64,000 nucleotides of DNA from an uncultured Ruminococcus sp. (lineage in GTDB: Bacteria > Bacillota > Clostridia > Oscillospirales > Ruminococcaceae). Shown here in pieces: positions 1-64,000 of the stretch. The stretch spans positions 1 to 64,000 of the forward strand of contig CAMKMD010000015.1 of NCBI GenBank assembly GCA_946413815.1, given 5' to 3'. The stretch's first letter is position 1; the number at the start of each line of letters is the position of its first letter. The notes beneath the pieces are model-generated. The model was given only the letters and a program-made list of their open reading frames with translations. It was not told the DNA's origin and ran no database searches. A program made the translations under genes and the position numbers.

Positions 1-3
1 TTT

Positions 4-90
4 GCGGATTTACCCAAGTGGTGAAGGGGCTCCCCTGCTAAGGGAGTAGGTCGGGGAACCGGCGCGAGAGTTCAAATCTCTCAATCCGCG
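4..90 (+). tRNA. tRNA-Ser(GCT)
   Basis: Full cloverleaf with a long variable arm, as expected for serine. The acceptor stem GCGGATT at 4-10 pairs with AATCCGC at 83-89, and base 90 is the discriminator. The anticodon stem CTCCC/GGGAG encloses the loop CTGCTAA, giving anticodon GCT. CCA is not encoded. Its promoter lies outside the window. Confidence 0.95.
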
Positions 91-98
91 CTTAATGA

Positions 99-136
99 AA
101 ACGTTACAGATCAAAAGTCTGTAACGTTTTTTCGTT
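99..136 (+). terminator. Rho-independent terminator after tRNA-Ser
   Basis: An 11-bp inverted repeat AACGTTACAGA / TCTGTAACGTT with a short loop is followed by a T run. It ends the tRNA transcript. Confidence 0.85.
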
Positions 137-151
137 ATCCTGCAAATACAA

Positions 152-176
152 AAACTGCCGCATATGCGGCAGTTGA
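152..176 (-). terminator. Terminator of the VanW-like operon
   Basis: The palindrome ACTGCCGCATATGCGGCAGT sits just past the stop codon at 179. On the minus strand it is followed by TTTTTG, so it ends the leftward operon. Confidence 0.8.
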
Positions 177-178
177 TT

Positions 179-1012
179 TTATACTGTAATAGCTTCCTTC
201 GGGATAAGATCATAGTCAAACATAACTTCGGAATGATTATCGAGCACAAGCTTCTTCTCTTTTATCTCACCGGTGGATTTATCTATAATGTTCTTGTAGA
301 TCTTTGATATACGATAGTATTTATCCCCTTCCTTTGCGAAATGATGGCCCTCCTCGGAAAGTTCATAGCGTTCCGGAAGTTCATTCAGACAGCGCAGCTC
401 TCCGTGGAGTTCTTCTTCATCGCACCACAGCACAAGCTGGAAATCCTGCTTAGTATCATTGCGGAAGCGGTAATCTATGTAGTTATAACTTACAGAGGTT
501 CCGGAGCTGAAAGGCACTCTTTTTCCTTCGTCAGGGGCGAGTGCATCAGAGTGGCTGTGAAACTCTGTTACTGTAAGAGGACTGTGGAGTATAAGACGAT
601 GGATGGTATTGCTCAGGTTGCAGAGTCCTCCCCCTATACCGGGACGAAGCTTATCTCCTATTATGACTCTGCCGTCCTTATAGCCCTTGCGGCGAGTTGT
701 CTTACCTACTGTTTGCCAGAAGGAAAATACTTCGCCGGGGTGTATCACGATGCCGTTTAGTTTCTGACAGGCAAGCCGGATATTAACAGCCTTGTTCTCC
801 TGCAGCCTGATATCTATGCCCTTTCCTCGTTTGATAAGATGTGAACTCTGCTCATTTACAAGAACAGGAAGCCGCTTGTCGCTGTGGACTCTGGCTATTG
901 TATCTTTGCTGATAAAGTCTTTTATGTGTCTGCGGATTTTCTCCTTTTGCTCAGAGATCGCATAGCAGGCAGGATTTATGTCGCAAAACAATTTGTCTTT
1001 ATTCCAGAACAT
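179..1012 (-). CDS. VanW-like family protein
   Basis: 277 aa. Residues about 75-210 carry the VanW domain, recognised by HPGEVFSFW (92-100), the glycine-rich GGGLCNLSNT (127-136) and a His-rich FHSHSD segment. VanW was named from the vanB glycopeptide-resistance cluster, but its biochemical role is unknown and most homologs are housekeeping genes unlinked to resistance. There is no signal peptide or membrane segment, so a cytoplasmic protein is expected. It is the last gene of a tight three-gene operon: the yqeG stop is one base upstream of its ATG, and AGGAG precedes the start. No vanHAX-type genes are nearby, so resistance should not be inferred. Confidence 0.85.
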   Translation of the reverse strand: MFWNKDKLFCDINPACYAISEQKEKIRRHIKDFISKDTIARVHSDKRLPVLVNEQSSHLIKRGKGIDIRLQENKAVNIRLACQKLNGIVIHPGEVFSFWQTVGKTTRRKGYKDGRVIIGDKLRPGIGGGLCNLSNTIHRLILHSPLTVTEFHSHSDALAPDEGKRVPFSSGTSVSYNYIDYRFRNDTKQDFQLVLWCDEEELHGELRCLNELPERYELSEEGHHFAKEGDKYYRISKIYKNIIDKSTGEIKEKKLVLDNHSEVMFDYDLIPKEAITV

Positions 1013-1013
1013 T

Positions 1014-1571
1014 CTATTTCTCCTTTTTAATAATGCCGCCGAGACGATGACTGTATTTCCTGCTTCTGCGCCAGAACCACAGTATCATTTTTTCTATATA
1101 TCTCTTTTTCCCTATTTTAGTAACGCCGGGTATGTATACATAATGTATCAGCACGGATGGGATGCCTGTGCGGTTAGCGCCGAGAACATCAGTAAATATC
1201 TGATCACCGGCACATATCGCTTCTTCGGCCTTTACCCCGAGCATATCAAGGGCTTTTTTGTATCCGTCTTGCAGAGGTTTGTCTGCATCACATACATATA
1301 ATGTATCTATATTCTTTATGAAGCGCTGTACGCGCTCTTCATCATTGTTGGTAAGAAGAAGTGTTTTCAGCCCTGCAGAATGTATTTCGGCGAAAAGGCA
1401 GTCTACTTCCGGAGTTGAATCATCACCATGATGGACAAGCGTATTGTCAATATCAAAGATAACTGCTTTATATCCCATTGAAGCAAGCGCACTGTAGTCG
1501 ATGTCGAAAACACTTTCAGCATATTCATATGGATAGTAATTTCTCAGAAGTTTATCTATTATATAAAGCAC
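1014..1571 (-). CDS. YqeG-family HAD phosphatase (subfamily IIIA)
   Basis: 185 aa. HAD motif I is VIFDIDNTLV, with nucleophile Asp40 and general acid Asp42. Motif II is the Thr74 region LLLTNN, and the acidic motif AGDQIFTDVLG (Asp123, Asp128) is present. The family matches Bacillus YqeG and related phosphatidylglycerophosphate phosphatase-like enzymes; the substrate here is not proven. The start codon is GTG, fixed by the one-base gap to the preceding gene. It is the middle gene of the operon read from the promoter at 2278-2306. Confidence 0.85.
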   Translation of the reverse strand: MLYIIDKLLRNYYPYEYAESVFDIDYSALASMGYKAVIFDIDNTLVHHGDDSTPEVDCLFAEIHSAGLKTLLLTNNDEERVQRFIKNIDTLYVCDADKPLQDGYKKALDMLGVKAEEAICAGDQIFTDVLGANRTGIPSVLIHYVYIPGVTKIGKKRYIEKMILWFWRRSRKYSHRLGGIIKKEK

Positions 1572-1572
1572 G

Positions 1573-2247
1573 TTACTGCTGCTCCTTCATGTAATCACAG
1601 ACACGATTGATCTGCTCGCATATATCCCATCCGAAGGCACCGTCAAAGAAGGCACTGCCTATCGTGAATGCCCAGGGAGATGCCTCTTTTACTTCATCGA
1701 GCCTCTGAATGCTGTTAACGCTGCCTGCAAGGCATACAGGCGCATCCACCTCGGATACAAAACGTTTGTTGAGCATGGCTGCATCTCCTGTGTAACGGTA
1801 ACCGAGAAGATCAATGCCGAAAGCTCCTTTTTCTATGCAGGACTTTGCTTCAGCGATCATATCCTCTGCTGTGCCGTGAAGAACAGATGGACGGTCTGTT
1901 ATATCACCTACATAAGGCATATACTTCATCCCGTTTGACTTGCAGATTTCAAGAACCTTTTCAAAGAACATCGTGCCCATCAGAATATCACAGCCGCATT
2001 CCGCAGCAAGTTTTGCACCTCGGATACCCTCTACTTCTGTATATGCAACAACTTCGAGAACTGTCTTTTTTCCTGCATCCCGCATTGCGGCGAAAAGCTT
2101 TTTCATATCCTCAAGCGGAAGAGGTTCTTCCTTGAATCCGAAGTATCCGGCCTTTGAATTTCTGCATTCTTCAAAAACTTCAGCCGCATTATGTACTGTC
2201 ATATCATCGTGTGTAAGCATGACGATGAGCTGAGGATATTCCTTCAT
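1573..2247 (-). CDS. TIM-barrel protein, aldolase-like
   Basis: 224 aa with alternating beta-strand/helix segments typical of a (beta/alpha)8 barrel. A C-terminal phosphate-binding pattern (PVCLAGSVNS followed by AFTIGSAFF) resembles that of phosphate-binding aldolase-type barrels. No specific enzyme family was recognised; some homologs in Firmicutes carry inconsistent automatic names. It is the first gene of the operon, directly downstream of a perfect sigma-A promoter. Confidence 0.6.
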   Translation of the reverse strand: MKEYPQLIVMLTHDDMTVHNAAEVFEECRNSKAGYFGFKEEPLPLEDMKKLFAAMRDAGKKTVLEVVAYTEVEGIRGAKLAAECGCDILMGTMFFEKVLEICKSNGMKYMPYVGDITDRPSVLHGTAEDMIAEAKSCIEKGAFGIDLLGYRYTGDAAMLNKRFVSEVDAPVCLAGSVNSIQRLDEVKEASPWAFTIGSAFFDGAFGWDICEQINRVCDYMKEQQ

Positions 2248-2277
2248 ATGTCACTACCTCTTTCATAAATATGGATT

Positions 2278-2306
2278 ATTATATCACATACGGAGTTTTT
2301 TGTCAA
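2278..2306 (-). promoter_or_regulatory. Sigma-A promoter, TIM-barrel/yqeG/VanW operon
   Basis: On the minus strand TTGACA (2306-2301) and TATAAT (2283-2278) are separated by exactly 17 bp. Both hexamers are perfect consensus. Confidence 0.85.
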
Positions 2307-2329
2307 ATATAGGGATATTCTTTCTTTTT

Positions 2330-2358
2330 TTGACAAATCGGAAGACCTGTGATATAAT
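2330..2358 (+). promoter_or_regulatory. Sigma-A promoter of the flippase gene
   Basis: TTGACA (2330-2335), 17-bp spacer, TATAAT (2353-2358). It stands back-to-back with the leftward promoter, with the two -35 boxes 23 bp apart. Confidence 0.85.
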
Positions 2359-2413
2359 ATTCCTGTTGCTATCAAAATGAGCTGACAGTTTACCTGTCAA
2401 AGGAAGTAAAACA

Positions 2414-3844
2414 ATGAACAAATATAAACAGCTGGCTGTAAATACTGTAATTTTCACAATTGGTTCATTCGGATCCAAGATAATCTCTCTCCTGATGAAT
2501 AATCTGTACACCAAGCATATCAGTCCGGAGAACCTGTACACAAAATCCCTGCTTGAAAATACTGCACTGTTTCTGATACCTATTTTTATATTCTCCATGA
2601 CCGAAGCTATCATCCGCTACGGTCTTGATAAGAAATATGACAAGAAGCAGGTCTTCACCACAGCTTCCACTATTGCCGGAGTAGGACTGTGCACACTCCT
2701 CTTTACTATCCCTTTCCTGAAATACATACCTTTTTTCAGACAGCTGAACGGATATGTTACTCTGCTGATGCTGTACATCATTGCTTCATGCATTAGGTCT
2801 ATATGCTCGCAGTTTGTCCGTGCACGAGAGATGGTAACGCTGTTTTCACTTGACGGAATACTTTGCACACTAAGCTTATTTGTATTCAACATCATTTTTA
2901 TCACAAAGCTTGGCCTCGGCGTTAAGGGCTTTATGATCGCAAATATACTCTCAGACAGCTGCTCCTCTGCCTTCCTTTTCATGATGGCAGGTCTGCGAAG
3001 ATATTATGACCTGTCCTGCTATAATCGCAGGCTCGGCAGGAGTATGCTGAAATTCACGATTCCCCTGATCCCTACAACGGTAATCTGGACATTTACCGGC
3101 TATTCCGACCAGCTTTTCATCAGTAATCTTACAAGCAGCAGAGTCCCTCTCGGTGAAGAGCCTGCCGGTATATACTACGCTGCCACCAAGGTTCCTAATC
3201 TCCTTTCAATGCTCTCGACTATAGTCTATCAGTCCTGGAATATGTCTGCGATACTCGAAAATGAATCAGATGATAAAAAGGAATTTTACGGCAACGTCTA
3301 CAGCGCCTATGAATCAGTCTTATTTGTCGGTTCTGCCGCACTGATACTGCTGGCTAAACCGATCTCGTCCATACTTAACAACTGCTCGGTCTATCCACAG
3401 TATGCAGATGCTTACAAGTATACTCCGCTCCTTATTGCCGCAGCGCTCTTTACCTGCCTTGACCTGTTCCTTGCAAGTGTCTACACTGCGACCAAGAAAT
3501 CAAAGAACGCTTTCATAACGCTTGCAGCAGTAGCCATAGTCAACATTATCATGAATATCATCATTATACCGGAATGGGGCATACAGGGTGCAGCATTCAC
3601 AACTCTGTTCAGCTATCTCCTGTGTTTCTGGCTCAGGATCGTGGATTCGCGTTATTATGTGCCTTTTGATTTCGATTTCAGACGGCACTTTATAAACTTT
3701 GCACTGCTTGGAGGTATGTGTATCGCTTCTGTATTTGTACCGACCGGATGTATTACGATCAACTTGCTCCTTACAATTGTAATCATCTGGTTCAATTATC
3801 AGCCTCTTCTCCGTATCGCGCAGAAGGTACTCAAAATACAATAA
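2414..3844 (+). CDS. Polysaccharide/oligosaccharide flippase (MATE/MOP superfamily)
   Basis: 476 aa, almost entirely hydrophobic with about 12-14 predicted membrane helices. The N-terminus has the motif of Wzx/PST-type exporters (NTVIFTIGSFGSKI). Such proteins flip lipid-linked glycans across the membrane for capsule, exopolysaccharide or wall polymer assembly. No glycosyltransferase cluster is next to it, so it is a stand-alone unit and its substrate is unknown. It is transcribed alone from 2330-2358 and closed by a bidirectional terminator. Confidence 0.85.
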   Translation: MNKYKQLAVNTVIFTIGSFGSKIISLLMNNLYTKHISPENLYTKSLLENTALFLIPIFIFSMTEAIIRYGLDKKYDKKQVFTTASTIAGVGLCTLLFTIPFLKYIPFFRQLNGYVTLLMLYIIASCIRSICSQFVRAREMVTLFSLDGILCTLSLFVFNIIFITKLGLGVKGFMIANILSDSCSSAFLFMMAGLRRYYDLSCYNRRLGRSMLKFTIPLIPTTVIWTFTGYSDQLFISNLTSSRVPLGEEPAGIYYAATKVPNLLSMLSTIVYQSWNMSAILENESDDKKEFYGNVYSAYESVLFVGSAALILLAKPISSILNNCSVYPQYADAYKYTPLLIAAALFTCLDLFLASVYTATKKSKNAFITLAAVAIVNIIMNIIIIPEWGIQGAAFTTLFSYLLCFWLRIVDSRYYVPFDFDFRRHFINFALLGGMCIASVFVPTGCITINLLLTIVIIWFNYQPLLRIAQKVLKIQ

Positions 3845-3847
3845 TTA

Positions 3848-3888
3848 AACGCCCGGACACGTCTTTGAAATGCGTCCGGGCGTTTTAT
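3848..3888. terminator. Bidirectional terminator
   Basis: AACGCCCGGAC (3848-3858) and GTCCGGGCGTT (3874-3884) form an 11-bp stem. T-rich tails on both strands serve the converging flippase and lipoprotein genes. Confidence 0.85.
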
Positions 3889-3891
3889 GCT

Positions 3892-5307
3892 TTATCGTAT
3901 CATAAGCTCGTAAGTTTGCGGGATATATTCATTCGGTATAAATGCATAGGAGAGATATTCCTTCCGGATATCAACGGAAGAAATAGGCATACTGTTAAGC
4001 CTGTCGCCAAGTATAATCATTTGACTTGTTATAAGTACTCTGCCATGTTTCATCTCCCTGTAGAAATCTGTGAATGCAGGCTTGATACACAGTGATCCCT
4101 TAGAGAAATCGGGAGTTCCTGAAGCTGTGAATATGTCGTTCGCTGATGCTTCTCCGTTAAGGCCGATACTATCGCAATAGGAAACAAATTCATCATACTC
4201 CTCCTGCGTTCTGAGCTGAATGCCGTTATACCAGCCGAGCTGGTATTTCTGGCGAAGCTCCTCACATTTCTTATTGTCGAGCTGTTCTGAAAAGCCGTCA
4301 AAGAAAAGAGGATCAGAGTTTACATCATGCTCTGCAGGAACAGTCCACAGGTCACCGGAAAAATCTTTCAAATCCCGCAGCATTACATCATTGCCCTTGT
4401 TGTAGACGAATACATACCAGAAACAGCAGTCCTCAGTCATGGTCTCTTCGCCGTCACAGGCAAATCCTATTTTATCATTTCCGCTTATCAGTCCCTTGGG
4501 TATCGGCACTTTATCACCCTTGGCGTAATTCTTTATCACTACAAAGAAGGTACTTTCTATAAGGTGATCAGGATCAGAAGAGAGTATCCTGTCAACCGGA
4601 CAACCGCTCTTTGCGGCGATATCTTCAAGCTGTTCGCAGTTCAGAAGCAGATACTTGCCTTCACAGTCCGACGGCGGACATGTACCACTGTCTGACGGAA
4701 TAGTACCGACAGTACAGAGTCTGGTTCTCTGAATATTCCATGGAAGGATGTTCTTTACAAGCTCCTGTATCTTTTCGGCGTGCTTGTTTTTAAGAGAACC
4801 TTCATAGTCGCCGTATTCCGATAGCCGTACCTGCGTTCCCGTGACCGGATCACAGAAGGTCAGAGTACTGCTGCCGGCATCACAGGCGGCACTCTCTGTA
4901 GTGAAAGTTTCCCCGATGCCTATCTTCAGTCCTTCGGCGTATATCGCTTTTACTCGTTCAGGTTCAAGGACTGCATCCGGCTCGGCGTTATATCTTATTA
5001 GATCTAGTTTACCGAAAAAATCATCTGCATATTCATCATCGTCCTGAGATCCGTAGGTATGTGTCGAGAAATCAAAGGTGAATACCTTTCCGTCGGTGCA
5101 GATAAACGAACCGTAGTCCTGATATCCCTCAGCCCAGTTCACATGGCGCATAAGACAGATTATGCCGTCTTCGGGCAGATCAACATCTGATACGTCTATA
5201 TCTACGGATGCCATGGTAGGTTCGGGCCTTGATGAATTATCTGTACCCTGTACTGCGCAAGAGGAAAGCAGTACAAGCGACAGTAAGGCAGTTGTCAAAC
5301 GTTTCAT
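3892..5307 (-). CDS. Hypothetical lipoprotein
   Basis: 471 aa. A type II signal peptide with lipobox LSSC places the lipid-modified cysteine at residue 17, so the protein is anchored outside the membrane. The rest is soluble, acidic and without a recognised domain. It lies 5 bp downstream of the alarmone synthetase gene with a good GGAGTG ribosome site, so the two are co-transcribed. A functional link to the stringent response is not evident. Confidence 0.75.
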   Translation of the reverse strand: MKRLTTALLSLVLLSSCAVQGTDNSSRPEPTMASVDIDVSDVDLPEDGIICLMRHVNWAEGYQDYGSFICTDGKVFTFDFSTHTYGSQDDDEYADDFFGKLDLIRYNAEPDAVLEPERVKAIYAEGLKIGIGETFTTESAACDAGSSTLTFCDPVTGTQVRLSEYGDYEGSLKNKHAEKIQELVKNILPWNIQRTRLCTVGTIPSDSGTCPPSDCEGKYLLLNCEQLEDIAAKSGCPVDRILSSDPDHLIESTFFVVIKNYAKGDKVPIPKGLISGNDKIGFACDGEETMTEDCCFWYVFVYNKGNDVMLRDLKDFSGDLWTVPAEHDVNSDPLFFDGFSEQLDNKKCEELRQKYQLGWYNGIQLRTQEEYDEFVSYCDSIGLNGEASANDIFTASGTPDFSKGSLCIKPAFTDFYREMKHGRVLITSQMIILGDRLNSMPISSVDIRKEYLSYAFIPNEYIPQTYELMIR

Positions 5308-5312
5308 TTACG

Positions 5313-6020
5313 TCACTCCTCTTTTTCTATGATGTTCTTGATATTCTGCATACGCCTGTCCCACTCCGCACTTTCATCGGCACAGGTCTTCATTTCTCCT
5401 GAAAGCATGGAAAGAAGCTCGGGAGAAAGCTGTTTCTTATACCTCAGTTTGTGTTCAAGGCTCGCCCAGAAATCCATAGCTATGGTACGAAGCTGTACTT
5501 CCACCTTGACCGGTTTCTTTTCGTCCTCGAGGAATATCGGTACTTCTATTATAAGGTGGAGGCTTCGGTATCCGTTCTCCTTAGGGTTCGCTATGTAATC
5601 CTTGCGCTCTATCAAAGTTATGTCATCCTGCGCAAGAAAGCAGTCTGCAAGATGATAGATATTCTGAACGAAGGAGCATACAACTCTTACTCCAGCTATA
5701 TCGTGGATATTTTCACTTATGGAGCCAAGGTCCCGAGGAATTCCTTTTGACTGCACCTTGCGGAAGAGACTGCCGAAGCTTTTAATGCGGGACTGTATGA
5801 ATTCTATGGGGTTTGATTCACCGTTCAAAGAGAACTGCTCGTTCAATACCTTGAATTTTGTCTCTACTTCCATGATCGCACATTTATAGTACATCAGAAA
5901 TTCCTGAAGAGGCATGATATCACGTTCAAGTGTGTCAAGGAACTCACTTTCTGTCATTTCTGAGGCAGTAATATCGTTTAATGGACGGTGGATGTCTTTG
6001 GGTGTGTAATTTTTACTCAT
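5313..6020 (-). CDS. Small alarmone synthetase, RelQ/SasB type
   Basis: 235 aa, the size of single-domain (p)ppGpp synthetases. The RelA/SpoT nucleotidyltransferase region (about 70-200) includes HDIAGVRVVCSFV, the NPKENGYRSLH substrate loop and VEVQLRTIAMDFWASLEHKLRYK. No HD hydrolase, TGS or ACT domain is present, so it should only synthesise pppGpp/ppGpp from ATP and GTP/GDP. First gene of a two-gene operon; the ribosome site is weak. Confidence 0.9.
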   Translation of the reverse strand: MSKNYTPKDIHRPLNDITASEMTESEFLDTLERDIMPLQEFLMYYKCAIMEVETKFKVLNEQFSLNGESNPIEFIQSRIKSFGSLFRKVQSKGIPRDLGSISENIHDIAGVRVVCSFVQNIYHLADCFLAQDDITLIERKDYIANPKENGYRSLHLIIEVPIFLEDEKKPVKVEVQLRTIAMDFWASLEHKLRYKKQLSPELLSMLSGEMKTCADESAEWDRRMQNIKNIIEKEE

Positions 6021-6049
6021 TGGATATGCACGTACTTTCTTTTTTCTTA

Positions 6050-6078
6050 ATTATACATTATATAATATAGCGTGTCAA
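6050..6078 (-). promoter_or_regulatory. Sigma-A promoter of the alarmone synthetase operon
   Basis: Minus strand TTGACA (6078-6073), 17-bp spacer, TATAAT (6055-6050). TSS expected about 25 bp before the start codon. Confidence 0.8.
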
Positions 6079-6132
6079 TATTTGTTCAGAATTGTAACAA
6101 GATGACTGCATACTGTAACCTGAATAAAGAAA

Positions 6133-6156
6133 GTGCAGGAGGTATTCCCCCTGCGC
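6133..6156 (-). terminator. Terminator of the cotJ operon
   Basis: GTGCAGG (6133-6139) pairs with CCTGCGC (6150-6156). On the minus strand the stem is followed by a T-rich tract, downstream of the cotJC stop at 6171. Confidence 0.65.
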
Positions 6157-6170
6157 TTATAGTTAAATAA

Positions 6171-6722
6171 TTATTTTCTGCCGCAGTTCTTGTCGAACGA
6201 AGGATTGCAGGCATAGAAATTCCGTGAATCGAGATTATCCTGTGCTATGCGGAGAGCCTCACCGAAACGCTGATAGTGAACTATTTCCCGCTGGCGGAGG
6301 AAACGAATGGGATCACGTACATCGGGATCGTCAGCAAGACGCAGGATATTGTCATAGGTGGTGCGGGCTTTCTGTTCAGCAGCCATGTTCTCATGAAGAT
6401 CCGTTATTATATCCCCTTTTGACTGGAAATAAGTCGCAGTAAACGGTGTTCCGGAAGCAGCTACAGGATATATACCTGTAGTATGATCCACAAAATAATC
6501 ACTGAAGCCGCTTTCCTTTATCTCTTCCGGAGTGAGATCTTTTGTGAGCTGATACAGAATTGCAGAGATCATCTCAACATGGGCAAGCTCTTCCGTTCCG
6601 ATGTCAGTAAGGAGTCCCTTGACCTCTGCGTATGGCATAACATACCGCTGATTAAGATAACGCAGAGATGCAGCAAGCTCTCCATCCGGGCCGCCAAGCT
6701 GGCTGATAATGACCTTCGCCAT
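6171..6722 (-). CDS. cotJC: Spore coat protein CotJC (manganese-catalase family), downstream segment of an interrupted gene
   Basis: The listed frame (183 aa from ATG 6722) carries the di-manganese catalase-like ferritin fold: GGPDGELAASLRYLNQRY, GTEELAHVE, AAEQKARTTY and REIVHYQRFGEA supply the Glu/His metal ligands. CotJC is a spore-coat protein normally encoded after cotJA and cotJB. The CotJC reading frame continues upstream of this ATG to 6761, encoding the family's conserved LQYPV-NIKK-DPR stretch, so ATG 6722 is not the native start. That stretch has no start codon. The missing first codons (MWQYEKK) lie 3.1 kb away at 9887-9907, after cotJB. Joining the parts gives a 203-aa CotJC of normal length. 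In the unrearranged chromosome this segment probably yields no functional protein. Confidence 0.9.
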   Translation of the reverse strand: MAKVIISQLGGPDGELAASLRYLNQRYVMPYAEVKGLLTDIGTEELAHVEMISAILYQLTKDLTPEEIKESGFSDYFVDHTTGIYPVAASGTPFTATYFQSKGDIITDLHENMAAEQKARTTYDNILRLADDPDVRDPIRFLRQREIVHYQRFGEALRIAQDNLDSRNFYACNPSFDKNCGRK

Positions 6723-6747
6723 TCTCGGGTCAGTCTTTTTTATATTT

Positions 6748-6800
6748 ACCGGGTACTGTAATTTGTCTGTATACCAGATCCGGACATTAACAAGCTGTTT
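6748..6800 (-). other. Attachment site at the cotJC 3' side of the intervening element
   Basis: Read on the minus strand, the element arm GGTATACAG (6775-6767), two bases, the proposed crossover AA (6764-6763), then cotJC codons TTA CAG TAC from 6761. The arm is the mirror of CTGCATACC at the other junction (9885-9877). The core sits inside an AAA (Lys) codon. Confidence 0.75.
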
Positions 6801-7060
6801 TACCCCCTCTCTTTAATGATCTCAATTCGTTCGGCTGCGATCATATTTTCATGGCTGTGGTATATCTTCATAAGTGCAAAGGCAAGATCACCTGCAAGCC
6901 TTTGCTCGCTTTGCTTTGTATGCTTCGGAAGATGGCAGATGACCTTTGCACCTCTGTCGCGCAGCCTGAGTACTATTACTGTTTCCTCATCTTTATCTGT
7001 TTCGCTGATGATATCATATTCTGTCCGGTCCCACATACTTGCTGTCTTCTTTTCAGACAT
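6800..7060 (-). CDS. 86-aa hypothetical protein of the cotJC element
   Basis: Small charged soluble protein (begins MSEKKTASMWDRTEY, ends IEIIKERG) with a good AGGAGTG ribosome site. No family was recognised. It lies at the element end opposite the recombinase and points toward the left junction; its stop is about 35 bp from the core. Size and position would suit a recombination directionality factor, but nothing in the sequence proves this. It is divergent from tetR, and the TetR operator lies in the shared intergenic region. Confidence 0.6.
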   Translation of the reverse strand: MSEKKTASMWDRTEYDIISETDKDEETVIVLRLRDRGAKVICHLPKHTKQSEQRLAGDLAFALMKIYHSHENMIAAERIEIIKERG

Positions 7061-7095
7061 AAATACACTCCTTTTTTAGTATTTATCAGTAATAC

Positions 7096-7124
7096 TTGAC
7101 TTTTTCTTTTTAATGGTATATAAT
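7096..7124 (+). promoter_or_regulatory. Promoter of the TetR/hydrolase operon
   Basis: TTGACT (7096-7101), 17-bp spacer, TATAAT (7119-7124). The -10 box abuts the large palindrome at 7125-7160. Confidence 0.85.
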
Positions 7125-7160
7125 AGTATCAGTTATTAAACGTGTTTAATAACTGATACT
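7125..7160. promoter_or_regulatory. 36-bp palindromic operator, probable TetR site
   Basis: Two perfect 17-bp arms (AGTATCAGTTATTAAAC and its inverse) flank a GT centre. The palindrome starts at the base after the -10 box and covers the expected TSS, so binding would block transcription. Position beside a tetR gene is typical of autorepression. Confidence 0.85.
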
Positions 7161-7193
7161 ATGTGTAATTCTTATTCATGGAAGGATGATAAA

Positions 7194-7796
7194 ATGACAG
7201 AAAAGCCAAAAAGAGATCTTGAAGGAACAAGGAATTCCCTTCTGAATGCAGCAAGAGAACTTCTGACGAGCGGCATAGATGCAGAGAAAGTTACATCCCG
7301 CACTTTAGCCGGACGAGCGGGAGTAAATGCCGCCATGATAAACTATTGTTACGGATCCCGCGAAGCTTTGCTATATGAAGTGTATAAGAAACTGCTTGCC
7401 GAGGCGCAGGGTGCTGACAAGACTCTGGTGCAGAACATAAATAATCCCGGGATCACGCCTAAGGAAAAGCTGTTCATGATCCATTATTCTCTTATGAAAC
7501 TGATGATAGCAAATTTCACCTTATCCCGTACTGTAACTCAATACATACTGCTTAACCGTTCAGATGAAGCAGGTATGGAGAGCCTGCCCTTCATAATACA
7601 ACACTTCAGGGGGTCCAAAACGGAAATAGAGTGTGCACTTATTGCGTTTGAGCTTACAAGCCTGCATGAAATAGCCGTCCTGCAGCACTCCATGCTCAAA
7701 GACAGGCTCGGTACAGATCTTACAGACGATGCTGTGCTGAAAAAATACGTAAGAAATAATCTAGACCGTTTTCTCGGTCGGGAACAGGAGGTCTGA
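7194..7796 (+). CDS. TetR-family transcriptional regulator
   Basis: 200 aa from ATG 7194, chosen because GGAAGGATG precedes it; an upstream in-frame ATG at 7161 lacks a ribosome site. Residues about 10-58 form the TetR helix-turn-helix (RTLAGRAGVNAAMINYCYGSREALLYEV), followed by an all-helical ligand domain. It probably represses itself and the downstream hydrolase through the 36-bp palindrome. It is cargo of the cotJC element; the hydrolase ATG follows its stop after one base. Confidence 0.9.
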   Translation: MTEKPKRDLEGTRNSLLNAARELLTSGIDAEKVTSRTLAGRAGVNAAMINYCYGSREALLYEVYKKLLAEAQGADKTLVQNINNPGITPKEKLFMIHYSLMKLMIANFTLSRTVTQYILLNRSDEAGMESLPFIIQHFRGSKTEIECALIAFELTSLHEIAVLQHSMLKDRLGTDLTDDAVLKKYVRNNLDRFLGREQEV

Positions 7797-7797
7797 T

Positions 7798-8316
7798 ATG
7801 TCGGATAAAAAAGCGCTTATCGTAATTGATATGCAGAATGATTATCTCTGGGAGAAAAGGAAGGCAATGTTCTGCTATGATACAAAATCACTTGTTGATG
7901 CTGTTAATGAGGCCGTGGCTGAATACAGCAACAAAGGCTGGGACATCATTTACATTGAACAGGTATTTCCCGACTTGATCACAAATAAATGGATAATCGG
8001 GTTTTCGATAAAAAACACTGAAGGTGCAGAGCTGTATAACGGACTCAATGTCATATCAGAACATATATTTGAGAAAAATCTTCCGGACAGTTTTACATCA
8101 AAGGCTTTCAGGGAGTTTGTACGCAATAAAGGCTACAATGAAGTTGCGCTCTGCGGGCTTGATGAATGCGGATGTGTCGGCGCTACAGCTAAAGGTGCAG
8201 TAAAGGCAGGTATCAGCGTCTCTCTTATCGAAGACGCGACGGGCAGAAGATTTTCAAAAGAAAAGGTAGATAAGATGCGAAGAAAGCTGAATAAGCTTGG
8301 TGTTAATTATATATAG
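7798..8316 (+). CDS. Isochorismatase-family cysteine hydrolase
   Basis: 172 aa. The cysteine-hydrolase triad is visible: Asp in IVIDMQNDY, Lys in FEKNLPDSF, and the nucleophilic Cys in ECGCVGATAKGA. The family includes nicotinamidases and isochorismatases, which hydrolyse small amides or vinyl ethers; the substrate cannot be assigned. It is co-transcribed with tetR and therefore probably induced by a small molecule sensed by that repressor. Its presence on a spore-gene intervening element is unusual. Confidence 0.85.
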   Translation: MSDKKALIVIDMQNDYLWEKRKAMFCYDTKSLVDAVNEAVAEYSNKGWDIIYIEQVFPDLITNKWIIGFSIKNTEGAELYNGLNVISEHIFEKNLPDSFTSKAFREFVRNKGYNEVALCGLDECGCVGATAKGAVKAGISVSLIEDATGRRFSKEKVDKMRRKLNKLGVNYI

Positions 8317-8319
8317 GAT

Positions 8320-8360
8320 AATCCCCGTAGACGGTCGTCATTGCCGTTTACGGGGATTTT
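8320..8360 (+). terminator. Terminator between hydrolase and recombinase
   Basis: AATCCCCGTAGACGG and CCGTTTACGGGGATT form a 15-bp stem (one G-T pair) followed by TTTT. It uncouples recombinase transcription from the TetR operon. Confidence 0.85.
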
Positions 8361-8390
8361 GGTATATCGACAGCATTTATCGCATACTGT
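8361..8390 (+). promoter_or_regulatory. Possible sporulation-type promoter of the recombinase
   Basis: GGTATATC (8361-8368), 14 bp, CATACTGT (8383-8390). The spacing and the CATAC core resemble the sigma-E consensus; no sigma-A promoter is seen in this gap. The match is partial, so the call is tentative. Confidence 0.35.
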
Positions 8391-8419
8391 ATTGCAGAGA
8401 TCGTATTACGGAGGTTTGT

Positions 8420-9862
8420 ATGGATGAATACTGTATGTATCTGAGAAAGTCGAGAGCTGATATGGAGGCAGAGAGACGAGGCGAGGGAGAAACTCTCAGC
8501 AGACACAGAGATATGCTGACAGAGCTTGCTGCCAGACTCGGGCTTAATGTTGTTACTGTTTATAAAGAAATAGTCAGCGGTGAAAGCATTTCCGCAAGGC
8601 CCCAGATGCAGAAGATGCTTGAAGAAGTGGGAAAAGGCAGTTATTCGGGGGTCATTGTTGCTGAGATTGAGAGGCTCGCAAGAGGAGATACGATAGATCA
8701 GGGTGTAGTTGCACGTACATTCAGGCAATCCTCTACAAAGATAATCACGCCCGCTAAAATATACGATCCGTGTGATGAGTTTGACGAGGAGTTTTTTGAG
8801 TTCTCCCTGTTTATGAGCCGCCGTGAATACAAGACCATACGCAGGCGTATGCAGGCGGGAAGGCTTGCTGCAGTCAAGGAAGGAAACTATATCGCATCCG
8901 CTGCGCCTTATGGCTACAGGAAAATAACGACTGCACAGGGTATACATACACTTGAAATAATTCCGGAAGAAGCGGAGGTCGTCAGGCTGATATTTGAAAT
9001 GAGAAAGAAAGGTCATGGTGCAGTGTTCATTGCCCATGAGCTTGACAGAACAGGTATACGCCCGCAGAAAAGCAGTAAATGGGAACCTTCTAGTATACGG
9101 CGGATACTTGATAATCCTGTATACTGTGGAAAGCTGAGATGGAAAAGCAGCAGTGAGAACTCCGAACTGTATAATGGCTTCCATAGGGAGATAATCAGCA
9201 AAGATGACTATTCTATGATACATGATAAAAAAGGACCGTCAGTCCTGTCTGACAGAGAAATGCTGAACTATTATCACGGTCTGGTCTACTGCGGATGCTG
9301 CGGCGGACAAATGAGGAGGAGATATGTATGTTCAAGCGGCAGGGAGTATATGCTTTGTGACTCTTATGAATGCAGAGGCAAAGTCGTCGGCTCCACCTTT
9401 GAAGCAGTGGACGAGTCTGTTTTAGCCTGTATCAGGCTTCTGACAAGTCGTATCAGTGAACCGCTTGTCTGCCGGAACTCAGAGTATAGCTGTGATGAAA
9501 GAAAGAATATAGCCGTCAGATCCGAGCTTCGTTCAGCTGAACGAAAGCTTTCACGGATGTATGACCTGCTTGAAGATGGGGTATATGACAGGGATATCTT
9601 CAACGAACGTTCGGAAGAACTGTTACAGAGGATCGAATCTCTAAGGAAGGCTTCAGCTGAGGAGAAACGTGATGTTTCCTTGTTTCAAGATATATTGTCA
9701 GCTGATTTACATGAGGTCGTTGAGTCTTTTCCGGACGCAAAGCCCGCCGAAAAGAACGCTCTTCTCAATGCGGCAGTGTACCGGATAGAATACAGGAAGA
9801 CTGCGCGTACATACCGTAACAGGGGCAACGACCCTTTAACGCTGGAAGTCTTCTTCCGATAA
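8420..9862 (+). CDS. Large serine recombinase of the cotJC element
   Basis: 480 aa from ATG 8420, which has GGAGG 5 bp upstream; longer in-frame starts lack a ribosome site. The N-terminal resolvase domain (about 3-150) has YLRKSR with catalytic Ser11 and EIERLARG with active-site arginines. A recombinase domain (about 165-275) contains PYGYRK and the DNPVY motif. A zinc ribbon (CGCC at 291-294, Cys304, Cys313, Cys318) and a C-terminal coiled coil (about 370-410) complete the large serine integrase plan. Such enzymes cut at a 2-bp core within short att sites; its stop lies about 25 bp from the proposed core. It is expected to excise the element and restore cotJC. Confidence 0.93.
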   Translation: MDEYCMYLRKSRADMEAERRGEGETLSRHRDMLTELAARLGLNVVTVYKEIVSGESISARPQMQKMLEEVGKGSYSGVIVAEIERLARGDTIDQGVVARTFRQSSTKIITPAKIYDPCDEFDEEFFEFSLFMSRREYKTIRRRMQAGRLAAVKEGNYIASAAPYGYRKITTAQGIHTLEIIPEEAEVVRLIFEMRKKGHGAVFIAHELDRTGIRPQKSSKWEPSSIRRILDNPVYCGKLRWKSSSENSELYNGFHREIISKDDYSMIHDKKGPSVLSDREMLNYYHGLVYCGCCGGQMRRRYVCSSGREYMLCDSYECRGKVVGSTFEAVDESVLACIRLLTSRISEPLVCRNSEYSCDERKNIAVRSELRSAERKLSRMYDLLEDGVYDRDIFNERSEELLQRIESLRKASAEEKRDVSLFQDILSADLHEVVESFPDAKPAEKNALLNAAVYRIEYRKTARTYRNRGNDPLTLEVFFR

Positions 9863-9907
9863 TCATGCAGCACTCCGGTATGCAGTTTTTTTCTCATACT
9901 GCCACAT
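9863..9907 (-). CDS. cotJC: cotJC 5' segment (first seven codons) reading into the element
   Basis: ATG 9907 lies 2 bp after the cotJB stop, with AGGAG six bases upstream. It encodes MWQYEKK, the conserved CotJC N-terminus (family pattern MW-x-YEKKLQYPV), then seven element-encoded residues and a stop at 9863-9865. As it stands the ORF makes only a 14-aa peptide. Joined at the AAA codon to position 6761 it restores cotJC. Confidence 0.85.
   Translation of the reverse strand: MWQYEKKTAYRSAA
9870..9905 (-). other. Attachment site at the cotJB-proximal end of the element
   Basis: Read on the minus strand, cotJC codons through GAG, a run of seven A (9892-9886) containing the core AA (9889-9888), then element arm CTGCATACC (9885-9877). 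This arm is the mirror image of GGTATACAG at 6775-6767. Confidence 0.75.
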
Positions 9908-9909
9908 AG

Positions 9910-10158
9910 TCAGCTCCTTTCCCAGGGCCATGGGTCATTGACCCAGTCCCAGCTCTGTTCTGCAGTGCTCTGCTCCGGTACTATCGGACCAAAACGCCTT
10001 ATATACTCATCCACTGCTGTCTCACGCATATCCTTATATCTTCTGAACAGCGCAAGTCCGCGGCGGCACGAAGGATGGGTGTCGAGATAAAGATTAAGCT
10101 CTTTCAGGGCAAAATCATATTGCCTGATACGTTTCATAAGCGCATTCTTTTCATTCAT
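9910..10158 (-). CDS. cotJB: Spore coat protein CotJB
   Basis: 82 aa from ATG 10158, chosen because it overlaps the cotJA stop as ATGA and is preceded by GGGGGTGG. The CotJB pattern is clear: LNLYLDTHPSC, a central helical RRYKDMRETAVDEYIRRFGP, and the ending DWVNDPWPWE. CotJB is a small inner spore-coat component made in the mother cell with CotJA and CotJC. Its 3' end encodes the ribosome site for the split cotJC. Confidence 0.9.
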   Translation of the reverse strand: MNEKNALMKRIRQYDFALKELNLYLDTHPSCRRGLALFRRYKDMRETAVDEYIRRFGPIVPEQSTAEQSWDWVNDPWPWERS

Positions 10159-10394
10159 CTGCTGCCACCCCCTTTGAAGGGCCTGACAAGTTCCGGGAAT
10201 AAGGTGCCGCTGCACATTGCCTCTTCTTCGTTGTATACCTCACGCCACTGCTGATAGGGGACATAAGCCATGGCGAGTGGTGTATCTGCGGGAAACGTGC
10301 TCATGTCGCCACCCGGCAGTTCATCGGCTGTCCGGTCATTGCTGCGGAACGGAAATACCTGCGCTGCTGTATCGTCAAACAGATTCACATTCAT
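10155..10394 (-). CDS. cotJA: Spore coat associated protein CotJA
   Basis: 79 aa from ATG 10394, with GGAGG eight bases upstream; longer in-frame starts were rejected. The family hallmark PLAMAYVPYQQW and the GTLFPELVRPF segment are present. First gene of cotJABC. It indicates that this lineage keeps at least part of the sporulation programme. No sigma-A promoter is seen upstream. Confidence 0.88.
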   Translation of the reverse strand: MNVNLFDDTAAQVFPFRSNDRTADELPGGDMSTFPADTPLAMAYVPYQQWREVYNEEEAMCSGTLFPELVRPFKGGGSR

Positions 10395-10414
10395 CTGTGT
10401 TCCTCCTTTCTGTA

Positions 10415-10438
10415 TGCAGGGCTTATATTTTCCCTGCA
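10415..10438. repeat. Inverted repeat upstream of cotJA
   Basis: TGCAGGG (10415-10421) and CCCTGCA (10432-10438) flank 10 bp about 20 bp before the cotJA start. It could be an mRNA hairpin or operator; no function is assigned. Confidence 0.4.
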
Positions 10439-10472
10439 GTATATTATATTCAGAAAGACAGACAGATGACAA

Positions 10473-10495
10473 AAGGGCGCACAGTGTACGCCCTT
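10473..10495 (-). terminator. Terminator of the Crp/Fnr gene
   Basis: AAGGGCG / CGCCCTT stem just past the stop codon at 10502, followed on the minus strand by TTTTG. Confidence 0.75.
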
Positions 10496-10501
10496 GAATA
10501 A

Positions 10502-11161
10502 TCAATCCTGAGGTATAAGTATACGGAAACGCCGTTTATTAAGCTCTATAACGCCCTCACGTTTTAGTCTTGCTATCTCTCTCTGAAGTGCACTGCGGTT
10601 TACACAGAGATAGTCAGCCATAGCAGTCATGGAGAATGGAATCTCGGGTACTGAGCCTGCGGGGCTGTTGTCCTGGGTTATCTGGAGGAAGCTGAGCAGC
10701 TTCTCCCCTATTGTGCGCTGCGAGAGTATTTCGATATGCTCGCTAAGTGACATAGCCTTTTCGGACATAAGCATCAGAAGATTCTCAACTACGATAGAAT
10801 GGCATACACAGGCATTTTCGCATCTTTTTAGAATATCCTCACGGTGTATGAACAGCACTGTACAGTCCGTATCTGCGACAAGCTCGACAGATGTACGGTG
10901 AGAACCGGTAAATGTGAAGAATTCACCGAATATGCTCTGCTCTCCGAGAGTATCCGCTATAGTGCGCACACCATTGATATCGTATCGGAGCATACTGGCC
11001 GTACCTGACAGAATTATGCCTATCCGGTTGTTATCCCCTGAAAACGAGGCTATACGGCTGCCTGAACGAAAATGTTTCTCCTCTGCTCTGAGACAGTCCA
11101 GCATCCGGCAGCAGTCATCCTTTGAAACTCCTTTGAACAGAATATTATCCACTGATAACAT
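10502..11161 (-). CDS. Crp/Fnr-family transcriptional regulator
   Basis: 219 aa. Residues about 15-120 form a cyclic-nucleotide-binding fold (GDNNRIGIILSGTASMLRYD, LGEQSIFGEF); the C-terminal winged helix (about 150-215) includes MADYLCVNRSALQREIARLKREG. There is no N-terminal iron-sulfur cysteine set as in classical FNR, so the signal is unknown. It has its own promoter and a palindrome in its 5' region suggesting autoregulation, and it is divergent from an NrdD-tail-like gene. Confidence 0.88.
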   Translation of the reverse strand: MLSVDNILFKGVSKDDCCRMLDCLRAEEKHFRSGSRIASFSGDNNRIGIILSGTASMLRYDINGVRTIADTLGEQSIFGEFFTFTGSHRTSVELVADTDCTVLFIHREDILKRCENACVCHSIVVENLLMLMSEKAMSLSEHIEILSQRTIGEKLLSFLQITQDNSPAGSVPEIPFSMTAMADYLCVNRSALQREIARLKREGVIELNKRRFRILIPQD

Positions 11162-11185
11162 ATTTTCCCTCCTGTTGTATGATAA

Positions 11186-11199
11186 GTTGCAATTGCAAC
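11186..11199. promoter_or_regulatory. Palindromic site in the Crp/Fnr gene leader
   Basis: Perfect 14-bp palindrome GTTGCAATTGCAAC, downstream of the -10 box of the regulator gene. A candidate autoregulatory operator, although it differs from the classical FNR box. Confidence 0.5.
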
Positions 11200-11217
11200 A
11201 GACCTTTCTGTTATTCT

Positions 11218-11246
11218 ATGATATACTATTTTTGCAGCGAAGTCAA
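11218..11246 (-). promoter_or_regulatory. Promoter of the Crp/Fnr gene
   Basis: Minus strand TTGACT (11246-11241), 17-bp spacer, TATCAT (11223-11218). Confidence 0.7.
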
Positions 11247-11293
11247 GTACCTGGCTGTTTTTGAAATCTAAATCTATCTGGAGGTATACAGAA

Positions 11294-11563
11294 ATGAACA
11301 TAAACGTTATCGGGAACAAGATGTCTGAGACAGAGATCAACGCCTACATCGACTACGGCAAGAAAAAGTATGTCGGTAGAGAGATAACCGGTATTACTAT
11401 AAAGGCTGACGGAGACTATGTTGACCTGAAGTACGATTTCAAGCCGGCTGATATACCGTTTGAACGTATAAGACGTATCACCGGTTACCTTGTAGGAACA
11501 CTTGACCGTTTCAACGATGGAAAACGTGCTGAGGAACATGATCGTGTGAAACACAGCGTATAA
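11294..11563 (+). CDS. Small protein resembling the C-terminal tail of class III ribonucleotide reductase
   Basis: 89 aa from ATG 11294, with GGAGG upstream. The segment RRITGYLVGTLDRFNDGKRAEEHDRVKH resembles the tail found in anaerobic ribonucleoside-triphosphate reductases (NrdD), and similar stand-alone ORFs are often annotated under that name. It lacks the glycyl-radical and catalytic domains, so it cannot be a reductase. Its role is unknown. It is a single-gene unit closed by a strong terminator. Confidence 0.55.
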   Translation: MNINVIGNKMSETEINAYIDYGKKKYVGREITGITIKADGDYVDLKYDFKPADIPFERIRRITGYLVGTLDRFNDGKRAEEHDRVKHSV

Positions 11564-11567
11564 TAAT

Positions 11568-11601
11568 AAAGAAAAGGGCGCATATATGCGCCCTTTTCTT
11601 T
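11568..11601. terminator. Bidirectional terminator
   Basis: Long perfect stem AAAGAAAAGGGCGCAT / ATGCGCCCTTTTCTTT between the converging small gene and ldh. Confidence 0.85.
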
Positions 11602-11613
11602 ATGCTATTTCTA

Positions 11614-12567
11614 TCAGAGTTTAAGACCCTCAAAATTTTCCTCGAGGACTGCAGCAGAATCCTTGAATTTCTTCATCTCATCATCAGTAAGGGAGAGTTC
11701 AAGTATCTCCTTTACACCATTTCTGCCTATAATACAAGGAACTCCGATAAACACTCCCCTGCTGCCGTACTCGCCGCAGAGTTTTGCTGATACTGTCAGC
11801 ACGCTGTTCTCGTCACCGAGGATAGCTTTTACGATGCGGGTTATTGCCATACCTATCCCGTAGTAGGTAGCGCGTTTTGCCTCGATGATCTTATAGGCTG
11901 CTGTGCGCACCTGTTCCTCTATCTTTTCCATATCATCCATGCTGTAATCATTATCCCCGGATTCAAGTATCTTTGAGACCTGCTTTGTTGCAAGCATTAC
12001 CTGTGAGAGGGGGACAAATTCACTGTCGCCGTGCTCTCCCATAACATAAGCATGGATATTTTTCGGATCAACTGTGAAATAATCGCCTAAAAGATAACGA
12101 AGTCTTGCTGTATCAAGAGAGGTACCTGTGCCGATAACTCTTGACGCACCGAAGCGTGAAAGCTCATAAGTTACGCGGGTCATTATATCTACCGGGTTTG
12201 TTGCAACAAGGAAGATGCCGTCAAAACCGGATTTTACAACAGGGCCGATTATCGAACGGAATACCTCGGTATTTCTTTGCAGAAGGTCAAGACGTGTTTC
12301 GCCCTCCTTCTGTGCTACGCCGGCTGCTATAACTATTATATCTGCATCCTTGCAGTCATGATATTCACCTGCATATATCTTCATATTTGACTTTGCGAAC
12401 GCAAGTCCGTGGTTGAGGTCCATTGCTTCGCCGTTCGCACGTTCTTTATTAACGTCTATGAGCACAAGCTCATTTGCAATCCCCCCCTGGTTCACAAGTG
12501 CGTATGCAAAACTCATTCCAACCATTCCAGTTCCTATAAGAACTACTTTTCGTCTGTCTGTATTCAT
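11614..12567 (-). CDS. ldh: L-lactate dehydrogenase
   Basis: 317 aa, normal LDH length. The Rossmann motif GTGMVGMSFA near the N-terminus binds NADH. The active-site loop AGVAQKEGETR carries Gln, the pyruvate-specific residue (malate dehydrogenases have Arg). Catalytic His is in MGEHGDSE and the substrate Arg follows in NPVDIMTRV / TSLDTARLR. It reduces pyruvate to L-lactate, regenerating NAD+ in fermentation. Single gene behind a perfect sigma-A promoter. Confidence 0.95.
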   Translation of the reverse strand: MNTDRRKVVLIGTGMVGMSFAYALVNQGGIANELVLIDVNKERANGEAMDLNHGLAFAKSNMKIYAGEYHDCKDADIIVIAAGVAQKEGETRLDLLQRNTEVFRSIIGPVVKSGFDGIFLVATNPVDIMTRVTYELSRFGASRVIGTGTSLDTARLRYLLGDYFTVDPKNIHAYVMGEHGDSEFVPLSQVMLATKQVSKILESGDNDYSMDDMEKIEEQVRTAAYKIIEAKRATYYGIGMAITRIVKAILGDENSVLTVSAKLCGEYGSRGVFIGVPCIIGRNGVKEILELSLTDDEMKKFKDSAAVLEENFEGLKL

Positions 12568-12614
12568 TTATTCCTGCTCCTTTACTATTAGATGGTGTGT
12601 ACTTGCCTCTTATT

Positions 12615-12643
12615 ATTATACCCGTTACGGAAAGATGTGTCAA
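12615..12643 (-). promoter_or_regulatory. Sigma-A promoter of ldh
   Basis: Minus strand TTGACA (12643-12638), 17-bp spacer, TATAAT (12620-12615). Confidence 0.85.
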
Positions 12644-12680
12644 TACAAATGCTGAATGTAGAAAAATAAGAAAAATCCCC

Positions 12681-12709
12681 TTGCAAAACTGTTAGAAATG
12701 TGGTATAAT
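12681..12709 (+). promoter_or_regulatory. Promoter of the cohesin-like/dockerin gene
   Basis: TTGCAA (12681-12686), 17-bp spacer, TATAAT (12704-12709). Confidence 0.75.
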
Positions 12710-12747
12710 AAATATACTTATAAAATATTCTCCATGGAGGTATAAGG

Positions 12748-13632
12748 ATGAAGAAGTTATTTGCAGCAATAACTGCCGGAACACTCCTTTTTTCCGGCGG
12801 TTTGACAAGTATCAATGCAGCAGCAGCTCCCGACGGAGGATTCTCCACAGCTGAGATCTCCGCATCCGAAGTCAGACCTGTACTCTCACTGTCCGCTACG
12901 GAGATAAGCTACGATAAGATCCCGGATGACCGTATTGTGAACGTTACTCTCACAGTAAGTGATTCCTTCAAAAAGTATTCGACAGTTGAGCTTTGGACAG
13001 TATTTGATGACAGACTGACAGTTGTTACGGACAAGGATGGATACCCTGCCGCAAAGGCCGGCGATGCAGTAAGGCTTTTAAAGTCTTGTTTCCGTTTTCC
13101 CGGATACTATGACGGCAAGGCAAAAAAACTTGTGAACATGAACGGAGTAAGGATGATCACTGCCGGAACTGCTGACTACGGACTGGACGGAACACTCTTT
13201 ACCGTTCCGGTAATCCTGCCTGAAAACGTTAAGGCAGGTGACAAATTCACGCTCAGTTTCTTCTATGCAGACCGCTCTACAACCAACAATGATTTCGCAA
13301 ACAGTATGTTCACCAATTCACGCAATGATGATACCGGAAAACTGATGCAGGCCTGGGCTTTCACAAAAGGCCTGAAGGAGGGCAGTATCACTATTACCGG
13401 CGATTCCGCCCATACCCTCGGCGACGTAAACCTTGACGGCAAGATCACCGTTGCTGACGCTGTGGCTGTATTGCAGTTCATCGCAAATCAGAAGAAATAT
13501 GCACTCAATGACCAGGCTATAACCAATGCAGATGTTGACGGTCAGTCCGGAATTACCGGAACCGATGCCTCTGTAATCCAGAAGGTAGATGCAGGCGTAC
13601 TTAAAGTCAGCGATCTTCCATTAAAAAAATAA
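12748..13632 (+). CDS. Secreted protein with a cohesin-like beta domain and C-terminal type I dockerin
   Basis: 294 aa. Signal peptide 1-25 ends near INAAAA. Residues about 40-220 are a beta-rich domain with the segment VPVILPENVKAGDKF that recalls the cohesin/carbohydrate-binding beta-sandwich fold. Residues about 226-290 are a dockerin with two calcium loops (GDVNLDGKITVADAV and ADVDGQSGITGTDAS). Dockerins plug proteins into cohesins on scaffoldins. A single cohesin-like domain plus dockerin recalls ScaC-type adaptor scaffoldins, but the first domain could equally be a binding module. Single-gene unit. Confidence 0.75.
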   Translation: MKKLFAAITAGTLLFSGGLTSINAAAAPDGGFSTAEISASEVRPVLSLSATEISYDKIPDDRIVNVTLTVSDSFKKYSTVELWTVFDDRLTVVTDKDGYPAAKAGDAVRLLKSCFRFPGYYDGKAKKLVNMNGVRMITAGTADYGLDGTLFTVPVILPENVKAGDKFTLSFFYADRSTTNNDFANSMFTNSRNDDTGKLMQAWAFTKGLKEGSITITGDSAHTLGDVNLDGKITVADAVAVLQFIANQKKYALNDQAITNADVDGQSGITGTDASVIQKVDAGVLKVSDLPLKK

Positions 13633-13647
13633 CATTCAGACAGAACA

Positions 13648-13672
13648 GACCGCCCCGATAACGGAGCGGTCT
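13648..13672 (+). terminator. Terminator of the dockerin gene
   Basis: AGACCGC / GCGGTCT stem followed by TCTTTTTC, between converging genes. Confidence 0.75.
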
Positions 13673-13678
13673 TCTTTT

Positions 13679-15352
13679 TCAGTATCTGATCTCTGCTCTG
13701 AATTTTGTATCAGTGGATGAAATCTCAAGCCTTGAGCCACAGAGTTCAAGTGCTGCTTCGGCTATAGACAAGCCAAGTCCGCTTCCTGATCTGTCTGTTC
13801 TTGATTTATCTCCTTTGACAAACGGCATCTTTAGTGATGTGGTGTCGATCTTACATGAGATATCATTCTCAATCAACAGGCTTTTCTCACCTATGACTAT
13901 ACGTACACAAGCATCCTGACAGGAGTGCTTCACAGCGTTGGACAAAAGGTTCTCTATAGCTGTCAGATACTGAATTCTGTCATTGCGTAGGTTCTTCTCC
14001 CCTTCTGTTACCAGTCTGATGCCGCGCTGTTCCAGCAAAGGAAGATATTTTTCTATGCATTCTTTGACAAGCTCTCTCAGGCTGAATTCTGTGATGTTCA
14101 GTTCTTTTATAGTGGAGCGACTGTTGAGATCGAGAGTTCTGCTTACAAGCTGATCGGTGAATGCTACATTATCAAGTATAGATTTGAGATACCTCTCCTC
14201 CTTTTCGTCATTGCAGTGTTCCTTCAGATTCTCTGCATATCCTCCTATAGCAGCAAGAGGTGTCTTTATGTCATGGGCAAGATTATTTGTCAGTGCCATC
14301 TGGTAGTCTTCAAAGGTATATTGTGCCTTGTTGAGAACGTGTCTGCGCCAGCTGTACAGTAAGGCAATAAGCATTGTTCCGGCAAGGGCGCAGAGCGTAA
14401 CGAGCAGCAGGAAGAGCTTTGTCCCCTTATTCCATACGTTTATCATATACCTGACCTGAAGGGTGTATTCCTTACCGTCAAGATACAGGGTACGGTTTTG
14501 CTGTTCTGTAAACACATTCCGCTGCGTTCGGCCTTGTTCGCTGTATATAGTATAATTACCCGGTATTCCTTTCATGTCTGCTTCTAATTCATCCACTGCA
14601 GCTCCTTCCGCTCCCCAGAAACCGCCTCCAGCAGATACCGGATAGTTTTTCAGGGAGTCTGTGTCAAGGTTATTGTAGGTTTCGCCCTGGAATCCGTTAG
14701 CGTCGATCGAATAAGCATCTGTGGCAACTATGTTGGTCTCAAATGTTCCGGGGTCGGTCTCGTACACGGATACCTCAAGCTCAGTCGGTACAAATTCCCC
14801 GCTATCTATGTTTATCACGGCACTCCTGACTGTATAGAATGCATATCTGTAGTTTTCAAGATGCGTGTACTTGTATTGTATATCTTTTAGCTGTTCTATA
14901 CCTAAACGATTGTAATCACAGTAATACTTACCGTTGGCAAGGTTTCCCTCACCATCAAGTACAAAGGAGCAAAGGAACATATTTCTGCTGTCATACACAA
15001 CATCACCTTCTGAATCTGACAGAATGGCTATAGCAAAGTTCCCGTCCTGATCTGAGTTAACTGTCGGGAACCAATGTTGTTCAACTCCGGCTTCAAACCT
15101 TGTATAGATACAGAGATCGGATTGTATATCAGTGATCCTTCCGTTGGTCTGATCGGTATCTATGAGGGACTGGAGCAGCGAAATATTCTCGTTGATCTGG
15201 GTGCTCATTTTCTCATAGATAAACATTTTAATGAATTCTCTTGTAAACAGGCTGAACAGAGCTGTAATAACAAGAGCGAGTAATCCTGTTCTTGCAAAGA
15301 TCTTTAGAAATGTTGTTCTTTTCCTTTTTCGCGCATGGCCACTTTTTTTCAT
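13679..15352 (-). CDS. Sensor histidine kinase
   Basis: 557 aa. Membrane segment near residues 20-40, an extracellular sensor region of about 270 residues, and a second membrane segment near 310-335 (LLLVTLCALAGTMLIALL). The HisKA box NLAHDIKTPLAAIGGY contains the phospho-accepting His, followed by the N box (NLLSNAVKHS) and G box (SGSGLGLSIAEA) of the ATPase domain. It pairs with the OmpR-type regulator 12 bp upstream. The large sensor region has no recognised ligand domain. Confidence 0.92.
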   Translation of the reverse strand: MKKSGHARKRKRTTFLKIFARTGLLALVITALFSLFTREFIKMFIYEKMSTQINENISLLQSLIDTDQTNGRITDIQSDLCIYTRFEAGVEQHWFPTVNSDQDGNFAIAILSDSEGDVVYDSRNMFLCSFVLDGEGNLANGKYYCDYNRLGIEQLKDIQYKYTHLENYRYAFYTVRSAVINIDSGEFVPTELEVSVYETDPGTFETNIVATDAYSIDANGFQGETYNNLDTDSLKNYPVSAGGGFWGAEGAAVDELEADMKGIPGNYTIYSEQGRTQRNVFTEQQNRTLYLDGKEYTLQVRYMINVWNKGTKLFLLLVTLCALAGTMLIALLYSWRRHVLNKAQYTFEDYQMALTNNLAHDIKTPLAAIGGYAENLKEHCNDEKEERYLKSILDNVAFTDQLVSRTLDLNSRSTIKELNITEFSLRELVKECIEKYLPLLEQRGIRLVTEGEKNLRNDRIQYLTAIENLLSNAVKHSCQDACVRIVIGEKSLLIENDISCKIDTTSLKMPFVKGDKSRTDRSGSGLGLSIAEAALELCGSRLEISSTDTKFRAEIRY

Positions 15353-15364
15353 ACATCTCTCTCC

Positions 15365-16033
15365 TTATTCAGTCAGCTTATAGCCACGGCCAACAAGGGT
15401 ATGTATCTGCGAGCCGGCACTTCCGAGAGCTTTTCTTAGCTTTTTTATATGTGTATCGACCACACGGTCACTTCCGAAATAGTCATATCCCCATACACGG
15501 CTCAGCAGCGTTTCACGGTCAACAGCCCAGTTTACGTGCTCTAAAAGAAAGCGAAGTATCGCAAACTCTTTTGGAGGCAGCTCGATCTCTTTGCCATCTG
15601 CAAAACACTGGAGACTTCGGGTATCAATCTTTATCCTGCCGCATTCAAGTGTAGTTCCTGTCAGTGTACCTGCACGCTTCATAAGCGCTTCGCATTTGCG
15701 GTAGAGTGCTGAGAGCATGAATGGCTTGACTATATAATCGTCACAACCTAGATCGTAACCTGTCAGGATATCTTCCTCCCGGCCTCTTGCAGTTATGAAA
15801 ATCACCGGTGTATCGCTCTTCTTGCGCAGCTGACGGCAGAGTGTGAATCCATCTTTGCCTGGAATCATGACATCGAGAAGTACGAGGCCGAAACCATCTA
15901 TACCCGACTCAATAAGCTCTGATGCCTTTTCTCCGTCACATACAGCATAAACCTCTGTACCCTTGTCCGCAAAATAATCGGCTATGACCTCGCAGATGCC
16001 CGGGTCGTCTTCTATAAGCAGTATTCTTTTCAT
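15365..16033 (-). CDS. OmpR-family response regulator
   Basis: 222 aa. The receiver domain (1-115) has acidic residues in LLIEDDPG, phospho-acceptor Asp in LLDVMIPGKDG, the TAR Thr and the Lys of DDYIVKPF. The C-terminal winged helix (about 130-220) ends in RVVDTHIKKLRKALG and VGRGYKLTE, typical of OmpR/PhoB DNA binding. It is co-transcribed with the kinase. Three TGTGTC repeats spaced by whole helical turns upstream may be its own binding sites. Confidence 0.93.
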   Translation of the reverse strand: MKRILLIEDDPGICEVIADYFADKGTEVYAVCDGEKASELIESGIDGFGLVLLDVMIPGKDGFTLCRQLRKKSDTPVIFITARGREEDILTGYDLGCDDYIVKPFMLSALYRKCEALMKRAGTLTGTTLECGRIKIDTRSLQCFADGKEIELPPKEFAILRFLLEHVNWAVDRETLLSRVWGYDYFGSDRVVDTHIKKLRKALGSAGSQIHTLVGRGYKLTE

Positions 16034-16081
16034 TGATATAGCAGCTCCTGTATCTTTGATGATATTAGTATACCAGAAAGA

Positions 16082-16120
16082 TGTGTCTTTTCTGTGTCCT
16101 TGAATAGTTCTTTTTGTGTC
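16082..16120. promoter_or_regulatory. Three helically phased TGTGTC direct repeats
   Basis: TGTGTC at 16082-16087, 16093-16098 and 16115-16120, spaced 11 and 22 bp, upstream of the response regulator start. OmpR-family proteins bind direct repeats with about 11-bp spacing, so autoregulation is likely. Confidence 0.5.
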
Positions 16121-16137
16121 TCTTTATATACGAAGAA

Positions 16138-16163
16138 AGCCGGTCCCTTAATCAGGGGCCGGC
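16138..16163 (-). terminator. Terminator of the ArsR gene
   Basis: GCCGGTCCC / GGGGCCGGC stem past the stop at 16183, with a T-rich tail on the minus strand. Confidence 0.65.
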
Positions 16164-16182
16164 AGCTCTCGCTAAAATGTTT

Positions 16183-16467
16183 TCACTCAGCAGGTTTCAG
16201 GAGTTCATCTATGTAGCTACAGATCTTCTCCTTAAAATCAGGTGCAATAGTATAGAATACCCATGTACCCTCTTTTCGTGAGCTAACGATACCGCTTTCA
16301 CAAAGTACTTTCATATGATGCGAAAGAGTCGGCTGTGAAAGCGACAGTCTTTCAAGCAATCCGCAGGCGCAAGATTCCCCTTCACTGAGCAGTCTGATGA
16401 TGTTTATACGGCTCTCATCTGCAATTGCTTTGAAAACACTTATCATTTCTTTGTTAAGAGCTTCCAT
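16183..16467 (-). CDS. ArsR-family winged-helix regulator
   Basis: 94 aa, standard ArsR/SmtB size. The motif ESCACGLLE in the helix before the recognition helix has two cysteines like the metal or arsenite site ELCVCDL of ArsR; the recognition helix is LSQPTLSHHMKVL. It may sense a thiophilic metal or metalloid. No arsenic transport genes are adjacent, and the gene is monocistronic with its own promoter. Confidence 0.85.
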   Translation of the reverse strand: MEALNKEMISVFKAIADESRINIIRLLSEGESCACGLLERLSLSQPTLSHHMKVLCESGIVSSRKEGTWVFYTIAPDFKEKICSYIDELLKPAE

Positions 16468-16497
16468 TATGTCACCTCTGTTATAGATTTATACTTC

Positions 16498-16527
16498 ATT
16501 ATACAACAAATGACCATCTCTTGTCAA
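16498..16527 (-). promoter_or_regulatory. Promoter of the ArsR gene
   Basis: Minus strand TTGACA (16527-16522), 18-bp spacer, TATAAT (16503-16498). Confidence 0.75.
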
Positions 16528-16582
16528 TACCTTCCGCATTTGACATTTACGCTGTTTTTATACACTAATGCTCAAATAACAT

Positions 16583-16620
16583 ACAGAAGCCCTGTATTCA
16601 GCAGAATACAGGGCTTCTGT
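16583..16620. terminator. Strong hairpin ending the arabinose operon
   Basis: Perfect 17-bp arms ACAGAAGCCCTGTATTC and inverse with a 4-base loop, about 60 bp past the araD stop. The T tract on the minus strand is weak, so it may also stabilise the mRNA 3' end. Confidence 0.65.
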
Positions 16621-16677
16621 ATAGAACATATCATCCCATCCGGGAGGGAACCGGATAAGCGAGGAATGATCGGAGGG

Positions 16678-17364
16678 TTATTTTTGTCCGTAATATGCAT
16701 TTTCTCCGTGTTTGCGGAAGAAATGCTTGTCGAGCAGAACTGCCGGCATTTCTTCTGCACCGGGTCTGATTGTACGTGTAATCCACGCCATTGCTGCAAG
16801 TTCCTCAAGAACTACGGAATTATGTACTGCTTCCATGGCGTCAGTGCCCCATACAAACGGGCCGTGACTTGCTACAAGGGCAGCGGGTATATTATTGTAA
16901 TCCGGACAGCATTCAACGATAACCTTGCCGGTCTCGAGTTCATATTCACCACTGACCTCTTCCGGACTCATATCCCTTGTGCAGGGTATAGCGCCGTGGA
17001 AGTAGTCGCCATGAGTAGTGCCGAGAGGCGGTATCGCTGTACGTGCCTGAGCGAATGCTGTTGCAAAACGGCTGTGCGTATGAACAATACCGTGTACTCC
17101 CTTGAAACTGCGGTACAGCTCAAGGTGGGTCGGAGTATCACTGGATGGATTGAGTCTTCCTTCGACCTTTTTGCCATCAAGTGTGAGAACGACAATATCG
17201 TCAGCTGTCATTGAATTGTACTCAACTCCGCTCGGTTTGATTGCTACAAGTCCCGTTTCCGGATCGTACTGGCTTACATTACCCCATGTAAATGTAACAA
17301 GGCCATATTGCGGAAGAAGCAGATTTGCCTGCAGGACTATATCCTTCAGTTCCTTAACGTCCAT
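16678..17364 (-). CDS. araD: L-ribulose-5-phosphate 4-epimerase
   Basis: 228 aa class II aldolase/epimerase fold. It has the N-terminal [24 protein letters not shown], zinc ligands in [15 protein letters not shown] and the second His pair in [11 protein letters not shown]. It converts L-ribulose-5-P to D-xylulose-5-P, the last arabinose-specific step. Its start overlaps the araA stop by 11 bp, showing translational coupling. Last gene of the arabinose operon. Confidence 0.95.
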
Positions 17365-18787
17365 AGATCACATCTCCGAGCTTCAGGTCTCTTTCAAGCC
17401 CCGTAACTGTTGTTGAACTATCGATGGTGACGAGTTCGATGCCCATTATTCTTGTAAAGTCGCGTACTGTCTGGTCTGTTATATCGTAGGAAAGAACTGT
17501 ATGATGTGCGCCGCCTGCGATTATCCAGCACTCCAGTCCTTCGAGGAACGAGGGTTCGGGACGCCACATAGTTCTTGCTACAGGAAGATTCGGCATTGTC
17601 TGGAAGGGCTTTACGCAGGTAATGTCCTGTGCGATGAGTCTGAATCTGCCGCCTATATCTATGAGGGAAAGTGCCTTCGCCTTGCCCTCCATGCCTTCAA
17701 ATACAATTCTCGCAGGATCTTTCTTTTTTCCGATACCGAGATGGTGTACTTCTATGCGCGGGCGATCTGCGGCAATGCGCGGGTCAACCTCAAGCATATG
17801 AGCTCCAAGTATCAGTTCCTGTTTGTAATCATATGTATAATCTTCCATGAAAGAAGAATGGCCGTCAGGATACATAGCTTTGATAACTGCTCCGAGACCT
17901 GCGGTCTTCCAGTCTCCCTCAGCACCGAAGCCGTATCCTTTGTACATCAGATGCTGGGTTGCAAGGCCAGGAAGCTGATCCATACCCCAGAGATCTTCGA
18001 AGGTGTTTGAGAATGCTTTTGCTCCTTCATGGACGAGTATTCTTTCAATACCCAGTTCCTCGCGTGCCTGATAACGTATACACTCTGTATCCTTCTCGTC
18101 GAAGTCGTAGAGTTCAGCATATTCCTTCATCAGAGCATCTATCTCAGCATCAGTAACAGCATCCATCTCTTTTACAAGATCCCCTACTGCCCATGTATTT
18201 ACCTGCCAGCCAAGTCTGAGCTGTGCCTCGATCTTATCTCCCTCAGTTACTGCGACCTCACGCATATTATCACCGAATCGGACGATCTTAAGGCTCTTGC
18301 TGAATATAGTGCCTACTGCGGCACGCTGCCAGTCAGCGATCTTTGCCTGTACTGCTGGATCCTTCCAGTAGCCTGCAACTACAGCTCTCGGCATACGGAG
18401 CCGCGCACCGATAAAGCCGTGTTCACGGTCGCCGTGCGCAGACTGATGGAGATTCATATAATCCATATCTATCTCTTCGTTAGGGATAGACTCATTGAAC
18501 TGCGTATGGAAGTGAAGCCACGGCTTCTGGAGCAATGCAAGGCCGTTTATCCACATCTTTGAGGGGGAGAAAGTATGACAGAAAGTTATCACACCTGCAC
18601 ACTCGTCGTCGTAATTTGCCTCACGCATTACCTTTTCGATCTCAGCTTCAGTCTTTGCTGTGATCTTGTATTCTACAGTGAAAGGAAGTTTAAGACCTTC
18701 AACTATTATCTTTGAATCGGCCTCTACCTGCCTGAGAGTCTCTTCTCCGTATAAAAACTGTGATCCTGTGATAAACCAGAACTTCAT
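17354..18787 (-). CDS. araA: L-arabinose isomerase
   Basis: 477 aa from ATG 18787, preceded by AAAGGATGG; an ATG nine bases earlier sits inside that ribosome site. It begins [14 protein letters not shown] as in known AraA and has the conserved [38 protein letters not shown] and GGAHHTVLS motifs with metal-binding Glu and His. It isomerises L-arabinose to L-ribulose in the cytoplasm. It lies 16 bp after the kinase gene. Confidence 0.96.
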
Positions 18788-18803
18788 AGCAACCATCCTT
18801 TGA

Positions 18804-20393
18804 TCAGATATTATCGTTCAGGGCACGTTCAGCTGCAAGACAGTCTATATATTCCTTCATGTAGCTGGACATTCCTGCGGTATCGGCTTCAGAGGGTGAT
18901 ACCGTACTGCCCTTCATTTCTGCAAAAACTCGTTTTCCGAGATATGACGCAAGAGTTTCGCCGCTGCTCCTGCGTGCCATATACGCTGCAAGCAGCGCTA
19001 TACCCCAGGCACCGCCTTCGCCGGCAGCGCTGTTGAGGGTGACATCTGCTCCGAGTGCCGCTGCAAGTATCTGCTGACTCGGGACCGGAGTCTTGAACAA
19101 TCCGCCGTGTGCGCATATGCGCTCTATGCAGACGTGTTCCTGTCTTGTAAGTATATCCATGCCTGTCTTCAGAGAGGCAACGCAAGAGTATACAAGACTT
19201 CTTAGAAAATTCTCTGGGGTGAAATCCGAATCAGGACGGCGTATGACCATAGGTACACCGTTCTGCAGTCCGGTAACCGGTTCACCCGCATAGTAGTTAT
19301 ATGCTGTGATACCACCGCAGTCCGGATCTCCGGCAGCTGCCATGGAGTATAGCGTATCATAGAGCTTTCCTTTAGGCATCCCGACGCCAAGTTTTTCAAG
19401 CAGGGCGCCTAACATGGAGAACCATGCATCAAGATCGGTAGTACAGCTGTTGCAGTGTACCATAGCCACGGGGTCGCCATGGGGAGTTGTTACTATATCT
19501 ATCTCCCTGTGGACAGCCTTCAGCGGTTTCTCCAGAACTATCATTGAGAATATAGATGTACCGGCTGAAACGTTACCTGTACGAGGCAATATACTGTTCG
19601 TAGCTGCCATTCCTGTCTGCGCATCGCCCTCCGGCGGGCAGAACCTGACTCCCGGTGAGAATAATCCTGTAGGATCAAGCAGCTTTGCACCTTCTTCAGT
19701 AAGTTCACCTGCACATTCTCCGGCAGGTACCACTTCCGGAAGTATATCCGCAAGCTGTTTCCTGAACTGTGTTCCGGACGTCATTAGCCCGAAGCGTTTC
19801 AGTAACTCCCTATCGTAATTGCAGGTCAAAGGGTCTATGGGGAATACACCCGATGCATCGCCTGCACCGATAACTTTCTTTCCGGTCAGCAGCCAGTGTA
19901 CATATCCGGCAAGAGTGGTCATGAATCCGATCCTGCCGACGTGAGGCTCATTATTCAGTATTGCCTGATAGAGATGAGCTACGCTCCACCGCTGCGGAAT
20001 ATTGAAATCAAATGCTTCAGTAAGCCTGTCAGCCGCTTCTTCGGTCATGGTGTTACGCCATGTACGGAATGGTACAAGCTGTTCACCATCCGCATCGAAT
20101 ACCAGGTATCCGTGCATCATGGCTGATATACCCATACCGGCAGCAGATTTGAGTTTAACACCGTACTTATTTTCTGTATCGGCCATAAGTCCGGCGAAAC
20201 AGTTCCTGAGACCTTCTTTCACCTCAGCGAGGGAGTAAGTCCAGATACCGTTTTCAAGACTGTTCTGCCAGTCATGAACCCCGGATGCAAGCGGGGCGTG
20301 ATCTTCACCGACGAGGACTGCCTTGATACGTGTTGAACCGAATTCAATACCTATGACGGCCTTGCCTTCCCCAATATAGTCTCTTATCTCCAT
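18804..20393 (-). CDS. FGGY-family carbohydrate kinase, probable L-ribulokinase
   Basis: 529 aa from ATG 20393, which has GGAGG eight bases upstream; a GTG nine bases earlier is too close to it. The FGGY fold is shown by VIGIEFGSTRIKAVLV (phosphate loop), the mid-region GDASGVFPID and the C-terminal ICAHGGLFKTP. It sits between the transporter genes and araA-araD, where L-ribulokinase is needed, so L-ribulose phosphorylation is inferred. It resembles the FGGY subtype common in Clostridia rather than classical AraB. Confidence 0.85.
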   Translation of the reverse strand: MEIRDYIGEGKAVIGIEFGSTRIKAVLVGEDHAPLASGVHDWQNSLENGIWTYSLAEVKEGLRNCFAGLMADTENKYGVKLKSAAGMGISAMMHGYLVFDADGEQLVPFRTWRNTMTEEAADRLTEAFDFNIPQRWSVAHLYQAILNNEPHVGRIGFMTTLAGYVHWLLTGKKVIGAGDASGVFPIDPLTCNYDRELLKRFGLMTSGTQFRKQLADILPEVVPAGECAGELTEEGAKLLDPTGLFSPGVRFCPPEGDAQTGMAATNSILPRTGNVSAGTSIFSMIVLEKPLKAVHREIDIVTTPHGDPVAMVHCNSCTTDLDAWFSMLGALLEKLGVGMPKGKLYDTLYSMAAAGDPDCGGITAYNYYAGEPVTGLQNGVPMVIRRPDSDFTPENFLRSLVYSCVASLKTGMDILTRQEHVCIERICAHGGLFKTPVPSQQILAAALGADVTLNSAAGEGGAWGIALLAAYMARRSSGETLASYLGKRVFAEMKGSTVSPSEADTAGMSSYMKEYIDCLAAERALNDNI

Positions 20394-20394
20394 A

Positions 20395-21477
20395 TCATAC
20401 ACCTCCGGTCTTGTTTCTGCCGGCAGCAGACATTAAGCTCTTCTTGCGGCGAGAGATGATGATACTCTGTACTACAAGGAAAGTGCAAAGCATTGCAGCT
20501 ATTGTTATGCCTGTCCACCATGCCTGGTCGAGGCCGACTGATGAAACAATGTTCTGTATCAGTGCCAGTGACATTGTTCCGAAGAGTGTTCCTATGATGT
20601 TTCCAACTCCTCCGGTCAGCATGGTGCCGCCGATGATCGAGGAGGCTATAGCATTCATCTCAGCGCCCGATGCGTGTGATGCAGAGCCTGAACCTACGTG
20701 CATGAAGTACACAAAGCCGCCGATTCCTGCGAGTATACCGCTTATCAGGTAAGAGATAAAAGTTGTCCTGCGGACGTTGATGCCGAGCATGAGCGCACTC
20801 TGACGATTGCCGCCCACAGCGTAGAAGCTGCGCCCGATCTTTGTCCATTTGAGCGTGATGAAGAGTACCGCTACAACGAGCAGCGCTACTACCACGCCTA
20901 TTTCGATGTAGGCGTTGATGTAATCGCCCCTCTTGTTGTATGATCCGAGGAATGGAATGATGATCCTCGTATCTTTCAGCTTTACGAAGGATTCGTTCTG
21001 TACATTGAAGGGATTTGTGTTTACTATGGTCGTCATGCCTCTTGCAAAGAACATTCCGGCAAGAGTTACGATAAACGGCTGGATATCAAGGTAGGCTATG
21101 AGGAAACCCTGGACAAGGCCGAAAGCAAGACCAATGCCGAGTGATATGAATATCGCGCCTAATACGCTTCCACCCTTGTAATCCAGCCATACAGCTGAAC
21201 ACATACTTACCAGTGCTGTAACACCGCCGACGGAAATGTCGATACCGCCTGTTATCATTACCACGGTCATACCGCAGGAAAGTATGATAAGCGCTGCGTT
21301 GGAATTCAGAAGATTGAGGAATGTCTGCGGCTTCAGGAATCCCTTCTGAAGGAAAAGCATCGCCAGCAGATACATTAATATGAATACTACGATCGTGATT
21401 GACATAAGCAGATTGGTGTCTGTTATGTTCCCGATCCTTTTCCGCAGACCTGTGCTGCGGCCATTCACCGGTTTCAT
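20395..21477 (-). CDS. Sugar ABC transporter permease (YjfF/RbsC family)
   Basis: 360 aa from ATG 21477, which has GGAGG upstream; a longer frame start was rejected. Eight to ten membrane helices and the BPD_transp_2 signature (LSCGMTVVMITGGIDISVGGVTALV, GGTMLTGGVGNIIGTLFG) are present. The order binding protein, double ATPase, two permeases matches the YtfQRT-YjfF sugar importer. It ends one base before the kinase ATG. Confidence 0.88.
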   Translation of the reverse strand: MKPVNGRSTGLRKRIGNITDTNLLMSITIVVFILMYLLAMLFLQKGFLKPQTFLNLLNSNAALIILSCGMTVVMITGGIDISVGGVTALVSMCSAVWLDYKGGSVLGAIFISLGIGLAFGLVQGFLIAYLDIQPFIVTLAGMFFARGMTTIVNTNPFNVQNESFVKLKDTRIIIPFLGSYNKRGDYINAYIEIGVVVALLVVAVLFITLKWTKIGRSFYAVGGNRQSALMLGINVRRTTFISYLISGILAGIGGFVYFMHVGSGSASHASGAEMNAIASSIIGGTMLTGGVGNIIGTLFGTMSLALIQNIVSSVGLDQAWWTGITIAAMLCTFLVVQSIIISRRKKSLMSAAGRNKTGGV

Positions 21478-21493
21478 ACAAATACCTCCGTTC

Positions 21494-22585
21494 TTATGCC
21501 TTAGCATCTGCCTTACCCGAAGCAGTAAGCTTACGGAAGAGTTCAGATATCTTTTCACGTACAACAGGAGCACTGAGCACAACAAGGAGTATTACTACAA
21601 CTGCCTTGTAGGCGGAGAGTGCGTCCGATTTTACATTGAACTTATATAGTGTTGTTGTAAGGAACTGGATGACATATGCACCCAGTACTGAAGTTTTCAT
21701 GTTGAACTTGCCGCCGCTCAGGGAGTTTCCGCCGAGGGCAACTGCGAGAATAGCATCCATCTCAATGTCCTTTGCAACAACAGAATAGTTGATGGTCGAA
21801 AGACGGCTGACCTTGATAAAGCCTGCAACTGCAACACAGAGTCCAAGAAGAACATAAGTGCCTAGCTTTATTATTTCAGGATTGAGTCCGTTGAGGCGTG
21901 AGGTCTGCTCATTAATACCTACTGACTGTACATAGAGGCCGAGATTTGTGAATTTCAGAAGCGCCCATGTCAGTATGAAAAATGCGATTCCGATGAATAC
22001 AGGGGTAGGTATCGGTATTCCGGGGATGTAGTTGCCGAACCACGCGAATGTCTCGTCAGTCACTATGGGGAGCTCGTTGTTGTTAATCCATGCAGCTATG
22101 GAACGGCCCGCCGTAAAGAGTATGAGCGTTGCGACCATAGGCTGGATACGGAAGAAGGCAACAAGTACACCGTTGAAGGCACCGAAAGCCATAGCAACAA
22201 GACAGCTTATCAGGAAAGCTACGATTATAGGAGCATGCAGAGACTCCGGACGGGATTCCGTACCGCAGAGAATTCTCAGCAGCACACTTCCACTTATGGC
22301 TATCGCAGCACCTACGCTGATATCCTGTCCCTTGGAGGCCGCTGTAACAAGCGTCATGCCTATGGCGAGAATTGCAAGTTCGGTCCCGCAGTCGATTATC
22401 GTGATCAGATAACCGGAGAGCACCGGAGAGCCAGCATTATTGTATCCAAGCCTTACTTCAAAAAATGAAGGGTCAGCCAGAAGATTGAAGACCGCAAGGA
22501 GAAGAAGTGCGGCTATCGGGATAAAGATCTGATTTCTCAGGAGTCCTGAGAGAAAGGATCCCTCCTTCCTTTTTTCAGCCGTCAT
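21494..22585 (-). CDS. Sugar ABC transporter permease (YtfT/RbsC family)
   Basis: 363 aa from ATG 22585, preceded by AGGAGG; a GTG nine bases earlier lies within it. Multiple membrane helices with the family core ILAIGMTLVTAASKGQDISV and LGGNSLSGGKFN. Partner of the second permease in a heterodimeric channel. Its start overlaps the ATPase stop by 11 bp. Confidence 0.88.
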   Translation of the reverse strand: MTAEKRKEGSFLSGLLRNQIFIPIAALLLLAVFNLLADPSFFEVRLGYNNAGSPVLSGYLITIIDCGTELAILAIGMTLVTAASKGQDISVGAAIAISGSVLLRILCGTESRPESLHAPIIVAFLISCLVAMAFGAFNGVLVAFFRIQPMVATLILFTAGRSIAAWINNNELPIVTDETFAWFGNYIPGIPIPTPVFIGIAFFILTWALLKFTNLGLYVQSVGINEQTSRLNGLNPEIIKLGTYVLLGLCVAVAGFIKVSRLSTINYSVVAKDIEMDAILAVALGGNSLSGGKFNMKTSVLGAYVIQFLTTTLYKFNVKSDALSAYKAVVVILLVVLSAPVVREKISELFRKLTASGKADAKA

Positions 22586-24095
22586 TTCTTTCACCTCCTG
22601 CTATGGTATTCATAATAGTATTCTGTGTAAGTTCATCGCCTGTGAGCTCGCCCACAAGTTTTCGGTCGCGCATTACAAGGAGTCTTGAACAGGTACGGAG
22701 CATCTCATCAGTCTCGGAGGAGATGAATGTAACGCTCATACCCTCTGATGCGAGCTTGAGCACAAGTTTCTGGATATCGACCTTGGTTCCGACATCAATA
22801 CCTCGTGTAGGTTCGTCAAGTATCAGGTACTTTGGATGAGTCAGGAGCCAGCGTCCGAGGATGACTTTCTGCTGATTACCGCCGGACAGCGATTTGATCG
22901 GTGTATTCACTGAGGCGGTCTTGATATCGAGCAGCTTGATGTACTCATCGGCGAACTTGTTTGCCTGAGCCCTGGTGAACGGCTTGAAGAAGCCTTTTAT
23001 TACCTGAAGGGCGAGTATGATATTGTCACGGACGGAGAGATCTCCTACAATTCCGTCACGCTTTCTGTCTTCAGGCAGATAGGCAATGCCGTTCTTCATG
23101 GCATCAATAGGCTTGGTTATATCAACATCCTTACCGTCCATTTTCACTTTGCCGGATGTGACTTTATCGGCACCGAAGATGGCGCGGACACATTCACTTC
23201 TTCCGGAGCCGAGAAGACCGGTGAACCCATTTACTTCTCCCTTGCGGATAGTGAAATCAAAGGGCTTGATTCCTTCTGTGGAGCAGAGTCCCTTCGCTTC
23301 GTATACCGGTGTATCCTTCCTGTCGGTGAATACAGGGATATCGTTTTTTATATCCGCCATATCGTCAAGCTCCTTGCCAAGCATCTTAGATACGAGCTGC
23401 ACTCTCGGAAGTTTCTCTATTTCGTATTCTCCTACAAGAGTTCCGTCACGGAGTACTGTGATCCTGTCACAGACCTCGTATACCTGATCCAGGAAGTGGG
23501 TTACAAAAATGATGCCTGTACCGCGTTCACGAAGCTGCCGCATAAGATCAAACAGTCTTGCAACTTCGGATTCATCAAGCGATGATGTAGGCTCGTCAAG
23601 AATAAGCACCGAACAATCCATATCGACTGCTCTTGCTATAGCAATCATCTGCTGTACAGCAATGGAGCAGCTTGCGAGCTGGGCTGTCGGACCAACGGCT
23701 ATGCCCAGCGAATCAAGGAGCTTCTCAGCCTTCCTGTTCATTTCCTTCCAGCTGACGAAATTCCCTTCTCCGCGGCCAAGGTAAATATTCTCCGCCACTG
23801 AGAGGTTTGGACAGAGTGATATCTCCTGATACACCGTACTGATGCCCAGGTTCTGAGCATCCTGGGGAGAGTGTATCTGCACCGGGCCGTCATGGCCTTT
23901 TAAAAAGATATTGCCTTCATCCTTTATATGTACACCCGTAAGCACCTTGATCAATGTCGATTTTCCGGCGCCGTTCTCGCCCATAAGAGCATGGATCTCA
24001 CCTGCTCTGAGAGTGAAATCAACATTTCTGAGAGCCTTTACTCCCGGGAAGGATTTGTAAATTCCACGCATCTCAAGCAGCGATCTTTCCTGCAT
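22575..24095 (-). CDS. Sugar ABC transporter ATP-binding protein (double ATPase)
   Basis: 506 aa with two ABC domains, as in RbsA/MglA/YtfR. Domain 1 has Walker A GENGAGKST (39-47) and Walker B LILDEPTSSLD. Domain 2 has the degenerate loop GLLGSGRSE, the signature LSGGNQQK and Walker B LILDEPTRGID. It drives sugar import with the two permeases. A terminator-like hairpin lies between it and the binding protein gene upstream. Confidence 0.92.
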   Translation of the reverse strand: MQERSLLEMRGIYKSFPGVKALRNVDFTLRAGEIHALMGENGAGKSTLIKVLTGVHIKDEGNIFLKGHDGPVQIHSPQDAQNLGISTVYQEISLCPNLSVAENIYLGRGEGNFVSWKEMNRKAEKLLDSLGIAVGPTAQLASCSIAVQQMIAIARAVDMDCSVLILDEPTSSLDESEVARLFDLMRQLRERGTGIIFVTHFLDQVYEVCDRITVLRDGTLVGEYEIEKLPRVQLVSKMLGKELDDMADIKNDIPVFTDRKDTPVYEAKGLCSTEGIKPFDFTIRKGEVNGFTGLLGSGRSECVRAIFGADKVTSGKVKMDGKDVDITKPIDAMKNGIAYLPEDRKRDGIVGDLSVRDNIILALQVIKGFFKPFTRAQANKFADEYIKLLDIKTASVNTPIKSLSGGNQQKVILGRWLLTHPKYLILDEPTRGIDVGTKVDIQKLVLKLASEGMSVTFISSETDEMLRTCSRLLVMRDRKLVGELTGDELTQNTIMNTIAGGERNDG

Positions 24096-24127
24096 TTTAC
24101 TCCCTCCAAACCTGGTGTTTTCAAAAA

Positions 24128-24173
24128 ATAGTGCGGGGACATACCACTTAAGAAATATGTCTCACCGCACTAT
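24128..24173 (-). terminator. Intercistronic terminator after the binding protein
   Basis: ATAGTGCGG / CCGCACTAT outer stem plus an inner GACATA / TATGTC stem, followed on the minus strand by TTTTTT. It lies in the 100-bp gap between binding-protein and ATPase genes. Partial termination would give more binding protein than membrane components. Confidence 0.75.
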
Positions 24174-24195
24174 CGGTAATTGCTACGGTCAGAGA

Positions 24196-25203
24196 TCAGA
24201 TACCGTATTTCTCAACGTCCTCGGCAGTGATCTTAGTTGCATCGAAGCCCTTCTCGTCCATGATAACGGTCTTCTCCTTAAGAGTTCCGCCGCTCTCAAG
24301 AGTATCTATGATATCCTTGATGTATGAAGCCTGGAAGGGATTGCACTGTCCGTCGTAGTTCCAGTTTCCTGCCTTGAGCTCTTCAAGTGCCCACTTATTG
24401 CAGTCAAAGCCCATTACTATAACGTCCTTGCCAACGCCGTGTGAGATATTTGCACGGTCAAGAGCAGCAACAGCGCCCTTTGCCATATCATCATTCTCTG
24501 CATATATTACATTAAAGCTCTTGCCTGAGTCGATAACAGACTGCACGATCTGCTGCGCCTTCTCAGCGTTCCACTCAGCTGTCTGCTGTGTGACGATAGT
24601 CCAGCCAAGCTCCTTGGCAGCATCGTTGAGAGCGCCGGAGCGTCCCTCCTGAGCAGCTGAACCCATAATACCCTGGATGTGAATAATCTCATATCCGTCA
24701 AGCTTCTGATCCTTGAGCCAGTCAACGGCTGTCTTTCCCTCCTTGGGCATATCAGAAACGATGGATGCTTCATAAAGGCTCGGATCAGCGGAGATAGTAC
24801 GGTCAAAAAGAATTACCTTGACACCTGCATCCTTTGCATCCTTGAGGACTGAATCCCATCCGGCCATATCAGCAGCGGAGAGGAGGAGGTAGTCTACCTC
24901 GTCCTGGATGAACTTCTGGGCGTGTGTTATCTGCTCGTCATTCTTCAGGCTGTATGCGAAGGATGCTTCAAAACCGTTCTCCTTTGTGAACGTTGCTTTA
25001 AGATCCTTGTCATTTGCTGTACGGTATCCTGACTCGTTAGGATCGTTGTTAATGATTCCGACTTTTATCAGAGACCCGGAATTACCGCCCGAGGGAGTTC
25101 CTGCTGATGAAGGTGTGGAGGCAGGCGCTGTTCCGCATGATGCGAGCATTGCCGCGCATACAGCTGTACCTGCAATGATGGATAAGATCTTTCTTGCTTT
25201 CAT
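24196..25203 (-). CDS. Sugar ABC transporter substrate-binding lipoprotein (YtfQ-like)
   Basis: 335 aa from ATG 25203, which has AAGGAG upstream. The signal peptide has lipobox LASC (Cys23), then a Ser/Thr/Gly linker and a periplasmic-binding fold (VGIINNDPNESGYRTAN, IILFDRTISADP, YAENDDMAKGAVAALD). It resembles YtfQ, a furanose-sugar binder, which would suit L-arabinofuranose released from hemicellulose; the ligand is inferred from the adjacent araAD genes. Confidence 0.9.
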   Translation of the reverse strand: MKARKILSIIAGTAVCAAMLASCGTAPASTPSSAGTPSGGNSGSLIKVGIINNDPNESGYRTANDKDLKATFTKENGFEASFAYSLKNDEQITHAQKFIQDEVDYLLLSAADMAGWDSVLKDAKDAGVKVILFDRTISADPSLYEASIVSDMPKEGKTAVDWLKDQKLDGYEIIHIQGIMGSAAQEGRSGALNDAAKELGWTIVTQQTAEWNAEKAQQIVQSVIDSGKSFNVIYAENDDMAKGAVAALDRANISHGVGKDVIVMGFDCNKWALEELKAGNWNYDGQCNPFQASYIKDIIDTLESGGTLKEKTVIMDEKGFDATKITAEDVEKYGI

Positions 25204-25283
25204 GATAACACTCCTTACATAATACATAAGTTTTCATAATATAATGACCATGTGACTGATACTATCATGTCATGCTGTCATTA

Positions 25284-25301
25284 ACTTGTATTTACATTAT
25301 A
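25284..25301 (-). promoter_or_regulatory. Promoter -10 with overlapping AraR-type operator, arabinose operon
   Basis: Minus strand TATAAT at 25301-25296 adjoins TGTATTTACA (25287-25296). The same 10-mer occurs inverted at 27298-27307 before the AraR gene. The -35 (TAGAAA, 25324-25319) is weak, so activation may be required. Confidence 0.6.
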
Positions 25302-25378
25302 TCTGGCTTGTGCAGACATTTCTACAGAAAATATCATCGAAAATGTAGATTTTTTTATGATTCGGTGATACAACATTG

Positions 25379-26077
25379 TCAATGTCTTACATTGGCCATA
25401 GTCTGGAACTGCCTCGGAGTAAGGCCTGTATGTTTCTTGAATATCTGGCTGAAATACCGATAATCCCGGTATCCGACATCATATGCGATCTCGCTTATCA
25501 GCTTTGATGTACAGCAAAGCAGCTCCTTCGAGTGATGTATTCTCACTCTCGTAAGATATTCGGACAAATTTTCTCCGGACTCCTTTTTAAAGAGCGCGCT
25601 CAGATAGGAAGGACTTAATCCGACCGCAGATGCTACCGACCTGAGGGATACATCATCGTTCATGTAATTCAGGTCAATGTACTGCTTTGCCTTCCTTGTG
25701 ATAGCAGCTCCGTTACCCGCAGCCGCTTCTATGCGCCAAATGATGCACTGACGCACAAGCTCGGTAAGGAACGACAGCGATGACTCCTGTGTAACGAGTC
25801 TGCTGCCGATATCGTCTACTGTTCCGAAGCGTTCACAGAATGCTGTACTGTCTACGCCGATCCCGGATGAAAAGCTGTGTGCCGCAATATATATCTCCAT
25901 GCTGACATACAGCCGTACCATGAGCGAGTCGAGTTCCATAATTCCGGCTTCACCAAGTATTTCCTCCAGCTGTTCACGGCAATTGTCAATCCCCCCGCTC
26001 TGTAAGAGCGATTCAATCTTTACTGCATCGGGCTTCTTTATGATGCCCGTAGTTTTCCCGCATTCCATTTTTCCCAT
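25379..26077 (-). CDS. AraC-family transcriptional regulator
   Basis: 232 aa with GGAGG before ATG 26077. The C-terminal 100 residues hold the double helix-turn-helix: SLRSVASAVGLSPSYLSALFKKESG and ISEIAYDVGYRDYRYFSQIFKKHTG. The N-terminal helical part resembles the region before the DNA-binding domain in YesN-type regulators, without a receiver. It is in one unit with the AraR-type gene, 23 bp downstream of it, and faces the transporter promoter; it may activate that promoter. Confidence 0.88.
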   Translation of the reverse strand: MGKMECGKTTGIIKKPDAVKIESLLQSGGIDNCREQLEEILGEAGIMELDSLMVRLYVSMEIYIAAHSFSSGIGVDSTAFCERFGTVDDIGSRLVTQESSLSFLTELVRQCIIWRIEAAAGNGAAITRKAKQYIDLNYMNDDVSLRSVASAVGLSPSYLSALFKKESGENLSEYLTRVRIHHSKELLCCTSKLISEIAYDVGYRDYRYFSQIFKKHTGLTPRQFQTMANVRH

Positions 26078-26100
26078 TTCCGGACACCTCCGACTTTATG

Positions 26101-27201
26101 TCATGAGACAGCCTTTTCAGTTATCCTGAGATTCTTTACTGAATTCCTTGACTTGAGATCCGGAGCGAAGATGATGTCCTTGTGCTCATTCTGAGGTGAG
26201 CTGATCTGATCAAGAAGGCATCTAGCAGCCATCTCGCCGAGCCTGCGGTGAGGATGTGCAACTGTTGTAAGCGGTATGTCACAGATTGATGCTATCTTGG
26301 AATCATCCACACCTACAATAGATACATCCTCCGGAACATTGATGCCGTACTCCTTGCAGAACTGCATCATGGTCAGCGCAAGGTCATCGTTGTAGCATAC
26401 AACAGCCGTGGAATTCATAAGCATTTCAAGAAGTCTCTCCTTGCAGAAGCGAAACAGCTGCTTCTTCTCTGCTGCTGAGAACCATAACACGTTCTTCTCT
26501 GCATCAGCCGCTCCGTGTGCAAGACAACTCTGCATGAATCCGCTGTAGCGTTTATGTCCCTGAATGTTGTCAAGGGCAAATATAGCTGAAATTTTTGAAT
26601 GTCCGTTATCAAATAGGTGGTCTGTAACAAGCTTTCCGGCCGCTTCATCATCCATAGAAACGCACGGGAACTCTGACCACGGATACTTAGCATTGAAAAA
26701 TACAAGCGGTACACCGCTGCGCTTAAGCTCATTGTACAGATCTGTATTCGGATTCGGAAGAGCACTCTTTGAGGGCTCCACTATAAGTCCCTGTACACCA
26801 TGCGAGATCATACTCCTGAGAGCCTGTGTCTCCTCTGCTACCTGATTGTGTGTAATGGCCAGCTGCATAGCGTAGCCGGATTCATTGAGCACACTCTCGA
26901 TGCCTGTAACGATGTACGGAAAGATGTAGTCGCTGAAATAAGTCGATATAACACCTATGCTCTTTGTAAGCGAGGGCATGGCAGTAACTCCGCCTTTTAC
27001 GAAGGTACCGCTTCCTCTTACCCTACATATCACGTTTTCGCTCTCAAGGCGCATCAGGGCCTGTCTTACAGTCTGGCGGCTGACTCCGTGGATAGCGCAA
27101 AGTTCCTTTTCAGTCAGAAAGCGGTCATTTGTCTTAAGCTTTTCTGAAGCAATATAATTCTTTGCCCATTCCACGATCGTCATATATTTGTAGTCTTCCA
27201 T
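26101..27201 (-). CDS. AraR-type repressor (GntR HTH with LacI-type sensor domain)
   Basis: 366 aa. The N-terminal GntR winged helix (about 5-70: FLTEKELCAIHGVSRQTVRQAL, RVRGSGTFV) is fused to a LacI/periplasmic-binding effector domain (from about 80: SIGVISTYFSDYIFPYIVTGIE). This fusion is characteristic of AraR, the arabinose-responsive repressor of Firmicutes. Palindromes with TTGTA/TACAA arms overlap its own -35 box and the transporter promoter, supporting autoregulation and control of the ara operon. Confidence 0.9.
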   Translation of the reverse strand: MEDYKYMTIVEWAKNYIASEKLKTNDRFLTEKELCAIHGVSRQTVRQALMRLESENVICRVRGSGTFVKGGVTAMPSLTKSIGVISTYFSDYIFPYIVTGIESVLNESGYAMQLAITHNQVAEETQALRSMISHGVQGLIVEPSKSALPNPNTDLYNELKRSGVPLVFFNAKYPWSEFPCVSMDDEAAGKLVTDHLFDNGHSKISAIFALDNIQGHKRYSGFMQSCLAHGAADAEKNVLWFSAAEKKQLFRFCKERLLEMLMNSTAVVCYNDDLALTMMQFCKEYGINVPEDVSIVGVDDSKIASICDIPLTTVAHPHRRLGEMAARCLLDQISSPQNEHKDIIFAPDLKSRNSVKNLRITEKAVS

Positions 27202-27274
27202 ATTTACCTCCGATCGTATATTAGTGAAACGGATGATTCAGTGCCGGATGCGCTGAATACCATTTACTGATTTA

Positions 27275-27310
27275 ATTATATCACAGTACTTCTCACTTGT
27301 AAATACAACT
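27275..27310 (-). promoter_or_regulatory. Promoter of the AraR gene with overlapping operator
   Basis: Minus strand TTTACA (27303-27298), 17-bp spacer, TATAAT (27280-27275). Operator ACTTGTAAATACAACT (27295-27310) covers the -35 box. Confidence 0.75.
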
Positions 27311-27498
27311 TGGAGAATTTGTATTTAAGTTTGTGTATACAACTAAAAATATGTACGTTCAATTGTGCATTTTGACGGATAAAGGTAATTAAACTTGGTC
27401 ATTTTACCGTTTTACGGTACATAATGGCGTTAATAGTGAACACATTTGTTCACCTGTAACATATTATGAAAATACAAATGTTGGTATACTCCGGCGAC
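27311..27498. promoter_or_regulatory. Intergenic region with a second AraR-like half-palindrome
   Basis: TTGTGTATACAA at 27331-27342 resembles the 27295 operator and could allow cooperative binding or looping. A further ATTTGTATTTAAG half site lies between them. The rest of this AT-rich gap shows no gene or clear structured RNA. Confidence 0.45.
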
Positions 27499-27527
27499 TT
27501 GACATTGAAGTATGTACATGATATACT
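27499..27527 (+). promoter_or_regulatory. Promoter of the SpoU methyltransferase gene
   Basis: TTGACA (27499-27504), 17-bp spacer, TATACT (27522-27527). Confidence 0.8.
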
Positions 27528-27552
27528 AATCTAAATAAAAAGGAGAAATGAT

Positions 27553-28362
27553 ATGGCAAACATTATTGAAATAACTGATCTCTCAGCACCCGAGCTGATA
27601 CCATATACAAATACCTCAGAGCAGAAGCTGATGAGATGGATCGAACCGGAACCGGGTATATTCGTTGCAGAGAGTCCTAAGGTTATACGTACAGCACTGG
27701 CAAGCGGATACACTCCCCTATCATTGCTGGCTGAAAGAAAATGCATATCCGGACAGGCCGCAGACATTATCGGGAGTTGCGGTGATATACCTGTCTATAC
27801 TGCCGACAGCAGTGTTCTTGAAGATCTTACAGGATTCAGACTTACACAGGGACTGCTTTGTGTTATGCGTAGAATGGTGCTGCCTGAAGCTGCGGAGCTG
27901 ATTTCAGGATGCAGCAGGATCGCAGTTCTTGAAGACATAATGAATCAGAACAATGTGGGAGCTATTTTCCGGTCAGCTGCTGCTCTTGGCATCGATGCTG
28001 TACTTCTTACAGACAGATGCAGCGATCCGCTTTTCAGAAGATGTGTCAGAGTAAGTATGGGAACGGTGTTTCAAGTGCCATGGGCCTTTCTTCCCGATGG
28101 CGACTACATCGGCTTTCTGAAGAATAACAGTTTCATTACTGCGGCGATGGCTCTCAGGAATGACACTATTGATATACGTGACAGAAGACTCATTGATTCG
28201 GAAAAGCTTGCTATTGTTCTCGGCACCGAAGGCGAAGGACTGAAGGAAGAAACGATCTCTGCCTGTGACTATACCATTAAAATACCTATGTCTCGCGGAG
28301 TTGATTCTCTCAATGTAGCAGCTGCTAGTGCAGTAGCTTTCTGGCAGCTTGGCAGGAACTAA
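27553..28362 (+). CDS. SpoU/TrmH-family RNA 2'-O-methyltransferase
   Basis: 269 aa. An N-terminal RNA-binding segment precedes the SPOUT knot with its three motifs: DIMNQNNVGAIFRSAAALG, IVLGTEGEGL and IPMSRGVDSLNVAAASAV. It methylates a ribose of rRNA or tRNA using S-adenosylmethionine; the exact nucleotide cannot be assigned. Single gene with strong promoter, AAGGAG site and terminator. Confidence 0.92.
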   Translation: MANIIEITDLSAPELIPYTNTSEQKLMRWIEPEPGIFVAESPKVIRTALASGYTPLSLLAERKCISGQAADIIGSCGDIPVYTADSSVLEDLTGFRLTQGLLCVMRRMVLPEAAELISGCSRIAVLEDIMNQNNVGAIFRSAAALGIDAVLLTDRCSDPLFRRCVRVSMGTVFQVPWAFLPDGDYIGFLKNNSFITAAMALRNDTIDIRDRRLIDSEKLAIVLGTEGEGLKEETISACDYTIKIPMSRGVDSLNVAAASAVAFWQLGRN

Positions 28363-28364
28363 AA

Positions 28365-28386
28365 GAGGGCGCTGATTGCGCCCTCT
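28365..28386. terminator. Bidirectional terminator
   Basis: GAGGGCGC / GCGCCCTC stem between converging genes. Confidence 0.8.
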
Positions 28387-28388
28387 TG

Positions 28389-28586
28389 TTATGCCATCAT
28401 GATCTCTGAGATTGTGCTGAGTATTTTGTCGTGACAGCCGCCGCAGCCTGTTGAACAGTGTGTGGCCTGCTGAACCTTATCAAAGAGTGCTACTGCATCC
28501 TCGAGTTTATCACTGTCCTTCAGTGCGTCCTCGATATCGAAGTAGGTTACTCCCATGCAGTGGCAGATCTCATAATTCTCCTTCAT
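28389..28586 (-). CDS. BFD-like [2Fe-2S]-binding protein
   Basis: 65 aa. Four cysteines in the BFD pattern CxC (Cys8, Cys10) and CxxC (Cys48, Cys51) plus the context GVTYFDIEDAL match bacterioferritin-associated ferredoxin-like domains. It probably binds one [2Fe-2S] cluster and acts in electron transfer or iron handling. Stand-alone gene with a perfect promoter; no bacterioferritin gene is adjacent. Confidence 0.8.
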   Translation of the reverse strand: MKENYEICHCMGVTYFDIEDALKDSDKLEDAVALFDKVQQATHCSTGCGGCHDKILSTISEIMMA

Positions 28587-28608
28587 CGTGACACCTCCTT
28601 TTTTCTTT

Positions 28609-28637
28609 ATTATATCTCATACAGAGATAGTTGTCAA
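28609..28637 (-). promoter_or_regulatory. Sigma-A promoter of the BFD-like gene
   Basis: Minus strand TTGACA (28637-28632), 17-bp spacer, TATAAT (28614-28609). Confidence 0.85.
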
Positions 28638-28725
28638 TCAAGAAAAATATTTTTTCAGGAAAGTGTCCGCCTTGATATAATTAGTGCGAGTATAATAAAG
28701 AACATGTTCAAAGGAGTGGATATCC

Positions 28726-29295
28726 ATGACAGACAGCCAGCTCCGAAGCCTTATGGAGACATCTCCGGAGGCTGGTCAGCGTGCGCTGTATGATGAATAC
28801 TGCGGCTACGTATATGCCATTGCAGCAAACTGCCTGCGAAGCTGCGGTACGCCTGAAGATGTCGAAGAATGCGTTTCAGATGCGTTTATAGGCATATTCA
28901 AGGCGCTGAATCAACCGGACAGATACTTTGAAGGCGACCTTAAAGGCGTTATTTCGACAATAGCCCGCCGTACTGCAATCGACTGCTTCCGTAAGCTTTC
29001 AACCAGATTGAAGCGAAACGTAGCCATAGAAGATATTCAGACCGAATTCCGCTGTGAGGAAAACATCGAAGCAGATTCCGACCGTACTGAGACACAGCGT
29101 ATTCTTCTTGAGTGCGTAAGAAATCTCGGTAGCCCTGATTCCGATATAATCATGCAGCATTACTTTTACGGAAGAAGTTCAGGACAGATAGCCTCCTCAG
29201 TCGGAATGAAAGAAAGTGCCGTACAGAAACGTATGCAGAGAGCAAGAAAGAAACTGAGATCACTGCTTGAAAAAGCAGGTATAACCGGAGTGTGA
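28726..29295 (+). CDS. ECF-type RNA polymerase sigma factor
   Basis: 189 aa. Region 2 (EDVEECVSDAFIGIFKAL and the GDLKGVISTIARRTAIDCFRK segment) and region 4 (GRSSGQIASSVGMKESAVQKRMQRARKKL) are clear. It heads a three-gene operon with a membrane protein that looks like its anti-sigma factor and a binding lipoprotein. A TATAAT at 28691-28696 lies upstream, but no convincing -35 pairs with it, so the promoter may be autoregulated by this sigma. Confidence 0.9.
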   Translation: MTDSQLRSLMETSPEAGQRALYDEYCGYVYAIAANCLRSCGTPEDVEECVSDAFIGIFKALNQPDRYFEGDLKGVISTIARRTAIDCFRKLSTRLKRNVAIEDIQTEFRCEENIEADSDRTETQRILLECVRNLGSPDSDIIMQHYFYGRSSGQIASSVGMKESAVQKRMQRARKKLRSLLEKAGITGV

Positions 29296-29299
29296 GAAT

Positions 29300-30136
29300 A
29301 TGGATAAAAGAGATCTATTCAGAATAGAAGATGATGAACTTATCAGTCAGATAGCCAAAGACTATCCCGCTCTTACTGATAAAGAAACAGAACGTATATT
29401 TTCACGTATAAACAAAAAACTCGGTGAGGATCAGAAAGCAGAAATGTATCACGAAGCTGTTTCAGGGGTTGAGCGTTATCATCGCCCCGTATGGCAAAGG
29501 ATACTCGGTATTGCCGCCGGTATCGCCGCTGTGACCGGAATTGCCGGAAGCGCTGTGCTTCTCAACAAAAGTGCTCCTAAGCCGGTTATAGTAAATGATA
29601 CGGTTTGCAGCACTTCTCCGTCAGATACTTTACCGGCTGCAAAATTCCTGACCGATTCTTTTCTTGAGGCTGCTTCGCTGATCAACGGACAAACAGCACC
29701 TGAACACAGCGGAAAGCTTGTCGTTTTTCTCAGGGATGAATCGGAGACAGACAATTCCGGTCCTGTATACTCTCCTGTCACGGACACGAGTTTTGTTGTA
29801 CCGGCCGATATTACCGGACTTCTTGAGGATATCGTTACAGAAGAGTATATGGCAGAACTTCGTGATAACGGAGGGGATTATTTCTCTGACAGCATAGACC
29901 TGATATCGGGTGTTGTTAAGGAAAATGAATATCCCTCCTATATAGAATTCTGCGGTGAATTATATACCATTGTTAATGATGGAGAAGCTCCGTCATACAC
30001 AGAAGAACCTACGCTAATGAACACCGGACAAACAAGTTTCACAGTCAGACGATCCGACGGAGCCCCCCTCTACTTTACAATTGTATGGGACGGTGCTCAG
30101 TGGAGGATAGACAATATAGAAAGGAAATCATCATGA
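29300..30136 (+). CDS. Membrane protein, probable anti-sigma factor
   Basis: 278 aa. A cytoplasmic N-terminus of about 65 residues, one membrane helix at about 68-90 (ILGIAAGIAAVTGIAGSAVLL), and an extracellular part of about 185 residues. Topology and position 4 bp after the ECF sigma gene fit an anti-sigma factor. No zinc HxxxCxxC motif is present, so it is not a classical ZAS domain. Its TGA overlaps the next ATG. Confidence 0.65.
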   Translation: MDKRDLFRIEDDELISQIAKDYPALTDKETERIFSRINKKLGEDQKAEMYHEAVSGVERYHRPVWQRILGIAAGIAAVTGIAGSAVLLNKSAPKPVIVNDTVCSTSPSDTLPAAKFLTDSFLEAASLINGQTAPEHSGKLVVFLRDESETDNSGPVYSPVTDTSFVVPADITGLLEDIVTEEYMAELRDNGGDYFSDSIDLISGVVKENEYPSYIEFCGELYTIVNDGEAPSYTEEPTLMNTGQTSFTVRRSDGAPLYFTIVWDGAQWRIDNIERKSS

Positions 30137-32550
30137 AAAGACTATTAGCTGTTTCTGCAGCACTTACGATACTTACAAGCGCTTTTGCTTCATGCGGAAA
30201 GCCTGTACACGAGGCTTCAGAGAATAATACAAATGCCGTCGAGACCGCATCAGACCATGCGCAGACCGAGGAAGCTACAGTTTCACCTGCACAGGCAGAA
30301 GCAATAAAACGAATAACAAACGGCAGATACAGGTACGAAGAAATTACTCTTCCCGTTAAATATGACTATCTCTATAACCTTCAGAGCATCGGAGAAGATA
30401 CATTCACCTTCGTTTATTACAGTTCTGTGTCCAATAACGGACGTTCTGTCATCACAGACAGTTCATTCAGTGAACTTGCAGAGATACAGTACGATATCCC
30501 CGAAGAGGCAAAGCAGTATGACACCTGCGATCACGTACCGTTCTTCGATACCGACGGCAGCTTCACTGTACTTGTGACTGCTGAGGATCATGGAGGTATG
30601 TCCGCGCCGGAGAGTGAGGAAGAAGCAGAAAGTTTCGACTGGGATTCCTACAATGATAATTTTACTACACACTACTTTGCGTGCAGCTACGACAAGGACG
30701 GAAAACTCCTGAGCAGCTCAGAGGTAACATTCCCGGAGGAGTATTTTCAATACGGACAGGTGTACCTTTCAATTCTGACCAGCTTTCATGGTGACATAGT
30801 CGGTATACTTGACTCGAAAAAGATAATACGGATAAGCCCCTCTGACGGAAGCTATGATATAATTTATGAAGCAGAAGGCGATCCCTACACATTCAACGAA
30901 TCCAACCTTATCTATGACCGCGACGGAAGGCTCTTTTATGCAACAGATGAGTACGAGGAAAGTGAATACGGAGAGATATCAAACCGCTATTTAGAGTACC
31001 GCGAGATACGTGAAGACAACACTCTTTCCGATCCGGTAACGATAGACGATTACTACTACTGCAGCGGCTGTCCGCTCATGAGAGGATACGGAGAGTATCA
31101 GTTTCTCCTCGGCAGAGAGGACGCACTCTACGGAATCAGAGACGACGGCACGGAAGAGATGCTTGTAAACTGGGACAATTCCGGCATCACCGCAACGCAG
31201 CTCTGTCCGGCCGGGAACGGCGATTTCTTCGGTCTTCTTGATAACTATAACACCGATGACGGATCGGTCAGCCAGACCCTGATACGGCTCTCTCCGAGCG
31301 ATGCTTCCGATATCGAGAACAGGAACATAATCACTATCGGTACACCTGCTACATACGTCTTCGACAAGCGTATAATCAACAGCTACAACCACTCCCAGGA
31401 CAAAAACTATGCCGAGATTAAAACCTACGGAGAATATGATTTCAACGGTAACGGTGATAACTACGACTCAGCGATCGACAGTTCCAATAAGGCACTTGAG
31501 ACTGCGCTTGTCTCGGGAGACATCCCCGATATCATAGCAGGTCTTGAATATCCCCGCGTTGCAAATCTCTCAAAGAAAGGCGTATTTGCAGACCTCGGGC
31601 AGCTCATGGACAAGGACAGCGAATACAGCAGAAGCGCATTCGTGACGTGCTTCCTTGAGTGTCTGACCTCTCCCGACGGAGGTATCTACACCATTTCAAA
31701 CTGCTTCAGCGTTGATTCAAAGCTTGTAAAGACCAAGATATGGAACAAGCCGACATGGACTCTAGATGAGATGATAGAAGTGTTCGACAGTCACGAGGAT
31801 ACTGCTTCTCATCTCTATGACGGTGATACCAAGATGGTTATGCTCCAGAATATGACGAACACTATGGACGGCCTTATCGACTATGACAAAGCTACCTGCA
31901 ATTTCAACAGCCCGAAGTTCATCAGGATACTCGAGTTCTGCAACAGATTCGTTGACGAGGAGATAACTCCTGACAAGGACATTGACGGCGGATATGCCAA
32001 TCAGATGTACTGGACGGATAAGTTCACCTGGTTTGAAAGAGACCTTGTGCTTACTCAGGACTGCTCTGCAGAGGGAGTTAGATACTGCATGACAAAATAC
32101 CTTGAGGGCGGCGGAGAGGATATGATATTCGTCGGATATCCTTCTGACAGCGGAAGCGGAGGAAGAATAGCTGTAAATGATTTCATTTCAATTTCAGAGG
32201 CCTGTGAAAACAAAGATGCCGCATGGGATTTCATCAGGTACTATATAGATAATAGCTTCGGCTACGGGTATTCGGCTCTGAACAGCAGATTCGAGGAGGA
32301 AATATACAGTGAAGTCGGCGCAGAGCATACCGCATCCGGCAATCCGATACAGCCGGAAACAAGAGAAGAAGCAGATATGATAAAGGAGTACATCCTCAGC
32401 TGCTCTACTATTGAGAATTCCTTCCCGAACGAATTATGGAGCATCATATACGAAGAGGCAAGTGAATACTTTGCCGGAAATATCACGGCTGAAGAAGCCG
32501 CAGAGCGTATCCAGAACCGCTCAGAGATTTACGTCAGTGAAAATCAGTGA
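30133..32550 (+). CDS. Large solute-binding lipoprotein of the ECF operon
   Basis: 805 aa from ATG 30133, overlapping the previous stop as ATGA. Lipobox FASC places the lipidated Cys at residue 21. The first ~400 residues are repetitive, Tyr/Asp-rich beta structure, possibly propeller-like. The C-terminal ~350 residues resemble extracellular solute-binding protein family 1 (sugar binders), for example GGRIAVNDFISISEACENKDAAWDFIRYYI. No permease or ATPase follows, so it may act as a surface sensor for the sigma/anti-sigma pair rather than as a transporter part. Confidence 0.75.
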   Translation: MKRLLAVSAALTILTSAFASCGKPVHEASENNTNAVETASDHAQTEEATVSPAQAEAIKRITNGRYRYEEITLPVKYDYLYNLQSIGEDTFTFVYYSSVSNNGRSVITDSSFSELAEIQYDIPEEAKQYDTCDHVPFFDTDGSFTVLVTAEDHGGMSAPESEEEAESFDWDSYNDNFTTHYFACSYDKDGKLLSSSEVTFPEEYFQYGQVYLSILTSFHGDIVGILDSKKIIRISPSDGSYDIIYEAEGDPYTFNESNLIYDRDGRLFYATDEYEESEYGEISNRYLEYREIREDNTLSDPVTIDDYYYCSGCPLMRGYGEYQFLLGREDALYGIRDDGTEEMLVNWDNSGITATQLCPAGNGDFFGLLDNYNTDDGSVSQTLIRLSPSDASDIENRNIITIGTPATYVFDKRIINSYNHSQDKNYAEIKTYGEYDFNGNGDNYDSAIDSSNKALETALVSGDIPDIIAGLEYPRVANLSKKGVFADLGQLMDKDSEYSRSAFVTCFLECLTSPDGGIYTISNCFSVDSKLVKTKIWNKPTWTLDEMIEVFDSHEDTASHLYDGDTKMVMLQNMTNTMDGLIDYDKATCNFNSPKFIRILEFCNRFVDEEITPDKDIDGGYANQMYWTDKFTWFERDLVLTQDCSAEGVRYCMTKYLEGGGEDMIFVGYPSDSGSGGRIAVNDFISISEACENKDAAWDFIRYYIDNSFGYGYSALNSRFEEEIYSEVGAEHTASGNPIQPETREEADMIKEYILSCSTIENSFPNELWSIIYEEASEYFAGNITAEEAAERIQNRSEIYVSENQ

Positions 32551-32582
32551 CAGATGTCACGCACATAGTAAAAAACTTCATA

Positions 32583-32611
32583 TTGTCCGTAGAGCCGCTA
32601 TGTTGTATACT
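32583..32611 (+). promoter_or_regulatory. Promoter of a short orphan transcript
   Basis: TTGTCC (32583-32588), 17-bp spacer, TATACT (32606-32611). Arms of an imperfect inverted repeat, GAGCCGCT (32592-32599) and AGCGGCTC (32630-32637), flank the -10 box and TSS. Confidence 0.55.
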
Positions 32612-32658
32612 GTTATCAGAGAACAACGGAGCGGCTCCATTCCTGAAAGGAGGGCAAT

Positions 32659-32682
32659 ATGAATAAGATGTCAGCGACATGA
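32659..32682 (+). CDS. Possible 7-codon ORF with strong ribosome site
   Basis: ATG preceded by AAAGGAGGGCAAT encodes MNKMSAT and stops. It lies in a ~100-nt transcript defined by the promoter at 32583-32611 and the terminator at 32692-32718, with no larger gene downstream on this strand. It could be a tiny peptide or part of a small RNA; translation is not shown. Confidence 0.3.
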   Translation: MNKMSAT

Positions 32683-32691
32683 GTATACAGG

Positions 32692-32718
32692 AACAGGCAC
32701 CTGACGGTGCCTGTTATT
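32692..32718. terminator. Terminator of the short transcript and of the EamA gene
   Basis: AACAGGCAC (32692-32700) and GTGCCTGTT (32707-32715), then ATTCTTCT. It overlaps the 3' end of the converging EamA gene. Confidence 0.75.
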
Positions 32719-33661
32719 CTTCTCCCATGGAGGATGTGTTGTTCCTGTTTACAATGTATATACCGACGCAGACAAGAAGAAGTGATATGATCCCTCTGAA
32801 CCCGAACGCACCGCTCTCTCCGAGAACTATCGCTGAAATGATGACTCCGCAGATAGGGTTCATAAAGCCAAATACCGCGACCTTTGAGACAGGGTTATAT
32901 TTTAGCAGCACCGACCACAATGAGTAAGCCGCAGCCGATACAAATGACAGATACAGGAGTATAGACACTGAGCCCGGATTCACGGTTCCGAGGTGACCGC
33001 CGCATACCGCTCCGGCAAGCCACATTACAAGGCCGCCGAAGAGGAACTGATAACCGCTTAACATGACCGGATCCTCGGATGCGGAATACCGCTTCATCAG
33101 CACAGACGAAAAACCGCTGGCTATAGTACACAGGAAAATGAAGCCGTCACCAATGAATGAGAAACCTGTACTTCCGCTCAACCCGCCGAGGTTTATCAGT
33201 ACGATGCCGGAGAAGCCTATGACACAGCCGAGTATCTTACGCAAAGTCAGGTCTTCTGTCCTGTAAATAAGCGAAGAGATGAGAATGGCACTGAATACGT
33301 TGGCTGCAACGATTATGGCAGCCTTAGTGCCTGTGGTGTGGGCAAGGCCTATATAATAAAAGAAGTATTGCAGAATAGTCTGGAACAGGCTTATCTTCAT
33401 AAAAGCAGGAACAGCCCTTCGAGAGGGCAGTATCGGCTTCCGGCGTGCGATGCTGGCTGCAACAATGGCCATGAGTCCGGCAATTGCAAACCTTATGCCG
33501 GCAAAGACCATCTGTGACTTCCAGTCTGAGGTATCTGTGCCAAACCGCTCATATCCGGTTTTTACACCGGAGAACGCACTTCCCCACAGTGCTGAGCAGA
33601 TGAAGGCTATGACAGCAACAGCCCAGGTGCGGCTGAGGAGCTTTTCTTTCTTTATTTCCAT
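32714..33661 (-). CDS. EamA/DMT-family transporter
   Basis: 315 aa with ten predicted membrane helices in two EamA repeats; each repeat shows the family feel (WGSAFSGVKTGY in the first, LGESGAFGFRGIISLLLVCVGIYIV near the end). Such drug/metabolite transporters export or exchange small metabolites. It is divergent from the queuosine operon with -35 boxes only 5 bp apart, but a link to preQ1 is speculative. Confidence 0.9.
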   Translation of the reverse strand: MEIKKEKLLSRTWAVAVIAFICSALWGSAFSGVKTGYERFGTDTSDWKSQMVFAGIRFAIAGLMAIVAASIARRKPILPSRRAVPAFMKISLFQTILQYFFYYIGLAHTTGTKAAIIVAANVFSAILISSLIYRTEDLTLRKILGCVIGFSGIVLINLGGLSGSTGFSFIGDGFIFLCTIASGFSSVLMKRYSASEDPVMLSGYQFLFGGLVMWLAGAVCGGHLGTVNPGSVSILLYLSFVSAAAYSLWSVLLKYNPVSKVAVFGFMNPICGVIISAIVLGESGAFGFRGIISLLLVCVGIYIVNRNNTSSMGEE

Positions 33662-33719
33662 ATTTTCACTCTTTCTTTAGACAAATCGGCCGGATGTCAC
33701 CCATGACACCAGCTTTACC

Positions 33720-33748
33720 ATTATAGCACCGGCAGGAAGGTTTGTCAA
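33720..33748 (-). promoter_or_regulatory. Sigma-A promoter of the EamA gene
   Basis: Minus strand TTGACA (33748-33743), 17-bp spacer, TATAAT (33725-33720). Confidence 0.85.
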
Positions 33749-33753
33749 AGGGC

Positions 33754-33782
33754 TTGACAAAAAATACAGATAATGCTATAAT
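33754..33782 (+). promoter_or_regulatory. Sigma-A promoter of the queuosine operon
   Basis: TTGACA (33754-33759), 17-bp spacer, TATAAT (33777-33782). Start of the 150-nt leader. Confidence 0.85.
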
Positions 33783-33788
33783 AAATGC

Positions 33789-33938
33789 TGTCCGACAGTT
33801 CGTTTGCGCCATCCTGTCGTTAATCAAAACCAGGGCATCATCAATGTTGATCTGCGTGAGGACTATAATGTCCGCTCGCATTACGTTAATGCTGCGCCTG
33901 CTTACACAAGCAGGCGTTTATTTTTCCGGAGGGATAGA
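33789..33938 (+). ncRNA. Structured leader of the que operon, candidate preQ1 riboswitch
   Basis: About 150 nt between promoter and queD. It has a CGACAG/CTGTCG stem near the 5' end, an extended hairpin closed by GGAC/GTCC, a small GCATTA/TAATGC hairpin and finally a Rho-independent terminator just before the queD ribosome site. This is the design of a transcription-attenuating riboswitch. PreQ1-III riboswitches are known from Ruminococcaceae, so preQ1 is the likely ligand, but class membership is not confirmed. Confidence 0.55.
33895..33925 (+). terminator. Attenuator terminator before queD
   Basis: CGCCTGCTT (33895-33903), loop ACAC, AAGCAGGCG (33908-33916), then TTTATTTTT. It lies inside the leader, 5' of the first gene, so it must be conditional. 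Confidence 0.85.
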
Positions 33939-34364
33939 ATGTATTATCTGAAAACCTCAGCATCGTTCGACAGCGCACACTTCCTTCACGGCTACAATGG
34001 GAAATGTGCCAATATCCACGGTCACAGCTGGAAGGCAGTGGTCACCATAAACGGCAGCGAGTTACAAGCTGCGGGCGAAAAGCGCGGTATGCTGATAGAT
34101 TTCGGCGACCTGAAAAAGGCAGTACGTGCCCTTGCCGACAGCTTCGACCACACACTCATATTTGAGGAGGGCACACTTAAAGAGACTACATTTGCAGCCC
34201 TTAGTGAGGAGGGCTTCAGCCTGACGCCCGTCCCCTTCCGCCCCACTGCCGAGAATTTTGCAAAGCATTTCTTCGAAAAGCTCACCAAGCAGGGGTTCCC
34301 GGTATCTTCTGTAAAGATATACGAGACTCCCGAGAACTGTGCCGTATATGAGGTGGAGAGATGA
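33939..34364 (+). CDS. queD: 6-carboxytetrahydropterin synthase QueD
   Basis: 141 aa from ATG 33939, with GGAGGG upstream. The zinc-binding set of the 6-pyruvoyl-tetrahydropterin synthase fold is visible: His in FDSAHFLHGYNGKC and the HGHSW pair; the C-terminal Glu is in YETPENCAVYE. It converts dihydroneopterin triphosphate from FolE to 6-carboxytetrahydropterin. First gene of a compact five-gene preQ1 operon; its TGA overlaps the queE ATG. Confidence 0.93.
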   Translation: MYYLKTSASFDSAHFLHGYNGKCANIHGHSWKAVVTINGSELQAAGEKRGMLIDFGDLKKAVRALADSFDHTLIFEEGTLKETTFAALSEEGFSLTPVPFRPTAENFAKHFFEKLTKQGFPVSSVKIYETPENCAVYEVER

Positions 34365-35023
34365 GCTTTGCGGTAGTTGAGAAGTTCGCAAGCATAAACG
34401 GCGAGAGTATCAGAGCCGGTGAGCCCGCTGTATTCATCCGTTTCCGGGGCTGTAATCTTCACTGCTCCTACTGCGATACGAAATGGGCCAACAGTCAGGA
34501 CGCACCTGCTGTGATGACGACAGCGGAGGAGATAACGGAATACGCTGACAGCACCGGCATAAGAAACATTACACTGACCGGTGGAGAGCCCCTGCTCCGC
34601 GAGGGTATTGAAGAAGTCATCAGCCTGCTGATAAGGCACGGGCATACAGTAGAGATCGAGACAAACGGCAGCGTTGATATCTCAGAGCTTTCGCAGCTAA
34701 GCGAAAGGCCTTTTTTCACTCTCGATTACAAGCTGCCCGGAAGCGGTATGGAAAAGGCCATGCTGACCGGCAATTACAGGTATCTCAAACAGGGAGATGC
34801 AGTGAAGTTCGTGGTCTCAGACAGGAATGACCTTGACAAAGCTCGTGCAATAATCGGTACCTTCACACTTACAGAAAAGTGCAGTGTATATCTCAGCCCC
34901 GTATTCGGGCGTATCGATCCTGAAGAGATAGTCTCCTATTTGCTGGAAAATAAGATGAACGGCGTAAGGCTGCAGCTGCAGCTTCACAAGTATATATGGG
35001 ATCCCGACAAGAGAGGAGTCTGA
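34361..35023 (+). CDS. queE: 7-carboxy-7-deazaguanine synthase QueE (radical SAM)
   Basis: 220 aa. The radical-SAM cluster motif CNLHCSYC (Cys31, Cys35, Cys38) has the QueE spacing, followed by the SAM-binding TLTGGEPLL. It rearranges 6-carboxytetrahydropterin to 7-carboxy-7-deazaguanine using a [4Fe-4S] cluster, SAM and Mg2+. It overlaps queD by 4 bp. Confidence 0.94.
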   Translation: MSFAVVEKFASINGESIRAGEPAVFIRFRGCNLHCSYCDTKWANSQDAPAVMTTAEEITEYADSTGIRNITLTGGEPLLREGIEEVISLLIRHGHTVEIETNGSVDISELSQLSERPFFTLDYKLPGSGMEKAMLTGNYRYLKQGDAVKFVVSDRNDLDKARAIIGTFTLTEKCSVYLSPVFGRIDPEEIVSYLLENKMNGVRLQLQLHKYIWDPDKRGV

Positions 35024-35024
35024 A

Positions 35025-35585
35025 ATGGACAAGGAAAAGATAGAATATCATATAAGAGGTCTTCTTGAGGCTATAGGCGAGGATCCGGACAGAGAAGGTC
35101 TTGTTGAGACACCTGCAAGAGTTGCCAATATGCTTGAAGAGGTCCTTGAAGGAACCAAGTACACCAATCACGAGATAGCAGAAATGTTCGGCAAGACCTT
35201 CACCTCGGAAAGCGGTGACGCTGATGAGGCGATCATCATGAAGGACATCACGGTTTTCAGCTACTGTGAGCATCACATGGCATTGATGTATGATATGACA
35301 GTAAATGTTGGCTATATCCCCCGCGGCAAGGTGCTCGGCCTGAGCAAGATAGCACGTATATGTGACATGGCAGCAAAGAGGCTTCAGCTTCAGGAAAAGC
35401 TTGGCCATGATATCGCAGAGATCATCTCGGAGGCCGCCGGTACACCGGATGTGGGGGTAAAGATTAGCGGCTGCCACAGCTGTATGACCGCAAGAGGTAT
35501 AAAGAATGCAACCTCACATACGGAGACGCGCACCTACCTCGGCTCCTTTAAAACTGACTGCGAGCTGAAAAAGCTGCTCGACTAA
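35025..35585 (+). CDS. folE: GTP cyclohydrolase I
   Basis: 186 aa. The zinc ligands are visible in YCEHHMAL (Cys81, His84) and the later GCHSCMTARG cysteine; ETPARVANM and the SKIARI region are typical. It opens GTP to dihydroneopterin triphosphate, the first step of the deazaguanine branch and of folate synthesis. Its place inside the que operon indicates a dedicated copy for queuosine. Confidence 0.94.
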   Translation: MDKEKIEYHIRGLLEAIGEDPDREGLVETPARVANMLEEVLEGTKYTNHEIAEMFGKTFTSESGDADEAIIMKDITVFSYCEHHMALMYDMTVNVGYIPRGKVLGLSKIARICDMAAKRLQLQEKLGHDIAEIISEAAGTPDVGVKISGCHSCMTARGIKNATSHTETRTYLGSFKTDCELKKLLD

Positions 35586-35597
35586 GAAGGAGGAACT

Positions 35598-36284
35598 ATG
35601 AAAGCTCTTGTACTTTTCAGCGGCGGTCTTGACAGTTCTACCTGTCTCGCCCTCGCTGTGAACAAATATGGAAAAGAAAACGTAATTGCTCTGTCTGTAT
35701 ACTACGGACAGAAGCATGACAAGGAGATACGTTCTGCAAAGGCTGTTGCGGAGTATTACGGTGTGGAGCTCAGGTCTCTCGATCTTAAGGCGATCTTCGC
35801 CGGCTCGGACTGCTCCCTGCTTGCAGGATCGGACAGGGAGATACCCAAGGAGAGCTACGCCGAACAGCTTGAAGAGACTGACGGTTCTCCGGTGTCGACC
35901 TATGTTCCATTCAGGAACGGACTTTTCATCGCATCTGCGGCGAGTATCGCTCTTTCCTGCGGCTGCGGCGTGATATACTACGGCGCACACAGCGATGATG
36001 CAGCCGGAAATGCATATCCGGACTGCTCCGAAGCCTTCAATAACGCCATGAACGAGGCTGTATTCATCGGAAGCGGTGAGCAGCTGCGTGTTGAAGCGCC
36101 CTTCGTAGGGCTGAAAAAGGCGGACATAGTACGTATCGGTACTGAACTCGGAGTGCCCTATGAACTCACATGGAGCTGCTATGAGGGCGGTGAGAAGCCC
36201 TGCGGTGAATGCGGAACCTGCCGTGACAGGATAGCTGCTTTTGAAGCAAACGGACTCACTGACCCGCTCATGAAAGGAGAATGA
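35598..36284 (+). CDS. queC: 7-cyano-7-deazaguanine synthase QueC
   Basis: 228 aa. The ATP-pyrophosphatase P-loop SGGLDSS (8-14) starts the protein, and a zinc-binding cysteine cluster [15 protein letters not shown] ends it. It converts 7-carboxy-7-deazaguanine to preQ0 with ammonia and ATP. Its end overlaps an alternative upstream start of queF, showing tight coupling. Confidence 0.95.
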
Positions 36285-36286
36285 CA

Positions 36287-36784
36287 ATGGAAGGAAGAAC
36301 AGCAGAGGAAAGAGGAGATATCACCCTCCTCGGCAATAACAACACAAAGTACAGCGCCGACTATTCACCGGAGGTGCTTGAGACCTTCCCCAACAAGCAC
36401 CCGGACAGGGATTACTTCGTGAAGTTCAACTGTCCGGAGTTCACAAGCCTCTGCCCTATTACAGGCCAGCCCGATTTCGCTACTATTTATATTTCCTACG
36501 TCCCTGATGTACGTATGGTAGAGAGCAAGTCGCTGAAGCTCTACCTATTCAGTTTCCGAAACCACGGCGACTTCCATGAGGACTGCGTAAATATAATCAT
36601 GAACGACCTGATAAAGCTTATGGACCCCAAATATATTGAAGTATGGGGAAAATTCCTGCCGAGAGGCGGCCTCTCCATTGACCCGTACTGTAACTATGGC
36701 AAGAAGGGTACACGTTGGGAAGAGGTCGCATGGGACAGACTCTCACAGCATGATATGTACCCGGAGAGCGTCAATAACAGATAA
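36287..36784 (+). CDS. queF: NADPH-dependent preQ0 reductase QueF
   Basis: 165 aa from ATG 36287, seven bases after AGGAG; the ATG at 36281 is too close. It is the short (YkvM-type) form. Catalytic Cys56 in [10 protein letters not shown] and Asp63 form the thioimide site; the QueF motif [16 protein letters not shown] and FHEDC follow. It reduces the nitrile of preQ0 to preQ1, the end product of the operon. No tgt gene is in the window. Confidence 0.95.
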
Positions 36785-36798
36785 TAAAGCCTTGGCGC

Positions 36799-36827
36799 TT
36801 GACAATCATTTGTTAATGTGATATCAT
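36799..36827 (+). promoter_or_regulatory. Promoter of the XRE-cupin / acyl-CoA synthetase operon
   Basis: TTGACA (36799-36804), 17-bp spacer, TATCAT (36822-36827). Confidence 0.75.
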
Positions 36828-36886
36828 TAATATATGTGCCCGTCACTATGGGCGGGCAGTCTCAAAACTAAAAAGGAGGTCACGCT

Positions 36887-37432
36887 ATGGAGACCATCAG
36901 CGAGATCGCAGCTCGTATTCGCGAACTGCGTGAAGTATGTGATTACACACAGGAAAAGCTGGCAGAAGAACTTGGCATAAGTGCCGAGCAGTATGCAGGC
37001 TATGAAACAAACGGAGACTTTCCTATCAGCGTAATCTACGAGATTGCAAACAAATTCGGCGTAGATTTCAATGAGCTGGTAACAGGCGAGCCGAGCCGTA
37101 TAGACACATTCCAGGTCGTCCGCCGCGGTAAGGGCAGAAGTATCAGCCGTTTCCCCGGATACAGATTCAAGGATCTCGCTTTCCGTTTTGCGGACAAGAT
37201 CATGCAGCCGCTTCTTGTAACTCTTGAACCCACTGACGAGCCCGCTAAGCTTGTAACTCATTCCGGACAGGAATTCAACCTCGTTCTCAAAGGCAGCGTT
37301 GCAGTAGTATTCGAAGACAAGGAGATAATCCTCAATGAAGGCGATTCGATCTATTTCGATCCTACATACCCTCACGGACAGCGCTGCGCCGGAGACACCA
37401 AGGCAAGATTCCTCACTATGATCGCAGAATGA
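36887..37432 (+). CDS. XRE-family regulator with C-terminal cupin
   Basis: 181 aa. Residues about 8-65 are a Cro/C1-type helix-turn-helix (YTQEKLAEELGISAEQYAGYE); residues about 105-180 are a cupin_2 beta-barrel (HSGQEFNLVLKGSVAVVFEDKEIILNEGDSIYFD, ending with the PHGQR metal-site region). The layout matches PuuR-like ligand-sensing regulators. It lies 36 bp before the AMP-ligase gene, so it probably controls that enzyme. Confidence 0.9.
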   Translation: METISEIAARIRELREVCDYTQEKLAEELGISAEQYAGYETNGDFPISVIYEIANKFGVDFNELVTGEPSRIDTFQVVRRGKGRSISRFPGYRFKDLAFRFADKIMQPLLVTLEPTDEPAKLVTHSGQEFNLVLKGSVAVVFEDKEIILNEGDSIYFDPTYPHGQRCAGDTKARFLTMIAE

Positions 37433-37468
37433 TCCTGCGGAACCTAATATAAAGGAGTATCAATAATC

Positions 37469-39142
37469 ATGCTTTTAGACCGTTATCTTCCCCGGATCGA
37501 ATTCGATTCGTATGAGGATTTCAAGGAAAATTACCGTGTAAATGTTCCGGAGGATTTCAACTTCGGATGGGATATAGTTGACGAATGGGCAAAGCAGGAG
37601 CCTGAGAAAAAGGCTATGATCTGGCTCAGCCACGACAAAGAGGAGAGAGTCTTCACATTTACGGACATATCAAAGCTCTCCAACAAGACCTGCCATTACT
37701 TCCGCAGTCTCGGGCTGAAGAAGGGTGATGTAGTTCTCCTCATTCTTCGCCGCCGCTGGGAATACTGGGTAATAGCCACTGCTCTTCACAAGCTCGGCGT
37801 TATCCTCATACCCGGAAACCTCCTCTTCACAACACATGACATTGCATACAGAGGTAATATGGCCGGTATCTCTGCCATTATCGCCTGTGATGACGAGTAT
37901 ATCCGTACTCAGATAGACGGAGCTGCTCCCGAGATAAAGACTCTCCGTAAGAAAATCGCTGTTGCTTCCCCCCGTGAGGGCTGGGATTTCTTCGAGGATG
38001 AGATAGAGAAGTATCCTGATACCTTTGAGCGCCCGACAGATGATCAGGCAACAAAGGCTACAGATACGATGCTGATCTACTTTACTTCAGGCTCTACAGG
38101 TATGCCCAAAATGGTATGTCACAACTTCGCACATCCCCTCGGCCATATCGTTACTGCCAAGTACTGGCACCAGGTACAGGAAAACAAGCTCCATATGTCT
38201 ATTTCCGACTCAGGCTGGGCTAAGTTCGGCTGGGGCAAGATCTACGGACAGTGGATCTGCGGCGCTGTACAGTTTGTATATGACTTCACCGGAAGGTTCA
38301 ATGCCAAGGATATACTCGAGGTAATAAGCAAGTACAAGCTCACTACCTTCTGTGCACCTCCTACTATGTACCGTTTCATGCTTCAGGAAGACATGACTCA
38401 GTATGACCTCTCCTCTATACAGAATTTCTGCAATGCAGGCGAGCCTCTCAACCCTGAGGTATTCAACCGTATCTATGAGCTCACAGGAAAGAAAATGCGT
38501 GAGGGCTTCGGTCAGACTGAAGGTACTGTACTTATCGCAAATTTCCCGTGGATCGATCCCAAGCCGGGTTCCACAGGAAAGCCCTCTCCTCTGTACAATA
38601 TCCATCTTCTCCGCGCTGACGGCACCGAGGCTGAAGACGGTGAGGAAGGCAGCATCATGATCTGCGATATAGACAAGTATCATCCGACCGGTCTCTTTAC
38701 AGCATACTACAAGAACCCTGAACTGACTGAGGCTGTTCTCGGCGGAAAGAATTACGATACAGGCGACGTTGCATGGCGCGACTCCCGCGGATATTACTGG
38801 TTCGTGGGCCGTAACGATGATGTTATCAAGTGCTCAGGCTACCGTATCGGACCCTTCGAGGTAGAGAGCGCACTGCTCACACATCCGGCTGTAGTTGAAT
38901 CAGCTATAACCGGCGCTCCCGACCCTATCAGAGGTCAGGTCGTAAAGGCTACAGTAGTTCTAGCTGAGGGCTATACCCCATCCCCTGAACTTACAAAGGA
39001 GCTTCAGGATCATGTTAAGCGCGAGACTGCGCCCTACAAGTATCCCCGTGTTATCGAGTACGTCAAGGAGCTTCCGAAGACTCTCGGCGGTAAGATCAAG
39101 CGTGCCGAGATAAGACATCACGATGAAGAGAATAATCAGTAA
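37469..39142 (+). CDS. Acyl-CoA synthetase (AMP-forming)
   Basis: 557 aa ANL-superfamily enzyme. The P-loop YFTSGSTGMPKM, the adenylate motif EGFGQTEGT, DTGDVAWRD and the C-terminal hinge GRNDDVIKCSGYRIGP with catalytic Lys in LGGKIKR are all present. It resembles medium-chain acyl-CoA or acetyl-CoA synthetase-like ligases of gut Firmicutes; the acyl substrate is unknown. Co-transcribed with the cupin regulator. Confidence 0.9.
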   Translation: MLLDRYLPRIEFDSYEDFKENYRVNVPEDFNFGWDIVDEWAKQEPEKKAMIWLSHDKEERVFTFTDISKLSNKTCHYFRSLGLKKGDVVLLILRRRWEYWVIATALHKLGVILIPGNLLFTTHDIAYRGNMAGISAIIACDDEYIRTQIDGAAPEIKTLRKKIAVASPREGWDFFEDEIEKYPDTFERPTDDQATKATDTMLIYFTSGSTGMPKMVCHNFAHPLGHIVTAKYWHQVQENKLHMSISDSGWAKFGWGKIYGQWICGAVQFVYDFTGRFNAKDILEVISKYKLTTFCAPPTMYRFMLQEDMTQYDLSSIQNFCNAGEPLNPEVFNRIYELTGKKMREGFGQTEGTVLIANFPWIDPKPGSTGKPSPLYNIHLLRADGTEAEDGEEGSIMICDIDKYHPTGLFTAYYKNPELTEAVLGGKNYDTGDVAWRDSRGYYWFVGRNDDVIKCSGYRIGPFEVESALLTHPAVVESAITGAPDPIRGQVVKATVVLAEGYTPSPELTKELQDHVKRETAPYKYPRVIEYVKELPKTLGGKIKRAEIRHHDEENNQ

Positions 39143-39147
39143 GATAT

Positions 39148-39183
39148 AAACAAACAGGACGGCATATGCCGTCCTGTTTGTTT
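39148..39183 (+). terminator. Terminator of the acyl-CoA synthetase operon
   Basis: Perfect palindrome with 18-bp arms AAACAAACAGGACGGCAT and its inverse, followed by T. Confidence 0.85.
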
Positions 39184-39213
39184 TATACTATTTAACTCTG
39201 TAATACAGACCGA

Positions 39214-39242
39214 TTGACACCTGTACAGAAATATGCTATACT
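39214..39242 (+). promoter_or_regulatory. Promoter of the acyltransferase gene
   Basis: TTGACA (39214-39219), 17-bp spacer, TATACT (39237-39242). Confidence 0.8.
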
Positions 39243-39308
39243 CTGGTGCTTCTATATAAACGTCAATATTTGCAAAGCTAAAAATCATATGAATCGAGGA
39301 TCATAAAA

Positions 39309-40340
39309 ATGCTTTTGAATAAGCTGAACTGGGGATACTTCTCAAAGTACCGTTCTCAACTATTCGGTATTTCAATTATTACAATAATGATATATCATTT
39401 TTGTGAACACGCACTTGACGCCCCTTCCGCCTTGCTGAGAAATATAGCAAAAATATATAATTTTGGCATTGGAAGCATCGGTGTTGAGATTTTCTTGTTT
39501 CTTTCGGGTATGGGACTGTATTTTTCCATGTCCAAAGATGATAACGTTCAGCGTTTTTACAGTAAACGCTTTAAACGGGTTCTGTTGCCTTATGTTTTGT
39601 GGGGTGCTGTTTTCTGGATCTGGAAAGATCTTATCATTTACAAATACCCAGTTTCTGATCTGATTCTCGATTTCACAACACTTTCATTCTGGCTCAAAGG
39701 CAATAAAAACCTCTGGTATGTCGCTTTTATTCTTGTTCTTTACCTTCTGTTTCCGTTGATACACAAGGCTTTGAACGACAAAAAACCGCACAGAAGTATC
39801 ATTTCATTTCTCCTTATCGTCATTTCTGTCGCAGCCACCATAGCTCTGCATTTCACTTTTCCGAAAGTATTTGATAATATAGAAGTTGCGCTTTTCCGAA
39901 TACCTGTCTTTATTCTCGGAACATACTACGGAAAAGCAGTAGCTGATAACAAGCCTTTCTCGGCCGGTGATGTTTTACTTCTCATCGGCGGAATTACAGG
40001 TAAACTTGCGATTGTATTTGAGAAGGCAGTCCTCGGAACTGATAAATTTCCCTCAAGACTCGCTCAGTTCCTTTACTCTCTGCTGATTATGGTGCTGCTG
40101 ATTCTCATCATACATAAATGCTTTGTAGCAAACAAGGCAGAAAGAATACTCGGCTTTTTCGGGAAGTATTCTTTCGAACTCTATATAACACACGTAACTT
40201 TAAGAACTATTATGAATGCTTACGGGTTTGTCACTTATAATCCTATCAACTATATCATGTGTATAGCACTTTCTGTCATAATAAGCGTTATACTCAGTAA
40301 ATCAGCCAATAAAGCTCTATCGATGAAGAAAACTGGCTAA
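39309..40340 (+). CDS. Acyltransferase-3 family membrane protein
   Basis: 343 aa with about ten membrane helices. The pattern FGIGSIGVEIFLFLSGMGLYFS and the following basic YSKRFKRVLLPY are typical of the OafA/NodX-type acyltransferase family that O-acylates cell-surface glycans. Base composition is slightly more AT-rich than its neighbours. Single gene with its own promoter and terminator, so the target glycan is unknown. Confidence 0.85.
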   Translation: MLLNKLNWGYFSKYRSQLFGISIITIMIYHFCEHALDAPSALLRNIAKIYNFGIGSIGVEIFLFLSGMGLYFSMSKDDNVQRFYSKRFKRVLLPYVLWGAVFWIWKDLIIYKYPVSDLILDFTTLSFWLKGNKNLWYVAFILVLYLLFPLIHKALNDKKPHRSIISFLLIVISVAATIALHFTFPKVFDNIEVALFRIPVFILGTYYGKAVADNKPFSAGDVLLLIGGITGKLAIVFEKAVLGTDKFPSRLAQFLYSLLIMVLLILIIHKCFVANKAERILGFFGKYSFELYITHVTLRTIMNAYGFVTYNPINYIMCIALSVIISVILSKSANKALSMKKTG

Positions 40341-40342
40341 GA

Positions 40343-40372
40343 AACAGAGGACGGCAGATGCCGTCCTCTGTT
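40343..40372 (+). terminator. Terminator of the acyltransferase gene
   Basis: AACAGAGGACGGC / GCCGTCCTCTGTT with a 4-base loop, followed by CTGTTC. Confidence 0.8.
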
Positions 40373-40531
40373 CTGTTCAATATACATATTACATTGATTC
40401 AGCATTATCATTCTCGTCTGAGATCCTCAGATACCAGGGAGCTGCATACCAATTATTGCGGTCAAATCATTTATCGCTTTACACTTTCTTATCGTCTCAT
40501 TACTGTTAATATATAAATTTATGATGCCGTA

Positions 40532-40561
40532 TTGACAAAATATGTGCAAATATGATATAAT
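40532..40561 (+). promoter_or_regulatory. Promoter of the 615-aa membrane protein gene
   Basis: TTGACA (40532-40537), 18-bp spacer, TATAAT (40556-40561). It lies in a 311-bp gene-free gap (40341-40651) that otherwise holds only the preceding terminator and AT-rich sequence. Confidence 0.75.
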
Positions 40562-40651
40562 AAGTAGAAATATTAATGCAGATCATGTGCGAGACCCTCT
40601 TATGATGTTTCACAAGCGCACTTCGATCAATTTATTTTTCTGGAGGCTAAA

Positions 40652-42499
40652 ATGACATCGTACGAAAGCACTGATTTTAACTGCGAACGAAAAGGCTATA
40701 TGTCCGCATGGTTAAATGCTATGATCTGGCTGGCAATGATACTCATGACAGTCATGAACTTAGTGGTACCCGTACTCAGAAATCTCGCAGCCGGAGACAG
40801 ACCTGTAGAAGGCATTAGGGCTGTTGCTCCGGTACTGCTGATCCTCGGTTTCGTCGGACTGTATTTTTCAGGCAGGACTATAAAAGATTCCGGATGGCAT
40901 TGTGCACTTCCGGCAATCAAGATGGCGGTCTACATCCCTCTCGTTGCTCTGACTGCTGTCCTTTGTTTGCCGGTCATATTCACTTCCTTCAGCGCTTGCA
41001 CCGGCACCTCGCTGATGGATAAGCTGTCTGAGCCGGATAACTGGAGATATTGCATTATTCCGGCTTTTACTCTCCTTTCCGTGTTCCTGCTTGGCTCGGC
41101 ACTCATAACCATGTGCTTTGCCCTCTGCAAGACCATCAAGGAGGGTACCGTTATAATTCCCTCCCGTCTCGCCGCAATTATTTCCGGCATATTACAGATC
41201 GTCAATATCTTTGTATTCCTGAAGTTATGCGGCCATCTGTTCCCCCTTGATCAGGCCGGTCACGTCAAAGACTGGATCGCTGCTTCTGTTTCAACTGCTT
41301 TCGGCGGTCTGTACAGCAGCAGATTCCTGCCTGTCTCAGATACAACTATAGGGATAAACGTATATATGACAGTTATTTCTCTTTTAATTATCGGTGTAGC
41401 CGTTGTAGGCTCCGCATTCGGCAGGATGTACCGTAACTTCAGCGAGACAATCGTTGATAAGGGCGACGGAAGAAACCGCCTTTCCTACACAGGATACTGT
41501 GTATGGTGTCAGGACTACAGTGTCCCCCTTTACTGGGTATACCGTATAAACTATGGCAAGGTACGCAAACCAAGTCAGAAGCTGCTTACTGATAACGGCT
41601 TTGACAAGCTGCGCAGCACCCTCGAATCCGGGAAGGTATATGACATCAATGTTGATTCTCTCCGCTCCGATTTTGTAATGTCGGGTTCTGCGAATCCTAT
41701 CGCTAATATCGATGAAAAGAAGATACCGGTCCATCACTGGTGCTGTCAGCGCTGCGGAATGACTATCTATGAGTCTCTCAGGGGTTATTCCGGTACTGAG
41801 CCTGCTTTTATCAAGATAGCAGGCCCGCCTTCTGAGGCAAAGAAGAATTTCTGCTCTCTGATTTTCCGTGAGTATGCTATGAAGTTCATGCGTCCGGAGA
41901 CTGCTGAATACATCTATTTCAGCAACATTGCTCTTCCCCAGAGCTCTGTAAAGCTGGAAAAGGCCATAGAAGCTTCCGCCGTTGTTCACACACCGCCTAT
42001 GACCTTCCGTTACAAGGACAGGTTTGCTGCTATATCTCTGCTTTCTGATAACGCAGTATCATGTGATGTGCAGCCTAAGGATGTTGTAATGGTCTTTATC
42101 GATGCGGCAGAATTTATTAAGGGTTCCGGTTATTTTGCAAGCGTTATTGATGCGGCTGAGACCATCAGGGCTCTGAATGTCAAGGTAAGCCGTATTGTTA
42201 TCGCCGTATCAGACTTCGATATCATCGGAAGACCCGAGGTGGCAAACAGATGTACTGCTATGGATAATCCCGGCAAGAGTTCTGCAAGAAACAATGCTTT
42301 CAGGAATTTCTTCAAAAGCAGAAATGCTGATGTATTCGATGACCTCTGGAACGAATGCAAGAGCAAATGCGACAAGGTCGAGATAGTCGGCCATACATCA
42401 GCCCTTCCTGTTTCTATGAGAAAAAAAGGAGATAAGGCCTCTGTCTCAAAGTTTACCCCCCGCCATATCACCGAGACACTCGATGTGCTCATCGGTTAA
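40652..42499 (+). CDS. Membrane protein with zinc-ribbon-like cysteines and a degenerate P-loop domain
   Basis: 615 aa. Five or six membrane helices occupy residues ~1-260. Then come CVWC and, about 80 residues later, CCQRC, a possible zinc ribbon. A C-terminal alpha/beta domain follows, starting at IAGPPSEAKKNF, which sits where a Walker A loop would but lacks the Gly-Lys-Ser/Thr ending. Strands VVMVFIDA and IVIAVSDFDII then resemble GTPase Walker B and NKxD-like positions. It recalls TRAFAC-type GTPase-like proteins that have lost nucleotide-binding residues. Function unknown. Single gene. Confidence 0.6.
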   Translation: MTSYESTDFNCERKGYMSAWLNAMIWLAMILMTVMNLVVPVLRNLAAGDRPVEGIRAVAPVLLILGFVGLYFSGRTIKDSGWHCALPAIKMAVYIPLVALTAVLCLPVIFTSFSACTGTSLMDKLSEPDNWRYCIIPAFTLLSVFLLGSALITMCFALCKTIKEGTVIIPSRLAAIISGILQIVNIFVFLKLCGHLFPLDQAGHVKDWIAASVSTAFGGLYSSRFLPVSDTTIGINVYMTVISLLIIGVAVVGSAFGRMYRNFSETIVDKGDGRNRLSYTGYCVWCQDYSVPLYWVYRINYGKVRKPSQKLLTDNGFDKLRSTLESGKVYDINVDSLRSDFVMSGSANPIANIDEKKIPVHHWCCQRCGMTIYESLRGYSGTEPAFIKIAGPPSEAKKNFCSLIFREYAMKFMRPETAEYIYFSNIALPQSSVKLEKAIEASAVVHTPPMTFRYKDRFAAISLLSDNAVSCDVQPKDVVMVFIDAAEFIKGSGYFASVIDAAETIRALNVKVSRIVIAVSDFDIIGRPEVANRCTAMDNPGKSSARNNAFRNFFKSRNADVFDDLWNECKSKCDKVEIVGHTSALPVSMRKKGDKASVSKFTPRHITETLDVLIG

Positions 42500-42513
42500 G
42501 ATCTATCACTGTG

Positions 42514-42540
42514 CCGCCGGCTATTGTCCGGCGGTTTTCT
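42514..42540 (+). terminator. Terminator of the membrane protein gene
   Basis: CCGCCGG (42514-42520) and CCGGCGG (42528-42534), then TTTTCTTATTT. Confidence 0.8.
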
Positions 42541-42584
42541 TATTTCCCGATGTTAATTAAGTACAAAATCCAGCAACAAAAGAG

Positions 42585-42612
42585 TTGACATATCGTCAAA
42601 TACTGATATAAT
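42585..42612 (+). promoter_or_regulatory. Promoter of the C-type lectin/dockerin gene
   Basis: TTGACA (42585-42590), 16-bp spacer, TATAAT (42607-42612). The leader contains a CCCCC/GGGGG pairing ending just before AAGGAGG. Confidence 0.75.
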
Positions 42613-42692
42613 AAAAATGTCAGACTATAAATCCCCCCTCACCTGACTCTGACTACACTCCACTACGGGGGCAAAAAAGGAGGTACCAACCA

Positions 42693-45600
42693 ATGGTAAC
42701 AAAAGCCAAAAGGATCCTGTCTGCTGTGACTTCCGCTGTGATTGTTTCAACTCAGCTTCTATGTCCGGCGCAGGCTGCTGTATCTGCGGCAGATACAGGA
42801 TCAGACACAGCACTTATCAGTACAAACAGCGGAAAAACCTACCCTACTCCATACTTTATGGGAAGCAGGACTGTCATTGACACGTTAGACGGCGAAACTG
42901 TCCCGCTCAGCGTCTTGCTTGATGACGAGGACATGGGAGATGAACCGTATTTCAAATCAGCAAGCATACTTGTGACACTTGATTCAAGACTGATGGTCAA
43001 GAATGTGCGAAAGGGCGACACTGACGGAACCTGCGATATGACATTTATCAGTAAGGAGATGGGCTATCACGGAGAAGGAAGTGTCTACAACATCTCTGTT
43101 CAAGGTCAGACAGACGTCGGAAGGAACGGTGTATTCGCAACTTTTGATGTCATACTCCCGTCCGACACAAAACCCGGTGATGTTTTCTGGATGGATGTCT
43201 GCAGGGTAAACGGAATGGACAGCTACTGGTCTGGAAGCAGCGATAAGTACGACTTCAATGACTATGGATTTATCGACCATATCATAAATCACGCCATTTC
43301 CGGAGAACGCAGCAAGGATGATCCATACCTTGCGGGCACCGGTCATGAAGGATATGTTACACTTGCAAAGCCTGCGGACAAGGGTGACAGCTCTGCTGTT
43401 ATCGATGTTTCTACTGCTGTTACAACAAAGACTGAAACAGTCACTACATCCACTGAAGCCGCCACGACTTTAGCTGCTGCTACGGAAACAACCGCTGAAC
43501 CCACATTGGCTCCACCTGATGTTCCTGAACTGCCTACGTTCCCTGACGAACCAAGCGATACCGAAACTACAGCCACATCAACTACAGCAACTTCTGCTGT
43601 TACAACGTCAAAAGCAGTTTCATTCACAACTAAAGCCACTGTAACAACAAAAGCCTCGCCAACTACGACCAAAGCTTTGCCAACTACGACCAAGGCTTCT
43701 CCTGCAACGACCAAAGCAGTGACCACAAAGAAGCCTGATGTCGCAACAACAGTTTCTCCAGTAACTACGAAGGCCGCTCCTGCTGTAACTGAGACTCCAG
43801 CTGTGACAGAGAAAGTACCTGCAGTCACTACCACACCTCCTGCAGTTATAAACTCTTATCTTGCACTGGACAAGGGCATGACATGGACAGAAGCAGAGGA
43901 CTACTGCGAGAAGTTAGGCGGCCACCTTGCTGTTATTACATCCCCTGAGGAGATGAAGGCTGTTCTCAACGCCATACAGGTCAGCTCCTCACAGAAGGCT
44001 TATTACTGGCTGGGCGGAAGAAGAAATGACAGCGGTGATTTCGAATGGATAACCGGCGAACCAATGGTTTATACCAACTGGTGCAACGATGAGCCTGATA
44101 ATCCGAAAGAAACATGTTTAATGACAAACAGAGACGGCGCATGGTACGACAGCACTGAGATCAGCAATACTGCCTCAGCTAATGACATGGGATTCATTTG
44201 TGAATGGGAAAGCGGAGCGGCACCTGTAATTCCGCCCGAACCATCCGAGCCGCCTAAGCCGCGCAGACTTGATATAGACGGCGAGATGAAGGTCACAGAA
44301 ATGAACATCCAGCAGATCAAGGATGCTGGTATCAATCTTGACGACCCCTCCAACTACCATGTATTCAAGTATGAGACCAGGATGGAGTTCGAGGCTTCTG
44401 CGATCCTTATCAACAAGTACGAGATCAAGCCTGTAAACGGCAACGCAAAGGGCAGTGAGTACTGCGATATCTATGTAAACGGCGAATCTGTACCGGTCGT
44501 ATACCACACCGAGACCGAGCACGAAGAGATGTTCATGATTATAAGAGGCGAATGCAAATGGCTGAAGGAGTTCTATGACGTTGAACTGCTTGTGTTCAAT
44601 CGTGACGATAAGGAAGAGCTTACAGACTGCGAAGCCATACTGGATGTCCCTTCAGGCCTTACTCTTATGAACTGCCAGGCAAAACAGGAGCTCGGTACTC
44701 TGCAGCCAAGGAAAGCCATGGATGTACATTGGTATGTCCGCGGCGACAAGGCAGGAGACTATGTTCTTACTTCCGTATTCAAGGGTAAAAACCGCGGAAA
44801 AGAGTTCAAGTACGATTTCAAGTCCAGGAATACACTCCACGTCTATGCAGGAAACGCGCTGAAGATGACCATTGAACTTCCGAGATACTCAGCATTCGGC
44901 ACAGACTATATGGCTACAATTACATTTGAGAATGTGTCCAATAAGCCTATATACAATGTTGAGCACACTATTTTCAATATAACACAGGGTTCAAAGCTCA
45001 CAAAGCGCAAGTACATAAACGGCCAGCTCGAATCAGAATCGGTAGAGACCCACCTGCTCCAGACTAAGGACGTAAATCAGAGCTACGAAGTGGGGCAGCT
45101 CAATCCGGGCGACAAGATCGTAGCCGAGATAACCATACATGATATCTGGAAATCAATCCTGCAACAGGAGATCGAGGATAAGAAACTTGCAGCTGACTGG
45201 ATAGTGCTCCTGACCTGCTGGTCTAAGAATCCCTATATCGTAGGTTTTAATAAGATCGCTTCCATCTACAGCACCATACTCGAAAACATAGTTGTTGTAC
45301 ACGTACTTAAAAACGTTTCTGTGGCTACGCTCCCCGGATCCACGACTCAGATACCCTATGAAGTCATTGTTATAGACAACAGCGATGAACACGCACACGA
45401 TCTCGTGACAGAGGTAGCAAAGGATCTTGGACTCGACCTGCTCAGCGATGTGGATTTCCTGCCCATATCACTTGGCGCCGATATCTTTCGTCTGTATGAT
45501 GATCTCAGGAACGCCGAGAATACTGACGACGTTGTGAGCGCATGGACCGATTTCGGTCTTTCTCGTTTGGATGAAACCGGCGTAGGTTCAGCAATCAAGA

Positions 45601-46667
45601 CTCTGTTCGAGGATTACTACTACAGGATCGAGGCTCCGGAGCCCGGTGCAGATGTGTTCTTCTATACCGTAAGGCGTGAGAGATGGCCTGCCACCAAGAA
45701 GGCCGGAGCTGAGCTATACAATCAGGATTTCGACATCGAAGTGCTCAGCGGTGATTACACCGTTGACGAAGAAGGAAAATACGTATTTACAACCGGCGCA
45801 CTTGTAAAGGTCACACCTAAGGTCCCTGATATTGATGCCTATATCTGCGTTAAATCAAGCGACGGAAAGCAGAACCAGAATATAAGTGTCCACACAGTTG
45901 ACAAGCATGAATGCAGCGGAAAATACACAGTATTGGCTCCTCCTTCTGACGGAGACGGCGCAATAGCTGCCTGCTTCTGTGATACCTGCCATGAGCTTCT
46001 CGACTGCACTTTTATCCACAAGGATGCCACAGCAATGCTCAGGAACGGCCACAGCTATCAGGATATAAGAATGGCCATTGAAGACGCAGCAGCTCTTGAT
46101 GACAAGACCCTCTGCATCTTTGGTAATGTGGATATCCTTGAAGATACAGTTGTGCCGGATGATGTCACCCTTGTCATCTCACCGGATACTGTCATTAACG
46201 AAAAGGACGGCGCAAGACTTATTGATGACGGCGATTACAAGGATTTCAGCGGATTCAATTATGACCTGAGCAGTAACAGACCTGCTGCAACCAATGCCCC
46301 TGTAACAACTGCCGCCACAGTACCGGCAACAACTACAGAGACCGCACCTGTTGCAGAACCAACTACAACATCAGGAAGCAGTGAACCACCTCTTGTAAAG
46401 CCTGAGGTAACAACAGGAGACATCAACGATGACGGTATGATTGACTCCTCTGATGCTTCCCTGATACTTGAGCACTATGCTTCCCTTTCTACCGGTGCAG
46501 ACGGTATCTTCTCATCAAGGCAGAAAGCTGCCGGAGATGTTGACAGCAACGGAAAGATAGATTCTTCCGATGCTTCTGTATTACTTGGCTACTATGCCTA
46601 CATCTCCACAAATGAGGGATACATCACAATTCCTGATTTCTTGCTGATTATATCAAAGACTGAATAA
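42693..46667 (+). CDS. Large secreted protein: beta-sandwich domain, Thr-rich linker, C-type lectin domain, C-terminal dockerin
   Basis: 1,324 aa. Signal peptide 1-30. An N-terminal beta domain (~45-230) contains FDVILPSDTKPGDVF, like the small protein at 12748. A Thr/Lys/Pro-rich linker of ~150 residues (repeats of TTTKA) follows. A C-type lectin fold (~385-505) shows KGMTWTEAEDYCEKLGGHLA, YYWLGGRR, EPDNP and GFICEWE. A long central region of beta domains follows. A second Thr-rich linker precedes a type I dockerin (~1245-1320) with two loops, GDINDDGMIDSSDAS and GDVDSNGKIDSSDAS. It is likely a cell-surface or cellulosome-attached adhesin or glycan binder; catalytic motifs were not seen. Confidence 0.85.
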   Translation: MVTKAKRILSAVTSAVIVSTQLLCPAQAAVSAADTGSDTALISTNSGKTYPTPYFMGSRTVIDTLDGETVPLSVLLDDEDMGDEPYFKSASILVTLDSRLMVKNVRKGDTDGTCDMTFISKEMGYHGEGSVYNISVQGQTDVGRNGVFATFDVILPSDTKPGDVFWMDVCRVNGMDSYWSGSSDKYDFNDYGFIDHIINHAISGERSKDDPYLAGTGHEGYVTLAKPADKGDSSAVIDVSTAVTTKTETVTTSTEAATTLAAATETTAEPTLAPPDVPELPTFPDEPSDTETTATSTTATSAVTTSKAVSFTTKATVTTKASPTTTKALPTTTKASPATTKAVTTKKPDVATTVSPVTTKAAPAVTETPAVTEKVPAVTTTPPAVINSYLALDKGMTWTEAEDYCEKLGGHLAVITSPEEMKAVLNAIQVSSSQKAYYWLGGRRNDSGDFEWITGEPMVYTNWCNDEPDNPKETCLMTNRDGAWYDSTEISNTASANDMGFICEWESGAAPVIPPEPSEPPKPRRLDIDGEMKVTEMNIQQIKDAGINLDDPSNYHVFKYETRMEFEASAILINKYEIKPVNGNAKGSEYCDIYVNGESVPVVYHTETEHEEMFMIIRGECKWLKEFYDVELLVFNRDDKEELTDCEAILDVPSGLTLMNCQAKQELGTLQPRKAMDVHWYVRGDKAGDYVLTSVFKGKNRGKEFKYDFKSRNTLHVYAGNALKMTIELPRYSAFGTDYMATITFENVSNKPIYNVEHTIFNITQGSKLTKRKYINGQLESESVETHLLQTKDVNQSYEVGQLNPGDKIVAEITIHDIWKSILQQEIEDKKLAADWIVLLTCWSKNPYIVGFNKIASIYSTILENIVVVHVLKNVSVATLPGSTTQIPYEVIVIDNSDEHAHDLVTEVAKDLGLDLLSDVDFLPISLGADIFRLYDDLRNAENTDDVVSAWTDFGLSRLDETGVGSAIKTLFEDYYYRIEAPEPGADVFFYTVRRERWPATKKAGAELYNQDFDIEVLSGDYTVDEEGKYVFTTGALVKVTPKVPDIDAYICVKSSDGKQNQNISVHTVDKHECSGKYTVLAPPSDGDGAIAACFCDTCHELLDCTFIHKDATAMLRNGHSYQDIRMAIEDAAALDDKTLCIFGNVDILEDTVVPDDVTLVISPDTVINEKDGARLIDDGDYKDFSGFNYDLSSNRPAATNAPVTTAATVPATTTETAPVAEPTTTSGSSEPPLVKPEVTTGDINDDGMIDSSDASLILEHYASLSTGADGIFSSRQKAAGDVDSNGKIDSSDASVLLGYYAYISTNEGYITIPDFLLIISKTE

Positions 46668-46688
46668 AACGGCTGAATGACATAATAA

Positions 46689-46719
46689 AAGGGCTGTCCC
46701 CTCTGCAAGGACAGCCCTT
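46689..46719 (+). terminator. Terminator of the lectin/dockerin gene
   Basis: AAGGGCTGTCC / GGACAGCCCTT stem followed by CTCTTTT. Confidence 0.85.
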
Positions 46720-46749
46720 CTCTTTTACTATGTTCGAATGATATAAAAA

Positions 46750-46771
46750 ACCCCGCTGAAATCAGCGGGGC
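46750..46771 (-). terminator. Terminator of tRNA-Arg
   Basis: CCCCGCTGA / TCAGCGGGG stem, followed on the minus strand by TTTTTTAT. Confidence 0.8.
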
Positions 46772-46779
46772 TGTCTTGG

Positions 46780-46853
46780 CGTGCCTGGAGGGATTCGAAC
46801 CCCCGACCTACTGGTTCGTAGCCAGTCACTCTATCCGGCTGAGCTACAAGCAC
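46780..46853 (-). tRNA. tRNA-Arg(ACG)
   Basis: Minus-strand cloverleaf. Acceptor GTGCTTG pairs with CAGGCAC (one G-T), anticodon stem ACTGG/CCAGT with loop CTACGAA gives anticodon ACG (read as ICG), and the T-loop TTCGAAT is present. CCA is not encoded. Confidence 0.95.
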
Positions 46854-46986
46854 ACTCACAACGATATATATTATAGCACGTTCAAGCGGCTTTGTCAACG
46901 GTATTTCAGAAATTCGTCAATTTGCACTATTTTGCTTTGATAATGTAGCGAGACAGCTAAATTAAGTATAAATATATAATTTCTTC

Positions 46987-47015
46987 TTGACAAGATATCA
47001 TCTGCGTGGTATAAT
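46987..47015 (+). promoter_or_regulatory. Promoter of the tRNA-Lys/tRNA-Ala pair
   Basis: TTGACA (46987-46992), 17-bp spacer, TATAAT (47010-47015), 12 bp before tRNA-Lys. Confidence 0.85.
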
Positions 47016-47026
47016 AATTATTGTAT

Positions 47027-47102
47027 GAGACATTAGCTCAGTCGGTAGAGCATACGCCTTTTAAGCGTAGGGCCGAGGGTTCAAGTCCCTCATGTCTCAC
47101 CA
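47027..47102 (+). tRNA. tRNA-Lys(TTT)
   Basis: Acceptor GAGACAT/ATGTCTC, anticodon stem TACGC/GCGTA with loop CTTTTAA giving TTT, and an encoded CCA at 47100-47102. Confidence 0.96.
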
Positions 47103-47142
47103 GTGTGAGGCACGCAGTGCGTGCTTCACGCTAAATACCAAT

Positions 47143-47218
47143 GGGGCATTAGCGCAGTTGGGAGCGCACCACACTGGCAGTGTGGGGGTCAGGGGTTCAA
47201 GTCCCCTATGCTCCACCA
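47143..47218 (+). tRNA. tRNA-Ala(GGC)
   Basis: Acceptor GGGGCAT/ATGCTCC, anticodon stem CCACA/TGTGG with loop CTGGCAG giving GGC, and an encoded CCA at 47216-47218. Co-transcribed with tRNA-Lys. Confidence 0.95.
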
Positions 47219-47223
47219 TTCAG

Positions 47224-47252
47224 CCCCGGTAGTTTTCTATCGGGGCATTTTT
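47224..47252 (+). terminator. Terminator of the tRNA-Lys/Ala operon
   Basis: GCCCCGGTAG / CTATCGGGGC stem followed by ATTTTTG. Confidence 0.85.
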
Positions 47253-47346
47253 GGGAGTGAATAGTGAGCGCGTCGGTCTGACCGGCGGAGTTCTCTGTTC
47301 ACTTTTCGTTATTATGATAGATAATCTGTGAGCGGAGGAATCTCAG

Positions 47347-48669
47347 ATGAGCAAATTCAGAAAACAGCACATGGCTATAGACTGGTATGACATGATAGAT
47401 ACTGAAAGCACCTCCCCTATCAAGGACGCGCCTTTAAAGGACAAGGCTGCACTCGTCGGCAGACTCGGAATGATGATGCTCTCTGTCGGCACGGCCGCCT
47501 GGAGGGTCAGAGCTTCTATGAACAAGCTTTCACGTGCTCTTGGTATCGTGTGCACAGCTGATATCGGACTTATGTCAATAGAATATACCTGTATTGCTGA
47601 CGGCGAGACAAGCACTGGCGCATTCACGCTGAGTACGACCGGTATCAATACAGACAAACTCAACGCTCTGGAAGACTTTGCTGACGGCTTTGAAGAGAGG
47701 GCGGGCAAATACTCCTCCGAGCAGTTTCACAGGATACTCGACAAGATACAGAGTATGCCCGCCAACTACAAGCCTATTTCGCTGGCGCTTGCTTCTGCAC
47801 TTGCCTGCGCGGCTTTCACATTTCTCCTCGGAGGCGGTACAGTTGAGATGATATGCGCATTTCTCGGTGCAGGTATAGGCCAGTTCGTGAGAAAGCTTCT
47901 TATCGACAGACACATTACACTCCTTGCCAACGTTACAGCGGGTGTAGCTGCAGCCTGTGCGACCTACATCGGATGTCTCAGGCTTGCTGAGCTGTTCCTT
48001 GGTGTTCCTCAGATACACCGGGCAGGATATATATGCGCAATGTTGTTTATTATCCCCGGTTTTCCTCTTATCACCGGCGGACTTGACCTGGCAAAGCTCG
48101 ACCTCAGGTCAGGTATAGAACGCACCACCTACGCCCTGATGATAATAGTAACAGCCACGCTTACAGGCTGGGTCGCTGCACTTGCGCTTGGTTTCTCCCC
48201 TTCAGAATTCGATGAACCGGCCATGTCACCTGTTATACGCTGCATCCTGCGTATGATAGCAAGTTTCTGCGGCGTTTACGGATTCTCCTTTCTCTATAAC
48301 AGCCCTCAGAAAATGGCTGTCACAGCAGGCCTTATCGGGATGATCGCAAATACGCTGAGGCTTGAGCTTATCGAATTCACAAGTATCCCGATGGGTGTTG
48401 CTGCATTCATAGGGGCTCTGTGTGCCGGACTTCTGGCTTCTGCAATCAAGCGTTTCATCGGATATCCGAGAATTACACTTACTGTTCCCTCTATCGTTAT
48501 AATGGTGCCGGGACTGTTCATGTACAAAGGTGTTTACTTCCTTGGCTTCGGCGAGACATCTGAAGGCGCTGCATGGCTCACGAAGGCTGTTCTCCTTGTT
48601 CTCGCACTTCCCCTCGGACTTATATTCGCACGTATCTTCACTGATAACAATTTCCGTAAGAGCAGCTGA
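47347..48669 (+). CDS. Threonine/serine exporter family protein (ThrE-like)
   Basis: 440 aa. A soluble N-terminal domain of ~130 residues (DUF1212 type, GRLGMMMLSVGTAAWRVRASM) is followed by ten membrane helices. The first five belong to the ThrE half and the last five to the DUF3815 half (LRLELIEFTSIPMGVAAFIGALCAG, VPGLFMYKGVYFLG). Both halves are fused in one protein, as in Corynebacterium ThrE, whereas many Firmicutes encode them separately. It probably exports threonine or serine. Confidence 0.88.
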   Translation: MSKFRKQHMAIDWYDMIDTESTSPIKDAPLKDKAALVGRLGMMMLSVGTAAWRVRASMNKLSRALGIVCTADIGLMSIEYTCIADGETSTGAFTLSTTGINTDKLNALEDFADGFEERAGKYSSEQFHRILDKIQSMPANYKPISLALASALACAAFTFLLGGGTVEMICAFLGAGIGQFVRKLLIDRHITLLANVTAGVAAACATYIGCLRLAELFLGVPQIHRAGYICAMLFIIPGFPLITGGLDLAKLDLRSGIERTTYALMIIVTATLTGWVAALALGFSPSEFDEPAMSPVIRCILRMIASFCGVYGFSFLYNSPQKMAVTAGLIGMIANTLRLELIEFTSIPMGVAAFIGALCAGLLASAIKRFIGYPRITLTVPSIVIMVPGLFMYKGVYFLGFGETSEGAAWLTKAVLLVLALPLGLIFARIFTDNNFRKSS

Positions 48670-48683
48670 GCTCTGAGGATGAT

Positions 48684-48715
48684 AAAAGGCTTCCGGATTG
48701 CTCCGGAAGCCTTTT
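48684..48715. terminator. Bidirectional terminator
   Basis: Perfect 14-bp stem AAAAGGCTTCCGGA / TCCGGAAGCCTTTT between thrE-like and the converging dockerin gene. Confidence 0.9.
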
Positions 48716-48734
48716 CTTATGGTTTGAAAATTTA

Positions 48735-49490
48735 TTAGCCGTTAGTGTGAGCTGCATTATAAGAACCAAGCTGAGCATCACTCCAGCCAAGGAAATGCTC
48801 AAGATCTGCATAGGCATCAAATTTAGCAATGTGACGAAGAATAACTGTCCTCTCATTCTCTGTTAATTTATAGTCGCCATTAATATCAGCAGCGAGCATC
48901 ATTCTGAGTACCTGCAGGTCAAGCTGATAAAAGCTCTTAGAAAAGATGTACTGCTTTATATTATTTGTAGGTGCATCTATATAATTCTTATTGAGAAGTC
49001 TTGCATAAAGAACTGCATCTGCTACATCAACATCGTCTTCGGTCTGTGTCTTCGCTCCTGTAAGATCTCCTAAACGAACCTTGTAAGCAGTTACACCTGT
49101 CATAGCATTGTAACTGGGAGTGATCTGATAGAGTTTAGCATTGCTGTTGGTTGTATTTATATACCAGTCAGCAAGAACGCCAACCTCACCGAGGCCGTTA
49201 TTTACTGTAGAGCACCAGTATACATAAGCATTGTTGCCGTTGTAAGCACCGCCCATTAATCTGCCGTTATTAACAAATCCAAGGCTCTGTGTGCTGAAAT
49301 TCATTGTTGATGCCTTGTAAGCGTTTAGCTTGACCGAAGTATAGCCATTGTTCGTTTTCGTAGATAAATAAGTTATCTTATAAGTCTTCTTTGTTGCTGC
49401 TGCATTAGCTGTAAATGAATTTGCCACGGGAATTGCGCAGAGTACTGCTGCAGAGATTGCTGCTGTGATTGCCTTGATTGATTTTTTCAT
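48735..49490 (-). CDS. Secreted dockerin-like protein, paralog A
   Basis: 251 aa. Signal peptide 1-31 (ends NAAA). A small beta domain with a WCSTVNNGLGEVGVLADWYINTTNS segment precedes a dockerin-like C-terminus: LGDLTG...DVDVADAVLYARLLN and, ~40 residues later, AADINGDYKLTENERTVILRHIA. The first calcium loop is degenerate and the spacer between loops is longer than usual. It has the same layout as the neighbouring paralog at 49727; both have TTGACA-17-TAAAAT promoters. Function unknown. Confidence 0.7.
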   Translation of the reverse strand: MKKSIKAITAAISAAVLCAIPVANSFTANAAATKKTYKITYLSTKTNNGYTSVKLNAYKASTMNFSTQSLGFVNNGRLMGGAYNGNNAYVYWCSTVNNGLGEVGVLADWYINTTNSNAKLYQITPSYNAMTGVTAYKVRLGDLTGAKTQTEDDVDVADAVLYARLLNKNYIDAPTNNIKQYIFSKSFYQLDLQVLRMMLAADINGDYKLTENERTVILRHIAKFDAYADLEHFLGWSDAQLGSYNAAHTNG

Positions 49491-49544
49491 TGTGTTAAAT
49501 TCCTTTCTGTTAGTAAATTGTGACAGATTTTTCTGTCTGTGTTG

Positions 49545-49573
49545 ATTTTATCACATTTTCCACGATATGTCAA
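49545..49573 (-). promoter_or_regulatory. Promoter of dockerin-like paralog A
   Basis: Minus strand TTGACA (49573-49568), 17-bp spacer, TAAAAT (49550-49545). A GACAGA/TCTGTC hairpin lies in the leader. Confidence 0.75.
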
Positions 49574-49694
49574 TGCCGCGGTACATTATTAGCACATATT
49601 TGCTATCATAATACAGTGCTATGTCAGAATTCGATCGTTTTGATAGACTAAGTATCAGCACAATATTGCTATGATTATATTGCGACTGCACAAA

Positions 49695-49724
49695 AAGGCT
49701 CCCCATATACGAGGAGCCTTAAAT
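49695..49724 (-). terminator. Terminator of dockerin-like paralog B
   Basis: AAGGCTCC / GGAGCCTT stem past the stop at 49727, with TTTTTG on the minus strand. Confidence 0.8.
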
Positions 49725-49726
49725 AA

Positions 49727-50497
49727 TCAGTTTGTCATTGTTCTCATTTTGCTTTCCGATACTCCGTTGAACACTGTAAGATCGGTGTACCTGCCAGCCT
49801 TCACCGCAAGAATAGCAGTGGCATCTGTCTCAGTAACATAGCCATCATTGTTGATATCACTTGAAAGCAGGCCACAGATTGTATTCTTGTTCAGTGAATC
49901 GTAATTTGCTGATCTGAGATATTTCTCTACCTTTACGGCAGGCTTGCTATTATATGTGCAGTTACTCATATCTCTGACAAATACCTGCACTTTGAGTGCA
50001 TCCATTGCTGTAAGTCCATCGTAGGAATTTGTTAACCTGGCACCGCTTAACTCACTTGTAATGTCGCCGACAACTACATTATGAACATCAAACGGATCCG
50101 TCATATTTGAATTCGCAAGTTTGTATGTGTTCTTTACGCTGCCCATGTACTTCGGCGCCGCTGAGTTAGTTGTCTTGTTTGTAAATGATACAACAACGCC
50201 TACTTCGTCGCATCTGTTGTTCTTAGGCTGCCAGTTGAATTCAGTCTTCTGCGCTGTTGTCCAGGTCAAAGAATTACCGCCAAGTGAACCCATACGGCAT
50301 CCCATGTCGATAAGGCCGTTCTTTCTTGTATAGACCGATTTCAGACTTTTAATGCCGCTGTTGGTCTTCTTTGAGATGACATACGTCCTGTGCATCTTGT
50401 ACTGAGTAGCAGCAGATGCTGAAAGACTTCCTGTCATAGGTACAGCGCAGATAACTGCTGCAGCTATAGCTGCGATCCTTTTGATGTGATTCTTCAT
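49727..50497 (-). CDS. Secreted dockerin-like protein, paralog B
   Basis: 256 aa. Signal peptide 1-30 (SASAA). The central domain NRCDEVGVVVSFTNKTTNSAAPKY aligns by eye with the NGLGEVGVLADWYINTTNSNAKLY segment of paralog A. The C-terminus has a weak first loop (VVGDITSELSG, LTAMDALKVQVFV) and a good second loop SSDINNDGYVTETDATAILAVKAG. Dockerin function is likely through the second loop only. Monocistronic. Confidence 0.7.
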   Translation of the reverse strand: MKNHIKRIAAIAAAVICAVPMTGSLSASAATQYKMHRTYVISKKTNSGIKSLKSVYTRKNGLIDMGCRMGSLGGNSLTWTTAQKTEFNWQPKNNRCDEVGVVVSFTNKTTNSAAPKYMGSVKNTYKLANSNMTDPFDVHNVVVGDITSELSGARLTNSYDGLTAMDALKVQVFVRDMSNCTYNSKPAVKVEKYLRSANYDSLNKNTICGLLSSDINNDGYVTETDATAILAVKAGRYTDLTVFNGVSESKMRTMTN

Positions 50498-50549
50498 TGT
50501 TCATGATCCTCCCTATATTAGCTTAGTAATTTATAATTACCGGAATTAT

Positions 50550-50578
50550 ATTTTATCATATAGTGACCATTTTGTCAA
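50550..50578 (-). promoter_or_regulatory. Promoter of dockerin-like paralog B
   Basis: Minus strand TTGACA (50578-50573), 17-bp spacer, TAAAAT (50555-50550). Confidence 0.75.
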
Positions 50579-50609
50579 GTTTTACCTGTTAGATATCTAT
50601 AATATAAAG

Positions 50610-50633
50610 AGACCGTCGGATCAGCGACGGTCT
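50610..50633 (-). terminator. Terminator of the expansin/peptide operon
   Basis: AGACCGTC / GACGGTCT stem just past the 37-aa peptide stop at 50641. Confidence 0.75.
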
Positions 50634-50640
50634 CCTGATA

Positions 50641-50754
50641 TCAGAGTATCTTGGTATCGGTTTCCTCATTGATCAAAGGATCGGAGGCACCGATCACATC
50701 CTCGGCTTCAAACCTGATGATCTCAAGCTCCGGCGAAGTATATTTATTCTCCAT
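50641..50754 (-). CDS. 37-aa peptide of unknown function
   Basis: Starts at ATG 50754 behind AAAGGAAAA; begins MENKYTSPELEIIRFEAEDVI and ends NEETDTKIL. No signal peptide, membrane segment or cysteines. Short peptides of this kind (PELEIIxF-x-AEDVI) occur in Ruminococcus and relatives and sometimes precede a modification or export gene; none is seen here. It lies 25 bp after the expansin gene in the same transcript. Confidence 0.55.
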   Translation of the reverse strand: MENKYTSPELEIIRFEAEDVIGASDPLINEETDTKIL

Positions 50755-50779
50755 ATTGTTTTCCTTTCTGTAGTTATTC

Positions 50780-52351
50780 TTAATCGGGGAACTGAACGTT
50801 TCCGGAAGCAGAACCGGAAGACAGATCGACGTTCTCATCAACTATAACATGGCCGTAGATGTCTGTCAGTCTGATCGTGTATGGTCCATCACCAAAACCA
50901 CCGTCATAAATGAAGTAGTTAAAGTTTTCGCGAGGTACATTTACATACTCGTCGCCTTTTTTAACTTCTAACGACCATATGGGATACTTGTGATCATATA
51001 CCTGAATAGCAAACCATCCTGCGTTGAATTTATTATCCTTCAGTCTGTAATTCACATGCTCCTTCTCGTAAGGGATTATCTTCCATGTGACTTCAATATC
51101 ACCCTGTGATGTGGATTTCAGTTCTGCAAAAGCCTTCGGATCGAGATCCACATTACCCTTATTATCATGGTTATCACCGCCGAATGTATCGATAACAAGC
51201 GCCTTCGTTGAGTTAGAACCGTATGTAACTTCTATAAATGCTCCCGCAAGCTTAGCCTGATTATAATCATCAGTACTGATGGCTGCATAATTGGTATTAT
51301 TACCCATTACGTCACGAAGCATAGCCTGTCCGAGATTATTCTCTCCGCCACCAAACTCATTGATATTATACTGGGTAGCAAGTCCGGTGTGTACAGTGTT
51401 CTTGGCTTCAAGCAGCGGTTCAGGATCATCAACGGCAGGTTCTTCCGGTTCGGTGAAATTCGATGCCGCGAGTCCGTAAGCGTAGAGAGCCTTGCAGACA
51501 GAGGCAAGTCTTTCATCGCCTGAATCCTGCGCTGCTGCTATGTACTGGACAGGGCTGAACTCTGCTGAGACAGTACCATTTGTGAGCTCAATGGGATCCA
51601 TAAGTGCTGTAGCTGATACTGCGGTCGATATGGTAAGATAACTGTCACCGTTCTCCGCAGCCGATACAGCTTTATCGCCGAAAGTAAAGTCGTTCAGGAA
51701 GGACTTTGCCTGAGCCGTCGTACTGTCGTCAGACTTTTTGAAGAAAAGTGTCAGTGTTGTACGATCTTTGAGCGAGAGGTTCATACCGTAATAGCTTACT
51801 GCTTTTCCTGAAAGTTCGGCGTTGAAGCTCTCCTTGTCGAAAGCCGCACCGTCTATTTCCTGATTGCTGTACTGAGTACCGGATAAGCCTGATCCGACAG
51901 GATTGTCTGTAATTCCGAAGTAGTCCTGAGAAGCACTGCCGTACAAAAGCATATTCGTAGCAATGTCGGAATACGTTTTATTTGCCTTGATAGTATTCAG
52001 ATACGATGCAACTGATGCTGTCTTGGTAGCGAGCGTCGTGCTTCCCATTTTTACAACGATCGAATGTTTCTGCCCCATATTCATTGAGTATTCGGGAATA
52101 GTAAAGGCTCCGGATGTATCCGGATCAACGTCTTTATCATCAACAGTTACAGTCAGGTCACCTATGTTTTCCGAAGTAACTATGCGGAATTTCATTCCAA
52201 TAACAGATCCGCCTGCAAGCAGGCTCATATTTACTCCGGTTTCTTCTGCCTCACCGGCAGCAGATGCAGTGAATGTACCTCCGCACAAGGCGATAACAGC
52301 CGCAGCGGCTGCAGCCATAAGTTTCCTTGAGAATGAATGTAGATTATCCAT
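50780..52351 (-). CDS. Secreted expansin-like protein with a long N-terminal domain
   Basis: 523 aa. Signal peptide 1-32. Residues ~35-310 are an uncharacterised beta/alpha region. Residues ~325-523 are a two-domain bacterial expansin: the double-psi barrel (HTGLATQYNINEFGGG, LAGAFIEVTYGS, VIDTFGG, GNVDLDPKAFAEL) and the CBM63-like domain (NAGWFAIQVYDHKYPIWSLEV, FNYFIYDGGFGDGPYTIRLTD). It ends in NVQFPD, close to the GHVQFPE end of Bacillus EXLX1. Expansins loosen cellulose-xyloglucan contacts without hydrolysis. No dockerin is present. Confidence 0.88.
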   Translation of the reverse strand: MDNLHSFSRKLMAAAAAAVIALCGGTFTASAAGEAEETGVNMSLLAGGSVIGMKFRIVTSENIGDLTVTVDDKDVDPDTSGAFTIPEYSMNMGQKHSIVVKMGSTTLATKTASVASYLNTIKANKTYSDIATNMLLYGSASQDYFGITDNPVGSGLSGTQYSNQEIDGAAFDKESFNAELSGKAVSYYGMNLSLKDRTTLTLFFKKSDDSTTAQAKSFLNDFTFGDKAVSAAENGDSYLTISTAVSATALMDPIELTNGTVSAEFSPVQYIAAAQDSGDERLASVCKALYAYGLAASNFTEPEEPAVDDPEPLLEAKNTVHTGLATQYNINEFGGGENNLGQAMLRDVMGNNTNYAAISTDDYNQAKLAGAFIEVTYGSNSTKALVIDTFGGDNHDNKGNVDLDPKAFAELKSTSQGDIEVTWKIIPYEKEHVNYRLKDNKFNAGWFAIQVYDHKYPIWSLEVKKGDEYVNVPRENFNYFIYDGGFGDGPYTIRLTDIYGHVIVDENVDLSSGSASGNVQFPD

Positions 52352-52446
52352 AATACCCTCCTTTATAGTTACACTTATTGTCTTTAGCGGGGCTTAGTTA
52401 AACATCATGCACATCTCCTCTCTTCTTGTAAGGAAATCTTTCATCT

Positions 52447-52475
52447 ATTATAACATATTCTTTTAATATTTGCAA
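52447..52475 (-). promoter_or_regulatory. Promoter of the expansin operon
   Basis: Minus strand TTGCAA (52475-52470), 17-bp spacer, TATAAT (52452-52447). Confidence 0.75.
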
Positions 52476-52552
52476 TACTTTTTATGCATTTTGGTATACA
52501 ATATTTATATTGACTAAATGTATAATTCCATCAAGAATATTCGCTCAGACTA

Positions 52553-52581
52553 TTTACTTTTACTTTCAAAAGAGGTATAAT
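52553..52581 (+). promoter_or_regulatory. Promoter of the glutamine synthetase operon
   Basis: TTTACT (52553-52558), 17-bp spacer, TATAAT (52576-52581). The leader is only about 30 nt, with no dual-hairpin ANTAR target visible. Confidence 0.7.
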
Positions 52582-52616
52582 TATTATGTTATGATCTAAT
52601 ATACGGAGGTCTTTAT

Positions 52617-53921
52617 ATGAGCCATACACCACTCGAGATCCTCAGATTCGTTGAGGAGAACGATGTAAAGTTCATCAGGCTTACCTTCTGCGATATGTTC
52701 GGAAGCCTCAAAAATATAGCTATCATGCCCAATGAGCTGGAACACGCTTTCACCAGCGGCATTCCGTTCGATGCTTCATTTTTTGATCCGGCCTGCTCTG
52801 ACCTGCTGCTTTTCCCGGATATAGCTACACTTTCTGTACTGCCCTGGAGACCTGCTTCCGGCAGAGTTGTACGTTTCTTCTGCAGCCTGAGAAATCCGGA
52901 TGGTTCCGACTACGCCGCAGATATGCGTACCGACCTTATAGGTTTCATCAACAAACTGAGACTTGAGGGATACTGCTGCGAGATGGGTACTAAATGCGAG
53001 TTTTATCTCTTTGAACTCGACAGTCTTGGCAAGCCTACCACCACACCGCATGATAACGGCGGTTATCTGGATGTTGCCCCCCTTGACCGATGTGAGAATC
53101 CCCGCCGTGAGATATGCCTTTCACTCGAGGAGATGGGACTACGTCCGAGAAGCTCCTGCCACAAGCACGGCCCCGGTCAGAACGAGATAGAATTCAGAGT
53201 CAATGAGCCGGTCACAGCAGCTGACGACATGGTACATTATAAGACTGTTGTTAAGTCCATTTCTGCGCAGAACGGCCTGTTCGCTTCATTCATGCCTCTG
53301 CCGCCAGGATTCACGCATGGAAGTGCCCTTTGCATCCCTATGACTGTCCGGAAGAATGGTGAGAATATATTCTGTGACGCAGACGGCAATATCACAGAGA
53401 CAGGAAAGTGTTTTGTATCCGGTATACTGCGTCGTATACCCGAGATGACTGCATTCCTGAATCCTACTGCAAATTCTTTTGACAGATTCGGCACTGGTTA
53501 TGCACCGAGATACGTCGACTGGTCCTGCAGCAATCTTTCCACTCTGCTCCGTATACCCGCTGCTATGGGATCTGAGCCGAGGATAGAACTGAGATCAGCT
53601 GATGCCGCCTGCAATCCCTATATCGCTTTCAGGCTTATACTGGCTGCCGGTATGGAGGGAATCAGAAACGGTGATACGGAATTCTACGACTCTGCTGCAA
53701 GGCTCAGCGGTGAAAACGGCGGCAGATACCTGAGTCTCCCTTCTTCTCCGGAGGAGGCTGTATCTATCGCTTCGTCAAGTCAGTTTATAAATGAGAATCT
53801 TCCCGGGAATGTTATTACAGGAATTCTTTCTAAGCTCAACAAGGAAGCAGCAGCCTGCTCGGGCATGACTGCCGAACTTCGTGAGCAGTTCTACAGAAAG
53901 ACCTGTTTTGAGTATCTGTAA
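52617..53921 (+). CDS. glnA: Glutamine synthetase (GlnA family)
   Basis: 434 aa, the length of the short GSI-alpha type. The beta-grasp N-terminus (VKFIRLTFCDMFGSLKNIAI) includes the FCD-FG motif, and the catalytic domain has GTKCEFYLFE, HGPGQNEIEF and NPTANSFDRF. It condenses ammonia and glutamate with ATP. The adenylylation-site tyrosine region of GSI-beta is not evident. Coupled to an ANTAR regulator by a TAATG overlap. Confidence 0.92.
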   Translation: MSHTPLEILRFVEENDVKFIRLTFCDMFGSLKNIAIMPNELEHAFTSGIPFDASFFDPACSDLLLFPDIATLSVLPWRPASGRVVRFFCSLRNPDGSDYAADMRTDLIGFINKLRLEGYCCEMGTKCEFYLFELDSLGKPTTTPHDNGGYLDVAPLDRCENPRREICLSLEEMGLRPRSSCHKHGPGQNEIEFRVNEPVTAADDMVHYKTVVKSISAQNGLFASFMPLPPGFTHGSALCIPMTVRKNGENIFCDADGNITETGKCFVSGILRRIPEMTAFLNPTANSFDRFGTGYAPRYVDWSCSNLSTLLRIPAAMGSEPRIELRSADAACNPYIAFRLILAAGMEGIRNGDTEFYDSAARLSGENGGRYLSLPSSPEEAVSIASSSQFINENLPGNVITGILSKLNKEAAACSGMTAELREQFYRKTCFEYL

Positions 53922-54508
53922 TGGGGATGACCGCCATGAACAGAGCAATGATCGTTTCATCAGACTACGAAAGCACCGCTGTCATCGAGCAGATAATCCG
54001 GAACGAGGGCTTCGGAAGGATCTCTCAGGTAGGTTCCGGCGGCGAAGCAAGAAGAATGATCAAGAGTGAGTCCGAAACTGACCTGATCGTAATAAACGCT
54101 CCCCTTTCCGATGAGTTCGGTCAGGAGCTTGCGGAAACAGCCGCTGAAGATACCTCTGCGGGTATTATACTCCTCTGTCTCAGCGATATTGCAGAGGATG
54201 TGGCCGATAAAGTCTCCGCGGCGGGAATAAGTGTTGTACCAAGACCTATTGACCGGCAGCTTCTGACACGCACTGTAAGGCTCGTCAGCGCTAACAGATC
54301 CCGTATGCTGGGACTGACAAAGGAAAACCCGGAGCTTATGACACGTATTGACGAGATGAGGCTTATCAACAGGGCGAAATCCACCCTAATGAAATACCTG
54401 AAATTCACTGAACCCCAGGCTCATCGCTATATCGAGAAGCAGGCGATGAATACACGTCAGACACGACGTGAAGTCGCCATGCGTATACTCGCCACCTACG
54501 AAAGATAA
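53921..54508 (+). CDS. ANTAR-domain response regulator
   Basis: 195 aa; starts at 53921 overlapping the glnA stop, or at 53927/53936. An N-terminal pseudo-receiver (RAMIVSSDYESTAVIEQII) is followed by a coiled coil and the ANTAR RNA-binding domain at the end (MRLINRAKSTLMKYLKFTEPQAHRYIEKQAMNTRQTRREVA). ANTAR proteins bind paired RNA hairpins and prevent transcription termination, often in nitrogen genes. The receiver lacks an obvious LxxD phosphorylation motif, so it may be regulated by contact with glutamine synthetase. Confidence 0.88.
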   Translation: MGMTAMNRAMIVSSDYESTAVIEQIIRNEGFGRISQVGSGGEARRMIKSESETDLIVINAPLSDEFGQELAETAAEDTSAGIILLCLSDIAEDVADKVSAAGISVVPRPIDRQLLTRTVRLVSANRSRMLGLTKENPELMTRIDEMRLINRAKSTLMKYLKFTEPQAHRYIEKQAMNTRQTRREVAMRILATYER

Positions 54509-54511
54509 CAG

Positions 54512-54548
54512 AATACCGCACAGCACCTACGTGGTACTGTGCGGTATT
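54512..54548. terminator. Bidirectional terminator
   Basis: AATACCGCACAG / CTGTGCGGTATT stem between the ANTAR gene and the converging dockerin gene. Confidence 0.85.
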
Positions 54549-54555
54549 GTTTATG

Positions 54556-56088
54556 TCACTCAGTTGTATCGTTTATCATTCTCCGGTAAGTTTTAAGAAT
54601 GGAAGATGAAGCGTAATATCCTTTATCCATCATCATTGAGATCGTTTCCTGTGCCTGCGCATCATCTGCCCATCCGCATTCGTCTCCGACAAATGCAGCG
54701 AGTAAAGGAGTATAATCATAAACGTATCCTGACTCTGCAGGCTCAAACAGATAGAGTATCTGCTCTCCGTAATCGGTGATTGACATATCCCAGTTCTGCC
54801 AATCTGCACTCCCGAGTTCTCTTGCCTTCCCTGTAAGAGCGTTCACCGATTTGAGGTCTTCGTGCTCGGTGACAAGAGCACTGGCCTCACCTCTCTGTAT
54901 GACAAGCTCTCCGTTATCTTTCCACCAAGAAGCTGCATTATTCTGATCTCTGAGGTAAGCGAAGTCACTTTCGTTTATATCGGCAGTATGCGCCACTCCG
55001 AAATTATCTATAACTCTTACGCTGTACTCAGAGCCCCAGCCAGTTAAGGGATCCTCGGTTATCGTATAGTCAACGATCATCGCAGAAGGACGTGCTTCCA
55101 TCTCTCCGATGATGAGGATCTTTCGCATTGTGATAAGATCGAAGGTATCGAGCACGCCGTCATCATTATAGTCGAGTGTCTTCCAGTCTGCTATGACAGC
55201 GGAGGGATCTCCCAAAAGCCATTTATTAAAGGTAACAGCATCTGCTATGCCGAATACTCCGTCTCCGTTGGCATCGCCCTTGATGGACACAGTATCCTCG
55301 TTAAATGCTTCAAGCTCTGCTCTCTTACTCTCATGGTCGATAGACTTTACCCTTATCTTTCCTTCACCGATATACTTTTTATAGTAGTTTTTGAGGAACA
55401 CAGGGTGGATGCTGTTATTTACGACATAATCATGTGTGACAAGGTAGGTGTCTGTATCAATGATATCACCCTCCTTCAGCTGAGTTATATCTGTATAGCG
55501 GAAACCATCAGCAAGCGGTATGATGTATAGAACGATGCCGTCAAGACCTGCAACGATTGCGTCGGTCTGCATTGTATAAGGCTCTTCTGACATGAAGATC
55601 ACGTCATACTCGTCCTTTTCATTCAGAAGATTAACTGTTTTTGCAACGCTCGCACCGTTATCGACAAGGGTGTCGCCGGCCTTCAGCTTCATGCCCTGTC
55701 CGAGCTGGTATAGGGAATACTCGTAGTTCGGCTGAACTTTATCGGATACTGTAACAGTAAAGGTATAGCTCTTTCCGATGGAGTCTATATCAACATAAAT
55801 CTCTGTTATGCCTGTGTCTACGCCTGTTATCAGGCCGTCCTGATCGACAGTGGCGATATCATCGTCATGGGAGGAGAAGCGTATGTTGTCCGGGACTGCT
55901 CCTGTACTCCACTTGAAGTCTATTCGCATCGTCTCCCCGACAGCTATGACGCCCTTGGGGATAGTAACGCTGGTGGGCTTTGCGTTTATGGTGAGAGCAG
56001 CTGTACTCATAGCCGGAGCGATCATGCTGCATACCGGAGTTATGGCTATTGCTCCGGCAAGTATGTAAGCTTTTATCTGTCTTTTCAT
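54556..56088 (-). CDS. Secreted Big2 / internal dockerin protein
   Basis: 510 aa. Signal peptide 1-31. Residues ~37-115 are a bacterial Ig-like (Big2) domain (IPKGVIAVGETMRIDFKWS, DIATVDQDGLITGVDTGITEIYV). A beta region follows to ~270. A dockerin lies internally at ~274-340, with GDANGDGVFGIADAVTFNKWL and DYNDDGVLDTFDLITMRKIL. About 170 residues follow the dockerin, which is unusual because dockerins are mostly terminal. Function of the flanking domains is unknown. Confidence 0.8.
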   Translation of the reverse strand: MKRQIKAYILAGAIAITPVCSMIAPAMSTAALTINAKPTSVTIPKGVIAVGETMRIDFKWSTGAVPDNIRFSSHDDDIATVDQDGLITGVDTGITEIYVDIDSIGKSYTFTVTVSDKVQPNYEYSLYQLGQGMKLKAGDTLVDNGASVAKTVNLLNEKDEYDVIFMSEEPYTMQTDAIVAGLDGIVLYIIPLADGFRYTDITQLKEGDIIDTDTYLVTHDYVVNNSIHPVFLKNYYKKYIGEGKIRVKSIDHESKRAELEAFNEDTVSIKGDANGDGVFGIADAVTFNKWLLGDPSAVIADWKTLDYNDDGVLDTFDLITMRKILIIGEMEARPSAMIVDYTITEDPLTGWGSEYSVRVIDNFGVAHTADINESDFAYLRDQNNAASWWKDNGELVIQRGEASALVTEHEDLKSVNALTGKARELGSADWQNWDMSITDYGEQILYLFEPAESGYVYDYTPLLAAFVGDECGWADDAQAQETISMMMDKGYYASSSILKTYRRMINDTTE

Positions 56089-56124
56089 ATGTAGTGCCTC
56101 CGTTATTTATGTCCTGATTTTATA

Positions 56125-57792
56125 TCATAGTTTTCCCATAGCGTGCTTTGCGGCTATCATTCCGGTGGTGTAGCATCTGCCGAGGGAAAGACCTGTCTGG
56201 TGGAAGGGATAATCACTTCCTCCGTAAAAGCCTCCTCCGAGGTTTCCGGCACAGTAGAGCCCCGGAATCGGTCTTCCGGAAGCATCAAGTGCCTGTGCAT
56301 TCTCGTTTACAACTACTCCCGATACTTCTGACGATACTCTGATATGCTTACGTGCTCCCCAGAAGGGCGGCTTTCTTACGGGGTGGAGATACTTTGCAGG
56401 CTTGCCGAAATCTGTATCTGTACCCTTGTCGCATAGCTGGTTATATCGCTCAACAGAGGCGAGCATGGTTTCAACGGGCAGGTCAAGTTCTTTTGCAAGC
56501 TCTTCAAGAGTGTCACAGCGGTGGAGGTCAATAAGGTTTTTAAATACGCCCTTAGGCTCCTCAACCGCGCCGGGGATAAACTTCTCCATTACAAAAGGCA
56601 GAACAGGTCCGTCGACGAATTCTTCAGCGCTCCAGTTCATGTAGTCGCTGTCGTACACTGTACAGTACCAGCCCTTTGAACCCTCCTTGTGGTCGGCATC
56701 GAGCATTGTTCCCTTGTAGGAGGGCTGACTGCGTAAAATATTACCCATATATACGAAGCCTGTATACTCGTTGGTGAAGCGCTCGCCGTTCATATTGAGA
56801 TAGAGGAATGGCTCCTCGAACATAAGGGCTGAATCAAAGTCGTGCATCATCTTGGTGTGGCCGGGATTCTCCATTACTGCTCCGGCGCTTATGGCAAGGA
56901 CGTGGCCGTCACCTGTCTTGCCGAACTGCTTCTTGTCGAAGTCGGCTATATCAGGACACCATCGCTTTGTCATAGCCGGATTATTTGTGTAGTCTCCGCA
57001 GGCAAGTATGACTGCTTTTGAGGCGTTGAATCTGATGTACTCCCCTGCTGCGTTCTTTCCTATAACTCCGGTTACACGTCCGTTCTCTTTTAAAAGCTGA
57101 ACAGCAGGAGTGGAATAGAAGACTTCAAGGTCGGGATGCTCTGACATTACCCTGTTAAGTGCATTATGGAGGGCATTTCCGACATTGAGGGGCTTCGGTC
57201 CTATCCAGGGAGCCCAGAAATAGCAATGGTCATCACCGTAATCATAGGTATTTCCTCTGTCACGCCATACCCCGGTAAAATCAGCACTCGTTGAACGGAA
57301 AGCGCAGAGCCCCGCTCCGTCATTGAGCAGGCTGGCTGAATCTGCGTTATTGTCCACCTTTGAGCCGTCGCCGTACTCTGTTTCACCAGTCAGTCCTGCC
57401 CGATTCAGGAACCACATCATGGCTTCCTCAGAGTGATCAGCATAGGCACGCAGCTGTTTCGTGTCAGAGCGCCAGTCGCACAGGCTGTTGGTATGGTGTA
57501 TCCATTTGGCTATTCCGGCTTCTGTTGAGCGGGATTTAATTATAGCTGAACCGCAGTTGCCCTGTGAGATGACTGAGGTGCCCTTCTGTAAAAGCGCGAC
57601 TTTTGCACCCATCTCAGCTGCCCAGCCGGCAGCTGGTACTCCAGATGCGCCTGCTCCGACTACAACTATGTCATAATCCCTGACTTCTACGGGTACTATG
57701 CTGCCGAGTTCGCAGACGGATGCTTCTATCTCGGAGACTGTAAGGCCTTCGGGGATGATGTAGTTAATCTTGTTAGTTGTTGTGTTGTCCAT
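56125..57792 (-). CDS. FAD-dependent oxidoreductase (fumarate/urocanate reductase-like flavoprotein)
   Basis: 555 aa. The FAD dinucleotide motif is VVVGAGASGVPAAGWAAEMGA near residue 44; the FAD-binding LSLGRCYTTGMIAAKHA ends the protein. The fold matches flavoprotein subunits of fumarate reductase and related enzymes that reduce activated double bonds. There is no Tat signal, heme or FMN-binding domain, so an electron-donor partner must be separate. The substrate is unknown. It lies 36 bp upstream of the Big2-dockerin gene on the same strand, although a shared transcript is not proven. Confidence 0.82.
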   Translation of the reverse strand: MDNTTTNKINYIIPEGLTVSEIEASVCELGSIVPVEVRDYDIVVVGAGASGVPAAGWAAEMGAKVALLQKGTSVISQGNCGSAIIKSRSTEAGIAKWIHHTNSLCDWRSDTKQLRAYADHSEEAMMWFLNRAGLTGETEYGDGSKVDNNADSASLLNDGAGLCAFRSTSADFTGVWRDRGNTYDYGDDHCYFWAPWIGPKPLNVGNALHNALNRVMSEHPDLEVFYSTPAVQLLKENGRVTGVIGKNAAGEYIRFNASKAVILACGDYTNNPAMTKRWCPDIADFDKKQFGKTGDGHVLAISAGAVMENPGHTKMMHDFDSALMFEEPFLYLNMNGERFTNEYTGFVYMGNILRSQPSYKGTMLDADHKEGSKGWYCTVYDSDYMNWSAEEFVDGPVLPFVMEKFIPGAVEEPKGVFKNLIDLHRCDTLEELAKELDLPVETMLASVERYNQLCDKGTDTDFGKPAKYLHPVRKPPFWGARKHIRVSSEVSGVVVNENAQALDASGRPIPGLYCAGNLGGGFYGGSDYPFHQTGLSLGRCYTTGMIAAKHAMGKL

Positions 57793-57850
57793 TTCCGGAT
57801 ACTTCCCTTCGTAAATTTTATGTATGACTGATACATATATTATTAATGTT

Positions 57851-57879
57851 ATTATATCATACTTTTACATTGATTTCAA
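57851..57879 (-). promoter_or_regulatory. Promoter of the FAD oxidoreductase gene
   Basis: Minus strand TTGAAA (57879-57874), 17-bp spacer, TATAAT (57856-57851). Confidence 0.75.
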
Positions 57880-57935
57880 CTATTATCCTTGAACATGGAT
57901 CCTGAAGGACTGAGGTACAGGCTTACTAAGATAAA

Positions 57936-57976
57936 AAGCCGCAGTCCCATGCCGGTGCGGCGGGAAACTGCGGCTT
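57936..57976 (-). terminator. Terminator of the ABC-2 exporter operon
   Basis: AAGCCGCAGT / ACTGCGGCTT stem with an inner GC-rich hairpin, followed on the minus strand by TTTTAT. Confidence 0.8.
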
Positions 57977-57996
57977 CTGAAGCTTATGCTGTATAA

Positions 57997-58800
57997 TTAC
58001 GAGCCTGTACCGTTATATCTTGTTGCTCCGCGCATCCATATCTTGTAGCTGATGAAGAACATTACTATGCCGACTACCGGCGAGAGCCACGAAAGAACAC
58101 TGGGCTCCTCCGGTCTGAGTATGACCAGTGCCGGATAGTATGCTATGAATGCAATAGGCATCAAGAAGGTAAAGATAAAGCGGAAGACCTGACTGAATAT
58201 GGTAACAGGGTATTTCGCATAGTCCTTGAGCTTCGTAACAAAGTCAAGGATGTAGAAACTGTTCTCTATCCAGAAACAGCTTGCGGCCGCGGCATTCTGA
58301 AGGGCTATCATAACGAGAGATGCTGATATAAGAAATACAACCATCTTCAGTATTGACAAAATGCTGCATTCAAGTCCGAGCTTTGCCCACGAGTAGGCTA
58401 TAGTACCGATACCGAAGGCAAGCTGTCCGAGACCCTTGATGTCGAATATCTCCGACTGATAGTAAAAGAATAGGTTAATGGGACGGAAGCAGTACTTTAT
58501 AAAGTCACCGGAGAACGCGTAGCGGCGCAGGTTCCAGTTGTTATCAAAGAGGCACTGCACAGGTGTTACTGCAACAAGCGAGAAACCATAAAGGAAGAGC
58601 ATCTCATAGTAGCCCCAGCCGTTGATCTCAGAGAAGTTGGTAAACAGTATCCAGAAGCTGACGAAGCCTGCTATATTCGTGAATATCATACCTATTGTGG
58701 AGATGATGAAATCCGCGCGGTAACTCATCTGACTTTTCAGATTCTGGGCGAGTATCTTGAAATAGATCCTTATGTAGAAGCCTAAACTCTTTCTTTTCAT
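57997..58800 (-). CDS. ABC-2 type transporter permease (second)
   Basis: 267 aa, six membrane helices. The N-terminus YIRIYFKILAQNLKSQMSYRADF and the loop FSGDFIKYCFRPINLFFYYQ match the DUF990/ABC-2 permease family, which forms exporters with a paired permease and one ATPase. Last gene of the operon, 4 bp after the first permease gene. Substrate unknown. Confidence 0.87.
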   Translation of the reverse strand: MKRKSLGFYIRIYFKILAQNLKSQMSYRADFIISTIGMIFTNIAGFVSFWILFTNFSEINGWGYYEMLFLYGFSLVAVTPVQCLFDNNWNLRRYAFSGDFIKYCFRPINLFFYYQSEIFDIKGLGQLAFGIGTIAYSWAKLGLECSILSILKMVVFLISASLVMIALQNAAAASCFWIENSFYILDFVTKLKDYAKYPVTIFSQVFRFIFTFLMPIAFIAYYPALVILRPEEPSVLSWLSPVVGIVMFFISYKIWMRGATRYNGTGS

Positions 58801-58804
58801 ATCA

Positions 58805-59608
58805 TCAGCCTCCGTTCACAGTGATCTGCTTTACGGATACGTTCCAGAAAAGCTTACTGATTACCGTCATTACCACACACCACATAAGCTGCGTGGCAAG
58901 TGTTGTAACGGCCTTCCTCACATCACCGGTGCTGTCAAGCAGAAGTGACAGCGGCGCATTATATATGGACTGGAAAGGCAGGTGATCAACTACTGCTCTG
59001 AGCTTGTCCGGAAAGAAAGCAAGGGGTATCGTAGCTCCTGAGAGAAGCATGATGATGACCTGTTTCATTATGTTTATGCCCCATATAGACTCAGTAAAGA
59101 GACATATCGTGCTTACAATAAAATCAATACTGTAGTTTATAAGGACAGCAAATACAAGTGCTATAAGGAACCAGACAATATTCATTCCGATATGTATCGC
59201 TCCGTGTGTCATTATCTCCACAGCGATAAAGGTAGGGATGAAGGTCATAAGAAAGTTCATCACCATACTTCCGGCCATTGACCAGAAGTAAAAGCTGCGG
59301 TATTCCATTGGTTTCAGAAGGTCGAGGACTATCTTGCCTGACTGTATGTCGCGGCCAATCATCCATACTGTATACATCTCGATTGAAGCTGCAAGTGCTG
59401 CCGCTAGAACAAGATAAATCAGCGTATCGTAGAAGGTCATGCCGTTCACGACCTCTGACGGGGATGAAGCGTATATAGCCTTCCACAGGAAATATACGAT
59501 AGTCAGATAGAGCAGGTTTCCGAGTACTATTACAACTGCGGACGCACGGTACTGCAAGGTCTCCATTGCTCCTGCACGGGTGAGTGTCAGATACTTTTTA
59601 AGGTTCAT
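58805..59608 (-). CDS. ABC-2 type transporter permease (first)
   Basis: 267 aa from ATG 59608, with GGGGGGAG upstream and overlapping the ATPase stop as ATGA; a longer frame start was rejected. Six membrane helices; the cytoplasmic IGRDIQSGKIVLDLLKPMEY segment is typical of the same permease family as its partner. The two permeases likely form a heterodimer. Confidence 0.87.
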   Translation of the reverse strand: MNLKKYLTLTRAGAMETLQYRASAVVIVLGNLLYLTIVYFLWKAIYASSPSEVVNGMTFYDTLIYLVLAAALAASIEMYTVWMIGRDIQSGKIVLDLLKPMEYRSFYFWSMAGSMVMNFLMTFIPTFIAVEIMTHGAIHIGMNIVWFLIALVFAVLINYSIDFIVSTICLFTESIWGINIMKQVIIMLLSGATIPLAFFPDKLRAVVDHLPFQSIYNAPLSLLLDSTGDVRKAVTTLATQLMWCVVMTVISKLFWNVSVKQITVNGG

Positions 59609-60606
59609 TCCACTCCCCCCTCGTATATCTTCTTTATGACTTCTTCTGTAGAGATCTCCTCGAGCTGCATATCCCTGATATCGTGCTTGTGACGAAGGAG
59701 ACTCAGTACATCGAGTACCTTTGACTTGTCCTCGTCTACAAGTACGGATATCCATTCCTCGTCAGAGCTTACCTTGAATTCAGGGAGCTCTTTTTCGATC
59801 TCTGAAGCGACTTTTCCCATATCTCCGGAGACACGTATCTTTAGTGTACGATATGAGCCGAAGAAGCCTTTCAGATGTTCAATATCATTGTCATAGAGCA
59901 TCTTGCCCTTGTCGATTATAACTATTCTGCGGCATAATGCGTCAACATCGCCCATATCATGAGTAGTAAGTATTACTGTAGTGTTCTTCTCCCTGTTGAG
60001 CGCCTGTATCAGTGTGCGTATCTTTGCCTTCATTGAGACGTCAAGTCCAATTGTGGGCTCATCAAGGAAGACTATCTTCGGATCGTGAAGAAAGGCTGCG
60101 AGTATATCGCTGAGCGTTCTCTGTCCGAGTGACATCTGTCTTACAGGTTTATGAAGGAGTTCTTCAATATTTACAAGCGAGCCGTAAAGCTTCATCATGG
60201 AATCGTACTGTTCATCGGATATCTGGTAGATATCCTTCAGCAGCTTGAACGACTCAACAAGAGGCAGTGCCCACCAGAGCTGCGAACGCTGACCGAATAC
60301 TACTCCGATCTCCTGTGCGTTCTGACTGCGGTTCTTGTACGGCACTCTGCCTCCGACGAGAAGCTCACCGGAGGTCGGTTCAAGTACTCCGGTCATCATC
60401 TTTATCGTGGTAGATTTGCCGGCGCCGTTAGGGCCGAGATATCCTACTATCTCGCCCTGCTGTACCTCCATGGTTATTCCATCCACGGCCTTTACTATTT
60501 TGTAGTCACGTGAAAACAGATCACGTAAACTTCCTTTCAGCCCCTCTCTTCGGTTCAGTACTTTGAACTCTTTTGTGATGTTGTTGAGACTGATTATTCC
60601 TGACAT
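59605..60606 (-). CDS. ABC transporter ATP-binding protein
   Basis: 333 aa from ATG 60606, preceded by AGAGGGATAG. Walker A GPNGAGKST (58-66), Q-loop, a signature close to MSLGQRT and Walker B IVFLDEPTIGLD are intact, followed by the H-loop TTHDM. A C-terminal extension of ~90 residues is typical of exporter ATPases. With two ABC-2 permeases it forms an exporter of unknown substrate. Controlled by a long leader. Confidence 0.92.
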   Translation of the reverse strand: MSGIISLNNITKEFKVLNRREGLKGSLRDLFSRDYKIVKAVDGITMEVQQGEIVGYLGPNGAGKSTTIKMMTGVLEPTSGELLVGGRVPYKNRSQNAQEIGVVFGQRSQLWWALPLVESFKLLKDIYQISDEQYDSMMKLYGSLVNIEELLHKPVRQMSLGQRTLSDILAAFLHDPKIVFLDEPTIGLDVSMKAKIRTLIQALNREKNTTVILTTHDMGDVDALCRRIVIIDKGKMLYDNDIEHLKGFFGSYRTLKIRVSGDMGKVASEIEKELPEFKVSSDEEWISVLVDEDKSKVLDVLSLLRHKHDIRDMQLEEISTEEVIKKIYEGGVE

Positions 60607-60790
60607 TTCTATCCCTCTTTTCGTGTCTTGTATATCCATGATCCGCTGATGTCAAGGATGAATGATCATACACAGGGAGCAACTCCTATACCATCCCTAC
60701 AGTTACTGCCCGTGGCTTTTCCGTCAGCGCACGGAAGTACACACCGTTGCCACAGGAAATAAAGCGGATGATATTGCCTGTTAATGATAT
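60607..60790 (-). ncRNA. Long structured 5' leader of the ABC-2 exporter operon
   Basis: About 184 nt between promoter and start codon. On the minus strand ATCATCC can pair with GGATGGT as a closing helix. Inside are CCTGTGGC/GCCACGGG, a TTCCGT/ACGGAA hairpin and a GGAG/CTCC hairpin near the ribosome site. Length and nested helices suggest a riboswitch or other cis-regulatory RNA. No known class was matched with confidence; see findings. Confidence 0.4.
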
Positions 60791-60796
60791 TTCATT

Positions 60797-60825
60797 ATTA
60801 TACCACTGGTTATAGGCTATGTCAA
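60797..60825 (-). promoter_or_regulatory. Sigma-A promoter of the ABC-2 exporter operon
   Basis: Minus strand TTGACA (60825-60820), 17-bp spacer, TATAAT (60802-60797). Confidence 0.85.
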
Positions 60826-60874
60826 GTTTCATTTCAGTTACAAAAATTTTTATAAGCAAATCTCTTCTTATGTC

Positions 60875-60903
60875 TTGATTTGCAGCATAAACTATGGTAT
60901 AAT
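60875..60903 (+). promoter_or_regulatory. Promoter of tRNA-Gly
   Basis: TTGATT (60875-60880), 17-bp spacer, TATAAT (60898-60903), 10 bp before the tRNA. Confidence 0.75.
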
Positions 60904-60912
60904 AAAAATAAT

Positions 60913-60984
60913 GCAGATATAGTATAGCGGCTATTACTTCAGTTTCCCAAACTGAGAAGGCGGGTTCGACCCCCGTTATCTGCT
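60913..60984 (+). tRNA. tRNA-Gly(CCC)
   Basis: Acceptor GCAGATA/TATCTGC, anticodon stem TCAGT/ACTGA with loop TTCCCAA giving CCC, T-loop TTCGACC. CCA is not encoded. Confidence 0.93.
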
Positions 60985-60990
60985 TCCGGA

Positions 60991-61022
60991 AAAGCCCCTC
61001 AGCTCAGATGCTGAGGGGCTTT
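60991..61022 (+). terminator. Terminator of tRNA-Gly
   Basis: AAAGCCCCTCAG / CTGAGGGGCTTT stem followed by ATTG; it may also end the converging dockerin gene. Confidence 0.8.
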
Positions 61023-61028
61023 ATTGTA

Positions 61029-62288
61029 TTATAGGGCATCAGTCAGTAACCTTCTCAGCTTTACAAGATCATAGGTATCTGTGGTGCCGTCCTTTATAAG
61101 GTCACCCGCCTGCCAGTCACGAAGCTGACCTCTTCCAAGAAGATATTCTGCGAGGGCGACGAGGTCGGAGATGCTGACCGTGCCGTCGGCATTGACATCT
61201 CCTTCAAGCTGTTCAAGGCTGAAGGCAGCGAAGCTGTCAGAAAGCTGCATGTCAGTGAAATAGTAATGGCTCCATGAAAAGAGGACGTTACTCTCCACCA
61301 GGTCGGCTGTAGCTGCGTAGTTTCTTCTGAGTTCATCTATTGACTTTGCTGCCATGGAAGTGCCAAAGCTTTCGTTGTTAATCCAGAAACGCATACGGTC
61401 TCGGACTGCCGCCTTCTGAGCCTGTGCCCATTCATGCATGACGGATGGGCTGTATTCCTTTCCTCCGCCGTCCTGAGGGGCATATATGTCAATGCTGCGG
61501 AATCCCGCTTCACCGGCAAGGTCAGAGAGAAAGGCTGTGAAGCCCTCCGGTGACGATACGTCAGGGTTCCAGAAAGGGCTTATCATAAGGGGTTTATCCC
61601 CTGCGGCTTTTATGCTTGCTCTTATGTTATCGCCGATGATGCGTGCGTATTCCCCTGCGTCCGTTCCGGAACATGCTGTATCTATATTCCATATCTCATT
61701 GACATAGTAATAACCTGCTATCTGTTCGCTGTATTCCGAACCGTAGCGCTCCTGTATCTCTTTGATGAGACCTGAGCAAAGCCCTGCGTTCTCTTTGCTC
61801 CAATCCTCGAAATATGTTCCTCCCGCATCATTTTTCTCAGGCAATCCCCAGCCATACTTCCACCAGATATCGTCATTGACAGTGCCTATCCAGAGCTGCA
61901 TATCATTTGCTTTTGCGGCTGACAGAGCAAGTTCAAGGGCATCGCCGCTGTTCTGTGAAGAGTGATATGTCATTTTATAGGATGATGGGTACATACAGAA
62001 GCTCTCTGTGTGCGGATAAGCGGAGCAGTCCTGTGGTGAGCTTCCTTCACTGCATTCTCCTCTTACTATATCATAGACGGACTGGAGTATCAGGGCATTG
62101 AATCCTGCATCTCCTGCCGCGTGGAATTCCTCGTTCCATCGCTCCTGAGTCCAGTCGCGGCAATACCAGTTCTGTATGAATGTTGCAGCAAAACGGCCTG
62201 ATCTGTGTTCCGCGTGCGATGTATCAGATGGTATAATTCCTGCACAGCATATCAGGGCAGCCGCAAAAGCCGCCACTATTCTTTTCAT
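61029..62288 (-). CDS. Secreted DUF4434-type putative glycoside hydrolase with C-terminal dockerin
   Basis: 419 aa. Signal peptide 1-26. Residues ~30-345 form a TIM-barrel-like domain (FAATFIQNWYCRDWTQERWNEEFHAAGDAGFNALILQS, IAGYYYVNEIWN, DIYAPQDGGG) that resembles DUF4434, a family placed among possible glycosidases; acidic residues in YYVNEIWN could be catalytic. The dockerin (~352-415) has GDVNADGTVSISDLVALAEYLL and DLIKDGTTDTYDLVKLRRLL. It lies right after the retron RT terminator and has an AAGGGG ribosome site but no clear promoter. Confidence 0.8.
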   Translation of the reverse strand: MKRIVAAFAAALICCAGIIPSDTSHAEHRSGRFAATFIQNWYCRDWTQERWNEEFHAAGDAGFNALILQSVYDIVRGECSEGSSPQDCSAYPHTESFCMYPSSYKMTYHSSQNSGDALELALSAAKANDMQLWIGTVNDDIWWKYGWGLPEKNDAGGTYFEDWSKENAGLCSGLIKEIQERYGSEYSEQIAGYYYVNEIWNIDTACSGTDAGEYARIIGDNIRASIKAAGDKPLMISPFWNPDVSSPEGFTAFLSDLAGEAGFRSIDIYAPQDGGGKEYSPSVMHEWAQAQKAAVRDRMRFWINNESFGTSMAAKSIDELRRNYAATADLVESNVLFSWSHYYFTDMQLSDSFAAFSLEQLEGDVNADGTVSISDLVALAEYLLGRGQLRDWQAGDLIKDGTTDTYDLVKLRRLLTDAL

Positions 62289-62308
62289 AAAATCACCCCT
62301 TAATGAAA

Positions 62309-62328
62309 AGGACGCCCGCAGGCGTCCT
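62309..62328 (-). terminator. Terminator after the retron RT
   Basis: AGGACGCC / GGCGTCCT stem immediately past the RT stop, followed on the minus strand by TTTTCATTA. Confidence 0.75.
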
Positions 62329-63282
62329 CTATTCTTTCATAAGCTCTTTTATCCGTGAGTAATACTCCTGCATTTCGGTATTGCTCCGGTCGGTCTGGAG
62401 GGCAAAGCCTATCCTGCCGAGCAGGGAACTGAGATACTGCTGCGGTGTCTCAGAGGAGCCGCGCCTTGCAAGAGACTCCTTAACACCGAACTTTGTGCAG
62501 TAATATACCTCCTGACGTATAGCCCGGCGGATTTCTCTCGGAACCTGCGGCTTCTCATTGACTACTATGCCTGTGACACGCTGCTGACCGGATCTTCCGA
62601 CTACAACGGTCTTTTTGTCGTTCAGGATAAAGCCCTGACGGCTGAGCCTCTTCCGTACTTCAGGAATTAGCTGCGTGGCCTTTACTGCTTCCCGGGTTCC
62701 GGAAAATGTCATATCATCGCAGTAACGTGTATAGGTTATGCCGTGTTTTAAACACCATCTGCCAAGCTGTTCATCAAAATGCTTCATTACAAGATTTGCG
62801 ATATACGGAGAGGTAGGCGCACCCTGTGGTAAAACACCGTTATATACGCAGAGATGTGTAAGAAGCGACGTTGCAGGCACAGAGAAACGGAACCTCTTCA
62901 TTACCGAATATACCATATCCTCATCGATACTGTCGAAAAAGCCGGATATATCAAGCTTGACGACATACTCTTTTCCTGTATGAGGGGATGCATTGTCAAG
63001 CAGAGAGAAGCCCTTTCGGTAAGCTGTAGCGTACTGAGAGACAGGAAGCTTATACAGGCAGAGTCCGAGTATGCGCCTTTGTACTGCTTTAAGATATCCG
63101 TTCGGAACACAGAGCACCCTGTCTTTTTTACTGCCTTTGCGAGGTATAACAACCTTATGATAATTTGAATACCGTTCTTCCTTGCGCTTTTTTCGAGGTG
63201 TACGATGGTTGCTGAGCATATAAAGCTTCTCAGGAGGCACATCAAGAATGACGGAAAGACGGATTACATCAAGATCGATCAT
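62329..63282 (-). CDS. Retron reverse transcriptase
   Basis: 317 aa, the usual size of retron RTs. The polymerase motifs are visible: KLDISGFFDSI with catalytic Asp111, LPQGAPTSP (151-159) and YCDD (187-190). Two retron hallmarks are present, NASPH (the NAxxH motif, 97-101) and VTG (236-238) in the X/Y region. The enzyme primes from a 2'-OH of its own ncRNA and makes msDNA. AAGGAG precedes ATG 63282, and the msr-msd RNA lies directly upstream on the same strand. No maturase or effector domain is fused. Confidence 0.93.
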   Translation of the reverse strand: MIDLDVIRLSVILDVPPEKLYMLSNHRTPRKKRKEERYSNYHKVVIPRKGSKKDRVLCVPNGYLKAVQRRILGLCLYKLPVSQYATAYRKGFSLLDNASPHTGKEYVVKLDISGFFDSIDEDMVYSVMKRFRFSVPATSLLTHLCVYNGVLPQGAPTSPYIANLVMKHFDEQLGRWCLKHGITYTRYCDDMTFSGTREAVKATQLIPEVRKRLSRQGFILNDKKTVVVGRSGQQRVTGIVVNEKPQVPREIRRAIRQEVYYCTKFGVKESLARRGSSETPQQYLSSLLGRIGFALQTDRSNTEMQEYYSRIKELMKE

Positions 63283-63299
63283 AGCTGCTCCTTATTTGA

Positions 63300-63466
63300 A
63301 TAAAAGCTGCCGGCACAAAGGATTCAAATATTCCGGAGGCGAATATTATTATTAACGAAGTTAATTGAAATTCGCCGGAGGTATCTTTGATTTTGCCGTT
63401 TTTCCAAAAAGCCCCGCGGCGACTCGCCGCAGTATGCAGTGCATATACGCTGCCGGCAGCTTTCTT
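63300..63466 (-). ncRNA. Retron msr-msd noncoding RNA
   Basis: Lies between the promoter and the RT. The a1 repeat AAAGCTGCCGGCA (63463-63451) and a2 repeat TGCCGGCAGCTTT (63315-63303) are perfect 13-bp complements. Right after a1 is an AGC trinucleotide (63451-63449), the usual context of the priming guanosine. msr hairpins: GTATATGC..GCATAC (63448-63432) and GCGGCG/CGCCGC (63430-63416). The probable msd is a long hairpin at 63380-63333 with GGCGAAT/ATTCGCC and TTAAC/GTTAA stems. Confidence 0.82.
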
Positions 63467-63473
63467 TGGGTAC

Positions 63474-63502
63474 ATTATATCACAGTAAAAATCAGATGTC
63501 AA
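63474..63502 (-). promoter_or_regulatory. Sigma-A promoter of the retron
   Basis: Minus strand TTGACA (63502-63497), 17-bp spacer, TATAAT (63479-63474). TSS expected near 63467, at the start of the a1 repeat. Confidence 0.85.
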
Positions 63503-63518
63503 GAATATCAGCACACGA

Positions 63519-64000
63519 TCAATCGAGTTCTAAATCTTCATTCTGCTTGATGATATAAGCATTGAGGAGCTTTTCCATGATAGCATCCTTACGCTCTATA
63601 GATCTCTCACGGACATCGAGACGTTCATTGAGACGGTGGATCTGTCCCTTCAGGTGTGCTACATTGCGCTCATAGGCGTTCTTCTGCTCTTCGAACTTTA
63701 TCATCATGAATTCTATAGTCTGATTCTTGTCGTGGATTATCTGTTTCAGGGCGTTGACCTCGTCAAGTCCGCTGGTATCACCGTAAAGGTCGAGTAGTAC
63801 ATCCGCAAGAGGTGCGATTGAATCCTGATAGCGGAAGTTGAAATCCTCTGAGCCTTCGGAGAACACTCTCTTTACTGTTGCTTCAGATACGAATTTACCC
63901 TTTGCTTCGAGCAGTTCCATTATTTTTGAAACGGAAAGTCCCTGCTCCGCCTTTACCTTCTTGAGTCTTTCGATAGTCGTTTTTTTCAGCTTTTCGATTT
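63519..64000 (-). CDS. HTH / coiled-coil protein upstream of the retron (5' end outside the window)
   Basis: The frame stays open to the window edge, so at least 160 residues are visible. The N-terminal part (IERLKKVKAEQGLSVSKIMELL, then FVSEATVKRVF) looks like a helix-turn-helix. The C-terminal ~75 residues are a coiled coil (MMIKFEEQKNAYERNVAHLKGQIHRLNERLDVRERS). It ends ~17 bp before the retron -35 box with no terminator between, so read-through is possible. It could be a retron accessory protein or an independent regulator; an ATG at 63920 is internal, not necessarily the start. Confidence 0.6.
   Translation of the reverse strand, partial: IEKLKKTTIERLKKVKAEQGLSVSKIMELLEAKGKFVSEATVKRVFSEGSEDFNFRYQDSIAPLADVLLDLYGDTSGLDEVNALKQIIHDKNQTIEFMMIKFEEQKNAYERNVAHLKGQIHRLNERLDVRERSIERKDAIMEKLLNAYIIKQNEDLELD

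Follow-up and report, generated by a model that had tools for sequence, protein, structure and literature searches.

The interrupted cotJ operon

In the window (the whole 64,000-nucleotide stretch that was analysed), which comes from a relative of Ruminococcus flavefaciens, cotJA and cotJB are followed by a cotJC gene into which a 3,125-bp segment is inserted after codon 7 (Table 1). The 5' frame opens with an ATG at 9907 and reads MWQYEKK, then TAYRSAA and a stop; the remainder of the gene begins with LQYPV at 6761 and ends with a stop codon at 6171-6173. The segment measures 3,125 bp whichever position in the shared As is cut, and its removal joins 7 and 196 codons in frame into a cotJC of 203 codons. 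Both the split and the restored frame had been claimed in an earlier note on this DNA, and both are borne out by the reading frames, by the CotJA, CotJB and Mn_catalase profiles and by the whole cotJC genes of congeners (L041, L046, L048, L054 and others), in which MWQYEKK/LQYPV spans exactly the window junction; L060 and L066 deviate from this at a few residues. The joined product also aligns with CotJC as had been predicted: its 3' part agrees with the whole CotJC of G367 at 90% identity, and at residues 1-7 the two are identical. The Mn_catalase domain and the third position in cotJABC identify the gene as cotJC.

Table 1. Features of the cotJ operon and of the segment within cotJC (positions in the window)
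Feature	Position	Strand	Evidence
cotJC 3' part, codons 8-203 and stop	6171..6761	-	PF05067 Mn_catalase 4.4e-54 (profile)
attR-side AAA (shared core)	6762..6764	.	sequence
86-aa ORF, candidate recombination directionality factor	6800..7060	-	homologues; co-occurrence with recombinase
sigma-A-like promoter TTGACT-17-TATAAT upstream of tetR	7096..7124	+	1 found in element, 1.05 expected by chance
40-bp palindrome (38/40 positions) overlapping the tetR promoter; putative TetR operator	7123..7162	.	sequence
TetR-type regulator (cargo)	7194..7796	+	PF00440 22.4 bits (cut-off 24)
isochorismatase-family hydrolase (cargo)	7798..8316	+	PF00857 3.3e-25
large serine recombinase, 480 aa	8420..9862	+	PF00239 3.6e-16; PF07508 2.7e-19; intact frame
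attL-side A-run (seven As; shared AA core, likely crossover point)	9886..9892	.	sequence
cotJC 5' fragment, codons 1-7 (MWQYEKK)	9887..9907	-	translation; whole congener CotJC starts identically
cotJB	9910..10158	-	ORF; PF12652 1.3e-29 (profile)
cotJA	10155..10394	-	ORF; PF11007 1.4e-18 (profile)

The serine recombinase of the segment proved intact, as the earlier note had it: the protein is full length, has the Resolvase and Recombinase domains and no internal stops, and its zinc ribbon, the third domain of a large serine recombinase, scored slightly below threshold (23.1 bits against a profile cut-off of 25.3). It matched the integrase family phrog_95 of PHROGs at 2.9e-87, and its best NCBIfam match was XisF, at 86 bits against a cut-off of 375. 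Between its stop codon and the 5' fragment of cotJC lie 24 bp. The locus has the features of a sporulation intervening element, namely a sporulation gene that is cut and can be joined in frame at a shared core, and an intact site-specific recombinase near the element end. No phage structural or replication genes were found among the four proteins of the element that were tested; only the recombinase matched named PHROGs families (integrase, DNA invertase), the isochorismatase matched a family of unknown function weakly, and the TetR and 86-aa proteins had no match. Next to the other recombinases of the same genome, no sporulation gene was seen in nine stretches inspected by eye.

Homologues of the TetR and isochorismatase genes were absent from the other loci searched, and the two look like cargo specific to the window copy; the palindrome at the tetR promoter is likely to serve as the TetR operator. 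The 86-aa ORF has a different distribution. When 297 family genomes were searched at E 1e-5 with a profile built from sequences that included those of the window and G260, six proved to have it, the other four being new. These six also hold the best recombinase matches, and in each of them the ORF is divergent from the recombinase and within about 5 kb of it. Among the loci searched, clear homologues were limited to elements at the site of the window insertion (site A), and the ORF is present in every one of the six site-A elements whose two ends are both visible. A protein search returned one relative, 91% identical, on a 1.8-kb contig, and the structure model had a mean pLDDT of 56, a confidence too low for fold comparison. 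The 86-aa protein is thus a candidate recombination directionality factor by virtue of its co-occurrence with the recombinase.

Insertions and recombinases across the genus

The search for an uninterrupted cotJC in relatives, which the earlier note had proposed, found the gene whole in 18 of the 82 genus genomes mapped; 63, the window included, have it split, and one was uncalled. Split genes are cut at one to four of five places, giving 90 insertions in total, and 23 genomes carry two or more; in G330 four sites are occupied and the visible pieces are still open frames. These counts exclude tblastn pieces below 60% identity (for example, in G305, G346 and G383), G359, whose match is a 35% paralogue, and the second copy in G310, and they include C-site calls in G332 and G373 that depend on a contig edge. 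The excluded G310 copy, which accompanies a whole cotJC, has a junction of the site-A type and lacks an internal portion. Where neighbouring pieces lie on one contig, their order was correct in 24 of 24 cases and opposite strands never occurred (without the second G310 copy).

For 68 of the 90 insertions there is a recombinase ORF no more than 400 bp away, two of the 68 having been set by hand; three insertions with both ends well visible (G325 D, G377 C and G378 C) have no recombinase within that distance. At the 18 whole loci no recombinase ORF was found in stretches of 2.1-19.3 kb each. Because the same codon is split in other members of the genus, with related recombinases, the split in the window is not a matter of chance. 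Insertions also occur near the same cotJC places in other genera, among them a continuous one in the single-contig 2.57-Mb genome of G117. Judged from these genomes, cotJC serves as an insertion hub, with five places, across the genus and the family.

In a tree of 59 recombinases, eight of whose site labels were assigned by hand, the sequences sort by insertion site. The window recombinase is sister to the other site-A sequences, as the deepest branch of that clade, with 51-55% identity to them and at most 35.5% to the rest. Decayed recombinases at the split loci of relatives, which in the earlier note would have spoken against an active element, did not come to light: of the 56 recombinase ORFs at junctions, 47 have at least 380 aa, and the nine shorter ones include several that run to the end of the fetched stretch. 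Recombinase dN/dS was 0.08-0.27 in 16 same-clade pairs, a range that omits two cross-clade pairs with values near 1. Among 35 recombinase homologues fetched by sequence alone, 25 were at cotJ, five in a GH18 gene, three in sigK and one in an asparagine synthase gene, and one had no assigned target; the sigK placement of L017 is based on an 11-residue sigK match. A placement of L074 in sigK was rejected, as a sigK match is absent and only its element end is similar to L073.

Probable excision in the mother cell and its alternatives

The segment at codon 7 of cotJC is a serine-recombinase element, and we consider it likely that it is cut out in the sporulating mother cell; this would restore the gene of 203 codons. 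Recombination of attL with attR would join them at the two A-runs, leaving attB in the gene and a circle carrying attP. Excision would be performed by the element's own recombinase, with the 86-aa protein as the predicted directionality factor setting the direction, and a mother-cell sigma factor would turn it on. Loss of the element would be harmless as the mother-cell chromosome is not inherited, and for the same reason elements could settle in a gene that is used by the mother cell alone.

A different possibility is that the insertions are plainly selfish, cotJC being a conserved but dispensable landing site whose carriers lose CotJC as elements come and go. This would accord with the description of CotJC catalase activity as unimportant for coat assembly (PMC3533761) and with the position of the insertions at conserved codons, as suits recombinases that track conserved DNA. 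It would also accord with recent arrival: recombinase dS was lower than cotJC dS in 15 of the 16 same-clade pairs listed (for example, 0.35 versus 1.30), the list being confined to pairs with recombinase dS of at most 1.6. Many insertions are therefore probably recent transfers, and the low dN/dS of cotJC may in part reflect time spent whole. In the G371/G383 pair, recombinase dS was 0.67 and cotJC dS 0.49, with a cotJC dN/dS of 0.046, which fits a shared old insertion.

However, with 63 of 82 genomes split, a dead gene should drift, and the split copies show no sign of this. The trimmed cotJC pieces contain no internal stops, those listed in raw matches of several genomes all falling outside the trimmed pieces. 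Median cotJC dN/dS was 0.035 between split copies (71 pairs used of 1,485, from 55 split genomes with 100 or more codons), 0.037 between whole copies (6 of 153 pairs used) and 0.031 between split and whole copies (42 of 990 pairs used), dS being saturated in most pairs. On these ratios, constraint on the split copies is undiminished. The open frames left by the stacked insertions of G330 point the same way, and the recombinase family is also found in sigK, the loss of which blocks sporulation in model species. We therefore regard purely selfish insertion as unlikely.

Less probable still is a vegetative reversible switch of the active-lysogeny type, in which excision and re-integration would toggle cotJC, a manganese-catalase relative, under stress. 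The TetR regulator, with its likely operator between the divergent tetR and 86-aa genes, could make excision answer to a ligand, and the excised form of yin in C. botulinum was found in cultures at all time points (PMC10747680). Yet the TetR and isochorismatase genes, lacking homologues at the other loci searched, cannot explain the general pattern, and the other targets include a sporulation gene, sigK. In addition, about half of the cotJA upstream regions (23 of 44, counted without a control) have CATA like mother-cell promoters. An assembly or binning artefact is very improbable: the genomes searched mostly consist of many contigs, with numerous cotJC pieces on separate ones, but all same-contig pairs are collinear, the window and G117 elements are continuous, and same-codon junctions recur with related recombinases.

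In C. difficile it is the directionality factor, not the recombinase, that is under sigma-E (PMC5025042). Of the 14 genes in the 86-aa family, nine have the -10 motif CATA 14-36 bases upstream of the start, compared with 18 of 135 other ORFs and 4 of 43 recombinase genes; the pattern had first been spotted among ten of these genes, ahead of the test, only one of the four genes added later has it, and the counts are not independent because the family genes are related. It is missing before the 86-aa gene in the window and in G260. Sigma-E and sigma-K motifs were not enriched upstream of the 43 recombinase genes, for which start codons were chosen by rule and are in some cases misplaced by a few codons; mean best scores equalled those of shuffles (10.79 versus 10.61 and 5.95 versus 5.89, respectively), and no mother-cell promoter is claimed for these genes. 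Ahead of the window recombinase, the highest-scoring site, GTATATC-14-CATACTGT (11/15), was not above the shuffled mean. Sigma-K-like sites number 12 in the whole element against 4.7 expected, an excess given no weight as most lie within genes.

Sporulation genes are widespread in the genus (SpoIVA in 96 of 100 genomes, Spo0A in 59 of 60, SpoIIR in 35 of 40 and SASP in 34 of 40), and all four are present in the genome of the window's host. R. albus 7 is listed among non-sporogenous strains by Galperin et al. 2012 (PMC3533761), and the genus is only putatively spore-forming.

Relation to known intervening elements

The skin-like intervening sequence proposed in the earlier note is supported, its developmental timing being what we infer. 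As in the skin elements of sigK in C. difficile and B. subtilis, a serine recombinase lies in a sporulation gene whose parts are in frame, and a small partner protein is encoded within the element (PMC5025042); relatives of the window recombinase occupy sigK itself, the skin target. In contrast to skin, the target in the window is a coat gene rather than a sigma factor, the element is only 3.1 kb long and lacks phage structural genes, and cotJC has several sites, with up to four elements per gene. These sequences are best read as a developmental element of the skin type whose target, cotJC, is new and has become a multi-site hub.

Other spore-gene elements share part of this arrangement. The gin element in gerE of Bacillus cereus ATCC10987 is likewise a non-phage element with a serine recombinase in a sporulation gene, for which GirC was named the integrase and GirX the directionality factor by its authors; it is 28.6 kb long with three recombinases, compared with 3.1 kb and one here (PMC5595907). 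SP-beta in spsM (PMC4191935) and yin in yabG (PMC10747680) are precisely excised from spore genes, as predicted for the window, and yin encodes a recombinase of the serine type, together with a predicted directionality factor adjoining a putative sigma-K promoter (PMC10747680); unlike the window element, both are phage or prophage-like and, as described, occupy one site per gene. One element at one place per gene is the arrangement given in the descriptions of the spore-gene systems compared here, and no report of an interrupted cotJC was found in the open-licence PubMed Central literature consulted.

A parallel for the distribution is offered by the heterocyst interruption elements of cyanobacteria, which, like those of cotJC, come in several site variants per gene and stack, with up to four in one nifD; most of their recombinases cluster by variant, and about half are serine recombinases (PMC4874684). 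The phylum and cell type are different, the gene here being a spore-coat gene and the cell, as predicted, the mother cell. On balance, we lean towards a picture in which cotJC is inherited only in pieces in most species of the genus, with insertions stacked up to four deep that are excised in a mother cell fated to die. Several excisions would then have to precede the making of the coat catalase, and every recombinase clade would be dedicated to a single one of at least five places in the gene. If this is true, spore-formers have their own counterpart of the heterocyst elements, and mother-cell genes are a cost-free niche for mobile DNA. If excision is real, gut-type spore-formers would be predicted to rebuild a coat gene through DNA excision, cotJC would often be annotated as absent or broken, and the tolerance of mobile DNA in developmental genes would become testable by comparison. 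At least six recombinase clades with putative attachment sites would then be possible genome tools.

An intervening element in cotJC

The claim in the earlier note that cotJC is split in the window by a 3,125-bp segment is confirmed. The cotJC frame encodes MWQYEKK, enters element DNA and reaches a stop, and the other 196 codons, whose product matches the manganese-catalase family profile, start 3.1 kb away. The note had also placed a large serine recombinase inside the segment, and the domain matches agree (see table). As a serine recombinase would lead one to expect, the predicted circle joint would be a near-palindrome with a central AA. Tests of the four element proteins revealed no phage structural gene. 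In its anatomy the element resembles skin in sigK and gin in gerE, and it is predicted to work as they do. The novelty lies in cotJC as a target, in one gene being occupied at several sites by stacked insertions, in how widely this occurs and in a linked partner ORF.

Between tetR and the 86-aa gene, a sigma-A-like promoter overlaps a 40-bp palindrome, which is likely a TetR operator and could affect the 86-aa gene too.

Features of the window and of related genomes (G, genome; C, contig; L, fetched locus)
Feature	Location	Strand	Description
cotJA, cotJB, cotJC start	window	minus	CotJA and CotJB profile matches
A-runs common to both ends	window 9886-9892; 6762-6764		seven As; three As; hold the likely crossover point
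Recombinase	element		480 aa; Resolvase and Recombinase domains; zinc ribbon slightly below its cut-off
Isochorismatase	element		profile match
TetR-type regulator	element		just under Pfam cut-off
86-aa ORF	element		no known family match
Promoter and palindrome	window 7096-7162
Insertion places in cotJC	A, codon 7; B, ~30; C, ~62-65; D, ~176; E, ~135
Site-A 86-aa homologues	G260, G391, G319, G356, G361, G330, G360, L071
D-site cotJC gap	G328:C1 938216-1098921		160 kb on one contig
Second cotJC copy (L166)	G310:C24 40390-40616		site-A type junction; codons ~52-176 deleted internally
sigK-like gene parts	G260:C13 257478, 266272; G328:C1 422944, 417043; G310:C60 28898, 23063
SpoIVA ATPase region	G339:C159 150421-151121		matched as two overlapping stretches
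GH18 parts (L250)	G291:C2 74447-79018		~4 kb apart
GH18 parts (L251)	G094:C26 23249-27851		~4 kb apart
Asparagine synthase fragment (L254)	G089:C178 3586-3819		adjoins recombinase relative

Whole and split cotJC in the genus and beyond

Of 100 genus genomes searched, among them the window's own, 83 gave a cotJC match, and pieces were mapped from fetched regions in 82, G359 being left out as a 35% paralogue. The uninterrupted gene that the earlier note would have sought in relatives exists: cotJC is whole in 18 of the 82 and reads through the window's split point, as seen directly in several of them. It is split in 63, and G370 is not assignable to either state. The insertions total 90, many of them seen from one side only and two (the C-site calls in G332 and G373) resting on a contig edge; 23 genomes have at least two, and G330 has four. 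Site C comprises two junction points, 2-3 codons apart, with different recombinase clades. Neighbouring pieces on the same contig are collinear in all 24 cases, with gaps of 1.5-160 kb, six site-A gaps having been measured from cotJB and entered by hand. The D-site gap of G328 is far above the others. G310 carries, besides a whole cotJC on a different contig, an internally deleted second copy, which suggests decay or contamination.

The trimmed cotJC pieces contain no stop codons. Median pairwise dN/dS was 0.035 for split genes (71 of 1,485 pairs usable at dS 0.1-1.5), 0.037 for whole genes (6 of 153) and 0.031 for mixed pairs (42 of 990). Recombinases of the same clade gave 0.08-0.27 in 16 pairs, a list restricted to recombinase dS of at most 1.6, and in 15 of these the recombinase dS was below that of cotJC; this low divergence suggests transfer, so that not all splits would be old.

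In the family, 198 of 297 genomes gave a cotJC match, and among the matches listed many of the best break at the same sites as in the genus. From other genera, 20 regions of 18 genomes were fetched, picked for cut-off cotJC matches; in 14 of these genomes the fetched stretch contains a recombinase, and in four (G117, G228, G140 and G229) it shows both parts of cotJC. On the single 2.57-Mb contig of G117, codons 1-178 are followed by a 17.7-kb gap with a recombinase and then by codons 172-203. Order-wide, 320 of 394 genomes gave a match, and in other families at least four of the best matches stop near the same sites (G672, G629, G670 and G569).

Junction recombinases and the 86-aa partner ORF

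Of the 90 insertions, 68 have a recombinase ORF no more than 400 bp away, and in 64 of these the 3' end of the gene is the nearer one. For 18 of the remaining 22, one end alone is in view; in G019 both ends were seen, but with ~135 bp beyond each. No recombinase was found within 400 bp in G325 (D), G377 (C) and G378 (C), where both ends are in view. A tree of 59 recombinases, eight of them with site labels set by hand, sorts by insertion site, and within the site-A clade the window recombinase branches off deepest. The G381 recombinase, labelled B by the nearest-junction rule, clusters with C and matches a C junction there.

In the fetched loci, homologues of the 86-aa ORF at E <1e-5 all lie within site-A elements; weak matches (E >=0.009) include some C elements. 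The ORF is present in every site-A element of which both ends are visible (six); the remaining 24 site-A genomes mostly show the element in part. At E 1e-5 its profile detected six of the 297 family genomes (the window's own G000, G260, G126, G238, G002 and G028), exactly those with the six best recombinase matches; because the window and G260 were built into the profile, four of the six are new. In all six the gene is divergent from the recombinase gene, at most ~5 kb away.

CATA occurs 14-36 bases 5' of the start in nine of 14 genes of this family (eight at -26 to -30, one at -20), the corresponding figures being 18 of 135 for other ORFs and 4 of 43 for the recombinase genes; the motif was first noticed among ten of the 14 before the test, and one of the four genes added later has it. 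It is absent before the 86-aa gene in the window and G260. According to PMC5025042, sigma-E controls the corresponding C. difficile factor, CD1234, whose start site is 14 bp 5' of its start codon.

Sporulation genes and other targets

SpoIVA was detected in 96 of 100 genus genomes, Spo0A in 59 of 60, SpoIIR in 35 of 40 and SASP in 34 of 40, and the window's genome has all four. Spore formation in the genus is putative, and R. albus 7 is listed as non-sporogenous in PMC3533761. In G339 the overlapping SpoIVA stretches are possibly a frameshift. Matches to the sigK model fell under the curated cut-off, as did the control B. subtilis. In G260, G310 and G328, sigK-like halves lie on the same contig and strand, 5-9 kb apart; G324 has a sigK-like gene in two parts on two contigs. 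These two-part genes appear skin-like.

Recombinase homologues taken regardless of position numbered 35 (29 of the 47 places other than the window's own, plus six from a second search), with R. flavefaciens NALB_7813_7, Ruminococcus sp. RGIG8687, Ruminococcus sp. SC0309_S10_5 and Clostridia bacterium MAG226 among the named records. The cotJ locus holds 25. Three are at sigK (L015 and L073 assigned by profile, L017 through a match of 11 residues), five at a GH18 gene (L030 above and L025 slightly below the Pfam cut-off; L033, L035 and L036 by similarity) and one at an asparagine synthase gene (L022); L074 is unassigned. The GH18 and asparagine synthase genes are putative mother-cell genes, SleL/YaaH-like and AsnO-like, respectively.

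The GH18 gene is broken near a conserved TYEWGY motif, with recombinase relatives adjoining, in L249, L250, L251, L252 and L253. The asparagine synthase fragment in L254 is possibly from a sporulation AsnO. In C. difficile R20291, PMC11222575 places the attR of prophage phi027 beside a CotJC-like catalase ORF, perhaps another cotJC-related site.
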